From Armatimonadota bacterium (lineage in GTDB: Bacteria > Armatimonadota > JAAZEB01), in NCBI GenBank assembly GCA_012512505.1, contig JAAZEB010000351.1:1-37006 (forward strand): a DNA stretch of 37,006 nucleotides, written 5' to 3'. Made by a program: the position numbers and the translations under genes. The notes under the pieces are model-generated. The model did not search any database. It saw only the letters and a list, made by a program, of their open reading frames with translations, and had not been told where the DNA came from. This document shows, in pieces, positions 1-37,006 of the stretch (the stretch's first letter is position 1; each line of letters starts with the position of its first letter).

Positions 1-793
1 CCATGATCCGCACGTTGGCCTGGTGGGGCACCAGCAGGTCGATGTCGCACGGCGCCAGCCCCGCCTTGCCGATGACCTCCACCGTGGCGTCGGCCATGGC
101 ACGCACCCCGAACTTGAACACCTCGTTGCCGGCCATGCGGATGTAGTGCTCGCGGGCGGCGACCGTCTCCGGCGACGCCGGCCGGCGCGAGCCCCCGGCG
201 TCGATGCGCAGCAGGGAGGCGCCGGTGCCGTCGCCCCCGAGGGTGAAGGAGAGGAAGCCGCTCCCCTCGGGCACGGGGCCCAGCACCGCCGCGCCGGCGC
301 CGTCACCAAAAAGGACGCAGGTGGTGCGGTCGGTCCAGTCGGTCAGGCGCGATAGCGCGTCGGCACCGATCACCATCACATGGCGGTAGAGGCCGGTGGC
401 GATGAACTGCGCCCCGACGGCCAGGCCATAGACAAAGCCGGAGCAGCCGGCGCTCAGGTCGAAGCCGGGCGTGTTCGCGCCGCCGAGCTGTGCCTGCACC
501 ACGTTGGCGGTGGCCGGGAACGGCATATCGGGGCTGATGGTGGCCACCAGGATCAGGTCCAGGTCGGCGGGCGTCAGGTGGGCATCGGCCAGCGCGCGCT
601 GCGCGGCCTTAGTTGCCAGATCGGACGTTGCTTCCCCGTCGGCAACGATGTGCCGCTCGCGGATGCCGGTGCGCGTGACGATCCACTCGTCGGAGGTATC
701 GACCATGCGCTCGAGGTCGGCGTTAGTGAGCACCCGCTCGGGCAGGTAGCTGCCCAGCCCAATGATGCCCACGGAGGTTAGGCTGCGTGTCAT
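1..793 (-). CDS. fabH: Beta-ketoacyl-ACP synthase III (FabH), C-terminus cut by window edge
   Basis: Condenses acetyl-CoA with malonyl-ACP to start type II fatty acid synthesis in the cytoplasm. Read from the reverse strand, the N-terminus contains VGIIGLGSYLPERVLTN and DTSDEWIVTRTGI, both typical of KAS III. The active-site cysteine lies in SAGCSGFVYGL (Cys codon at 445-443). The last visible residues are VPHQANVRIM, which carry the catalytic histidine. Only about 60 C-terminal residues, including the second catalytic asparagine region, lie outside the window. The start is ambiguous: ATG at 793 gives the usual N-terminal length and is preferred, while an in-frame ATG at 820 would add nine residues and has no ribosome site. 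The gene is 113 bp downstream of plsX, a common pairing, and is probably co-transcribed. Function is secure by motif and context. Confidence 0.95.
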   Translation of the reverse strand, partial: MTRSLTSVGIIGLGSYLPERVLTNADLERMVDTSDEWIVTRTGIRERHIVADGEATSDLATKAAQRALADAHLTPADLDLILVATISPDMPFPATANVVQAQLGGANTPGFDLSAGCSGFVYGLAVGAQFIATGLYRHVMVIGADALSRLTDWTDRTTCVLFGDGAGAAVLGPVPEGSGFLSFTLGGDGTGASLLRIDAGGSRRPASPETVAAREHYIRMAGNEVFKFGVRAMADATVEVIGKAGLAPCDIDLLVPHQANVRIM

Positions 794-838
794 TCCGTGT
801 ACCGTCTCAGGTTTTCGCATGGAGTGGTGGTGCCGCCG

Positions 839-882
839 CCGTGCCGGCTCGCGCGGGCACGGTTGCCAGCCGGGGCTGGCAA
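839..882 (-). terminator. Two tandem hairpins between plsX and fabH
   Basis: Two perfect stem-loops sit side by side in the 113-bp gap. One has an 8-bp stem at 863-870/875-882 with a 4-nt loop. The other has a 7-bp stem at 839-845/856-862 with a 10-nt loop. Neither is followed by a U-run on the minus strand, so they look more like an attenuator or processing site than a strong intrinsic terminator. Confidence 0.35.
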
Positions 883-906
883 GCGGCGCGGCACTGCCTT
901 TTTGGC

Positions 907-1869
907 CTAAGCCGACAGCAGGCCGCGCTCGGCGAGGGCGCTGTCAATGCGCTGCACCACGTTTTGTTCTACGGCGACCTGGGCGGCGCGGATCGCATTG
1001 GCCACCGCCTTCGCGCGCGAGCGGCCGTGCCCAATGGCGCACACCCCGCGAATGCCGAGCAGAGGAGCCCCCCCGTACTCGGAATAATCGAGCATCTTCA
1101 CCAGGCGCGCACGCGTCGGGGCGTCCTCAATCGAATCGAGGAGCATCTCTGCCAGGCCCTCGGCCACCTTCAAGATCGTGTTGCCGACGAACCCATCGCA
1201 GACCACGACGTCGACGTCACCGTAGAAGAGGTCTTTGCCGTCTACATTGCCGACGAAGTTCAAGCCGGCGCGCTGCAGCAGGGGGAACGTTGCTTTCACC
1301 AGCTCGTTCCCCTTGGAGGGCTCCTCGCCGATGCTGAAGAGCCCTACTTTGGGCGATTGCACGCCGAGAATGCGCTCGGCGTAGATCGAGCCCATCACCG
1401 CGAACTGCACCAGATTTTTCGGCTCGCAGTCCACCGTGGCCCCGGCATCGAGGATCACCGCCTGCCCGCGCCGGGTCGGCATCGGCGAGGCAATCGTCGG
1501 CCGGCTGATCCCCTCGATGCGGCCGATGCGCATCGCGCCGACCACCATCGCTGCTCCGGTGTGGCCGACCGCCACCATGGCATCCGCCTCGCCGGAGCGC
1601 ACCAGGTCGCCCGCCACCACGATGGAGGCGTTCGGCTTGGTGCGCACCGCCGCCGCCGGCGACGCGTGCATGTCGATCGTCTCCGGGGCGTGCCGAATCT
1701 CAACGCCAGGAGGGATGGGCGCCAGGCGCTCCAACTCCGCGCTCAGGCGTTCCTGGTCGCCTACCAGGATGACCGTTGTCCCCTCCAGTGATTGGGCAGC
1801 CTGAACCGCGCCCTTCACCAACTCGTGTGGGGCGCGATCTCCGCCCATGGCGTCGATGGCGATCCGCAT
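907..1869 (-). CDS. plsX: Phosphate acyltransferase PlsX
   Basis: Makes acyl-phosphate from acyl-ACP, the first step of the PlsX/PlsY/PlsC route to phosphatidic acid; it is a peripheral membrane enzyme. The 320-residue product begins MRIAIDAMGGDRAPHELVKG, the family signature. It also contains VGHTGAAMVVGAMRIGRI and a C-terminal GVCAIGHGRS segment typical of PlsX. The ATG at 1869 is chosen because it gives the canonical N-terminus and has GGGAG about 7 nt upstream. A longer in-frame reading to 1932 adds 21 residues with no homology. In many Firmicutes the regulator fapR precedes plsX. Here no fapR is present, and a 402-bp non-coding stretch with inverted repeats lies between rpmF and plsX. 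Confidence 0.97.
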   Translation of the reverse strand: MRIAIDAMGGDRAPHELVKGAVQAAQSLEGTTVILVGDQERLSAELERLAPIPPGVEIRHAPETIDMHASPAAAVRTKPNASIVVAGDLVRSGEADAMVAVGHTGAAMVVGAMRIGRIEGISRPTIASPMPTRRGQAVILDAGATVDCEPKNLVQFAVMGSIYAERILGVQSPKVGLFSIGEEPSKGNELVKATFPLLQRAGLNFVGNVDGKDLFYGDVDVVVCDGFVGNTILKVAEGLAEMLLDSIEDAPTRARLVKMLDYSEYGGAPLLGIRGVCAIGHGRSRAKAVANAIRAAQVAVEQNVVQRIDSALAERGLLSA

Positions 1870-2271
1870 TGTGACTCCCAGCGGCAGTCTGTTGCCCGCC
1901 CCCACGGGGCAGGGCCGCACCGGCCGAAGCACACCCGGTGCTGTGTCAAGAACGAACTAACCGAAACGCCAGTCGTAACCGGTCACCGGCACCAAAACGA
2001 CCGGTCGGGCAGACTAACGGCAGCGGCGACAAAACCCGTCGCCCGCGTGCTCCGTGGTGCCTCCGGCACGTTGGCCCTTGTCCGGAGTGCGGCCATTCCT
2101 GGCCGCCAGGAACGGGGCAACAAACTGCCGCACTCCGAACCGTGGTGCTGGTGCCGGAGGCACCCCTTGGGTTTGTCAGCGAACCCCCAGGGCTTCTCGC
2201 CGGACGCCGGGGGCGTACTGCCACGCCCGGGGGTCGCTGCACAGCGGGTGCCGTGGTTCGCGGTTAGGTCC
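1870..2271. repeat. 402-bp non-coding gap with a nested inverted repeat
   Basis: No convincing gene is seen. The centre holds three nested perfect inverted repeats: an outer 14-bp pair (2056-2069 with 2151-2164), a middle 11-bp pair (2083-2093 with 2128-2138 or one base shorter), and an inner 7-bp pair (2096-2102 with 2106-2112). Together they could fold a single RNA or DNA structure about 110 nt long. The middle arm, CGGAGTGCGGC, resembles the CCGGAGTGCC arm of the 81-bp repeats near 9.4 kb, so this may be a related REP/MITE-like element. A TTGACA hexamer occurs on the minus strand near 1945, but no matching -10 box follows it. Confidence 0.55.
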
Positions 2272-2463
2272 TCAGCCCCTATCCTCTGCCTTCACCGTGA
2301 GGACCAGGCGGTCGTTGTAGTAGCCGCAGTTCCGGCAGACGCGATGCGCCAGGCGTGGCGCGCGGCAGCGCGGGCAGGTGGAGATCTCGGGCAGCTTCAG
2401 CTTCCAATGGGTGCGCCGCGAATCGCGGTTGGATTTGGAGGTCTTCCTTTTTGGTAGCGCCAC
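2272..2463 (-). CDS. rpmF: 50S ribosomal protein L32
   Basis: Structural protein of the large ribosomal subunit, 63 residues, normal length. The N-terminus is (M)ALPKRKTSKSNRDSRRTHWK, the L32 signature. A zinc ribbon follows as CPRC and CRNC, nine residues apart, so this is the zinc-binding (C+) form. The start is GTG at 2463: AAAGGAG lies 7 nt upstream and this start gives the expected N-terminus. An upstream ATG at 2493 would add ten non-conserved residues and would place the ribosome site inside the gene. It sits 83 bp downstream of the DUF177 gene, the usual bacterial pairing. Confidence 0.96.
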   Translation of the reverse strand: MALPKRKTSKSNRDSRRTHWKLKLPEISTCPRCRAPRLAHRVCRNCGYYNDRLVLTVKAEDRG

Positions 2464-2546
2464 AACGGGCTCCTTTCCAGCCAACAAACACAATAGTTGG
2501 TCAACGGATGGGAGGGGCTGCCGGGCTTGCTGCCGGCCGCCCCTTG

Positions 2547-3071
2547 TTACTCCTCGCTCTCGTCCAGGAGCGCCTTCAGGCCGGCCAGGCGCTCATCGAT
2601 CTCCGGTGGCGGACAGGTACACGGCCCCTCGTTCAGATTCTTGCCGCAACCGGGGCAGATCCCCTGGCAGGCGGCATCGCACACCGGGGCAGTGGGCACT
2701 GCCAGCGACAGGTGCTGCCGCGCCAGCTCGCCCACGTCCAGGTGGTAGCCCTCGAGAATGGTGGAAACCGGCTCCCCCTCGATCTCCCAGTGCGGCACAC
2801 CGCGGGCGTCGAAGGTGGGCAGCGGGAACTCTTCCTCGATGCGGGCGCTCACCGGCACCAGCACTTCCTTCAGGCACCGCGAGCATTCCACCTGGACTGT
2901 CGCCGCCAGGTCGCCGCGCACCAACAGGTGGCGGCCGGTGTTGGTCAGCGTCAGCGTGCCGCTGACCGGGCCCTGGCAGGTAAAGTCGGCCTCCGCCGGG
3001 CAGGGCATCGTGATCGGCACGGTGGCCTGCTGCCCGACCCGGTGGATGATCTCCGAGATCTCAAGCTTCAT
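2547..3071 (-). CDS. DUF177 (YceD-like) metal-binding protein
   Basis: A 174-residue protein of the DUF177/YceD family, almost always found directly upstream of rpmF. Relatives have been linked to 23S rRNA accumulation or ribosome assembly; the exact biochemical role is not established. Visible marks are CSRCLKEV in the middle and, near the C-terminus, a cysteine cluster CDAACQGICPGCGKNLNEG followed by CTCPP, typical of the family's metal-binding tail. The C-terminus is acidic and ends ESEE. Start ATG at 3071 (MKLEISEII) fits the family; no strong ribosome site precedes it. The 98 bp between ackA and this gene carry unusual ATCG-rich inverted repeats. Confidence 0.9.
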   Translation of the reverse strand: MKLEISEIIHRVGQQATVPITMPCPAEADFTCQGPVSGTLTLTNTGRHLLVRGDLAATVQVECSRCLKEVLVPVSARIEEEFPLPTFDARGVPHWEIEGEPVSTILEGYHLDVGELARQHLSLAVPTAPVCDAACQGICPGCGKNLNEGPCTCPPPEIDERLAGLKALLDESEE

Positions 3072-3169
3072 CGCGCGATTTCCGATCTCCGACTTGCGAT
3101 CTCCGATTGGTGGCACCTGCGCGCCGGCCGTCGGGCGCAATCCAGAATCGAAATCGCCAATCGCAAATC
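3072..3169. repeat. ATCG-rich imperfect repeats in the DUF177 leader
   Basis: On the minus strand the leader shows repeated short units of the type GATCGGAAATCGC and TCGGAGATCG at 3072-3108. A related GATTTGCGATTGGCGATTTC stretch at about 3145-3169 is partly the reverse complement of them. The two blocks flank a GC-rich centre, so the region could fold as an imperfect hairpin. Its AT/GC texture differs from the surrounding genes. Confidence 0.5.
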
Positions 3170-4384
3170 TCAGGCGTTCACGACCTCAACGGTCTCGCGG
3201 GCGATCACCAGCTCCTCGTTCGTCGGGATGACGAAGGCGCGCACGCGCGAGCCGGGGGCGGAAACCTCACGCTCGCCCGATCCCGCCGCGTTGCGGACGG
3301 CATCCAGGCGCAGGCCGAGGTAACCGAGGTGAGAGCAAACCTGCGCTCGCACCTGGGGATCGTGCTCGCCGATCCCTCCCGTAAAGACGATGGCGTCCAC
3401 ACCGCACATCGCGGCGGCATAGGCGCCGATGTACTTTACTATCCGATAGCAGAAAATGTCAAACGCCAACTGCGCGCGCGAGTCGCCCGCATCCATCCGC
3501 GCGTGGATGTCGCGCATGTCGTTGCTTTCGCCCGACAGGCCGAGCAAGCCACTCTTCTTGTTGAGCGCGTTCATCACCGCGTCGGCGGAGGTCCCGGTAC
3601 GCTCGACGATGTAGGGCACGATGGCCGGGTCCAGGTCGCCAGAGCGCGTGCCCATCACCAGGCCCTCGGCCGGGGTGAACCCCATGCTGGTATCGATGGA
3701 GATCCCCCCGCGCACGGCGCTCATGCTGCAGCCGTTGCCCAGGTGGCAGGTGATCACCCGTGCCTGCGTCCGATCCAGCCCCTGTCGCGCCAGCGTGTCC
3801 AGGGCGCGCTCGCTCACGTACTTGTGCGAGGTGCCGTGGAAGCCGTAGCGGCGCACGCCGTACTCCTCGTACCAGGCGTAAGGCACGGCGTAGAGGTATG
3901 CCTCGCGCGGCATCGTCTGGTGGAAGGCGGTGTCGAAGACGGCCACCTGCGGCGTGCCCGGCATGAGCTGCCGGCAAGCGCGGATGCCGACCAGGTTGGG
4001 CGGGTTGTGCAGCGGCGCCAACTGGGCACACGCGTCAATCGCCCCTTCCACCTCCGGCGTGATCAGCGCCGCCGCCGAGAAGCGTTCGCCGCCATGCACC
4101 ACGCGATGTCCCACCGCGGTGATCTCTCCCAGCGAGGAGATCACCCCATGCTGCGGGTCAGTGAGCGCCTCGGCAACGCGCGCCAGCGCCGTCGCGTGGT
4201 CTGGCAGCGTCACCGGCGTGCGCGAGGCTTCCCGGCCGGTTGGGCGGTAGTCGAGGGTGGCCTCAGTGCCGCCGCGCTCGCCGATGCGGTCTGCCGTGCC
4301 GCGCGCCCGCACCGACTCGTCGGTCATGTCAAAGAGCTGGAACTTCAGGGATGAACTGCCCGAGTTGATGACTAGGACAAGCAC
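3170..4384 (-). CDS. ackA: Acetate kinase
   Basis: Interconverts acetate plus ATP with acetyl-phosphate plus ADP in the cytoplasm. The 404-residue product has normal length and all landmarks of the ASKHA-fold family: INSGSSSLKFQ at the N-terminus, GFHGTSHKYV, ITCHLGNGCSM, GLVMGTRSGDLDPA and FTGGIGEHDPQVR. The start is GTG at 4384, which shares its first base with the TAG stop of the upstream gene, indicating translational coupling; GGAGG lies about 14 nt upstream. No pta partner is visible nearby. Confidence 0.97.
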   Translation of the reverse strand: MLVLVINSGSSSLKFQLFDMTDESVRARGTADRIGERGGTEATLDYRPTGREASRTPVTLPDHATALARVAEALTDPQHGVISSLGEITAVGHRVVHGGERFSAAALITPEVEGAIDACAQLAPLHNPPNLVGIRACRQLMPGTPQVAVFDTAFHQTMPREAYLYAVPYAWYEEYGVRRYGFHGTSHKYVSERALDTLARQGLDRTQARVITCHLGNGCSMSAVRGGISIDTSMGFTPAEGLVMGTRSGDLDPAIVPYIVERTGTSADAVMNALNKKSGLLGLSGESNDMRDIHARMDAGDSRAQLAFDIFCYRIVKYIGAYAAAMCGVDAIVFTGGIGEHDPQVRAQVCSHLGYLGLRLDAVRNAAGSGEREVSAPGSRVRAFVIPTNEELVIARETVEVVNA

Positions 4385-4950
4385 TATCGCCCTTCTTCCT
4401 CCGCGCGCTCGTTGGACGGCTGCCGCTGTTCTTCCAACCGCTCGCGACCGCGCTCGATCGTGTTCAGGATCTTCCCGACAAAGGAGTTCATGCCGGCCAG
4501 CACCTCGAGGGCGTAGTCATCGGCGCCGCGGCGCACGTCGCGCGAGTAGTCATCGGCGCTGCGCCGCACTTCGCGGGCGTAGGCCTCCGCCTCCGCGCGG
4601 ATGCGGGCGCTCTCCTGCTCTGCCTGCGCGAGCAGTGCCTGCGCCTTCTCGTTGGCCAGGCGGGTGATCTCACTTTGCCCCACCAGCAGCGACGCCTGGT
4701 TGCGCGCGTCCTCCACTAGCCGTGCCGCCTCCTCGCGCGCATCGGTGAGGATGCGATCCTGATCCGACTGCACCTTTCGTGCCTGGCGCACCTCATCCGG
4801 CAGCGAGGCGCGGATCTTCTGCGTGATCGTGTAGAAGGCGTCCAGGTCCACCCCCCACGCACGGTTGAGTAGCACCCGGGGTTCTTCTACCAGATCTTCG
4901 AGGCGATCTAGCAGCTTAAGTACATCATTGCCTCGGTAGTCGTCAGACAT
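4384..4950 (-). CDS. Coiled-coil protein of the coaD-ackA interval
   Basis: A 188-residue soluble, highly charged protein with no signal peptide. Residues about 50-150 are a long Ala/Glu/Arg-rich coiled coil (EEAARLVEDARNQAS, EQESARIRAEAEAYAREV). A short internal duplication follows (RRSADDYSRDV then RRGADDYALEV). The N-terminal DVLKLLDRLEDLVEEPRVLL and the IRASLPDEVRQARKV segment match my recollection of a conserved protein found beside coaD in Gram-positive genomes, often loosely annotated as an ATPase. No ATP-binding motif is visible, so that name is not supported. The context suggests a structural or divisome-type role, which is unproven. Start ATG 4950 has AGGAGG 11 nt upstream. The gene is 30 bp after coaD and overlaps the ackA start by one base. 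Confidence 0.85.
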   Translation of the reverse strand: MSDDYRGNDVLKLLDRLEDLVEEPRVLLNRAWGVDLDAFYTITQKIRASLPDEVRQARKVQSDQDRILTDAREEAARLVEDARNQASLLVGQSEITRLANEKAQALLAQAEQESARIRAEAEAYAREVRRSADDYSRDVRRGADDYALEVLAGMNSFVGKILNTIERGRERLEEQRQPSNERAEEEGR

Positions 4951-4980
4951 CGAAGATCCCGCCTCCTGCGTTGCGCCCCG

Positions 4981-5466
4981 CTAAGCGGCGCCCTGCGCCT
5001 GGTGCTCACGCAGGCGGCGCAGCACGCCGGCGGGCACGAACTCGGACACGTCTCCACCCAGCCGGGCGATCTCTTTCACCAGGCTGGAGCTGAGGAACGA
5101 GTAGTGGCTGGCCGTGGTTAGGAACACTGTTTCCACCCCGGGGTTCAACTTCCGGTTCATCTGGGCCATCTGGAACTCGAACTCGAAATCGGACACCGCC
5201 CTCAGGCCCTTGACGATCACCGGGGCCCCTACCTGGGCGGCGAACTCTACCAGCAGGCCGGTGAAGCAGGTCACCTCCACGTTGTCCAGGTGCTGGCAGC
5301 TCTCGCGAATCATCTCCACCCGCTCTTCCATCGTGAAGGTCGGGTGTTTTGCCGGATTGACCGCGACCGCCACCACCACCGAGTTGAAGGTGGTGGCCGC
5401 ACGCTCGATCACGTCAAGGTGCCCGTTGGTCACCGGGTCGAACGTGCCCGGGTAGATTGCTCTCAC
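4981..5466 (-). CDS. coaD: Phosphopantetheine adenylyltransferase
   Basis: Transfers AMP from ATP to 4'-phosphopantetheine, the penultimate step of coenzyme A synthesis. The 161-residue product shows [19 protein letters not shown] with the nucleotidyltransferase TxGH motif, then [17 protein letters not shown], and a C-terminal [20 protein letters not shown], all diagnostic. The GTG start at 5466 overlaps the rsmD stop in a GTGA junction, so the two are translationally coupled. This rsmD-coaD order is widespread in bacteria. Confidence 0.97.
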
Positions 5467-6032
5467 TCTGTTTCCACCTTGTAGAACGACAACTGCGTGT
5501 CGCCATAAACGCGCTCTGATTGCCGGCGCAGCGAGCCCGACACCTCCGGCAGCGGCACGCGCCGCGAGTGTTGGATCGTCACCAGCGCGTCCGGGGCCAG
5601 CAGCGTCGGCACCGCCGCGAGGGCCGCCAGCACCGCGCGGGGAGCCTCTCCGTCCTCGTAGGGAGGATCGGCGAACACCAAATCGAACGTCTCGCCCTGC
5701 TGCGCCAGCAGGGCCGGGGCGGCGAGGGCATCACCCAGCCGCACGGCCACGGCGTCATCGGGGAGGTCGCCCAACATACGAAGGTTCTCCCTGATGACGG
5801 CCACTCCCTGCCGGCTCTTCTCCACGAACACGCACCGGGCCGCTCCCCGGCTGAGCGCCTCGATCCCGACGGCGCCGGTACCGGCATACAGATCCAGGAA
5901 GCGGGCATCTACAACTCGCGCCCCGACGATGGCGAACCAGCTCTCGCGCACGCGGTCGGTTGTTGGACGCACGCCCGGGCCACGAAACGACTTCAGCACG
6001 CGGCCCCGGGCCGATCCGGCAATGATGCGCAT
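5463..6032 (-). CDS. rsmD: 16S rRNA (guanine(966)-N2)-methyltransferase RsmD
   Basis: SAM-dependent methylation of G966 of 16S rRNA. The 189-residue product starts [11 protein letters not shown] and has [14 protein letters not shown]. The Rossmann SAM-binding loop is [20 protein letters not shown] and the catalytic motif is DPPYEDG. The ATG at 6032 lies one base after the recG stop, and the gene overlaps coaD by four bases, so recG-rsmD-coaD form a tight translational unit. Confidence 0.96.
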
Positions 6033-6033
6033 T

Positions 6034-8211
6034 TCAGCCCACCGTCACGGGGTTGACGTGCAGCGGCTCGCCCAGCGTCTCACGCAGGCCGGCGTGCTCC
6101 GGCCGCCGCAGCTCCGGATCCTCGGCCAGGAGGGCGAACGCCGCGGTGCGTGCCGTTTCCAGCTCGCGCGCGTCGCGCAGCACGTTGGCCACCCGCAGGC
6201 TGCCCAGCGCGTCGAAACCGTGCTGCCGGGTACCGTACAGCTCCCCCGGCCCGCGGATCTGCAGGTCTTCCTCGGCGATCTGGAAGCCGTCGGTGGTCTC
6301 CACCATCACTTTCATCCGCCGCTGGCCGTCACTGAGGCTCTGCCCATCCATCGTCGCCAGCGTGTACGGGTTGTGCTTCGGGTCGGTCACCAACAGGCAG
6401 TGCGACTTCTCCGCGCCGCGACCGACGCGTCCGCGCAACTGGTGCAACTGTGCTAGCCCGAAGCGGTCGGCATCCTCGATCACGATCACCGTGGCGTTCG
6501 GCACGTCCACCCCAACCTCAATCACGGTGGTGGCGACGAGCGCCTGCAGCGCGCCGGTCCGGAACGCGGCCATGGTTGCCGCGCGCTCCGCGGTCTTCAT
6601 GCGCCCGTGCAGCAGGCCGATCTGGAACTCCGGGAAGGCGTCGCGCAGCACGTCTGCCTTCTGCACCGCTGCCTCGGCGTAAAGCGCGTCCGACTCCTCG
6701 ATCAGGGGGCAGACGTAGTAGACTTGCCGGCCGGCGGCCATCTGCTCGCGCAGGAACTCAAAAAGGATGTCGCGATCGTGCGCGGCGAACCACTGCGTGT
6801 TTACCGGCTGCCGGCCGGGCGGCAGTTGGTCAATGACGGACAGGTCCAGGTCGCCGTAAAGGGTGAGCGCCAGCGTGCGCGGGATCGGCGTGGCGGTCAT
6901 CACCAGCAGGTCGGGAGTGGCGCCGGCCGCGCCCTTCTGCCACAGCGTTTGCCGCTGCATCACCCCGAAGCGGTGCTGTTCGTCCACGATCGCCAGGCCG
7001 AGGCGGGCGAAGGCGACGTCCTCCTGGATGAGCGCGTGGGTGCCCACCGCCAGGGCGGTTTCGCCAGCACGGATCCGGGCGCGCGCCGCCTCGCGCTCCC
7101 GCTCGCCCATGCTTCCGGTGAGAAGGTCCACCTTCACTCCCCGGGCGGCGAAGAGCCGCTCCAGGGTGAGGTAATGCTGTTCGGCCAGGATCTCGGTGGG
7201 CGCCATCATCGCCACCTGATAGCCGTTGCGGATGGCGATCAGCGCGGCCGCGGCGGCCACCGCCGTCTTACCGGAGCCCACATCGCCTTGCAGGAGGCGG
7301 TGCATCGGCCGCTCGGCCTGCATGTCGGCGCTGATCTCGGCCACCACGCGCTGCTGTGCCGGCGTGAGCTGGAAGGGGAGAAGCTCCTCCACCTCCGCGG
7401 TGATCGCCGGGGTGAGGCCAAAGGCGATTCCTCGCCGGCTCTCATCCGCTGCCTTGCCGAGCGCCAACCGGAGCTGCAGGCGGAAAAACTCCTCGAACAC
7501 CAGCCGGCGCTGCGCCGCGTCGCGCGCCTCCCAGGTTTCCGGGAAGTGGATGTCGCGCAGGGCCGTCGCCAGATCCACCAGCGCGTATTCCGCCCGCAGC
7601 GCCGGGGGCAGCCGGTCTGGCAGGCCGCTGAGCGCCGGCTGCAGGGCGAACAGCACGTTGCGCACTACCGGCTGGCTGAGACCCTCCGTCAGCGGGTAGA
7701 TCGGCACGATCCGGCCCATGCCGGCCAGGTCCTCCCCGGTGACCACTTCGCACTCGGGGTTCTGCAACTGCACCGCGCCGTAGCGCCGCTCTACCTTGCC
7801 ATGCGCCACCAGCCGCGTGCCGGCCGGGTAACGGTTCTGCAGATAGGGCTGGTTGTACCAGGTGAGTTGCGCCGACCCACTGTCGTCGACCAGGATGACC
7901 CGGGTGATGGCCAGGCCGCGCCGGCGTTCGGTGTAGGCCCCGGTGACCCGTCCGGAAATCGTCTCGGTGGCTCCCTGCGTGAGCAGGCGGATCGGCCGAA
8001 ACTGGCGCCGATCCTCGTAGCGGCGCGGCAGGTGCCAGATGAGGTCGCGAACCGTCTCCACGCCCAGCCGGCGGAACGCCTCGGCACGCCGGGGGCCCAC
8101 TCCCTTCAGGTATTGCACCGGGGCATCCAGATCGAACCCGGTGCGTTTGGCCGGCGGCGCGGGTCGGGCCTGCCGTGCATCTACCGCTCGACCGGGGGGC
8201 TTTCGCTCCAC
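6034..8211 (-). CDS. recG: ATP-dependent DNA helicase RecG
   Basis: Branch-migration helicase that remodels stalled forks and Holliday junctions. The 725-residue product has an N-terminal helix-hairpin-helix-like VQYLKGVGPRRAEAF. An OB-fold wedge region follows, then superfamily 2 motifs: GDVGSGKTAVAAA (Walker A), VDEQHRFG (DEQH box), MTATPIPRTLAL, and QLHQLRGRVGRG (motif VI). The start is placed at GTG 8211 because AGGGAG lies 9 nt upstream. A consensus promoter at 8242-8270 would initiate around 8235, so the longer in-frame ATG at 8289 lies upstream of the transcript. The N-terminal 25 or so residues are basic and proline-rich and poorly conserved. Confidence 0.95.
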   Translation of the reverse strand: MERKPPGRAVDARQARPAPPAKRTGFDLDAPVQYLKGVGPRRAEAFRRLGVETVRDLIWHLPRRYEDRRQFRPIRLLTQGATETISGRVTGAYTERRRGLAITRVILVDDSGSAQLTWYNQPYLQNRYPAGTRLVAHGKVERRYGAVQLQNPECEVVTGEDLAGMGRIVPIYPLTEGLSQPVVRNVLFALQPALSGLPDRLPPALRAEYALVDLATALRDIHFPETWEARDAAQRRLVFEEFFRLQLRLALGKAADESRRGIAFGLTPAITAEVEELLPFQLTPAQQRVVAEISADMQAERPMHRLLQGDVGSGKTAVAAAAALIAIRNGYQVAMMAPTEILAEQHYLTLERLFAARGVKVDLLTGSMGEREREAARARIRAGETALAVGTHALIQEDVAFARLGLAIVDEQHRFGVMQRQTLWQKGAAGATPDLLVMTATPIPRTLALTLYGDLDLSVIDQLPPGRQPVNTQWFAAHDRDILFEFLREQMAAGRQVYYVCPLIEESDALYAEAAVQKADVLRDAFPEFQIGLLHGRMKTAERAATMAAFRTGALQALVATTVIEVGVDVPNATVIVIEDADRFGLAQLHQLRGRVGRGAEKSHCLLVTDPKHNPYTLATMDGQSLSDGQRRMKVMVETTDGFQIAEEDLQIRGPGELYGTRQHGFDALGSLRVANVLRDARELETARTAAFALLAEDPELRRPEHAGLRETLGEPLHVNPVTVG

Positions 8212-8241
8212 CGGAGGCAACTCCCTTCGAGAAACCCCCTT

Positions 8242-8270
8242 ATTATACTGGCGGCTGCTCCCCTTGTCAA
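8242..8270 (-). promoter_or_regulatory. Consensus sigma-70 promoter for the recG operon
   Basis: On the minus strand TTGACA (8270-8265) and TATAAT (8247-8242) are separated by exactly 17 bp, a perfect match to the housekeeping consensus. Transcription would begin near 8235, leaving a leader of about 25 nt before the recG GTG. It probably drives recG, rsmD, coaD, the coiled-coil gene and ackA, and possibly the whole housekeeping block. Confidence 0.85.
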
Positions 8271-8548
8271 GGCACGGATCCACCGGCAAAAGCCTAGGAC
8301 TCGGGGGTGCGTTCCGGCTACGGCGGCCGTAGTGCGGGTCGCTGATTGGTCACACCTAGCCATAGCCGGTCTCTGCGCTTCCGGCAGCGGCGGGTGCCTG
8401 GCGGCGGCGGTTGGGGATCCGGCGCGGTGCCGCGGGGTGCCTTTGGCAGGAGGCATCGCCCCGGAGGCTGTAGAACGAGAGCCTGGCAGGCGCGCCGGCT
8501 GTCTGATCGTAGCCCGGGCGCTGCCGGCCTTGGGGAAAGGACAAGAGG
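8271..8548. other. Divergent intergenic region upstream of the TIM-barrel gene
   Basis: Together with the recG leader this forms a 337-bp gene-free stretch. Apart from the recG promoter I see one small perfect hairpin (CTACGG-CGG-CCGTAG, around 8323-8337). There are also GC-rich sequences with several GGTGCC/GGCACC-type fragments. No convincing plus-strand promoter for the gene at 8549 was found. Confidence 0.5.
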
Positions 8549-9367
8549 ATGTTCCAGCCAAAGCTGGGGGTCTCGCTGCACACGGTGGGCAAGGCGCCGA
8601 CCGAGGCGCTGCTGCAGGCGCTCGCGGAGTCGCGGGTGAGCACGCTTGAGCTGTTCCCTACCCTGTTTGAGGGGGAGGACGCGGCGAACGCGAAAGCGGC
8701 GCTGCAGGCGGTGTTGCGCCGCCATGAGATTCGGGTGGCGACGATCCATGCGCCGTTCGGGGGGCACTACGATCCCTCCCTCCTGGAGGAGGGGGCGCGC
8801 CGGGAGGCCGTGGCGGCACTGGCGCCGGCGTTTGCGCTGGCGGCGGAGTTCGACGCGCCGATGGTGGTGCTGCACGCCAGCGCCGAGCCGATCACCCCGG
8901 AGGAGCGCCCGCGGCGCCTGGCGCAGGCGCGCGCCTCTCTGGCTGAGATCGGCCGCTGGTGCCAGGAGTCTGGCCGACGGGTCGCGGTGGAGCTGCTGCC
9001 GCGCTCCTGTCTGGGAAACACGGTGGACGAACTCCTGGCGCTGCTGGAAGGCCTCCCCGAGGAGACGTTCGGGGTGTGCCTCGACACCAACCACGGCATG
9101 GCGCAGTATGCCCGCCTGGCCGACGACATCCGCCGCCTGGGGCCGCGACTGATCACCACCCACCTCTCCGACTACGACGGCGTGGATGAGAAGCACTGGC
9201 TGCCGGGCCGGGGCGTGGTGGACTGGCGGGCGGTGATGGCGGCGCTGCAGGAGATCGGGTACACCGGGCCGATGAACTACGAGTCGCTGCTCGACGGCGA
9301 GGCGCCGTCGGAGCGTCTCCGTTCCCTGGAGAGCAATTTCGCCTGGCTGTGCAGCCTCCTGCCGTAG
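8549..9367 (+). CDS. Sugar phosphate isomerase/epimerase-like TIM-barrel protein
   Basis: A 272-residue protein of the xylose isomerase-like / AP-endonuclease 2 TIM-barrel superfamily, cytoplasmic by lack of a signal peptide. Probable metal-binding positions, spaced as in the superfamily, are the Glu of VAVELLPR, the Asp and His of CLDTNHGMA, the His of ITTHLSDYDG and the Glu of MNYESLL. HLPLPGRG-type loop chemistry is represented by KHWLPGRGVVDW. Relatives isomerise or epimerise sugars or act on inositol derivatives; the substrate cannot be read from sequence. Start ATG 8549 has AAAGGACAAGAGG directly upstream. It is followed by a repeat array, not by a co-transcribed gene. Confidence 0.88.
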   Translation: MFQPKLGVSLHTVGKAPTEALLQALAESRVSTLELFPTLFEGEDAANAKAALQAVLRRHEIRVATIHAPFGGHYDPSLLEEGARREAVAALAPAFALAAEFDAPMVVLHASAEPITPEERPRRLAQARASLAEIGRWCQESGRRVAVELLPRSCLGNTVDELLALLEGLPEETFGVCLDTNHGMAQYARLADDIRRLGPRLITTHLSDYDGVDEKHWLPGRGVVDWRAVMAALQEIGYTGPMNYESLLDGEAPSERLRSLESNFAWLCSLLP

Positions 9368-9386
9368 GGGGCACCTCCTACGCGAC

Positions 9387-9668
9387 GCGGCTTCTCAGAC
9401 CGCTGAAGCCCGATTGCTCGGGCACTCCGGCCAGTTGCCTGGGAGAGTAGCGGAGTGCCGCAGCCATGCGGCTTCCTAACAGTGTGAAGCCCGATTGCTC
9501 GGGCACTCCGGCTAGTTGCCTGGGAGAGTACCGGAGTGCCGCAGCGATGCGGCTTCCTAACAGTGTGAAGCCCGATTGCTCGGGCACTCCGGCCATCCCT
9601 CCTGGAGGAGTAACATTTCCCCGGCGTCGGACGCCTCCTACGCCGGCCGGCGAGACGCCGGCGATCCG
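9387..9668 (+). repeat. 81-bp tandem REP-like repeats plus composite tail
   Basis: Two complete 81-bp units (9387-9467, 9468-9548) are followed by a third that diverges after about 45 bp into an extra tail (to 9668). Each unit contains three hairpins: CCCGA-TTGC-TCGGG, GGCACTCCGG paired with CCGGAGTGCC across 19 nt, and GCCGCA-N4-TGCGGC at the unit junction. The tail carries GCGTCGGACGCCTCCTACG and GCCGGCGAGACGCCGGCGA-type hairpins. Because 81 is a multiple of three, spurious open frames run through the array. Copies of the unit recur at about 19.4 kb and 29.8 kb. Confidence 0.9.
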
Positions 9669-9750
9669 GCCCATCGGCGTCGGAGACTCCTCCTACGCCT
9701 GGCGAATGGACACCGGGGGCTGCTCCGCGAGGGTGAGGGGAGGACGGACT
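9669..9750 (+). other. Leader before the propeller gene, with a GTCGGAGAC motif
   Basis: After the repeats, 9677-9699 carries GGCGTCGGAGACTCCTCCTACG, a short motif that recurs near 12.6 kb (inverted) and 29.7 kb. The ribosome site GGGGAGG of the next gene is at 9737-9743. No promoter with both boxes was recognised. Confidence 0.45.
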
Positions 9751-11637
9751 ATGGATCGCCGGTTGCTCGTGCTCGCGGCGCTGCTGGCGGCGGCGCCGGC
9801 CGGGGCCGCCAACCTGCTGCCGAACCCGGGCCTGGAGGGTCGCAACCCCCAAACCGGATTGCCCGAGGGGTGGACCCTCGTGGCCGGCCAGGGGGTGCAA
9901 ATCTGCACAGAGCGGCCGCGCCAGGGTCGGCAGTGCGTCCGCTTCCACGACGAGAGCCCCGAGGAGGGGATCTCGCTCGAGTCGCGGCGGCTGCCATGCG
10001 ACCCAGGGTGGCGCTACACGGCCTCGGCCTGGGTGCGCACCCCGGACCGCTGCCAGCCGGGCCTCTACCTGCAGTTCCACGATGAGAGCGGCAGGCGCAT
10101 CGCTGAGCAGCACGTGCGGGCGGAGGGCCCCTGCCCGAAGTGGACGCGCCTGCAGGTGAGTTTCCCCACGCCCGCGGATGCGACGGCGGTTTCCGTGCTC
10201 CTCTACGCTTACATCGGTGACGTGGGCCGCTTCGACTGCGACGACGTGGCGCTGGTGGCGCGCAAGGCGCCGGGCGCCGGGAGGAAGCCGATGGTGGTGG
10301 CAAGCGCCGCAAAGGGAGAGAAGAAGACGCCGGTGACGATCGACGACCGGCTACAGCTCTTCGTCGACCGCTACCTGATCGACGCGCTGGCCGGCGCGGA
10401 GCTGCGCCTGCACTCGCCACAGCCCCGCGAGGTGGCGATCCCGTTCGACCGGCCTTGGGAAGGGCCGGTCAGCTTCTATGTGACGGTGCGCGTCGATGGC
10501 GACACCTACCGGGCCTACTACCGCGGTCAGCCAGGCGTGGGGCACCCGGAGGTCACCTGCTACGCCGAGAGCAAGGACGGCATCGTCTGGACGAAGCCGG
10601 CGTTGGGCCTCTACGAGTTCCAGGGCTCCACCGAGAACAACATCCTCTGGATGGGGGAGGGCACCCACAACTTCACCCCCTTCCTCGACCAAAACCCGGC
10701 CGCGCGCCCGGAGGAGCGTTACAAGGCGCTGGCCGGCGGGCCGCTGATCGCGCTCTGCTCGCCGGATGGGATCCACTGGCGGAAGCTGCGCGACGAGCCG
10801 GTGATCACCCAGGGCGCCTTCGACTCGCAGAACCTCGCCTTCTGGGATAGCGCCCGCGGCCGCTACGCCGCCTACTTCCGTGGCTTCCGCGACGACGTGC
10901 GCGCCGTGCTCACCGCCACCTCGACCGATTTCCTCAACTGGACGGAGCCGGAGTGGATCGACCTGGGCGATAGCCGGCCGGAGCACTTCTACACCAACGC
11001 CACCACCCCCTACTTCCGGGCGCCGGAGATCCTCCTCTGCTTCCCCAAACGCTTTGTGCCCGAGCGCACCTGGAACCCCGAGCACGGGCATCCGGGGCTC
11101 TCCGACGGCCTCTTCCTCACCAGCCGCGACGGGCGCCGTTTCGACCGCACCTTCCTCGAGGCGTTCATCCGGCCCGGGCCCGACCCGGAGAACTGGACCG
11201 AACGCAACATCGGCATCGCCTATGGGGTGGTGCCCACGGGGCCGGGCGAGATCTCGCTCTACTGGGTGGAGCATTACCGTCATCCCACCTGCCGGCTGCG
11301 GCGGGGCGTGCTGCGCACCGACGGCTTTGTCTCCCTCCACGCCGGCTACGCCGGAGGGGAAGCGCTGACGCGGCCGCTCCTTTTTGCCGGCAAGGAGTTG
11401 GTGCTCAACTTCGCCACCTCCGCGGCGGGCAGCGTGCGGGTGGAGCTTCAGGACGAGAAGGGGAAGCCGCTCCCTGGCTTCTCGCTGGCGGAGTGCCCGG
11501 CGATCTACGGCGATGAGCTGGAGCGGGTGGTGCGCTGGCGCGATGGCGCCGACGTGAGTTCCCTGGCTGGCCGGCGCGTGCGCCTGCGCTTCCGCCTCCA
11601 GGACGCGGATCTCTACTCGTTCCGTTTCCGTGGCTGA
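9751..11637 (+). CDS. Secreted protein: carbohydrate-binding-like domain plus five-bladed-propeller glycosidase-like domain
   Basis: A 628-residue exported protein. A signal peptide is clear (MDRRLLVLAALLAAAPAGAA). Residues about 20-170 look like a jelly-roll carbohydrate-binding module: ANLLPNPGLEGRNPQTGLPE at the start and RFDCDDVALVARK at the end, as in CBM4/9-type domains. After a short basic linker, residues about 195-620 (LFVDRYLID..., FDRPWEGPVSFYVTV, YRAYYRG) resemble the furanosidase-type beta-propeller proteins common in Planctomycetes and Verrucomicrobia. These are related to GH43/GH32 folds but often lack assigned activity. Start ATG 9751 has GGGGAGG 7 nt upstream; a longer frame reaching into the repeats to 9466 is rejected. 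The likely role is glycan breakdown outside the cytoplasm; the substrate is unknown. Confidence 0.85.
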   Translation: MDRRLLVLAALLAAAPAGAANLLPNPGLEGRNPQTGLPEGWTLVAGQGVQICTERPRQGRQCVRFHDESPEEGISLESRRLPCDPGWRYTASAWVRTPDRCQPGLYLQFHDESGRRIAEQHVRAEGPCPKWTRLQVSFPTPADATAVSVLLYAYIGDVGRFDCDDVALVARKAPGAGRKPMVVASAAKGEKKTPVTIDDRLQLFVDRYLIDALAGAELRLHSPQPREVAIPFDRPWEGPVSFYVTVRVDGDTYRAYYRGQPGVGHPEVTCYAESKDGIVWTKPALGLYEFQGSTENNILWMGEGTHNFTPFLDQNPAARPEERYKALAGGPLIALCSPDGIHWRKLRDEPVITQGAFDSQNLAFWDSARGRYAAYFRGFRDDVRAVLTATSTDFLNWTEPEWIDLGDSRPEHFYTNATTPYFRAPEILLCFPKRFVPERTWNPEHGHPGLSDGLFLTSRDGRRFDRTFLEAFIRPGPDPENWTERNIGIAYGVVPTGPGEISLYWVEHYRHPTCRLRRGVLRTDGFVSLHAGYAGGEALTRPLLFAGKELVLNFATSAAGSVRVELQDEKGKPLPGFSLAECPAIYGDELERVVRWRDGADVSSLAGRRVRLRFRLQDADLYSFRFRG

Positions 11638-11676
11638 GTGGGGTGGCCGACGCGGCGGCACTGCGCGGCGCCAGCA

Positions 11677-11717
11677 CGCCGGGCATCCCTCGCTCTTTGG
11701 GGGAGGGGTGCCCGGCG
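11677..11717. terminator. Convergent hairpin between propeller and LOG genes
   Basis: A 14-bp stem with a single G-T type mismatch pairs 11677-11690 with 11704-11717 around a 13-nt loop. It lies exactly in the 81-bp gap between two convergent genes and could terminate transcription in both directions, although no strong U-run follows on either strand. Confidence 0.65.
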
Positions 11718-11718
11718 G

Positions 11719-12522
11719 TCACACGTTGGGGAAGCGGTCCTTGCGCAGCGGCTTGATCAGCTTGTGGCCGGCATCGACGCCGAGGCGTTCCTTGCGTTGC
11801 TGCAGGGCGTGAATGCCCTCCATCACGAAGCGGGCGGCCTCCTCCTCGTCGTCGGTCACGCGCAGGAGGTCCAGGTCTCCGGGGCTGATGCACCCCTCGG
11901 CTTCCAGCATGGTGGTGCGCATCCAGTCGAGGAGGCCACCCCAGTAGTCGCGGCCGAAGAGGACGATCGGGAAGCTGCGCACCTTGCGGCACTGCACCAG
12001 GGTGGCCGCCTCGAAGAGCTCGTCCATGGTGCCGAAGCCACCGGGGAAAATCACGAACGCGGTGGCGTACTTCATGAAGACCATCTTGCGGCAGAAGAAG
12101 TAGTGGAACTGCAGGGCGAGATCCTGATAGGCGTTCCCCTCCTGCTCGAACGGCAGCTCGATGTTGCAGCCGACTGAAAGTCCGCCGCCCTCCTGTGCCC
12201 CGCGGTTGGCCGCCTCCATGATGCCCGGCCCGCCGCCGGAAATGATTGCCAGCCCCTGCCGCGCCAGGATCTCCGCCGTGATCTCGGCGGCGCGGTAGTA
12301 GCGGTGGTCGCGCTTAAGACGGGCCGATCCAAAGATGCAGGCGGCAACTCCCACCTTCGACATCGTCTCGAACGCCTGGACGAACTCGCTCATGATGCGG
12401 AAAACGCGCCAGGTATCCGTGGTCGTGAAGTCGGCCGCCTGCAGCGCCGACTCCAGGAGAATATAGTCGTCGGTCAAATGGCCGTTGCTGTTGCCATTGC
12501 CACTGCTGCTACCGGTTGTCAT
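11719..12522 (-). CDS. LOG family (TIGR00730-type) nucleotide phosphoribohydrolase-like protein
   Basis: A 267-residue Rossmann-fold protein. Diagnostic motifs are IISGGGPGIMEAANRGA and PGGFGTMDELFEA, the PGGxGTxxE signature of LOG/YgdH-type enzymes, which release free base from nucleoside 5'-monophosphates. The N-terminus is a low-complexity Ser/Gly/Asn tract (residues 2-15). A predicted helical stretch, TWRVFRIMSEFVQAFETM, then precedes the fold. Start ATG 12522 is preceded by GGCAGGA. A much longer in-frame extension to 13386 is non-coding in character and overlaps the next gene. It sits 332 bp downstream of the GTPase cassette on the same strand. Members called lysine decarboxylases are misnamed. 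Confidence 0.92.
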   Translation of the reverse strand: MTTGSSSGNGNSNGHLTDDYILLESALQAADFTTTDTWRVFRIMSEFVQAFETMSKVGVAACIFGSARLKRDHRYYRAAEITAEILARQGLAIISGGGPGIMEAANRGAQEGGGLSVGCNIELPFEQEGNAYQDLALQFHYFFCRKMVFMKYATAFVIFPGGFGTMDELFEAATLVQCRKVRSFPIVLFGRDYWGGLLDWMRTTMLEAEGCISPGDLDLLRVTDDEEEAARFVMEGIHALQQRKERLGVDAGHKLIKPLRKDRFPNV

Positions 12523-12854
12523 GCGGTACGATCCTGCCTTCCATTGGTGTGTCGTGGTGCCGACGCCTGCGGCACCGGGGGTGGCGGGCGCAGGAGGGGT
12601 CTCCGACCTGTCGTATACCCATAGGCGCCGGGGAGCGGCGGTCGGCGCGGGCCGGCAACCGAACCGGTTGCGCCTGCCCCCGACTCCCCCGGCTGGGCGG
12701 CGGGAGGCTCCGGGGGCGCTCCGCGGGCGCGGTGTTGTGATTATCGGCACCGCCGCGGGGTTTCTCAAGGGTGCCACGGCGTGCGCTGCCAACCCTCGTA
12801 GGAGCAAAGACTCTCGGCTGCGGCCGCCGGTTCCGCCCTCCACCGCGGGCATTC
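12523..12854. other. 332-bp gap upstream of the LOG gene
   Basis: No gene is seen. It contains a perfect 7-bp hairpin (12556-12562/12570-12576, GGTGCCG/CGGCACC). A second one lies at 12655-12661/12665-12671 (GCAACCG/CGGTTGC). There is also an inverted copy of the GTCGGAGACCCCTCCT motif at about 12588-12606. No clear promoter was recognised. Confidence 0.5.
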
Positions 12855-14651
12855 CTACCGTGACTGTTCGCGGAGCGGGTCTAGCGGCGCCGGGGTAGTC
12901 TGATCGGCTGGCGTCGCGGCCGGTAGTGGTGCCGAGGGCGACGCCTCGGCCATCAACTCGCGCACCCAGGCCGCTGCCTCCTCCGCGGAGAGCTGCCCCG
13001 CCGCGTAACGCGCGCACAGCGCGTCCAGATCCATCCGCCAGACCCGGTGCCGCCGGCCGGCCAGGCGCGCGCGCGTGGCCGGAAGCATCTCCAGGCCCGG
13101 GGCGTTGCCACAGCAGAGCAGGGTGATGGCTGCCTCGCCAATGGCGTCCGCCATATTGGCCGTCCAGCGGTCTGCCTCCGCCGCCGGCAGACCAGCGGGC
13201 AGCACCAGCCATACCTGCGCGGCCCGGCGCAACGCCGCCCGGCACAAATCCTCCGGCGCCGCCCCTGGCGTGCCCACCAGGTGAAGCAGCCGCAGCCGCC
13301 GCGGCCCTGGCACCGCCGCCCCGAGTTCCACCCGGTAAGTGCTCGACTGGCCGGGTGTCGCCGCCGGTTGGTGCAGCCGCTGCCACAGATCGTAGGCCAG
13401 GTCATCCAGCACCGTGCCGCCCTGGCTAGGGTCGGCAAGCTGCGCGTGCGCGGCAAGGTGACCGAAGAGAGCGTACAAGCGGCCCGACTCCGCTGGCCTC
13501 GGGCTGGCGACCGCCACCTCGGCCGGCGCCACGGCCCGCCGGCTCGCTTGCAAGTAACGGAACCAGGCTGGCACCCCCCGCAGTACCGCTCGCAGTGGCA
13601 CCCCGCCCGTCGCGGATGGCACGAACAGACACGGCAGGATACAGAGGCTGAAGAAAGCCCATGTCAGGAGCATCTGGAGGGGTTGGGTGTCCTCCCTCCA
13701 GGTACTGGCAAGCCACATACTCCAGGCCGGCAGTATTGCCCAGGCGCGCGATATGTCGGGCCCCGACAGGTGCGACTGATGCCGCCGTGCCTCCCCGGTA
13801 GCCCAGAACTGCCGGCGCAGGGGGCCCTGCCGCAGGGTGATCAAGACTGCACGAGCAACCCGCGCCTCGATCCACTGGTGCCGGAGGCGCGACTGGCCCG
13901 ACGCGGCGGGGCCGCCACTTCCCGCCTGGGCACGCCGGCGGAGGCTGCCGCATACCTCTTGCACCCGGCGCCGCACCGCCGCGCCCAGGCCGGGCACTGC
14001 CTCCAGCCTTGCCGCCAGTTCATCGACGGTCTCTGCCACCACTGCCAGGTGCTCGGTCTCAGAGCGCCAGGCGCGTTTCAGGATGCTCTGGATGCTTGCG
14101 GCCTCGGCCCCCTCGGAGAACGCCTCGAACTTGTGCCGCTCGTGCCGGTAGGTATAGACCACCTCCTCGTAGCTCACTAGGTCCTCGGGGATGACGCGCT
14201 CGCCACAGTAGCAGGGCACCTCTCCCCTGCCGCCACAACCACTGCAGGGGAGGGATCCCTGCGGGGAGCGGCCGGTGCCGCCGCAACCGCCGCAGCGCCG
14301 CCGGCCAGCGCCGTGGCAGAGCTCGCATTGGCCAACCACGCGCGTTTCCCGCAGCGGGAACGCCTCCTCGCCATCGACGAAACTGCCCTCCGGCGGCGGA
14401 TGGGGATCGGGGGCATCGTACCAGCGGATGCGCCAGGCGGCCCCTCCTATGGCGTGCCGCCACCGGCGCTGGACCGTCTCCATCTGCAGGTCGGCCCGGA
14501 TGTGGACGCCAACCAGCCGCTCGGTGGCGCAGATGCTCAGGTCATCCACCGCTGCTGGCCCGCCAATCAGCCAGCAGCGCCACGAGCGCCGGTAGCCCTC
14601 CAAGTAGTGCAGGAGCGCCAACACCGGGTCGATGCTCCCAGGCGTGCCCAC
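12855..14651 (-). CDS. DnaJ-type zinc-finger membrane protein of the GTPase cassette (novel architecture)
   Basis: A 598-residue protein not assigned to a named family. Residues 1-105 form an unrecognised N-terminal domain. Residues 109-149 are a DnaJ-like cysteine-rich zinc finger (CELCHGAG, CGGCGGTG, CSGCGGRG, then CYCG) but no J-domain is present. A charged helical region follows (about 160-290). One strong hydrophobic segment (about 327-348, LTWAFFSLCILPCLFV) and a weaker one before it suggest membrane anchoring. The C-terminal third has a beta-alpha pattern LRLLHLVGTPG...AAQVWLVLPAG. This looks like the Walker B and following strand of a GTPase fold lacking a P-loop; that is an inference. 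GTG 14651 is chosen because AAGGAG lies 5 nt upstream. Upstream is a repeat array, then the GAP1-like and GTPase genes on the same strand. Confidence 0.75.
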   Translation of the reverse strand: MGTPGSIDPVLALLHYLEGYRRSWRCWLIGGPAAVDDLSICATERLVGVHIRADLQMETVQRRWRHAIGGAAWRIRWYDAPDPHPPPEGSFVDGEEAFPLRETRVVGQCELCHGAGRRRCGGCGGTGRSPQGSLPCSGCGGRGEVPCYCGERVIPEDLVSYEEVVYTYRHERHKFEAFSEGAEAASIQSILKRAWRSETEHLAVVAETVDELAARLEAVPGLGAAVRRRVQEVCGSLRRRAQAGSGGPAASGQSRLRHQWIEARVARAVLITLRQGPLRRQFWATGEARRHQSHLSGPDISRAWAILPAWSMWLASTWREDTQPLQMLLTWAFFSLCILPCLFVPSATGGVPLRAVLRGVPAWFRYLQASRRAVAPAEVAVASPRPAESGRLYALFGHLAAHAQLADPSQGGTVLDDLAYDLWQRLHQPAATPGQSSTYRVELGAAVPGPRRLRLLHLVGTPGAAPEDLCRAALRRAAQVWLVLPAGLPAAEADRWTANMADAIGEAAITLLCCGNAPGLEMLPATRARLAGRRHRVWRMDLDALCARYAAGQLSAEEAAAWVRELMAEASPSAPLPAATPADQTTPAPLDPLREQSR

Positions 14652-15009
14652 CGGCTCTCCTTCCCCTCGCAGGCCCCCCAATGCAGGGGGGTGTTGGCCC
14701 CCCCCTTCCCCCCCAATACTGGGGGGGCTCCACTCGCCGCAGAATCAGTTCCCCCGAAATCGGGGGGATAGGGGGCTCTCCATCTCGCCCCCCCTTCCCC
14801 CCCAATACTGGGGGGGGCTCCACGCACTGCAGAATCAGTTCCCCCCGAAATCGGGGGATAGGGGGGCCCTCCATCTCGCCCCCCAGCCTGGGGGGCACCC
14901 ACTCGCTGCAGAACCGGTTCCCCCCGGTTTCGGGGGGCTAGGGGGGCCAACCACTGTTCCCCCCGAAATCGGGGGGCTAGGGGGGCTATCTCTTTGCCCT
15001 CCCGCCGCC
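14652..15009. repeat. G-tract palindromic repeat array (89-bp unit) inside the cassette
   Basis: Between about 14671 and 14990 lie at least eight C6-8/G6-8 palindromes. Some have the loop AATACT (14708-14727, 14797-14817) and others the core CCCCCCGAAATCGGGGGG (14751, 14841, 14959 and a variant at 14920). Two units starting at 14708 and 14797 are near-identical with an 89-bp period; a third is degenerate. Each unit also carries a CTGCAGAATCAGTT-type spacer. Runs of five to eight G on both strands could form strong hairpins or G-quadruplexes. It fills the whole gap between two genes of one cassette. Confidence 0.9.
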
Positions 15010-16005
15010 TCAGCGTGAGGTCGCTTTCTTCACCAACTCCTGAACGCGCTGCTGCAGTTCTGGCGGCTGCTGTTGCTTGGACGCGCGCAGCAAGGCCCGG
15101 GTGCGCCCGTGCCAGAGCGCCTCCAGGCACTCCAGCACCAGCCGGTGCGTTTCCGGGAAGGAGCAGCCCGGCCAGGGAGGGGCTTCCAGCAGCTCGGCGA
15201 GCGCGGTGGCAAACGCTTCGGGTCCAACGCGCCCCTCGCGCCTCTCCGGCGCCATCCGGGTGGCGGGATTGATCACCAGGCGGTCCCCCGGGCCGGGCCG
15301 GCCGCGGAGCCGGGCCAGGAGACCGCGCCGCCCGGCAGCCGGTGGCGCGGGCAAGAAGACGATCTCCTCGCGTCCCACCGCGTCGGCCGTGGTGCAGGCG
15401 GTGCAGGCGCGCGTTTGCCCGAGGCAGCCCGGCGGCAGCAGGGCGTAGATCAGGGTGAGGAGTTGGCGGGCTTCCGGGGTATCGGTGCTGAGGATGCAGA
15501 TATCGCCGCCAAGTGCGCACCCGTGCGCCAGCCGCGCCACGAACGGCACGCCGAAACGGGCCACGACCGACTGCCAGCGGTCGCGCGAAGCGAGGATCCC
15601 CTCCCGGGCAATCGCCTCCGCCAGGGATGCCGCCGCTGCCTGGGCGCTGGCGCGCTCGCCCTCCAGGCGGGCCAGGGCAACGCCGACGGCCGCTACCTCC
15701 CGGCCCCAGCCGTTCTCCGGACACGGGCGGAGCAGCGCGACCCGCGCCGAGAGCACCGGTCGCCCCCACTCGTCCACGGCGCCGCCGTCGAAGACGTGGG
15801 AGATGCCAACACAGTCGCCAGCGGGGAAGAGCTTCAGCGCGCGGTAGACGGCGCCGGCGCGGAGGTCCAGCGGCAGGCTGCGCGGGAACGCCTCCGTGGT
15901 GACGGCAAGCGTCTCCGCTGCCGAGAGGGGAGACTCGCTGGCCGGCTTCGCCTGGAAGTCCAGGCACACCAGGCGCACGCCCGGATCCTCGTGACTGGCG
16001 GCCAT
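15010..16005 (-). CDS. GAP1-like (GTPase-associated protein) component
   Basis: A 331-residue soluble protein without a signal peptide. I do not recognise it with certainty. The N-terminal pattern (RAGAVYRALKLF, ISHVFDGGAVDEWGRPVLSARVALL) resembles the N-terminal domains of GTPase-associated protein 1. So does the mid-protein pattern (LTLIYALLPPGCLGQTRACT...VGREEIVFLPA). GAP1 was described as a partner of double-GTPase conflict systems by Aravind and colleagues. The C-terminus is a Gln/Lys-rich helical tail. The ATG at 16005 overlaps the GTPase stop by one base (TGATG) and has GGAGGAA upstream, so translation is coupled. A longer frame to 16131 is rejected because it would overlap the GTPase gene. 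Function: probable regulator or adaptor of the GTPase, by context. Confidence 0.72.
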   Translation of the reverse strand: MAASHEDPGVRLVCLDFQAKPASESPLSAAETLAVTTEAFPRSLPLDLRAGAVYRALKLFPAGDCVGISHVFDGGAVDEWGRPVLSARVALLRPCPENGWGREVAAVGVALARLEGERASAQAAAASLAEAIAREGILASRDRWQSVVARFGVPFVARLAHGCALGGDICILSTDTPEARQLLTLIYALLPPGCLGQTRACTACTTADAVGREEIVFLPAPPAAGRRGLLARLRGRPGPGDRLVINPATRMAPERREGRVGPEAFATALAELLEAPPWPGCSFPETHRLVLECLEALWHGRTRALLRASKQQQPPELQQRVQELVKKATSR

Positions 16006-16856
16006 CAGCGTTCCTCCGCGAAGCAAAGCGCCAGATCGGCCAGCAGCTCCTCCACGCCCTCGATGCGGTAGGAGAGGGAGCCATCGGCATCGCGGGTGCT
16101 GCCGGCGTAGGCAACGCAGTGCTCGTGACACTCGATCCCCTGGTGGCGCAGGCGGTTGAACAAGATGGAGTAGGCGGTGTGGATCAGGCTGCGCACCTGC
16201 GCCACCGGCAGACAGTGAATGTCCGCCTTGGTAAAGATGAAGAAGATCGGCTTGCCGCGCATGCTGGTGTTCATCTGGATGGCGGTCTCGATGCCGCGAC
16301 AGAGGGGGGCCACCTGCTCGGCGAGGGCAGCGCGCAGGTGGTCCTCGCGCTCCGTTGGCGAGAGCGCCGCGAACTCCTCCCGCGTGCGCAGGCGCCGCGC
16401 CAGGTCTACCACCACCAGCAGCCCATCAGCGTTGACCACCAGGGAGAAGAACTGCCTCACGATCGGGTGGGCTAGTGGGCCGTCGGGCGTGGGGGTCTGG
16501 AGGACGTTGGTCACCTCCACCAGTTCACCGCCGGGGGTGTCGTGGCTGGAGATCACCAGGCGCACCGGCAGCTCGCGCTGCAGCCCGCCCCGGTTCAGCA
16601 CCACGGTGTTTACCTGCAGCACCAGCGGCTGCTTCTGCACGCTGGCCGGGATCGGGGCGTTGCGCAGCATGAACGGGTCGATCTCGTAGAAGTAGCGGGC
16701 GGTCTCAACGCTTGGCTGGCCATAGCCGCTGTCAGAGAGGTAGCGTCCGATCCCCCACGCCAGGCAGGTCTTGCCGGCGCCGTTCACCCCCAGGATCGGC
16801 AGTCGCCGCGGCCGGGGCTGGCCCCACCGCCTGCGGATGCTCCAGAAGGACCTCAC
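16005..16856 (-). CDS. Small P-loop GTPase (DO-GTPase/TRAFAC-like)
   Basis: A 283-residue predicted GTPase. Visible motifs are the G1 loop GVNGAGKT (residues 23-30), a DTPGG Walker B/G3 (DxxG, 106-109), the hydrophobic strand ADGLLVVVDLA (143-153) and the G4 motif TKAD (209-212). This gives specificity for guanine by family rule. The N-terminus is basic (SIRRRWGQPRPRR) and might touch membrane or nucleic acid. The pattern fits the bacterial double-GTPase/TRAFAC group found with GAP1 proteins, not EngA, Era or Obg. GTG at 16856 is chosen because AAGGAGG lies 5 nt upstream; ATG 16874 is in frame but has no ribosome site. It heads the minus-strand cassette and overlaps the GAP1-like gene. Confidence 0.82.
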   Translation of the reverse strand: MRSFWSIRRRWGQPRPRRLPILGVNGAGKTCLAWGIGRYLSDSGYGQPSVETARYFYEIDPFMLRNAPIPASVQKQPLVLQVNTVVLNRGGLQRELPVRLVISSHDTPGGELVEVTNVLQTPTPDGPLAHPIVRQFFSLVVNADGLLVVVDLARRLRTREEFAALSPTEREDHLRAALAEQVAPLCRGIETAIQMNTSMRGKPIFFIFTKADIHCLPVAQVRSLIHTAYSILFNRLRHQGIECHEHCVAYAGSTRDADGSLSYRIEGVEELLADLALCFAEER

Positions 16857-17121
16857 CACGCCCTCCTTTGTCATTCGTAGCGGCCGGCCTCACGCTGGTC
16901 CGCCTGGCCGCGGAGCAGTGCTCCTCCTGTTCCCCGGGCGCCGGCCGGCTCCTGCTGCCCCAATCAGCGCCGACCATTGCCGGGAGGGGCTGGCGTCGCC
17001 GGCGTGGAACCTGAGGCCGACGGGATGCCGCGCTCCCGCGCGATCGGCGGCAGGAGTTGGCCCCCGGCATCCCGAACAATGTCCCGTTCCTTTTCATTCC
17101 CTTTGTTTGGAGGCGGTTGCG
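16857..17121. other. Divergent gap between GTPase cassette and galK
   Basis: 265 bp without a gene. It holds a near-palindrome GGAGCAGTGCTCC (16912-16924) and several GC-rich inverted fragments. No promoter with both -35 and -10 boxes is evident for either side. Confidence 0.4.
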
Positions 17122-18285
17122 ATGAGTGGGCGGATGCAGGCAGTGCGCGCGGAGTTCGCGCGAGTGTTCGGCGGCGAATGCACCCTGGTGCGGGCGCCGG
17201 GGCGGGTGAACCTGATTGGCGAGCACACCGACTACAACGAGGGCTTCGTCTTCCCGGTGGCGATTGACCGCGAGGTGCGCTACGCCGTGGCTCCGCGTGA
17301 CGACCGCCGGGTGGTCCTCCGCTCGCTCAACTTCAACGCGCAGGCCGAGTTCTCGCTGGACGACATCCAGCACGACGCGGAGCAGCGCTGGAGCAACTAC
17401 GTGCGCGGCATTGCCTGGGCGCTGCAGGGGGCCGGCTACCCGCTGCGCGGCATGAACGCCGTCATCGAGGGAGACGTGCCCCTAGGCGCGGGCCTCAGCT
17501 CCTCCGCGGCGATGGAGGTGGCCGCGCTCCTCGCCTTCGAGGTGGCCGGCGGCTTTCAGGTCGAGCCGGTGCAGGCGGCGCTGCTGGCCCAGAAGTCGGA
17601 GAACCAGTTCGTCGGCCTCAACTGCGGCATCATGGACCAGTTCATCTCCCGTCTCGGGCGCAAGGGGCACGCGCTGCTGATCGACTGCCGCTCGCTCGAC
17701 TATCAGGCGGTGCCGGTGGGCGGCGACGACGTGCGCATCGTGGTGGCCGACAGCAAGGTGGAGCGCGGCCTGGTCGACTCCGAGTACAACCGCCGCCGCT
17801 CCGAATGCGAGCGGGCGGTGGCGCTGCTCTCGGGGCGGCTGCCTGGTATCCGCGCCTTGCGCGACGTAACGCCGGAACAGCTTGCCGAGCACGCCGACGT
17901 GCTGGAAGGGGAGACGCTGCGCCGGGCTCGCCATGTGGTGAGCGAGAACGACCGCTGCCTGCGCAGCGTGGCGGCGCTTCGGGTCGGCGACGTGGCGGCG
18001 TTCGGCCGGCTGATGGACGAGTCGCACCAGAGCCTGCGCGACGACTACGCGGTGAGCTGCCGCGAGCTAGACCTGCTGGTGGAGGCGGCCCACGCCGTGC
18101 CGGGAGTGCTTGGCTCGCGCATGACGGGAGCCGGCTTTGGCGGCTGCACCGTGAGCCTGGTGCGGGCTGAGGCGGTGGCGCGCTTCCAGGCTGAGGTGGC
18201 GAGCGCCTACGAGCGGGCGGTTGGCCGGCCCCCTGAGATCTACGTCTGCAGCGCCGAGGAGGGCGCCGGGACGGTTGAGGTGTAG
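17122..18285 (+). CDS. galK: Galactokinase
   Basis: Phosphorylates galactose to galactose 1-phosphate, the entry step of the Leloir pathway, in the cytoplasm. The 387-residue product has the GHMP-kinase galactokinase signature APGRVNLIGEHTDYNEGF. It also has the ATP loop PLGAGLSSSAAMEVAALL, the NCGIMDQFISRLG segment with the catalytic Asp, and MTGAGFGGCTVSLV near the C-terminus. Length is normal. Start ATG 17122 is preceded by TTTGGAGG with an 8-nt spacer. The stop TAG directly abuts the ATG of the next gene, so the two form an operon. Together with the alpha-galactosidase at 21 kb it points to galactoside use. galT and galE are not in the window. Confidence 0.96.
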   Translation: MSGRMQAVRAEFARVFGGECTLVRAPGRVNLIGEHTDYNEGFVFPVAIDREVRYAVAPRDDRRVVLRSLNFNAQAEFSLDDIQHDAEQRWSNYVRGIAWALQGAGYPLRGMNAVIEGDVPLGAGLSSSAAMEVAALLAFEVAGGFQVEPVQAALLAQKSENQFVGLNCGIMDQFISRLGRKGHALLIDCRSLDYQAVPVGGDDVRIVVADSKVERGLVDSEYNRRRSECERAVALLSGRLPGIRALRDVTPEQLAEHADVLEGETLRRARHVVSENDRCLRSVAALRVGDVAAFGRLMDESHQSLRDDYAVSCRELDLLVEAAHAVPGVLGSRMTGAGFGGCTVSLVRAEAVARFQAEVASAYERAVGRPPEIYVCSAEEGAGTVEV

Positions 18286-19356
18286 ATGCGGCCCACGCAG
18301 ATCACCCGCGCCACGGTCGAGCCGTTCAACATCGCGCTGCCGCGTCCGTTCGAGACGGCGGCCGCTCGGCGGACGGCGGCGCACAACGTCCTGCTCACCC
18401 TGGAGTTGGCGGGGGGAGCTCAAGGCACCGGCGAAGTGGCGCCCGCGCCGCACGTAACCGGGGAGGACCAGGCCGACACCCTCCGGCGCCTGGAGGCGTT
18501 CGCCGGAGCGCTGGTGGGGCAGGACGTGGCCCGCTACCGCGCCCTCTCCGAGGCGTTCCGGCGGGCCTACCCGGAGGCTCCCGCGGCGCGTGCTGGTCTG
18601 GAGAGCGCCCTTCTGGATGCCTACTGCCGGCACCTGGGCGTGCCGCTGTTCCACTTCCTGGGGGGAGCGACGGCCGAACTGCGCACCGACGTGACCGTGC
18701 CGATTGTGGCGCCGGCTGAGGCGGAAGAGGTGGCCCGCCAGGCGGTGGCCCAGGGCTTCACCGATCTGAAGGTGAAGGTCGGCGCCGGCAACCACGACTT
18801 CGAGCGCACCCTGGCGGTGGCCCGGGCGGCCCCCGGCGTGCCGATTCGCCTGGACGGCAACCAGGGCTTCACCCCCGAGGGCGCCGTTGCCTTCCTGCGG
18901 CGCGTCCTCGATGCCGGGGTGACGGTGGCGCTCTACGAGCAGCCGGTACCGCGTGAAGACCTGGCCGGGATGCGCTTCGTGCGCGAGCGCGTCTCGGTGC
19001 CGGTGGCCGCCGATGAAAGCGTGATCCACCCCGAGGACGCCTACCGGGTGGCCCAGGCCGGTGCTGCCGACGTGGTGAACCTGAAGCTGATGAAGTCTGG
19101 CGTTCTCGGGGCGCTGGCCATCGCTGGCCTCTGCCGCGCCGCCGGCCTGCGCCTGATGCTCGGGTGTATGCTCGAGTCGCGCCTGGGGATCAGCGTGGCC
19201 GCGCACCTGGCCGCCGGCCTTGGCGGGTTCGATTTCCTCGACCTGGACGGCCACCTGCTAACCGGAGACACCTGCGCCAGCGGCGGCTTCTCCCAGACCG
19301 GCAGCCGTCTCTCCCTCTCTCCGGATCTCCCCGGCCACGCCGCCACGCGCGTCTGA
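18286..19356 (+). CDS. Enolase-superfamily dipeptide epimerase-like enzyme
   Basis: A 356-residue member of the mandelate racemase/muconate lactonizing branch of the enolase superfamily. The catalytic signature is present in order: TDLKVKVGAG (KxK), RLDGNQGF (metal Asp), LYEQPVPRED (metal Glu), AADESV (metal Asp), NLKLMKSGV (second catalytic Lys), and a C-terminal FLDLDGH. The KxK...KxxK arrangement and the DLDG end motif fit L-Ala-D/L-Glu and related dipeptide epimerases best; substrate remains a guess. The ATG at 18286 follows the galK stop with no spacer, so it is co-translated or read through from galK. The pairing with galK has no obvious metabolic logic. Confidence 0.9.
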   Translation: MRPTQITRATVEPFNIALPRPFETAAARRTAAHNVLLTLELAGGAQGTGEVAPAPHVTGEDQADTLRRLEAFAGALVGQDVARYRALSEAFRRAYPEAPAARAGLESALLDAYCRHLGVPLFHFLGGATAELRTDVTVPIVAPAEAEEVARQAVAQGFTDLKVKVGAGNHDFERTLAVARAAPGVPIRLDGNQGFTPEGAVAFLRRVLDAGVTVALYEQPVPREDLAGMRFVRERVSVPVAADESVIHPEDAYRVAQAGAADVVNLKLMKSGVLGALAIAGLCRAAGLRLMLGCMLESRLGISVAAHLAAGLGGFDFLDLDGHLLTGDTCASGGFSQTGSRLSLSPDLPGHAATRV

Positions 19357-19376
19357 GCCGCCTTGCCCTCGGCCAT

Positions 19377-19520
19377 GCGGCTACCCAACCGCTGAAGCCC
19401 GATGGCTCGGGCACTCCGATGATCGCCGGGGGGAGAGCAGCGGCGCGCCGCAGCCATGCGGCTTCCCGGCCCCCCGAAGCCCGATTGCTCGGGCACTCCG
19501 ACCAGTTGCCCGGGATGCTG
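19377..19520 (+). repeat. Second locus of the 81-bp REP-like repeat
   Basis: One full 81-bp unit (19377-19457) and a partial unit (19458 to about 19520) share the GCGGCT...TGAAGCCCGAT-GCTCGGGCACTCCG pattern with the array at 9387-9668. The spacing from GCGG to GCGG is exactly 81 bp, as there. It occupies the gap behind the galK operon and in front of the promoter at 19535. Confidence 0.85.
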
Positions 19521-19534
19521 CGTCGTCACCCGCC

Positions 19535-19563
19535 TTGACCGGCAAACGCCCGTGTGCTATAAT
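19535..19563 (+). promoter_or_regulatory. Sigma-70-type promoter for the basic-tail protein
   Basis: TTGACC (19535-19540) and TATAAT (19558-19563) are separated by 17 bp, one mismatch from consensus. The start codon of the next gene is 38 bp downstream of the -10 box. Confidence 0.85.
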
Positions 19564-19600
19564 GGGAATGCCTTTCTAGACGATTGAGGGAGACCAGTTG

Positions 19601-20194
19601 ATGAATGCCATCTGGCGGCTGAGCGCCGAGCACGGGATTGCCTACGTCGAGGATCGGCGCCAGGCCCTCAGCCTCATCCACTCCGACCTGGTGGAGGGCC
19701 GCACGCTGGGCGACGCGATGGCGGTCTACACCACGCCGCGCGGGCGCACCTTCGCGTGGCAGATCCTCTTCCCCTGCGAGCGTTGGAGCGCCGTGGCCCG
19801 CACCCTGGCGATCACCGGGGAAGCGGCGCGGCAGCCCCCCAACCCCGCCGCGGAAGCGCCCGCGCCAGATCCCGTGCCGCCGTCAACCTCGGAGAAGAAG
19901 CCGGCCAGGGCGGCCGCCGCCACCACCCGGCGACCGCGCCGCGCCACTGCGCCGGCGGAGGGTGCCACCACGGCATCGGCGGTCGGCCGCAAGAGGGCGG
20001 CAAGCGCGCCGCCGACCCCCGCGGCGAAGCGCCGGGCGAAGCGCGCGCCAGCCTCGGACGCGCCGCCACTTGCCGCGGCCCCGGCGTCCGACGTGCCTTC
20101 CGGGCCGGACCCCCTCCCGGCGAAGCAGCAGCGCGCCGCCACCGCCAAACCCCGAACCCCAGCGGGCAAGGGGCGCTCCCGCAAGGGCGGGTGA
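19601..20194 (+). CDS. Small protein with histone-H1-like Ala/Pro/Lys/Arg-rich tail
   Basis: A 197-residue protein of unknown function. Residues 1-75 form a small folded-looking domain (MNAIWRLSAEHGIAYVEDRR, ...VYTTPRGRTFAWQILFPCER). Residues about 80-197 are disordered and made almost entirely of Ala, Pro, Lys, Arg, Ser and Thr, with repeated AAKRRAKRAPA- and TRRPRRATAP-like patches as in bacterial histone H1-like proteins. Such tails usually bind nucleic acid, so a nucleoid or RNA-associated role is plausible. ATG 19601 is chosen over the adjacent TTG because GAGGGAG lies 7 nt away. It has its own strong promoter and stands alone. Its low-complexity tail might inflate coding signals, but promoter and ribosome site support it. 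Confidence 0.82.
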   Translation: MNAIWRLSAEHGIAYVEDRRQALSLIHSDLVEGRTLGDAMAVYTTPRGRTFAWQILFPCERWSAVARTLAITGEAARQPPNPAAEAPAPDPVPPSTSEKKPARAAAATTRRPRRATAPAEGATTASAVGRKRAASAPPTPAAKRRAKRAPASDAPPLAAAPASDVPSGPDPLPAKQQRAATAKPRTPAGKGRSRKGG

Positions 20195-20235
20195 TGTCGC
20201 GCCGGCGGAGCGCCCCGTTTCTGTGGTGAGGGTGC

Positions 20236-21024
20236 CTACACCGGGCGCGCGAGGATCTCGGCGGTGAGGGCTGCATCCTCCTCGACCATGCGGTCGTTAT
20301 CCCCGCGATAGATGCCGACGTTCACCGCGTCGGTGCGCTTGATGTTGGCGAACGCGTACTCGAAGGCCTCGCGGGCGGGCACGCGGCCGGCGCCCAGGAT
20401 CTTGTAGGCGATGCAGGGGACGGTGATCTGCTGGATCGCCGCCACGGCGCGGGGCGGGTCTGCCCGGTCAAAGCGGTCGCCGCCGCCGCGGTGCAGGCTG
20501 CCGCAGTTGTAGAAGCAGACGGCGTGGAAGTCGGCGATGCCCAGGGAATGCACCCAGAGGTGCGCCTCCGGGGCATGGCCCGCTACGCCGGCCGGGAGGT
20601 GGTGGCGACGGATCCGCTCCAGCCACTCGGTGAGCGGTCCCGCGTCCTGCTCGGCGTAGGCCTGATCGACGTGCCCGCCATGGATGTAGATCGCCTTGGC
20701 CCCGGCCGCGACCGCCGCGTCAATCGCCTGCGACACGCTCTGCTGGCCGCTATCGGCACCCACCTGAGCGATCCACTGCAGAGTTCCGCCCTCGTTGTAG
20801 TACTCCCGCAGCAGCCGATGCACGTGCAGGTCCGAGCGCATGATCGTCGTGTTCAGGCCGGCGGCTTCGGCGCGCCGAAGCGTTTCCTTCAGCCGTTCGA
20901 CGGTGTAGTAGTTCAGCATCTCCTCGTCACGCTCGTGGCTTTGGTGGCTGAAGCCGCTGAACGGGTTGCCGCCCAGGATCAAGCGCGTTACTGAAAGCCC
21001 ACACAGATCAATCGTTGGCAGCAT
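20236..21024 (-). CDS. TIM-barrel protein of unknown function
   Basis: A 262-residue cytoplasmic protein. The opening LPTIDLCGLSVTRLILGGNPFSG resembles the start of aldo-keto reductases, but the later sequence lacks the usual catalytic Tyr/Lys/His set in the expected places. Alternating strand-helix segments (AGLNTTIMRSD, LQWIAQVGA, AKAIYIHGGH, DFHAVCFYNCG, VPCIAYKILGAG, DAVNVGIYRG) suggest a complete barrel. Conserved-looking polar residues include the MRSDLH and IHGGHVD stretches. Start ATG 21024 has GGAGGGAGGG about 9 nt upstream. It is divergent from the alpha-galactosidase with a 128-bp gap. A carbohydrate-related role is only a guess from context. Confidence 0.75.
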   Translation of the reverse strand: MLPTIDLCGLSVTRLILGGNPFSGFSHQSHERDEEMLNYYTVERLKETLRRAEAAGLNTTIMRSDLHVHRLLREYYNEGGTLQWIAQVGADSGQQSVSQAIDAAVAAGAKAIYIHGGHVDQAYAEQDAGPLTEWLERIRRHHLPAGVAGHAPEAHLWVHSLGIADFHAVCFYNCGSLHRGGGDRFDRADPPRAVAAIQQITVPCIAYKILGAGRVPAREAFEYAFANIKRTDAVNVGIYRGDNDRMVEEDAALTAEILARPV

Positions 21025-21152
21025 GCAATGGCCCTCCCTCCGAGCGCCGACAGCGCCCCCCTCCGGTTCCCGGTGGCGGTGCCAGCATCCTGCCCGAAGG
21101 AGGCCGCGCCAGGGCAGCGAACACCAGGAGGACAGGGAGGCCCAAGAGCACC

Positions 21153-23690
21153 ATGATGAGGGCAGCAGTCCTGGGCGGCATCGCGCTGCTGGCCGCGCAG
21201 GTAGGAGGTTGGAGCATGATGGAGAGCGAAATCCCGGCCGCCGCGCCGGAGGATGCCGTGATGGCGAGCCCGGCGGAGGTGCAGGAAGCCCTCGACTGGG
21301 CAGCCGCTACCTTCGCTAGGGTCAGGCCGGCAGGACGCGTGCCGCTGCAGGTGCGCCGTCAGGACCATAACGTCCTCAACTTCGGGCGCTCGTGCATGGA
21401 GACGCCGATCCGCATCGGCGCGCGCACCTTTGAGCACGGCCTGGGCACCCACGCCAACAGCGAGATCGCCGTCACTGTGCCCCCGGGCGCCCGGCGCTTC
21501 GAGGCGTTCGTCGGCATCGACAACAACGACGACACTGGCGGCACGCGCGGCAGCGTGCAGTTTAGCGTGGAACTCGAGGGCCGCGAGGTGTTCCGCACCG
21601 AGACACTCACCGGCGGCATGGCGCCGGTGCCGGTGAGCATCGACCTCCCGGCAGATACCCGGGAGCTGGTGCTGAAGGTGGATACCACGCCCGACGGGCC
21701 GGCGCATGACCAGGCCGACTGGGCTGACGCCCGTCTGGTGATGGCCGATGGGCGCACCCTCTGGCTGGACGAGGGCCAGAGCCGCTTCTTCCTCCTGCAG
21801 ACTGACCCGCCCTTCTCTTTCCTCTACGCGGGCACCCCATCCGCCGAGCTTCTGAGCGGTTGGGAGCACGCGGTGGAGACCCACGAGGCGGACGACTGGG
21901 TGGAGTACCGCGCCACCTGGACCGACCCGCGGACGCGCCTGCGGGTGATCGCCACCGCGAAGGCGTTCCGGCGCTACCCGGCGGTGGAGTGGGTGCTCTC
22001 CTTCGAGAACGGCGGCGAGGCCGACACGCCGATCCTGGAGCAGATCCAGGCGCTGGACGTGCTGCTGCGCACCGGGAACAGCAAGCGCGCGGCGGTGCTG
22101 CACCACCTGTCCGGCGATGCCTGCGGCGAGAGCACCTTCCTGCCCCAGGTCACCAGCCTGGAAGCCGGCCAGCGCGTCGCCATGGCCCCCACCGGCGGCC
22201 GGCCCTCCTCCATCAGCGCCTTTCCTTTCTTCAACCTGCAGTACGCCGACGGAGGCGTGATCACCGGCATCGGCTGGTCAGGCCAGTGGGCCGCTTCCCT
22301 GGAACGGAGCGCCACCGGCCCCACGCGCCTGTGCGCTGGCATGGAGCGAACGCACCTGCGCCTCCGCCCGGGCGAGCGCATTCGCACCCCGCGCGTCCTC
22401 CTGATGCCCTGGCGGGGCGAGCGCCAGACGGCACACAACCGCTTCCGGCGCCTGATCCTCTTCCATTACGTGCCGCAGCAGAACGGCCGCCCGCTGCGCC
22501 TGCCGGTCGTCTCCCAGTGCTTTGACCGCTATAGCTGGACGCGGGCCGACTGGGCCACCGAGGCCGGCCAGATCCGCGCCGCGGAGTTCGCCCACGCCAT
22601 CGGCTGCGACCACCACTGGCTGGACGCGGCCTGGTTTGTGGGTGGCTTCCCCAACGGCGCCGGCAACTGGTTCCACAAGCCGGCGGAGTTCCCGCGTGGC
22701 CTGAAGCCGGTGAGCGACGCCTGCCACCGCCTGGGCCTGAAGTTCGTCCTGTGGTTCGAGCCGGAGCGCGTTCACCCCGGCTCTCAGATCGCCCGCGAGC
22801 ACCCGGAGTTCGTCTTCGGCGGCGAAGAGGGCGGCCTCTTCAAGCTCTCCGATCCCGACGCTCGTCGCTGGCTCACCGAGCTTCTCTCCCAGCGCATTCG
22901 CGAGTATGGCGTCGATGTCTACCGCAACGACTTCAACATCGACCCGCTCCCGTTCTGGCGGGCAAACGACGCCGAGGACCGCCAGGGAATCACCGAGATC
23001 CGCTACGTTGAGGGGCACTACGCCCTCTGGGATGAGCTGCTGGCGCGGCATCCGGGGCTGGTGATCGACAACTGCGCCAGCGGCGGCCGACGGATTGACC
23101 TGGAGACGATCACCCGCTCGGTGCCGCTGTGGCGCAGTGATACGAGCTGCTCGCCCGGGCACCCGGACTGGAACCAGGCACAGAGCTATGGTCTGGGCCT
23201 CTACCTCCCGCTGCATACCGCCTGCGGCTGGACGCCCGAGCCGTACGATTTCCGCAGTGCCGCCACCGCCGGCGCGATCTGCCAGTGGGCCTACCTCGAC
23301 GAGGACTTCCCGCTGCCACTGGCCAAGGCGACGATCGCCGAGGCGAAGGCGAACCAGCCCTACTGGTATGGCGACTTCTACCCCCTGACGCCCTGCACCA
23401 CCACGCCCGACCAGTTCATGGCCTACCAGCTTCATCGCGCGGATCTGAACGCCGGTCTGGTGCTGGCGTTCCGCCGCCCGGAGTGTGATCTGTTCGGGTT
23501 GATCGTCTCCCTGCGCGGCCTGGATCCGGAGGCCACTTACGTGTTGGAGATCGTGGACGACGCCCGGCGGAAGCGAATGCGCCGGGTGAGCGGCAAGGCA
23601 CTCCAGACCGAGGGCCTGGAACTGCGCCTGTCGCGGCCGGGGAGCAGCCTGATCGTCCGCTACCGGGCGGTGAACGAGACGGCGCGGTAA
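21153..23690 (+). CDS. Alpha-galactosidase-like GH36 enzyme with NPCBM domain
   Basis: An 845-residue enzyme. Residues about 75-200 are an NPCBM carbohydrate-binding module (FEHGLGTHANSEIAV, FVGIDNNDDTGG). The rest is a melibiase (GH36/GH27-like) domain: a beta-rich region, then a TIM barrel with FVLWFEPERV. The probable nucleophile is in VYRNDFNIDP (Asp593), followed by DNCASGGRRID and LWRSDTS with the probable acid/base Asp663. It hydrolyses terminal alpha-galactose from oligo- or polysaccharides by family knowledge. Start is ambiguous. ATG 21153 gives a signal-peptide-like N-terminus (MMRAAVLGGIALLAAQVGG) but a poor ribosome site. ATG 21216 has a strong AGGAGG 7 nt upstream and would give a cytoplasmic protein. 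It is upstream of no co-oriented gene. Confidence 0.9.
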   Translation: MMRAAVLGGIALLAAQVGGWSMMESEIPAAAPEDAVMASPAEVQEALDWAAATFARVRPAGRVPLQVRRQDHNVLNFGRSCMETPIRIGARTFEHGLGTHANSEIAVTVPPGARRFEAFVGIDNNDDTGGTRGSVQFSVELEGREVFRTETLTGGMAPVPVSIDLPADTRELVLKVDTTPDGPAHDQADWADARLVMADGRTLWLDEGQSRFFLLQTDPPFSFLYAGTPSAELLSGWEHAVETHEADDWVEYRATWTDPRTRLRVIATAKAFRRYPAVEWVLSFENGGEADTPILEQIQALDVLLRTGNSKRAAVLHHLSGDACGESTFLPQVTSLEAGQRVAMAPTGGRPSSISAFPFFNLQYADGGVITGIGWSGQWAASLERSATGPTRLCAGMERTHLRLRPGERIRTPRVLLMPWRGERQTAHNRFRRLILFHYVPQQNGRPLRLPVVSQCFDRYSWTRADWATEAGQIRAAEFAHAIGCDHHWLDAAWFVGGFPNGAGNWFHKPAEFPRGLKPVSDACHRLGLKFVLWFEPERVHPGSQIAREHPEFVFGGEEGGLFKLSDPDARRWLTELLSQRIREYGVDVYRNDFNIDPLPFWRANDAEDRQGITEIRYVEGHYALWDELLARHPGLVIDNCASGGRRIDLETITRSVPLWRSDTSCSPGHPDWNQAQSYGLGLYLPLHTACGWTPEPYDFRSAATAGAICQWAYLDEDFPLPLAKATIAEAKANQPYWYGDFYPLTPCTTTPDQFMAYQLHRADLNAGLVLAFRRPECDLFGLIVSLRGLDPEATYVLEIVDDARRKRMRRVSGKALQTEGLELRLSRPGSSLIVRYRAVNETAR

Positions 23691-23717
23691 GGCGGCCGAC
23701 CTCGGGCAGCCACCCGG

Positions 23718-23762
23718 CCCCTGGCCTTGCCACCGCGCCGCAGCGGGAGGGGCCTCCAGGGG
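23718..23762. terminator. Possible convergent terminator hairpin
   Basis: CCCCTGG at 23718-23724 pairs with CCAGGGG at 23756-23762 in the 87-bp gap between the convergent alpha-galactosidase and hydrolase genes. The loop is long (31 nt) and no U-run is evident, so support is weak. Confidence 0.3.
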
Positions 23763-23777
23763 AGTGACCGGCACCCC

Positions 23778-25808
23778 TTACCAGGCGGCGGTGAGCGCCT
23801 CGTTCACCGCCGCCCCGCCATCGACGCCGCAGCGCACTACCGTTGTCTTCGCGATGCCGGCCGCGTAGAGCGCGTTGGCGGTCTCTTGGGGAAGGGGCGT
23901 TCTCTGGGCATCGAGCGGGTTCACAAGGACCACGCGCGTGCCCTCCAGCAGCGGCAGCACCTCCGGCAGGTCGTAGTGCTTCAAGATGCCCGGGATGACC
24001 ACGCTCTGCCGCCAGGCGAACGGGAACTGCGCGGCGAGGGCGCCGTAGTGCGAGAGCATCTCCAGGCAGACCACCCGGCGCACCGACTCATCGAGCAGTG
24101 CCGCGTGCAGTGCCACGATCGCCCCGATCCCGCGCCCGCCCACCATCAGCCGCTCGCGATCCACGTCGGGGCGGGAGCGCAGGTACTCCAGGCCGCAGAG
24201 GGCGTCGCGCACGCGGAGACCCATCACTGGCCGAGCGTTGGCGATGGAGAGGTAAGTCAGGATCCGCTCGCTGTCGTTCCAACTGGCGAGGTCGTAGGCG
24301 ACTGGCTCAGGCACGAGGCGCCCCAGGCCGGACACGTCTAGGCTGAGCAGGCGTGGCTGGTCAGGGGTGCAGTCCGGCTCGTAGAGGCGCAGCGGGCGGC
24401 AAAGGAAGCCCTCGTGCCGGAGGGCCACCCACTTGCCCTCCTCATCGATCCAGAGAAGCCCCGGGCGCGGTGCCTGGTCGCGCACGTGCGAGACCATTAG
24501 CCCGGGGAGGCACACGCCCGGCGCTGGTTCGATGCCGATCTCCTCCACCAGGGCGTTCCAGCTCGTGCGCGGCTGGGCGCGCAGACGCACCTTCGGCGGC
24601 GGCACCTGCTCTGGCAGCCCCAGGAGTTGACGGGCGGCCGCTTTGACGCGAGCACGGTCGCTGGCGGCCGCGGCACGCCGCGCGCTCAAGCGAGCGGCCT
24701 CCTCGCGGTTGATCGTGTGCATGTTGGCCCGGTTGCTCGGGTGGCAGAGGAGCTTCTCCGCCTCCACCAGCGGCACCTGCGTCTCGGTGAGGGGTTGGGG
24801 TGGCGCCTCGGTTCGCCGGATGTGCCGGTTCAGCCAGCGCACCATCTCATTGGCCATCGCCACGGTGTAGGCGTGTCCGCTGGCTTCGTCCACAAAGAGG
24901 CCGCAGCGCCCCGGGTGGCCGGCCGCCGCGTAGAGCCGCGCTGCCTCCCGGAAAAGCCGGGTGGTGGAGCGGATATCGAAGACCTCGTCTTCCTTCCCCG
25001 CCGCGATCAGGCAGGGGCGCGGAGCCAGGGCGGCGATGTAGTCCACGTAGTCCAGGCCCGCCTTGATGTAGCCAGGCCCAAACTGCTCCGGGCAGCTCGT
25101 GTAGAGGCCGGTGAGGTGGATCGACTCGTGCTCCGCCAGGCAGCACACCGGCCCGATGAAGGCGACCCGGTCGTCCAGGAGCGCCGTGAAGAGGCTGGTG
25201 AGGCCACCGCCGGAGACGCCGGTGATGCTCAGGCCGGCGTCGCGATCCACGTCCGGCCGGGTCTCCAGGTAGTCGAGGCAGCGGATGGCGTCGACCACGA
25301 AGTGGCTCTGCGACCAGAACCCGGTGAGGTAGCCGATGAGGCCGTTGGTGAAGTGGTCGTTGAGGGGCGCCATCTCGCCGGCGCACCCGGGCGGGTCGAA
25401 GGAGAGGGCGAGGTAGCCATTGCGGGCAAAGACCTGCGCCGGCTGCTGATAGCTGGCCCCCAGCTTGTTGCTGTGCCCGGTGGGGCAGACGACCGCCGGG
25501 TAGACGCCCGGCGCCTTCGGCAGATAGAGGCTGGCGTTCACCTCCCAGCCAGGGAGCGACTCGAAAAGGACGTTCTCGATGCGGAAGCTGCCGCAGTCGT
25601 GCCGGGAGACGACACGGGCGTTCAGCGGCCGGTCGCGCTCGAAGACCACCGGCGGGAATGCCCCTCGGATCGTTTTCAGCGTGGCCGCCTGCCAGGCGCG
25701 GAACTGCTCCGGCGTCTCAATCCCTCGGCGCCGTTCCGCGCCCCAGGCCAGCGATTGTCGGCACGCCCCGATGACCTCTTCCTGCAGCATCCGCTCGGCT
25801 GGGATCAT
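23778..25808 (-). CDS. Tandem alpha/beta hydrolase (acetyl-esterase-like) with degenerate second half
   Basis: A 676-residue protein made of two alpha/beta-hydrolase-like halves. The first (about 1-370) has the nucleophile elbow GVSGGG (Ser199), an Asp in GKEDEVFD and a His in ASGHAYT, a complete triad typical of acetyl-xylan-esterase/peptidase-like hydrolases. The second (about 400-676) repeats the layout, for example LEYLRSRPDVDRERL versus CLDYLETRPDVDRDA, but its elbow reads GGRGIG, so the serine is lost. No clear signal peptide. ATG 25808 is chosen because AGGGGGAAGG precedes it; a longer in-frame reading to 26612 overlaps the upstream gene and is not supported. It follows the lipoprotein gene by 32 bp in the same operon. 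Deacetylation of glycans is a reasonable but unproven role. Confidence 0.85.
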   Translation of the reverse strand: MIPAERMLQEEVIGACRQSLAWGAERRRGIETPEQFRAWQAATLKTIRGAFPPVVFERDRPLNARVVSRHDCGSFRIENVLFESLPGWEVNASLYLPKAPGVYPAVVCPTGHSNKLGASYQQPAQVFARNGYLALSFDPPGCAGEMAPLNDHFTNGLIGYLTGFWSQSHFVVDAIRCLDYLETRPDVDRDAGLSITGVSGGGLTSLFTALLDDRVAFIGPVCCLAEHESIHLTGLYTSCPEQFGPGYIKAGLDYVDYIAALAPRPCLIAAGKEDEVFDIRSTTRLFREAARLYAAAGHPGRCGLFVDEASGHAYTVAMANEMVRWLNRHIRRTEAPPQPLTETQVPLVEAEKLLCHPSNRANMHTINREEAARLSARRAAAASDRARVKAAARQLLGLPEQVPPPKVRLRAQPRTSWNALVEEIGIEPAPGVCLPGLMVSHVRDQAPRPGLLWIDEEGKWVALRHEGFLCRPLRLYEPDCTPDQPRLLSLDVSGLGRLVPEPVAYDLASWNDSERILTYLSIANARPVMGLRVRDALCGLEYLRSRPDVDRERLMVGGRGIGAIVALHAALLDESVRRVVCLEMLSHYGALAAQFPFAWRQSVVIPGILKHYDLPEVLPLLEGTRVVLVNPLDAQRTPLPQETANALYAAGIAKTTVVRCGVDGGAAVNEALTAAW

Positions 25809-25840
25809 CGCCTTCCCCCTGCCTCCGCCGGCCTCACGGC

Positions 25841-28534
25841 CTACCTGCCTGCCAGCGTCAGGGCTATCGTCGGGCTGCCCTCGACGCGCAGGATGAGCTG
25901 GCCCTCGGCCGCCAGGAACTGGTGCGGCTCGGTCAGGGGTGTCTCCTTGCCGTCGAGGCGCACGGTGGGCGCGCCCTTCAGGCCAACCACCAGCACGTGG
26001 TAGGGCTGGTCGGTCCAACCCCGCACGCGGAACGACAGGTTCCCCGGCGTCTCCTGCACCTCCGCCAGCGCGCCGGGGGCGTGGACTACCACGTCGTTCG
26101 GTCGGGAGATGTGGTAGTCGTAGATCTCCGGGCCGCCATAGAGGCGGATGGCGTTCGCCTGCACCGTGCCGGGGTTGATGGCGACCGGGTTGCGCGTCTG
26201 CGGGCGCAGGTTCACCGAGTCGGGCAGCAGCCCCTGCAGCGCCGTGTCGGTGGCGTCCCAGCTCTGCTGGATGCCGGAGGCGGTGATCCCATCGGCCACC
26301 TGCTTCCAGTTGGCCGATTCGTCGTAGCGCGCCAGGCGGTAGAGGGCGTCGGCATAGACCAGGCCGCACCATTGCACCGGCATCCCCATCCAGTTTGGCG
26401 CCTTCCAGTGGGTTGCCCCAAAGACGGCGATCGTGGCGTAGGGGCCGATGGCCTGGCCGGTGGGGTTCACCAGGTAGACGAAGGGGAGGCCGGTCCACGC
26501 CCAGTAGCGCGCCTGCTCCAGGAAGTGGCGGTCGCCGGTCAGTTCGTAGCCGAGGGTGTAGGCGCGCACCAGGTTGGCGGAGGCGAGGATGTCCGGGGTG
26601 TGCAGGGGGCACTCCCAGGTTTGCGCCCCACGGGGCACGGTGTTGCGGAACTTATCCAGGGCGCGCAGCAACCGCAGGCCCTCCTGGATCAGCGCGGCGT
26701 CACCGCAGTAGACCGCGGCTTGAAGCACGCTGACGACTGCCTGGCTGGTCAGACCGTTGGCATCGGGGGCGAAGTGGGTGCTGCCGAAGTCGGGAGCGTC
26801 TGGCCGCTTGCGGTAGAGAAGGGTGCCGTCCGGCTCGAACTGCCGGAGGGTGTTGTGCCCCCCCTCGCGCACCCGGGCCAGGTTGTCGGCGACGCCGCCC
26901 CAGGCCAACGCCTGGGCTGGATAGCGCACGTGGGAGACGCCGGCCGCGTCGTAGTCGCGCGGGGTCACCTGCGAGCGTGCCTCGGTGGCGGCGCGGCGCA
27001 GGCGCTCTGCCAGGGTGGCATCGACACTCTGCTGCGCCAGCCACTCCATGAACAGCGGCGCGTCGGCCGCCGGGCCAGGCGGAAACGAGGTGATGCCGGG
27101 CCAGAACGCATGGCGGTAGTGATCCCCCTCGCGGATCTGCGAGTCGATCCAGCCGCCGCCGGCCAGCCGGACGTAGGCTTGCTTGTCGAGGCCGGTGGGC
27201 GGCACCGGCAGCAGCCCGCGCAGCGCCACGTACTGCTGCACCGCCGGCACGATGCTCTCGCCTTCGCCGCCGAGGATTGTCGCGCGCAGCGTTATCGGCT
27301 GGCCGGGCGTCATCTCCCCGCCGTCGTAGGGCAGGAGTTGCCCTTCCTCACGGTTGGTGCCGTCCGAGCCGGGGTAGAGGATGCCCATCACGTGCCCGCC
27401 GGAGCCAAAGAGGCGGTCGGGCGTGTCGTAGAGGGCGCTGAACTGCTCGTCCATCTCCCAGGTGAGGCCGACGTAGCGGCCCTGCGCCTGCATGGCCATC
27501 AGGGGAAATGTGATCTTCAGCGAGTCCGGCACCTGGCGCTTGGAGCCGGGGCCGATGATGTCTGCTTCCGAGCTGCTGGTGTCTGGCGCGTCCAGGTACT
27601 CCAGGCCGGCGAAGACGCCTTGCTCGCGCTTGGCGCCAAACGAGCCAACGCCCGGGAAGAGAACGACCATCGGCAGGAAGAGGACGGAGCGCTGGCGGTC
27701 GACCTCCACCCGCGTTTCAACGTCGAGGGCGCCTGGCAGCCGCGCCGGGCTGAACCGCTGGGTGATCCGCCAGGTGGCGCCATCGCCATCGCGGATGCTC
27801 GCCTGGGCAACGATCGCGCCGGCTGACTGGCGAACCGTCGCCCGGGCGGCGCGCAGGTCTAGCCAGCGCGGCCGGGCCTGCTCCAGGTAGCCGATCTGGG
27901 GCCGGCTCCAGCCCACGGCCATGCGCGTGCCCTTCACGGTGAGGGCGAAGGCGCCCAGTCGGTCCGGTTGGTGGCGCAGCTCCAGGTCCCTGGCGCTCAG
28001 GCGCAGTGCTCCCCTCCCGAGGGTGGGGGCCTGGGGCTTGGGCCACCGTGGCGCCTGATAGAGGACGCGCGGCGCGAAGGAGAGCGCGGCGACGACGCAC
28101 CGGCCCTCAATGCCGGGCGGGTCGAGGCGCAAGCGGTAGCCGGGCCCCAGCGGTGGCAGTGGCAGGCGCACCTCATGCCAGCGGCCGGCCGGCACCGGGA
28201 AGCGCACCGAGTTCTCCTCCGAGGCGCCGTTGGCGAAGTAGAAGATCTGCCCCGTGCCGCTTTGGTCGGCCTTCAGGCGCACCTGCAGCCACAGCGGCTG
28301 GCCGGCGGGGTAGTCTCGCGCCGGCCCGGTGATGTAGGGGTCTCCGCCGGTGATCGAAATCACCATCCCCTCGGGGCTTTCGGCCAGCGCCGCGACATCG
28401 TGCGTGGCGTGCCACTCGCCCACCACTCCCGGCTGGGTGAAGTCGAACTCTGGCAGCGGCTGGGCCTGGCTGCCGCAGGCCCCGACAAGCAGACAGGAGA
28501 GCACCAGAACGATCGTCAGCATGGGTGACCACAT
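25841..28534 (-). CDS. Large lipoprotein, probable glycan-active protein of unknown family
   Basis: An 897-residue exported protein. The N-terminus is a lipoprotein signal peptide with lipobox LVGAC (Cys20), so it is probably anchored on the outer face of a membrane. Residues about 30-150 are a beta-sandwich resembling a carbohydrate-binding domain. A second beta-rich region (about 180-420) follows. Residues about 460-790 are helical, with repeated aromatic-rich motifs (LVRAYTLGYELTGDRHFLEQ, MGMPVQWCGLVYADALYRLA) suggestive of an alpha/alpha toroid, as in several polysaccharide lyases and glycosidases. A short beta domain closes the protein. No catalytic signature is recognised. Two adjacent ATGs (28537, 28534) follow GGAGGAG; the second has better spacing. 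It precedes the hydrolase gene and is probably co-transcribed with it. Confidence 0.8.
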   Translation of the reverse strand: MWSPMLTIVLVLSCLLVGACGSQAQPLPEFDFTQPGVVGEWHATHDVAALAESPEGMVISITGGDPYITGPARDYPAGQPLWLQVRLKADQSGTGQIFYFANGASEENSVRFPVPAGRWHEVRLPLPPLGPGYRLRLDPPGIEGRCVVAALSFAPRVLYQAPRWPKPQAPTLGRGALRLSARDLELRHQPDRLGAFALTVKGTRMAVGWSRPQIGYLEQARPRWLDLRAARATVRQSAGAIVAQASIRDGDGATWRITQRFSPARLPGALDVETRVEVDRQRSVLFLPMVVLFPGVGSFGAKREQGVFAGLEYLDAPDTSSSEADIIGPGSKRQVPDSLKITFPLMAMQAQGRYVGLTWEMDEQFSALYDTPDRLFGSGGHVMGILYPGSDGTNREEGQLLPYDGGEMTPGQPITLRATILGGEGESIVPAVQQYVALRGLLPVPPTGLDKQAYVRLAGGGWIDSQIREGDHYRHAFWPGITSFPPGPAADAPLFMEWLAQQSVDATLAERLRRAATEARSQVTPRDYDAAGVSHVRYPAQALAWGGVADNLARVREGGHNTLRQFEPDGTLLYRKRPDAPDFGSTHFAPDANGLTSQAVVSVLQAAVYCGDAALIQEGLRLLRALDKFRNTVPRGAQTWECPLHTPDILASANLVRAYTLGYELTGDRHFLEQARYWAWTGLPFVYLVNPTGQAIGPYATIAVFGATHWKAPNWMGMPVQWCGLVYADALYRLARYDESANWKQVADGITASGIQQSWDATDTALQGLLPDSVNLRPQTRNPVAINPGTVQANAIRLYGGPEIYDYHISRPNDVVVHAPGALAEVQETPGNLSFRVRGWTDQPYHVLVVGLKGAPTVRLDGKETPLTEPHQFLAAEGQLILRVEGSPTIALTLAGR

Positions 28535-28537
28535 CAT

Positions 28538-28890
28538 CGCTCCTCCGGTGTGCGTGGGTCGTGCCCGCGAGCGTGCGGCCTCACTCCCGGTGGCCGCGAT
28601 GGAGGGAAAGGATGGCGCCGCCGCCGGGGCGGGCGGGCAACGGCTCCGCTCTGGGGTTCCGTTCGCTGGGCCGGGCGGCGGTTCCTACCGCCGGGAAGCT
28701 GCCTCGCTTGCGTTGACAGGCAGATGGCGGCTGGCTATAATGATCCGGGAGTAGGCGCATGCTGGGCGTGTGCAGGGGGCGCCCGTATGTCGTCATCTGG
28801 CTGGAGAGGGCCGGCCCCGCGACTGACCGCCGGTAACCGTCAGTTCCTTCCCGCTCTCACCACCAGCCGGAAGATGGGAGGCGTCTTGAA
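28538..28890. other. 353-bp divergent regulatory region of lipoprotein and prepilin genes
   Basis: No gene is seen. It contains a consensus plus-strand promoter (28713-28741) and, 20 bp upstream of it, a perfect 7-bp hairpin with a 4-nt loop (28676-28682/28687-28693). A 149-nt stretch from the -10 box to the prepilin ATG follows, with a small ACTGAC/GTCAGT stem near 28823-28847. No promoter for the minus-strand lipoprotein gene was identified. Confidence 0.55.
28713..28741 (+). promoter_or_regulatory. Consensus sigma-70 promoter for the prepilin-like gene
   Basis: TTGACA (28713-28718) and TATAAT (28736-28741) are separated by exactly 17 bp. Transcription would start near 28748, giving an untranslated leader of about 143 nt before the ATG at 28891. 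Confidence 0.88.
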
Positions 28891-29628
28891 ATGAAGCGGA
28901 ACGGGTTCACTTTGATCGAGCTGCTGGTGGTGATAGCAATTATCGCCATCCTGGCTGCGATCCTCTTCCCGGTGTTCGCTCGTGCCCGGGAGAACGCCCG
29001 CAAGTCCACCTGCCAGAACAACGTGAAGCAGTTGATGAACGGGTTCCAGATGTACAAGCAAGACTACGACGAGCGCTGGCCCTTCACCACCCATGCCGAG
29101 GCGGTGGCGACGCCAACCCCGGGAGCGTCCTTCTGGCCGAACGGCATCTTCCCCTACGTGAAGAACAAGCAGGTCTTCGTGTGCCCCAGCAATGGCGACG
29201 GGTGCATGATGCCGGGCGTCGTGCAGACGCCTGGCTCGCCATGGTATAACGCCAGCACGCCGGGCACGAACTACGGCATCAACGAGCTCCTCTTCAACTG
29301 GTCTGGTGGCTGCCCCGATGCGCAGTTGCAGCATCCCGCGGAGACCCTGGTGATCGCCGACAGTCGCTGCAACTGGATTGGTGGTTACTGGTCGGTTCCT
29401 TGGCCCGGGCGCGCGTTCCTCACCCGGGTGGCAATGGCCGACCGCGGCGGCTCCGACGCATCGATCTGCTGCAACGGCGGCTGGACCGAGGCGGCGAACC
29501 GGTGGACGGTGCATAACGGCGGGGCGGTCCTCGGATTCGCCGACGGGCACGTGAAGTTCATGCCAGCGCAGGCGATCAAGACCGTCACCGGCGGCGGCAC
29601 CCTCCGCTACTACGATACCGAGTGGTAG
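28891..29628 (+). CDS. Type II prepilin-like protein with H-X9-DG tail (DUF1559-like)
   Basis: A 245-residue pseudopilin-like protein. The N-terminal [20 protein letters not shown] is a classic type IV prepilin/GspG-like cleavage-methylation site followed by the hydrophobic helix (residues 6-30). The C-terminal [16 protein letters not shown] matches the H-X9-DG signature of Planctomycetes/Armatimonadota/Verrucomicrobia prepilin-like families. The globular part holds eight or so cysteines ([13 protein letters not shown]) that may form disulfides outside the membrane. It is probably assembled or displayed by a type IV pilus or type II secretion machine encoded elsewhere. Start ATG 28891 has GGGAGG about 9 nt upstream. 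It is monocistronic with a strong promoter. Presence of many such paralogs is typical of those phyla. Confidence 0.93.
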
Positions 29629-30160
29629 CGCCCGCGTAAGCGTTGAGTGAGCCGTGCCGTAGGGTGGGTCCCCGACGCTGATAGGTATCGGGTCGGAGAC
29701 CCCTCCTACGCCCAACACACGGTTGCCGGCGTCCCGCCGGCTCCTGTTTGAGGCGCGAGGGCCGCCAATGGCCAGGGCGTGCCGGCGGGACACCGGCGAG
29801 ACGACCACGGTCCTCCTGGGAGAGTAACGGAGTGCCGCAGCGATGCGGCATCCCGCAGTGTGAAGCCCGATGGCTCGGGCACTCCGGCCATCCCTCCTGG
29901 AAGAGTAACATCTCCCCAGCATCGGACGCCTCCTACGGTTGCCGGCGAGACGCCGGCGATCCGACCACGGTTGCCACAACGCGCTCGCGATCCTGGAGCG
30001 CTTGTGTGTCAATCTCCTCCTCCTGGCAAGGGCGATCCGCATAGGACCATTGACCGCTATAGGTCCGGCGTGGTGTTTGCCGATAGTAGAAGCAGGCCTG
30101 GTATGGTAGTTGCCGGCGCGGCGGGTGCGGGCGCCGGCAGGAACAGACCGGGAGGTCGCG
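29629..30160. repeat. 532-bp repeat-rich gap with third copy of the 81-bp family
   Basis: No gene. In order it holds a GTCGGAGACCCCTCCTACG motif (29694-29712), and a 17-bp inverted repeat with one mismatch (29725-29741 with 29781-29797). The third repeat locus then follows: the end of one unit at about 29806-29844 and a unit from 29845 with the same long tail as at 9549-9668. The 120-bp stretch 29845-29964 is close to identical to 9549-9668. From 29968 to 30160 nothing clear is seen besides a weak promoter candidate. Confidence 0.85.
30077..30107 (+). promoter_or_regulatory. Weak promoter candidate for the orphan gene at 30161
   Basis: TTGCCG (30077-30082) and TATGGT (30102-30107) are separated by 19 bp, with a TG two bases upstream of the -10 box (extended -10). 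The match is partial and the spacing is long. Confidence 0.3.
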
Positions 30161-30685
30161 ATGAGTGCTGACCGACTGCTGCCGCTGGGGGTCTATGCAT
30201 CGCTACCGCCCGCGGAGTGTTTCAGCCCCACCACGGCGGCCTGGCTCCGCGCGCGCCTGCGGCAGATCAAAAAGGGCGGCGCGGGGGTCCGACCGCGCGA
30301 ACGCCAGGAAGTGTGCCAGGCGCTGCGCCTGCTGCGCGCCGGCTGCTGTGTCCAGGTGGCACACCACCAGGGCGCCGTCTACTATGCCGTTTTGGGGCGG
30401 GAGGCACCGCTATTGGCGGTGAGCCCCACCGGGAAGGAGCTGCGCCTGGCGGACTCGCCGGTGGATCATTGGCCCTGGAGCGCGATGCCGCTGCCGAAGC
30501 AGGGCCTTTGGATCGGCGACGACACGGGCTACCAGGGGCCGCTCCCCGTGGCGCGGCTACTCCGCCAGGGTTTCACCCTCCACGAGGTGGACCGCGCGCT
30601 GGCCCTGCTGCGATCTGGAGACTCTCCTAATCGCCCTACGGGCGCGCGTGCCGGCGACGATCCGCCGCGACGCCTCTCCTCATAG
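30161..30685 (+). CDS. Orphan hypothetical protein
   Basis: A 174-residue protein with no recognised family. It begins MSADRLLPLGVYASLPPAEC. The middle is helical and basic (ARLRQIKKGGAGVRPRERQ), then a strand-rich part (CVQVAHHQGAVYYAVLG) and WIGDDTGYQGPLPVARLL follow; the last 20 residues are Pro/Arg-rich and probably disordered. No signal peptide or membrane segment. ATG 30161 has GGGAGG 5 nt upstream; a longer frame to 30110 is rejected. Its 3' end overlaps the convergent gene on the other strand by 6 bp. Codon usage resembles the neighbours. Confidence 0.72.
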   Translation: MSADRLLPLGVYASLPPAECFSPTTAAWLRARLRQIKKGGAGVRPRERQEVCQALRLLRAGCCVQVAHHQGAVYYAVLGREAPLLAVSPTGKELRLADSPVDHWPWSAMPLPKQGLWIGDDTGYQGPLPVARLLRQGFTLHEVDRALALLRSGDSPNRPTGARAGDDPPRRLSS

Positions 30686-33628
30686 TGGCGCGGCGGGGCG
30701 AACCTGCACCGAGTCGATCGCCCAAACATCGCCGTGGCCCTGGTGGCCGCTGCCTATCGACAGAGAGAGGCGCCCGCAGGTGAACTGGAGGTTGTGCAGC
30801 CCCTCTCCGTAGAGCTTCCCATCGATCTCCAGGCGGTAGCGCTCGGCGTCGAGGTAAAGCCGCAATTGGTGCGGCACGTTGGGCGCGATCGGCTGGTAGT
30901 CGAACAGCACCTTGCGGAAGCCAGACGCCGCGGTGTCGCCGTTCTCCATGCGCAGGCTGCTCCCCTGGTCGGTGCGCACGCTGAGGTAATCTCCCATCGC
31001 CACCGGCGGGATCAGGTTGAGGAACGTGCCGACGTACCACTCGTGGGGCGTGCCGTGGTGGGTGAAGCGCGCTTCCAGCACCACCGGGCGCGCGCCGAAG
31101 TCGATCAACCCCCGGGTGACCAGGCCCACCCCGGTGCTCTCCTTCAGCTCCAGGCACACCTTGCCGTCAGCCACCTCCACGCGGCCCTGACCGGCGTTCA
31201 CCTCCCAGAGGGGCGAGGGCGCGGTACCGTCGAACTCCTCGGTCCAGGGCAGCGGGAGGAGGGGGTAGGGTGCGTCGTCCGGCACTACCACTGGCCCCGG
31301 CCGGGGCGGCCGCGGCCGAAGCGAGGCGGCAAGGTGCTGTGCCGCCAAGTCGGCCAACTCGCGCATCCGCTGGGTGAGCGGATCCTCACCCGACAAGCCA
31401 TCGGCTAAGGCGCGCAGGCGGGTGATCGTCTCGGCCGGCGCTTTGGCCGGGAGTGCCTCCGCCTGGGCCACCAGCGGGTGTGGCGTGCCCTGGCGCACTG
31501 CATGCTCGCGGAAGCAGAGCTTCAGGTCGTCCATCCGGTCGGCGGCGAAGAGGCGGTCCAGCGCTGCTTGCGCTTTCGCATCGCCTAGCGCGAGGAGCGC
31601 CGTCTCGCCGGAGGCCAGCGCCACGGAGAGGACCAGCGTGCGGCCCTGGCGACGCCAGCGCGGTGGCGTCTCTGCCAGGGGATCGCGGCACCAGGCCTGG
31701 GGTCCGCCGGGCACCGCCGCGAGGGGAACCTGCACCTCCACCACGCGCCGCTCGCCCAGGTTCACTACCACCAGCAGGACCGGGCCGGGCGCCTGCCCAT
31801 AGCGCTCGATGCGCACGTTGCGCTGCAGGCTGCGCGCTTGCGTCACCGGCTGCCAGCCGAGGCGATGCAGCACGCGCAGGCAAGGCACCAGCTTGCGGTA
31901 GCTCGCGCGCATGCCGGCCGGCGCCGACTCCTTCGCCCCGATGCCTCCCGGGAAGACCGCGTACAGCAGGTGCCGCTTCAAGAAGGCGTCGTCGTAGGTG
32001 CCGTAAAGGAGCTGCGTGACCACTTTGTGGTAGCCCACCATGCGGAGCTGCGGCAGGAGTCGGTCGGTGACGTCCTTGTCATCCTCATTGCCGAGGACCG
32101 GGATGACGTGCCAGGGGTTGGGGTGGTTGAATGTCTGGATGTTCGGCAGGATGCAAGCACGATCCGGCCCCAGCTCCGCGCGCAGCTTCTCGGTCCACTG
32201 GAAAAGGGATGACCAGACGGCGATGGCGGGCTTCCCACCCGGGCCGAAGGTAGGGGGAATGGCTGAGGCATTCACGCTATCGCGGTTGAAGTCGGGCACG
32301 CCCCCGTGGGCGCCATAGCAGTCGAGGTACATGCCGTCGGCCGGGTGGGCGGCCAGCAGCTTGCGGCACTCGTCGAGGCGGGCCTCACCCACCCCGCCGG
32401 GGATGCCGGGCAGCAGGCAAAGCGGGAACTGCGCGCCGAAGTTGCGGTCGCCGATCCAGGGCCAGCTACCCGCCACCGGCGCCACTGGCTCTCCATCCTC
32501 GGCCATCACCGGCGTCTTTAGGATCGCCTTGGAGAGGGTGTGCGTCCACTCCTGGAACGACCGGTCGCGGCCGGTGGGAATGATGGCGGTCTCCAGGCTC
32601 TGCGCGTTGTGGCGCAGGCGGGCGTAGGCCTCGGCGGGGGTTGGCGCGCGCTCCTGGTCGCCGTGGTACTGCTGGTACATGCTCGGCTCGATGTAGGGGA
32701 GGTTCACCAGGCCGAGGAGGTGGTTCGTCTTCCAGGTGCTTTCGATGTTCCCTACTTCATGGTAGACCAGGCCGAAGTCGCTGCTGGGCGGATCGTGCCG
32801 GAGGATATCCCCCCAGGCCATCCAGCCGCCGGGCGGCATGTCGGGCGCCTGGCCCCATTCCGGGAAGAGGGTGAAGTAGCGCTGCACCACGGCACGCACG
32901 CCCCAGGGCCCCGCCGGCGCCAGCAGGTAGAAGCGGAACGGCACCTCCTGGGCGAAGAAGCGCTGCCCATCCACCAGGGCGACATCGAGGGTGATGCCAA
33001 ACAGGCCGCTGCGCGCCCGGTAGGCTACATGGCCGAAGCGCGGCTCGTCCAGGCGCGTGGCGTAGGCGAGGGCCACCGCGTCGCTGGAGACGGCGGTGAA
33101 CGGCAGGGGATCCAGGAAGCCATCGCCCAGGCCGGTCTCCACGGCGTTGGTGGCATCCGCCTCCAGGCGCAGCCGCCGGGAGCGGGCCATATCTTGCCAC
33201 AGCCGCCAGCCCTCGAGGTTCACCGGCAGTCCAAAGCGCAGGCTAAGGCAGCGCTCCGGGCCGGTGCGCCGCAGCTTGCCGGCGATCTCCCAGCCGTCCG
33301 GCACCGGGCGCATCGTCGCCGCCAGGGTCAGACCGTCGTGCTGGGCGGCGAAGTGGAGCGCCTTTCCCTGGCGGGTCACCTGGCCGCGCAACGGCACAAA
33401 CTCCGGCGTCCGGCCGAGTTCCTTGAGAGCGAACCCGGAGCCGGCCACCGCGCGGGCCAGGAGCGCCGAACGCTTCCCGATCCGCACCTGGGTGACGCGG
33501 CCGGCGTCGTCAAAGCCGAGGGTGAGCGCGCCGGCGGTGGTGCGCACTGGCGCCGCAAGCCCCGGCACCGCGCTAAGAAGAAGCACCGCTGCCAGGGCGG
33601 TGCCCGCTGTGCTGGTCTTCACTGGCAT
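30680..33628 (-). CDS. Large secreted TIM-barrel glycosidase-like protein with C-terminal jelly-roll
   Basis: A 982-residue exported protein. Signal peptide MPVKTSTAGTALAAVLLLSA ends near PGLA-AP (residue 25). Residues about 28-260 are a beta-sandwich, about 270-640 a TIM-barrel-like region with conserved YIEPSMYQ, PWIGDRNFGA and DGMYLDCYGAHGG, probable active-site surroundings. A small beta domain with NVRIERYGQ follows, and a helical linker (about 690-770). The C-terminal ~200 residues (WTEEFDGTAPSPLWEVNAGQ, YRLEIDGKLYGEG) are a concanavalin/LamG-like jelly-roll. No named GH family is recognised. It is paralogous to the upstream gene. ATG 33628 is 17 bp downstream of that gene's stop, so the two form an operon. 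A role in polysaccharide breakdown is inferred from fold and export. Confidence 0.8.
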   Translation of the reverse strand: MPVKTSTAGTALAAVLLLSAVPGLAAPVRTTAGALTLGFDDAGRVTQVRIGKRSALLARAVAGSGFALKELGRTPEFVPLRGQVTRQGKALHFAAQHDGLTLAATMRPVPDGWEIAGKLRRTGPERCLSLRFGLPVNLEGWRLWQDMARSRRLRLEADATNAVETGLGDGFLDPLPFTAVSSDAVALAYATRLDEPRFGHVAYRARSGLFGITLDVALVDGQRFFAQEVPFRFYLLAPAGPWGVRAVVQRYFTLFPEWGQAPDMPPGGWMAWGDILRHDPPSSDFGLVYHEVGNIESTWKTNHLLGLVNLPYIEPSMYQQYHGDQERAPTPAEAYARLRHNAQSLETAIIPTGRDRSFQEWTHTLSKAILKTPVMAEDGEPVAPVAGSWPWIGDRNFGAQFPLCLLPGIPGGVGEARLDECRKLLAAHPADGMYLDCYGAHGGVPDFNRDSVNASAIPPTFGPGGKPAIAVWSSLFQWTEKLRAELGPDRACILPNIQTFNHPNPWHVIPVLGNEDDKDVTDRLLPQLRMVGYHKVVTQLLYGTYDDAFLKRHLLYAVFPGGIGAKESAPAGMRASYRKLVPCLRVLHRLGWQPVTQARSLQRNVRIERYGQAPGPVLLVVVNLGERRVVEVQVPLAAVPGGPQAWCRDPLAETPPRWRRQGRTLVLSVALASGETALLALGDAKAQAALDRLFAADRMDDLKLCFREHAVRQGTPHPLVAQAEALPAKAPAETITRLRALADGLSGEDPLTQRMRELADLAAQHLAASLRPRPPRPGPVVVPDDAPYPLLPLPWTEEFDGTAPSPLWEVNAGQGRVEVADGKVCLELKESTGVGLVTRGLIDFGARPVVLEARFTHHGTPHEWYVGTFLNLIPPVAMGDYLSVRTDQGSSLRMENGDTAASGFRKVLFDYQPIAPNVPHQLRLYLDAERYRLEIDGKLYGEGLHNLQFTCGRLSLSIGSGHQGHGDVWAIDSVQVRPAAPL

Positions 33629-33645
33629 TCGTCTCTTTCACGGGG

Positions 33646-35718
33646 CTAACCATCCAGACGCTCGGCCATCGCCCGGCGCCAGTCCTCAATCGCTTGTGGG
33701 TCGCTCGTGTAGGCGGGCGGGCCCTGGTAGACGCGGTGCAAGAGTGCCTGCGCTTCGTCGCGACCGAAGCGGTGTTCCAGCGCCCGCAGGTACTCCAGGT
33801 CCTCCATGCCATCGCGCCAGCGTTCCAGGCGGATAGAGGCTAGTGGGCCGGTCTCGCCGAACGCCTCGCCGGGGTAGACCAGCACGCCGTCGCCGGCGGG
33901 CAAGCCTTCGATGAAGGTGATCGGGTCGTCCGGGCGCGCGTTGGAGGCATAGGCGTTCACCGCCCAATAGAGGAAGCCGGTGGCGCCCTCCTTCCAGACG
34001 CGCCACATCACCGCCCGGTGCTGCACGCCGCTCATCGAGAGGAAGAGGTTGGGGTGAGGCTCCCCCGGGCCGCAGCAGACGTAGAGCCACCACTCCTCGC
34101 CTGGCCGCAGCGTCTCGCGCAGGCGCGCGCCGTAATCCTCTTTGCCGGCCGTTGCCCACGCGCTCATGCAGAAGATCTGGGTGGCGCCGCGCAGCAGCTC
34201 GGGAACCGCGTCCAACTCGCCCTTACGCGGGCCATCCTGGGGGCCGCAGTAGTAGGTGGTCAGGATCCGCGCCTCGGGGGCGATCGTTTGGATCTCCTTC
34301 GCCCAGGCGTGGATCTTCGCGTACTGCTCGGTGAGGCCCGGTTCGTCCCACAGGTAGAAGTAGCCCCGGTCCAGCAGACGCTTTGCCCGCAGGTGCTCCA
34401 GCGTCCGGCGGAGCTGCTCGCGGTCGCCGCCCAGCGGGTAGGGGATGGCGAAGGCGGCCAGCCGCGGGTCGGCCAGGAGGGCGTCAGTGCGGGGGTCGCC
34501 AATCGGCCAGGGCGCCGGGTAAGAGTAGTGGTTCGGCTCCGGCTGCTGGAAGCGGCAGAAGTAGGGGCTGAGCCGGTAGCGGATCAGGAGCTGGTACCAG
34601 GCGTGGAGCGCCTGCTGCCACTCCGGGGTGCCCTCCTTCAAGCCGTAGCGCTGGACAAACATCGGGTCGGCAATGCCAAAGACGGCCGGCAGCGAGGGCC
34701 GCTCGGGCAGGGTAAAGCGCCACACCGTGAGGCTGACCGGCACGCGCGCGGCGGTGCCGTGCCCCGGCACGGAGACAGTTATTTCGCCCTGGTAGCGGCC
34801 GGGGCGTGCCTGCCGCGGCACCGTTACCGTGAGCCAGAGGGGCTGCGCCTTGCCGGCCTGGAGCGCGAGCGGCCGCAGCGGCGCCAGCACGTCGGGCCGC
34901 CCATCGAGGTATCCCACACGTCTGAGGGAGAGGCACTCGCCCTCCAGGCGCGCGCCTCGGGGGCCCACCAGGGGGCTGACCGCCGCGCGCACGCCCTCCA
35001 GGTCCACCGTCGAGCGCAGCACGATCTGCGCGCTTTCCTGCTCGCCGCGAGCGGCCGCGAGCACCACCGCCGTGCCGGCGCCGCTCTCCTGCGTCGTGAG
35101 GATCGTCTCTGTGCTGTGTGCTGTCCAGACTGCAAGCTCCGGCATTGGGGTTGACTGGCTCCTCTCTCGGTTCGCGCCAGTGCGGGCCAGGCGCACCACC
35201 ACGGTCTGCTTCGCCTCCAGGCGCAGCGTCAGCGTGCGCCCGTCGAAGGGGACGGCCTTTCCGTCGGGAAGGAGGAAGGCGCTGGCGGAGGGCAGTCTCA
35301 GGGTCGCGGCATCCAGCGCGATGCGGGTGCGCACCGGCTGTTCCGCCTTGTTGTGGGCCACCAGGTAGACCCGCGAGCCAGACCCGTACCGCTCCAGGCG
35401 CACCTGCGGCGAGTCGGCGCGGGCGCCGGTCACCGGCTCCCAGCCGGCCGCCGAGAGCTCCCGGAGGAGTGGCACATAGCGGCGCATCATTTCCCGGTCG
35501 TGGCCTTCGCCGGGGAAGATGCAATGCAGCAGGTAGTAGCCGACCACCCAGGGCGCGCGGGGCGAGTAGGGGAGATCGGTGATCGGCTTGCGGTAGGCCA
35601 TCGCCCGCAGGAAGTCTGGATCAGGCACCCAGCCATGCTCCACGCCAAAGATGTCGAGGTGGGGCGCGCCGAAGGTGAGGGTGCTGAAGCCGCTGCTGCC
35701 GTCGCCCAGGTTCGCCAT
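33646..35718 (-). CDS. Downstream part of interrupted gene: TIM-barrel end plus DUF4091-type domain
   Basis: 690 residues if read from ATG 35718. The first ~150 residues (GVEHGWVPDPDF, VVGYYLLHCIFPG, VRLERYGSGS) continue the barrel and beta domain of the fragment upstream, as shown by alignment with the 982-residue paralog. A fused second module follows: an Ig-like part with RGEQESAQIVLRSTV, and a TIM-barrel-like part with YFYLWDEPGL. The ending is GDGVLVYPGEAF...IRLERWRDGMEDLEYLRALE, typical of DUF4091/DUF6067 secreted proteins. It has no signal peptide of its own. The same reading frame runs upstream of the ATG through SLEWLRDLRRQPFWGD to an in-frame TGA at 35781-35779. GGGGAG 11 nt before the ATG might allow internal initiation. 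Confidence 0.75.
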   Translation of the reverse strand: MANLGDGSSGFSTLTFGAPHLDIFGVEHGWVPDPDFLRAMAYRKPITDLPYSPRAPWVVGYYLLHCIFPGEGHDREMMRRYVPLLRELSAAGWEPVTGARADSPQVRLERYGSGSRVYLVAHNKAEQPVRTRIALDAATLRLPSASAFLLPDGKAVPFDGRTLTLRLEAKQTVVVRLARTGANRERSQSTPMPELAVWTAHSTETILTTQESGAGTAVVLAAARGEQESAQIVLRSTVDLEGVRAAVSPLVGPRGARLEGECLSLRRVGYLDGRPDVLAPLRPLALQAGKAQPLWLTVTVPRQARPGRYQGEITVSVPGHGTAARVPVSLTVWRFTLPERPSLPAVFGIADPMFVQRYGLKEGTPEWQQALHAWYQLLIRYRLSPYFCRFQQPEPNHYSYPAPWPIGDPRTDALLADPRLAAFAIPYPLGGDREQLRRTLEHLRAKRLLDRGYFYLWDEPGLTEQYAKIHAWAKEIQTIAPEARILTTYYCGPQDGPRKGELDAVPELLRGATQIFCMSAWATAGKEDYGARLRETLRPGEEWWLYVCCGPGEPHPNLFLSMSGVQHRAVMWRVWKEGATGFLYWAVNAYASNARPDDPITFIEGLPAGDGVLVYPGEAFGETGPLASIRLERWRDGMEDLEYLRALEHRFGRDEAQALLHRVYQGPPAYTSDPQAIEDWRRAMAERLDG

Positions 35719-35778
35719 GAACAGGCGGTCTCCCCAGAACGGTTGGCGGCGTAGGTCGCGCAGCCACTCCAGCGAGCC

Positions 35779-37006
35779 TCAGATGCCAAGAAGGGCCGGT
35801 TGCAGGCCGTTCGGCGTGCGGACGAAGGTGAGCGGGTGGTTGGCGTAGCGGAAGTGGTCGCGGCGGAAGTTCGGCCCCAGGAACAGGAAGCAATCGAGCG
35901 CCAGGCCATCCACCCGGCCGCCGGTGCGCGCCTGGAGGTCCTCCAGCATCGGCCGCAGCGAAAGGTGGGTGTTGAACCAGCCTTTGCCCTCGGGGATGTC
36001 GGGGTCGAGGTTACAGGCGAACATGGCGCCCAGGGTGCTATCGCCGATCCAGCCGGGCCGGCTGGCGACGCTGGCGTTCACCTGACCGTTGGCGTCGTGA
36101 AAGGCGGAGCGCTCGGCAGCCAGGGAGAGGCGCTGGAAGAACTCGCGCAGGCTGAGGCCGGTGCGCTCCCGGGCCGACGGCCACGAATGCACCGAGTGCG
36201 CGCGCGTGTAGTGCAGGTTCTCGAACAGCGCCCACTCGGCGTCATCGCCGGCCGCCAGCTTGCGCAGTCGCTCCAGGGCGCGCTCGTTGGAGGCGCTCGC
36301 CATGTCGCCCAGGCTCATCTGATAATACTCAGGCTCGATATAGAGCAGGTTCAGAATGCCATGCTCGGAGTTCCACCCGTAGACGCTCTCGGAAGGCCCC
36401 CAGCTATAGGCGAAGCCGGCCTCCAGGTAAGCCGGGTCCGGCAGTTCGGCGCTGCGCCACACGCCCCAGCCGCCATCCTGGCGTGCGCGCTTGAGGAAGA
36501 AGTCGGGGAACAGGTCGTAGTAGCGCCGCAGTGCCGAGCGGAAGCCCCACGCGGGGTCGTGCCGGTAGAGGACCACCCGGAAGGAGGCTGCCGACAGCGC
36601 CCGGCCCTCCACCGTCTCGCCCGGCACCGGGCCGAAGTCGAACGCCACGTAGTAGAGCCGCTGCTTTGGGTTGTAGGCGAGGCGATAGGTGGCCGGCTCA
36701 TCCATGCGAATGGCCAGGCTGAGGCCGGCTGTGCCGGGCAGCGAGAGCGCGCTGAGCGGATAGCGGGTGTGCGCCACCTCCAGGAACGGCACCTGCGCCA
36801 TCTCCTGTGAGGGCACGCGCGCGGCGCTGATGCTCTCCCACCAGCGCCACGGCTTTGCCGCCACCGGCAGCGCGAAGGCAACGGTGACCGCGCGGTCGCT
36901 CCCCCGCAAGTCGGCCACGCTGCCGGCGATCTCCAGGGCGTTTCCCAGGCTGCGGTAGGTGGCCTCGACCTGCAGGCCCAGCGAGTCCAGCCGCGCCGAT
37001 TGCACC
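35779..37006 (-). CDS. Upstream part of interrupted gene, N-terminus beyond window
   Basis: At least 408 residues, open through the right edge; by comparison with the 982-residue paralog roughly 90 N-terminal residues, including any signal peptide, are missing. It holds the beta-sandwich (ALEIAGSVADLRG, RLAYNPKQRLYYVAF) and most of a TIM barrel (NLLYIEPEYYQMSLGD, RPGWIGDSTLGAMFA, VDGLALDCFLFLGPNF). It ends at TGA (35781-35779) in the middle of the barrel. The downstream segment continues in the same frame, so the two were one gene of more than 1100 residues. Either the gene is inactivated by a nonsense change, or the stop is a sequencing error, or it is suppressed. No function for the truncated product can be claimed. 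Confidence 0.75.
   Translation of the reverse strand, partial: VQSARLDSLGLQVEATYRSLGNALEIAGSVADLRGSDRAVTVAFALPVAAKPWRWWESISAARVPSQEMAQVPFLEVAHTRYPLSALSLPGTAGLSLAIRMDEPATYRLAYNPKQRLYYVAFDFGPVPGETVEGRALSAASFRVVLYRHDPAWGFRSALRRYYDLFPDFFLKRARQDGGWGVWRSAELPDPAYLEAGFAYSWGPSESVYGWNSEHGILNLLYIEPEYYQMSLGDMASASNERALERLRKLAAGDDAEWALFENLHYTRAHSVHSWPSARERTGLSLREFFQRLSLAAERSAFHDANGQVNASVASRPGWIGDSTLGAMFACNLDPDIPEGKGWFNTHLSLRPMLEDLQARTGGRVDGLALDCFLFLGPNFRRDHFRYANHPLTFVRTPNGLQPALLGI

Follow-up and report, generated by a model that had tools for sequence, protein, structure and literature searches.

Predicted GTPase-centric systems have been described by Kaur et al. 2020 (PMC7159879); the members of the DO-GTPase2 family (PF19993) are their double-GTPases. 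The published order in these systems is that of a GTPase gene followed by the gene of its partner, and 67% of the systems of the GAP1 type have a transmembrane (TM) component (PMC7159879). Within the phylum Armatimonadota GAP1-N2 is present in 7 of 291 genomes. Zinc-ribbon DO-GTPase2 genes are found there together with genes for two membrane proteins and AAA-type ATPases (locus L067, 3661-12381, and locus L045, 1632-8714), and at L067 also with a GAP1 gene and what appears to be a vWA-type protein; these sets are probably fuller GTPase-centric systems. At L046 (9268-11370) a GAP1-like protein that is missed by the Pfam GAP1 models is recovered by a profile made from the phylum (z=42), and a DO-GTPase is encoded directly downstream. 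In three Armatimonadota genomes, finally, a TM-bearing DO-GTPase2 is directly followed by a partner gene (L043 8827-12074, L048 2-3699 and L049 6935-11130); these partners align as an apparently undescribed family with a conserved N-terminal domain and, more distally, a TM helix.

The window, i.e. the whole stretch of DNA that was analysed, comprises 37,006 nucleotides (positions 1 to 37,006 of contig JAAZEB010000351.1, assembly GCA_012512505.1) from a groundwater Armatimonadota bacterium with a genome of 5.66 Mb. It carries three open reading frames on the minus strand that invite comparison with the systems above. Our preferred reading, to which we assign a probability of roughly 0.4, is that genes 1 and 2 constitute a lineage-private, translationally coupled GTPase switch, with the product of gene 3 as a probable membrane partner. 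The features are as follows.

16005..16856, minus strand: gene 1, a 283-aa GTPase; GTG start with AAAGGAGG upstream, G1, G3 and G4 motifs, sub-threshold match to DO-GTPase2
15010..16005, minus strand: gene 2, a putative partner of 331 aa without family match; its ATG and the TGA of gene 1 have one base in common
14652..15009, no strand assigned: REP-like palindrome array of 358 bp that separates gene 2 from gene 3, with repeats of the CCCCCCGAAATCGGGGGG and CCCCCCCAATACTGGGGGGG types
12855..14651, minus strand: gene 3, a 598-aa zinc-finger protein; start from the alignment with two relatives, hydropathy scan
14517..14651, minus strand: N-terminal module of gene 3 (SIDPVLALLHYLEGYRRSWRCWLIGGPAAVDDLS), its most conserved part, with two copies in the sister genome G002 (JACQGM01)

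The third-position GC content of the three genes (0.90, 0.87 and 0.83 for genes 1, 2 and 3, respectively) is coding-like and fits genes of the host genome.

Gene 1 and the DO-GTPase2 family

The motifs of gene 1 follow each other in the order that is characteristic of TRAFAC-type GTPases (G1 GVNGAGKT, G3 HDTPGGE, beta-4 ADGLLVVVDL and G4 FTKAD), and its GTG start is preceded by a Shine-Dalgarno site (AAAGGAGG). The small GTPase with GVNGAGKT, DTPG and TKAD that a sequence-only reading of this DNA had reported is thereby borne out. The sole Pfam match at E<=1 is to DO-GTPase2 (PF19993, 15.7 bits, E=0.012) and lies below the family cut-off of 27 bits. As the same model gives FtsY, FlhF-like and ABC proteins sub-threshold scores of about 20-24 bits (L051 9652-10533, L031 925-2079 and L023 1390-2667), a weak match to PF19993 is by itself no evidence of membership. 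A profile of 11 Armatimonadota DO-GTPase2 domains, on the other hand, assigns gene 1 a score of 20.0 bits (E=4e-5), which none of 500 motif-keeping shuffles of gene 1 reached. In a leave-one-out calibration, for which profiles of 8 to 11 of these domains were used with FtsY, FlhF-like, Era-like and ABC proteins as controls, the true DO-GTPases scored 36-241 bits and gene 1 scored 16-25 bits, less than any member of the phylum that was left out; other P-loop proteins reached 11.8-14.4 bits at best. This position between controls and members places gene 1 outside the recognised DO-GTPase2 family, yet closer to it than ordinary P-loop NTPases are. Judged by its sequence, gene 1 is thus a real GTPase of a divergent, TRAFAC-like kind that falls just outside DO-GTPase2, the nearest among the families tested.

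In a profile comparison, the subgroup nearest to gene 1 consisted of the TM-bearing DO-GTPases of three genomes (G185, G150 and G092), each of which likewise has a partner next to it that gives no Pfam GAP1 match. When this subgroup was left out, the DO-GTPase score of gene 1 dropped to 5.6 bits, a value matched by 2 of 300 shuffles, which implies that most of the signal derives from these TM-bearing proteins. Gene 1 and two of the three have the DxPGG form of G3 in common: the Walker B glutamate of DxxGE is found one position later in gene 1 (DTPGGE) and the two members of the TM group read DYPGG, with no glutamate. Gene 1 shares with DO-GTPase2 the order of G1, DxPG(E/G), beta-4 ADGLLVVVD and TKAD, as well as a partner gene immediately downstream, but it differs in the extra residue before the glutamate, in the absence of both N-terminal zinc ribbons and an N-terminal TM segment, and in being a single copy. 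A glocal comparison with the DO-GTPases missed gene 1, but it missed a true member (G220a) too. Single-sequence AlphaFold models of genes 1 and 2 were unusable (pLDDT 44.9 and 38.8, respectively), and a Foldseek search with the low-pLDDT model of gene 1 gave no match at E<=0.001.

Homologues of gene 1 were found in none of the 290 other genomes of the phylum, and relatives were recovered neither by a pattern search of 84,980 species genomes nor from viral contigs, phages and plasmids. The weak matches within the phylum (E 7e-4 to 0.1) are local and many of them lie at the P-loop; the best one (L003/L040) was set aside, as by inspection it resembles a BTAD/STAND-type regulator ATPase. Gene 1 is absent from both same-family genomes and from all others sampled in the phylum, which is unlike what is seen for a housekeeping gene, although two such same-family genomes are few, and one of them is 80% complete, so that absence there is weak evidence. 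That gene 1 is a small GTPase of an ordinary housekeeping or envelope-related kind, with no role in conflict, is therefore considered very unlikely, despite a neighbourhood that would suit it: elsewhere the window holds metabolic and housekeeping genes (an RsmD-like methyltransferase, RecG, a TIM-barrel protein, GalK, an enolase-superfamily protein and GH123), and PADLOC detected no dedicated defence protein in it, giving only cross-hits to the helicase domain of RecG and a weak match to the LOG gene. A defence or envelope-stress context, which would have agreed with the response to phage or to envelope stress suggested earlier, was likewise not found around the locus.

Gene 2 and the GAP1 domains

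The TGA of gene 1 and the ATG of gene 2 overlap by one base at 16005, just as the sequence-only reading had it, and from this overlap we infer that translation of the two genes is very probably coupled. In the switch that we favour, the gene 1 product would bind and hydrolyse GTP, as its motifs suggest, and the gene 2 product, made in step with it, would be an obligate partner that regulates or reads out its nucleotide state. It is the one-base overlap together with the two-gene order that points to such a partnership. The pair occurs in one genome only, and hence co-conservation does not back the functional link; homologues of gene 2 were found in none of the sets searched (250 other genomes of the phylum, viral contigs and plasmids).

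By eye, gene 2 reads GRP plus hydrophobic residues at the place of the GRxG of GAP1 proteins, and LLPPG at the place of their VP/LP stretch; presumably these are the GAP1-like patterns that had been reported before. Neither shuffles nor the profile of the phylum lift them above chance. A GAP1-N2+M profile built from eight members of the phylum gave gene 2 a score of 0.7 bits (rank 44), behind its own shuffles. No Pfam match to GAP1-N1 or GAP1-N2 was obtained at E<=1, and neither a family nor a GAP1 match was found in Pfam, NCBIfam, PADLOC, PHROGs, the PDB sequences or with the phylum GAP1 profile. An hhalign comparison with the eight-sequence GAP1 profile covered 22 columns, as expected of a chance match only, and a match to CATASP (Pfam, E=0.099) was also taken as chance.

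These results bear on the alternative that the locus represents a highly diverged but genuine DO-GTPase/GAP1 conflict system of the GAP1-N2 branch, with gene 2 as a drifted GAP1 and gene 3 as the variable membrane component. Such a system would account for the order of GTPase and partner, which is as published (PMC7159879), for the leaning of gene 1 towards DO-GTPase2 and, by eye, for a GAP1-N core (GRP-x-hydrophobic) followed by a GAP1-M-like LLPPG in gene 2; a TM component is moreover common in the published systems (67%, PMC7159879) and GAP1-N2 does exist in the phylum (7 of the 291 genomes). However, in a glocal test against GAP1 N2+M, 255 of 400 shuffles equalled or beat the score of gene 2 and 96 of 179 decoys reached it, whereas all eight true GAP1 proteins, left out in turn, were recovered at z 7 to 149; G103, a GAP1 protein without a Pfam GAP1 match, was still recovered. 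In a search of the host's own genome GAP1-M was not matched at gene 2 even at E<=10, and among the main ORFs of the window there are no Pfam or PADLOC families that would correspond to an FNIII-repeat protein or a known effector near genes 1-3. We therefore consider this alternative unlikely. Since gene 2 scores like shuffled sequence under conditions in which every left-out true GAP1 is recovered, its GAP1 identity was rejected: at the level of sequence, gene 2 is not detectably a GAP1 protein and lends GAP1 no support.

Gene 2 does resemble the GAP1 proteins (PF20013 for N2, PF20014 for M) in lying directly downstream of a GTPase gene and in a superficially similar motif order, but apart from the missing signal above shuffles it also differs in length (331 aa, against open frames of about 450-980 aa for full-length GAP1s of the phylum). 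The likeness to the TM-bearing DO-GTPase pairs (L043, L048 and L049) consists in a GTPase that is followed by a partner without Pfam GAP1 match and in the DxPGG form of G3, which two of the three have; by profile, these GTPases are also the subgroup closest to gene 1. They have, however, extra N-terminal sequence and TM segments that gene 1 lacks, and gene 2 is not matched by the family of their partners (515-637 aa; -4.6 bits).

The sequence-only reading had proposed a Pfam search of genes 1 and 2 and had staked itself on remote similarity to the DO-GTPase or GAP1 domains and on recurrence of the three genes in other genomes. What was found is a remote DO-GTPase similarity of gene 1, and neither GAP1 similarity of gene 2 nor co-occurrence. 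As gene 1 remains under the family cut-off, GAP1 is not detected, FNIII proteins and known effectors are missing from the surroundings and the set does not recur, the membership of genes 1-3 in the DO-GTPase/GAP1 systems is not established.

Gene 3, the repeat array and the flanking blocks

Gene 3 starts at GTG 14651, and not at 14681 as had been assumed earlier: two relatives in the sister genome start at the same place in the alignment (A1). The encoded protein consists of an N-terminal module of about 45 aa, a zinc finger, a predicted TM helix and a conserved C-terminal domain, for which inspection by eye suggests an alpha/beta fold. The zinc finger (residues about 108-148) contains three full DnaJ-type CxxCxGxG repeats and a fourth cysteine pair (CYC), and the hydropathy scan yields a single TM helix (residues 327-345). 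The description as a DnaJ-type zinc-finger membrane protein that follows the pair thus holds for the repeats and the one predicted helix, with the correction that 358 bp of palindromic repeats separate gene 2 from the start of gene 3. The dN/dS ratios (about 0.16 for the N-terminal module and about 0.5 for the C-terminal domain) imply that gene 3 encodes, or once encoded, a functional protein of which one part is very conserved; as judged from these ratios, it is under purifying selection, which is strongest in the N-terminal module. A GTPase-like C-terminus, also proposed before, was rejected: the domain scores -1.8 to -2.6 bits against DO-GTPases and no better than shuffles against gene 1, and a VGTPG stretch that looks GTPase-like by eye reads CPHG in a relative.

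Relatives of gene 3 were found in one sister genome only (G002, JACQGM01, an Armatimonadetes groundwater MAG), on two contigs and partly decayed. The relative on contig C92 has 76% identity in the N-terminal module and about 42% in the C-terminal domain, but its zinc-finger part is missing, with two TM helices instead, and the frame changes internally; just upstream lies an ORF with a weak match to an IS1595-type transposase zinc ribbon. The relative on contig C215 retains only the N-terminal 45 aa. Comparison of the two members of the family shows the N-terminal module and the C-terminal domain to be kept and the middle to differ. The 45-aa module (IDPVLALLDFLHDYRRSRRCWLIGGPAAVDDLS) is 67-76% conserved among three loci in two genera (14517-14651 in the window, L037 8777-8923 and L038 8151-8288), and what follows it varies between these loci or has been lost. 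A further DnaJ-type CxxCxGxG protein (L039 7904-9778) resembles gene 3 in having a zinc finger with TM helices behind it (33% identity over about 97 aa), but the N-terminal module and C-terminal domain of gene 3 were not found in it, and it has a MotA/ExbB-type neighbour and no GTPase.

The palindrome of the array has 140 matches in its own genome (both strands, at most one mismatch; a near-palindrome may be counted twice), none in the two same-family genomes (G001 and G002) and none for the reversed control. It is a lineage-specific REP-like element that is dispersed through the host genome. A second dispersed repeat type is possibly represented by an 81-bp tandem repeat elsewhere in the window (9404-9640, 2.4-2.9 copies), which overlaps the start region of the ORF at 9466-11637.

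The LOG gene that had been noted downstream is indeed present, but it starts about 330 bp beyond gene 3 with a promoter-like site of its own and belongs to a different conserved block, and on these grounds of spacing, promoter-like site and synteny it was rejected as a fourth part. Together with the neighbouring GH gene it forms a block that is conserved in G001, and GalK and the enolase-superfamily gene form a second block, conserved in both G001 and G002. These blocks sit on different contigs in G001 and neither adjoins the three-gene segment, which implies that this segment occupies a junction particular to the host genome.

The joining here of blocks that are separate in relatives is one of the observations that fit a second alternative, in which genes 1 and 2 form a unit that gene 3, an unrelated gene of the lineage, came to adjoin by chance at a rearrangement breakpoint. 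The 358-bp array between genes 2 and 3 agrees with this as well, as does the setting of the gene 3 relatives in G002, which adjoin ETF-type and PDH-type genes; neither locus has an adjoining GTPase or GAP1-like gene. Genes 1-3, however, are arranged like an operon in strand and order, and repeats that are specific to the host genome, being lacking in both G001 and G002, could have entered an operon that is older than they are. On balance, a chance neighbourship is thought somewhat improbable; the REP-like element may have split an older operon of genes 1-3. The expected co-occurrence of the three genes was not encountered in any other genome that was searched, and the gene 3 relatives come without genes 1 and 2.

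A putative GTPase switch and its probable membrane partner

Under the reading that we prefer, the gene 3 product would probably act with the GTPase pair at the membrane, where GTP-dependent docking of the pair would switch it; this role is suggested by adjacency and strand. By analogy, the working principle resembles that of the DO-GTPase systems, in which a GTPase is encoded upstream of its partner and near membrane components. A role in defence is possible for the three-gene set. The set is that of a single genome, with adjacency as the only link between its three genes and no co-conservation, and the weight that it can carry is limited accordingly.

A more far-reaching version, which we regard as decidedly unlikely when taken as a whole, describes a new kind of switch pair: a GTPase near the TM-bearing DO-GTPases and a partner family unrelated to GAP1 would be coupled to a modular membrane protein with fast turnover, in which a 45-aa docking module and a conserved C-terminal domain would flank a replaceable middle (zinc finger or two TM helices).

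If the proposed switch is real, the GTPase of the predicted DO-GTPase systems is able to take on a partner that is unrelated to GAP1. The role of the GTPase switch would then be separable from that of GAP1, and an unrecognised group of such pairs would be indicated for the Armatimonadota.
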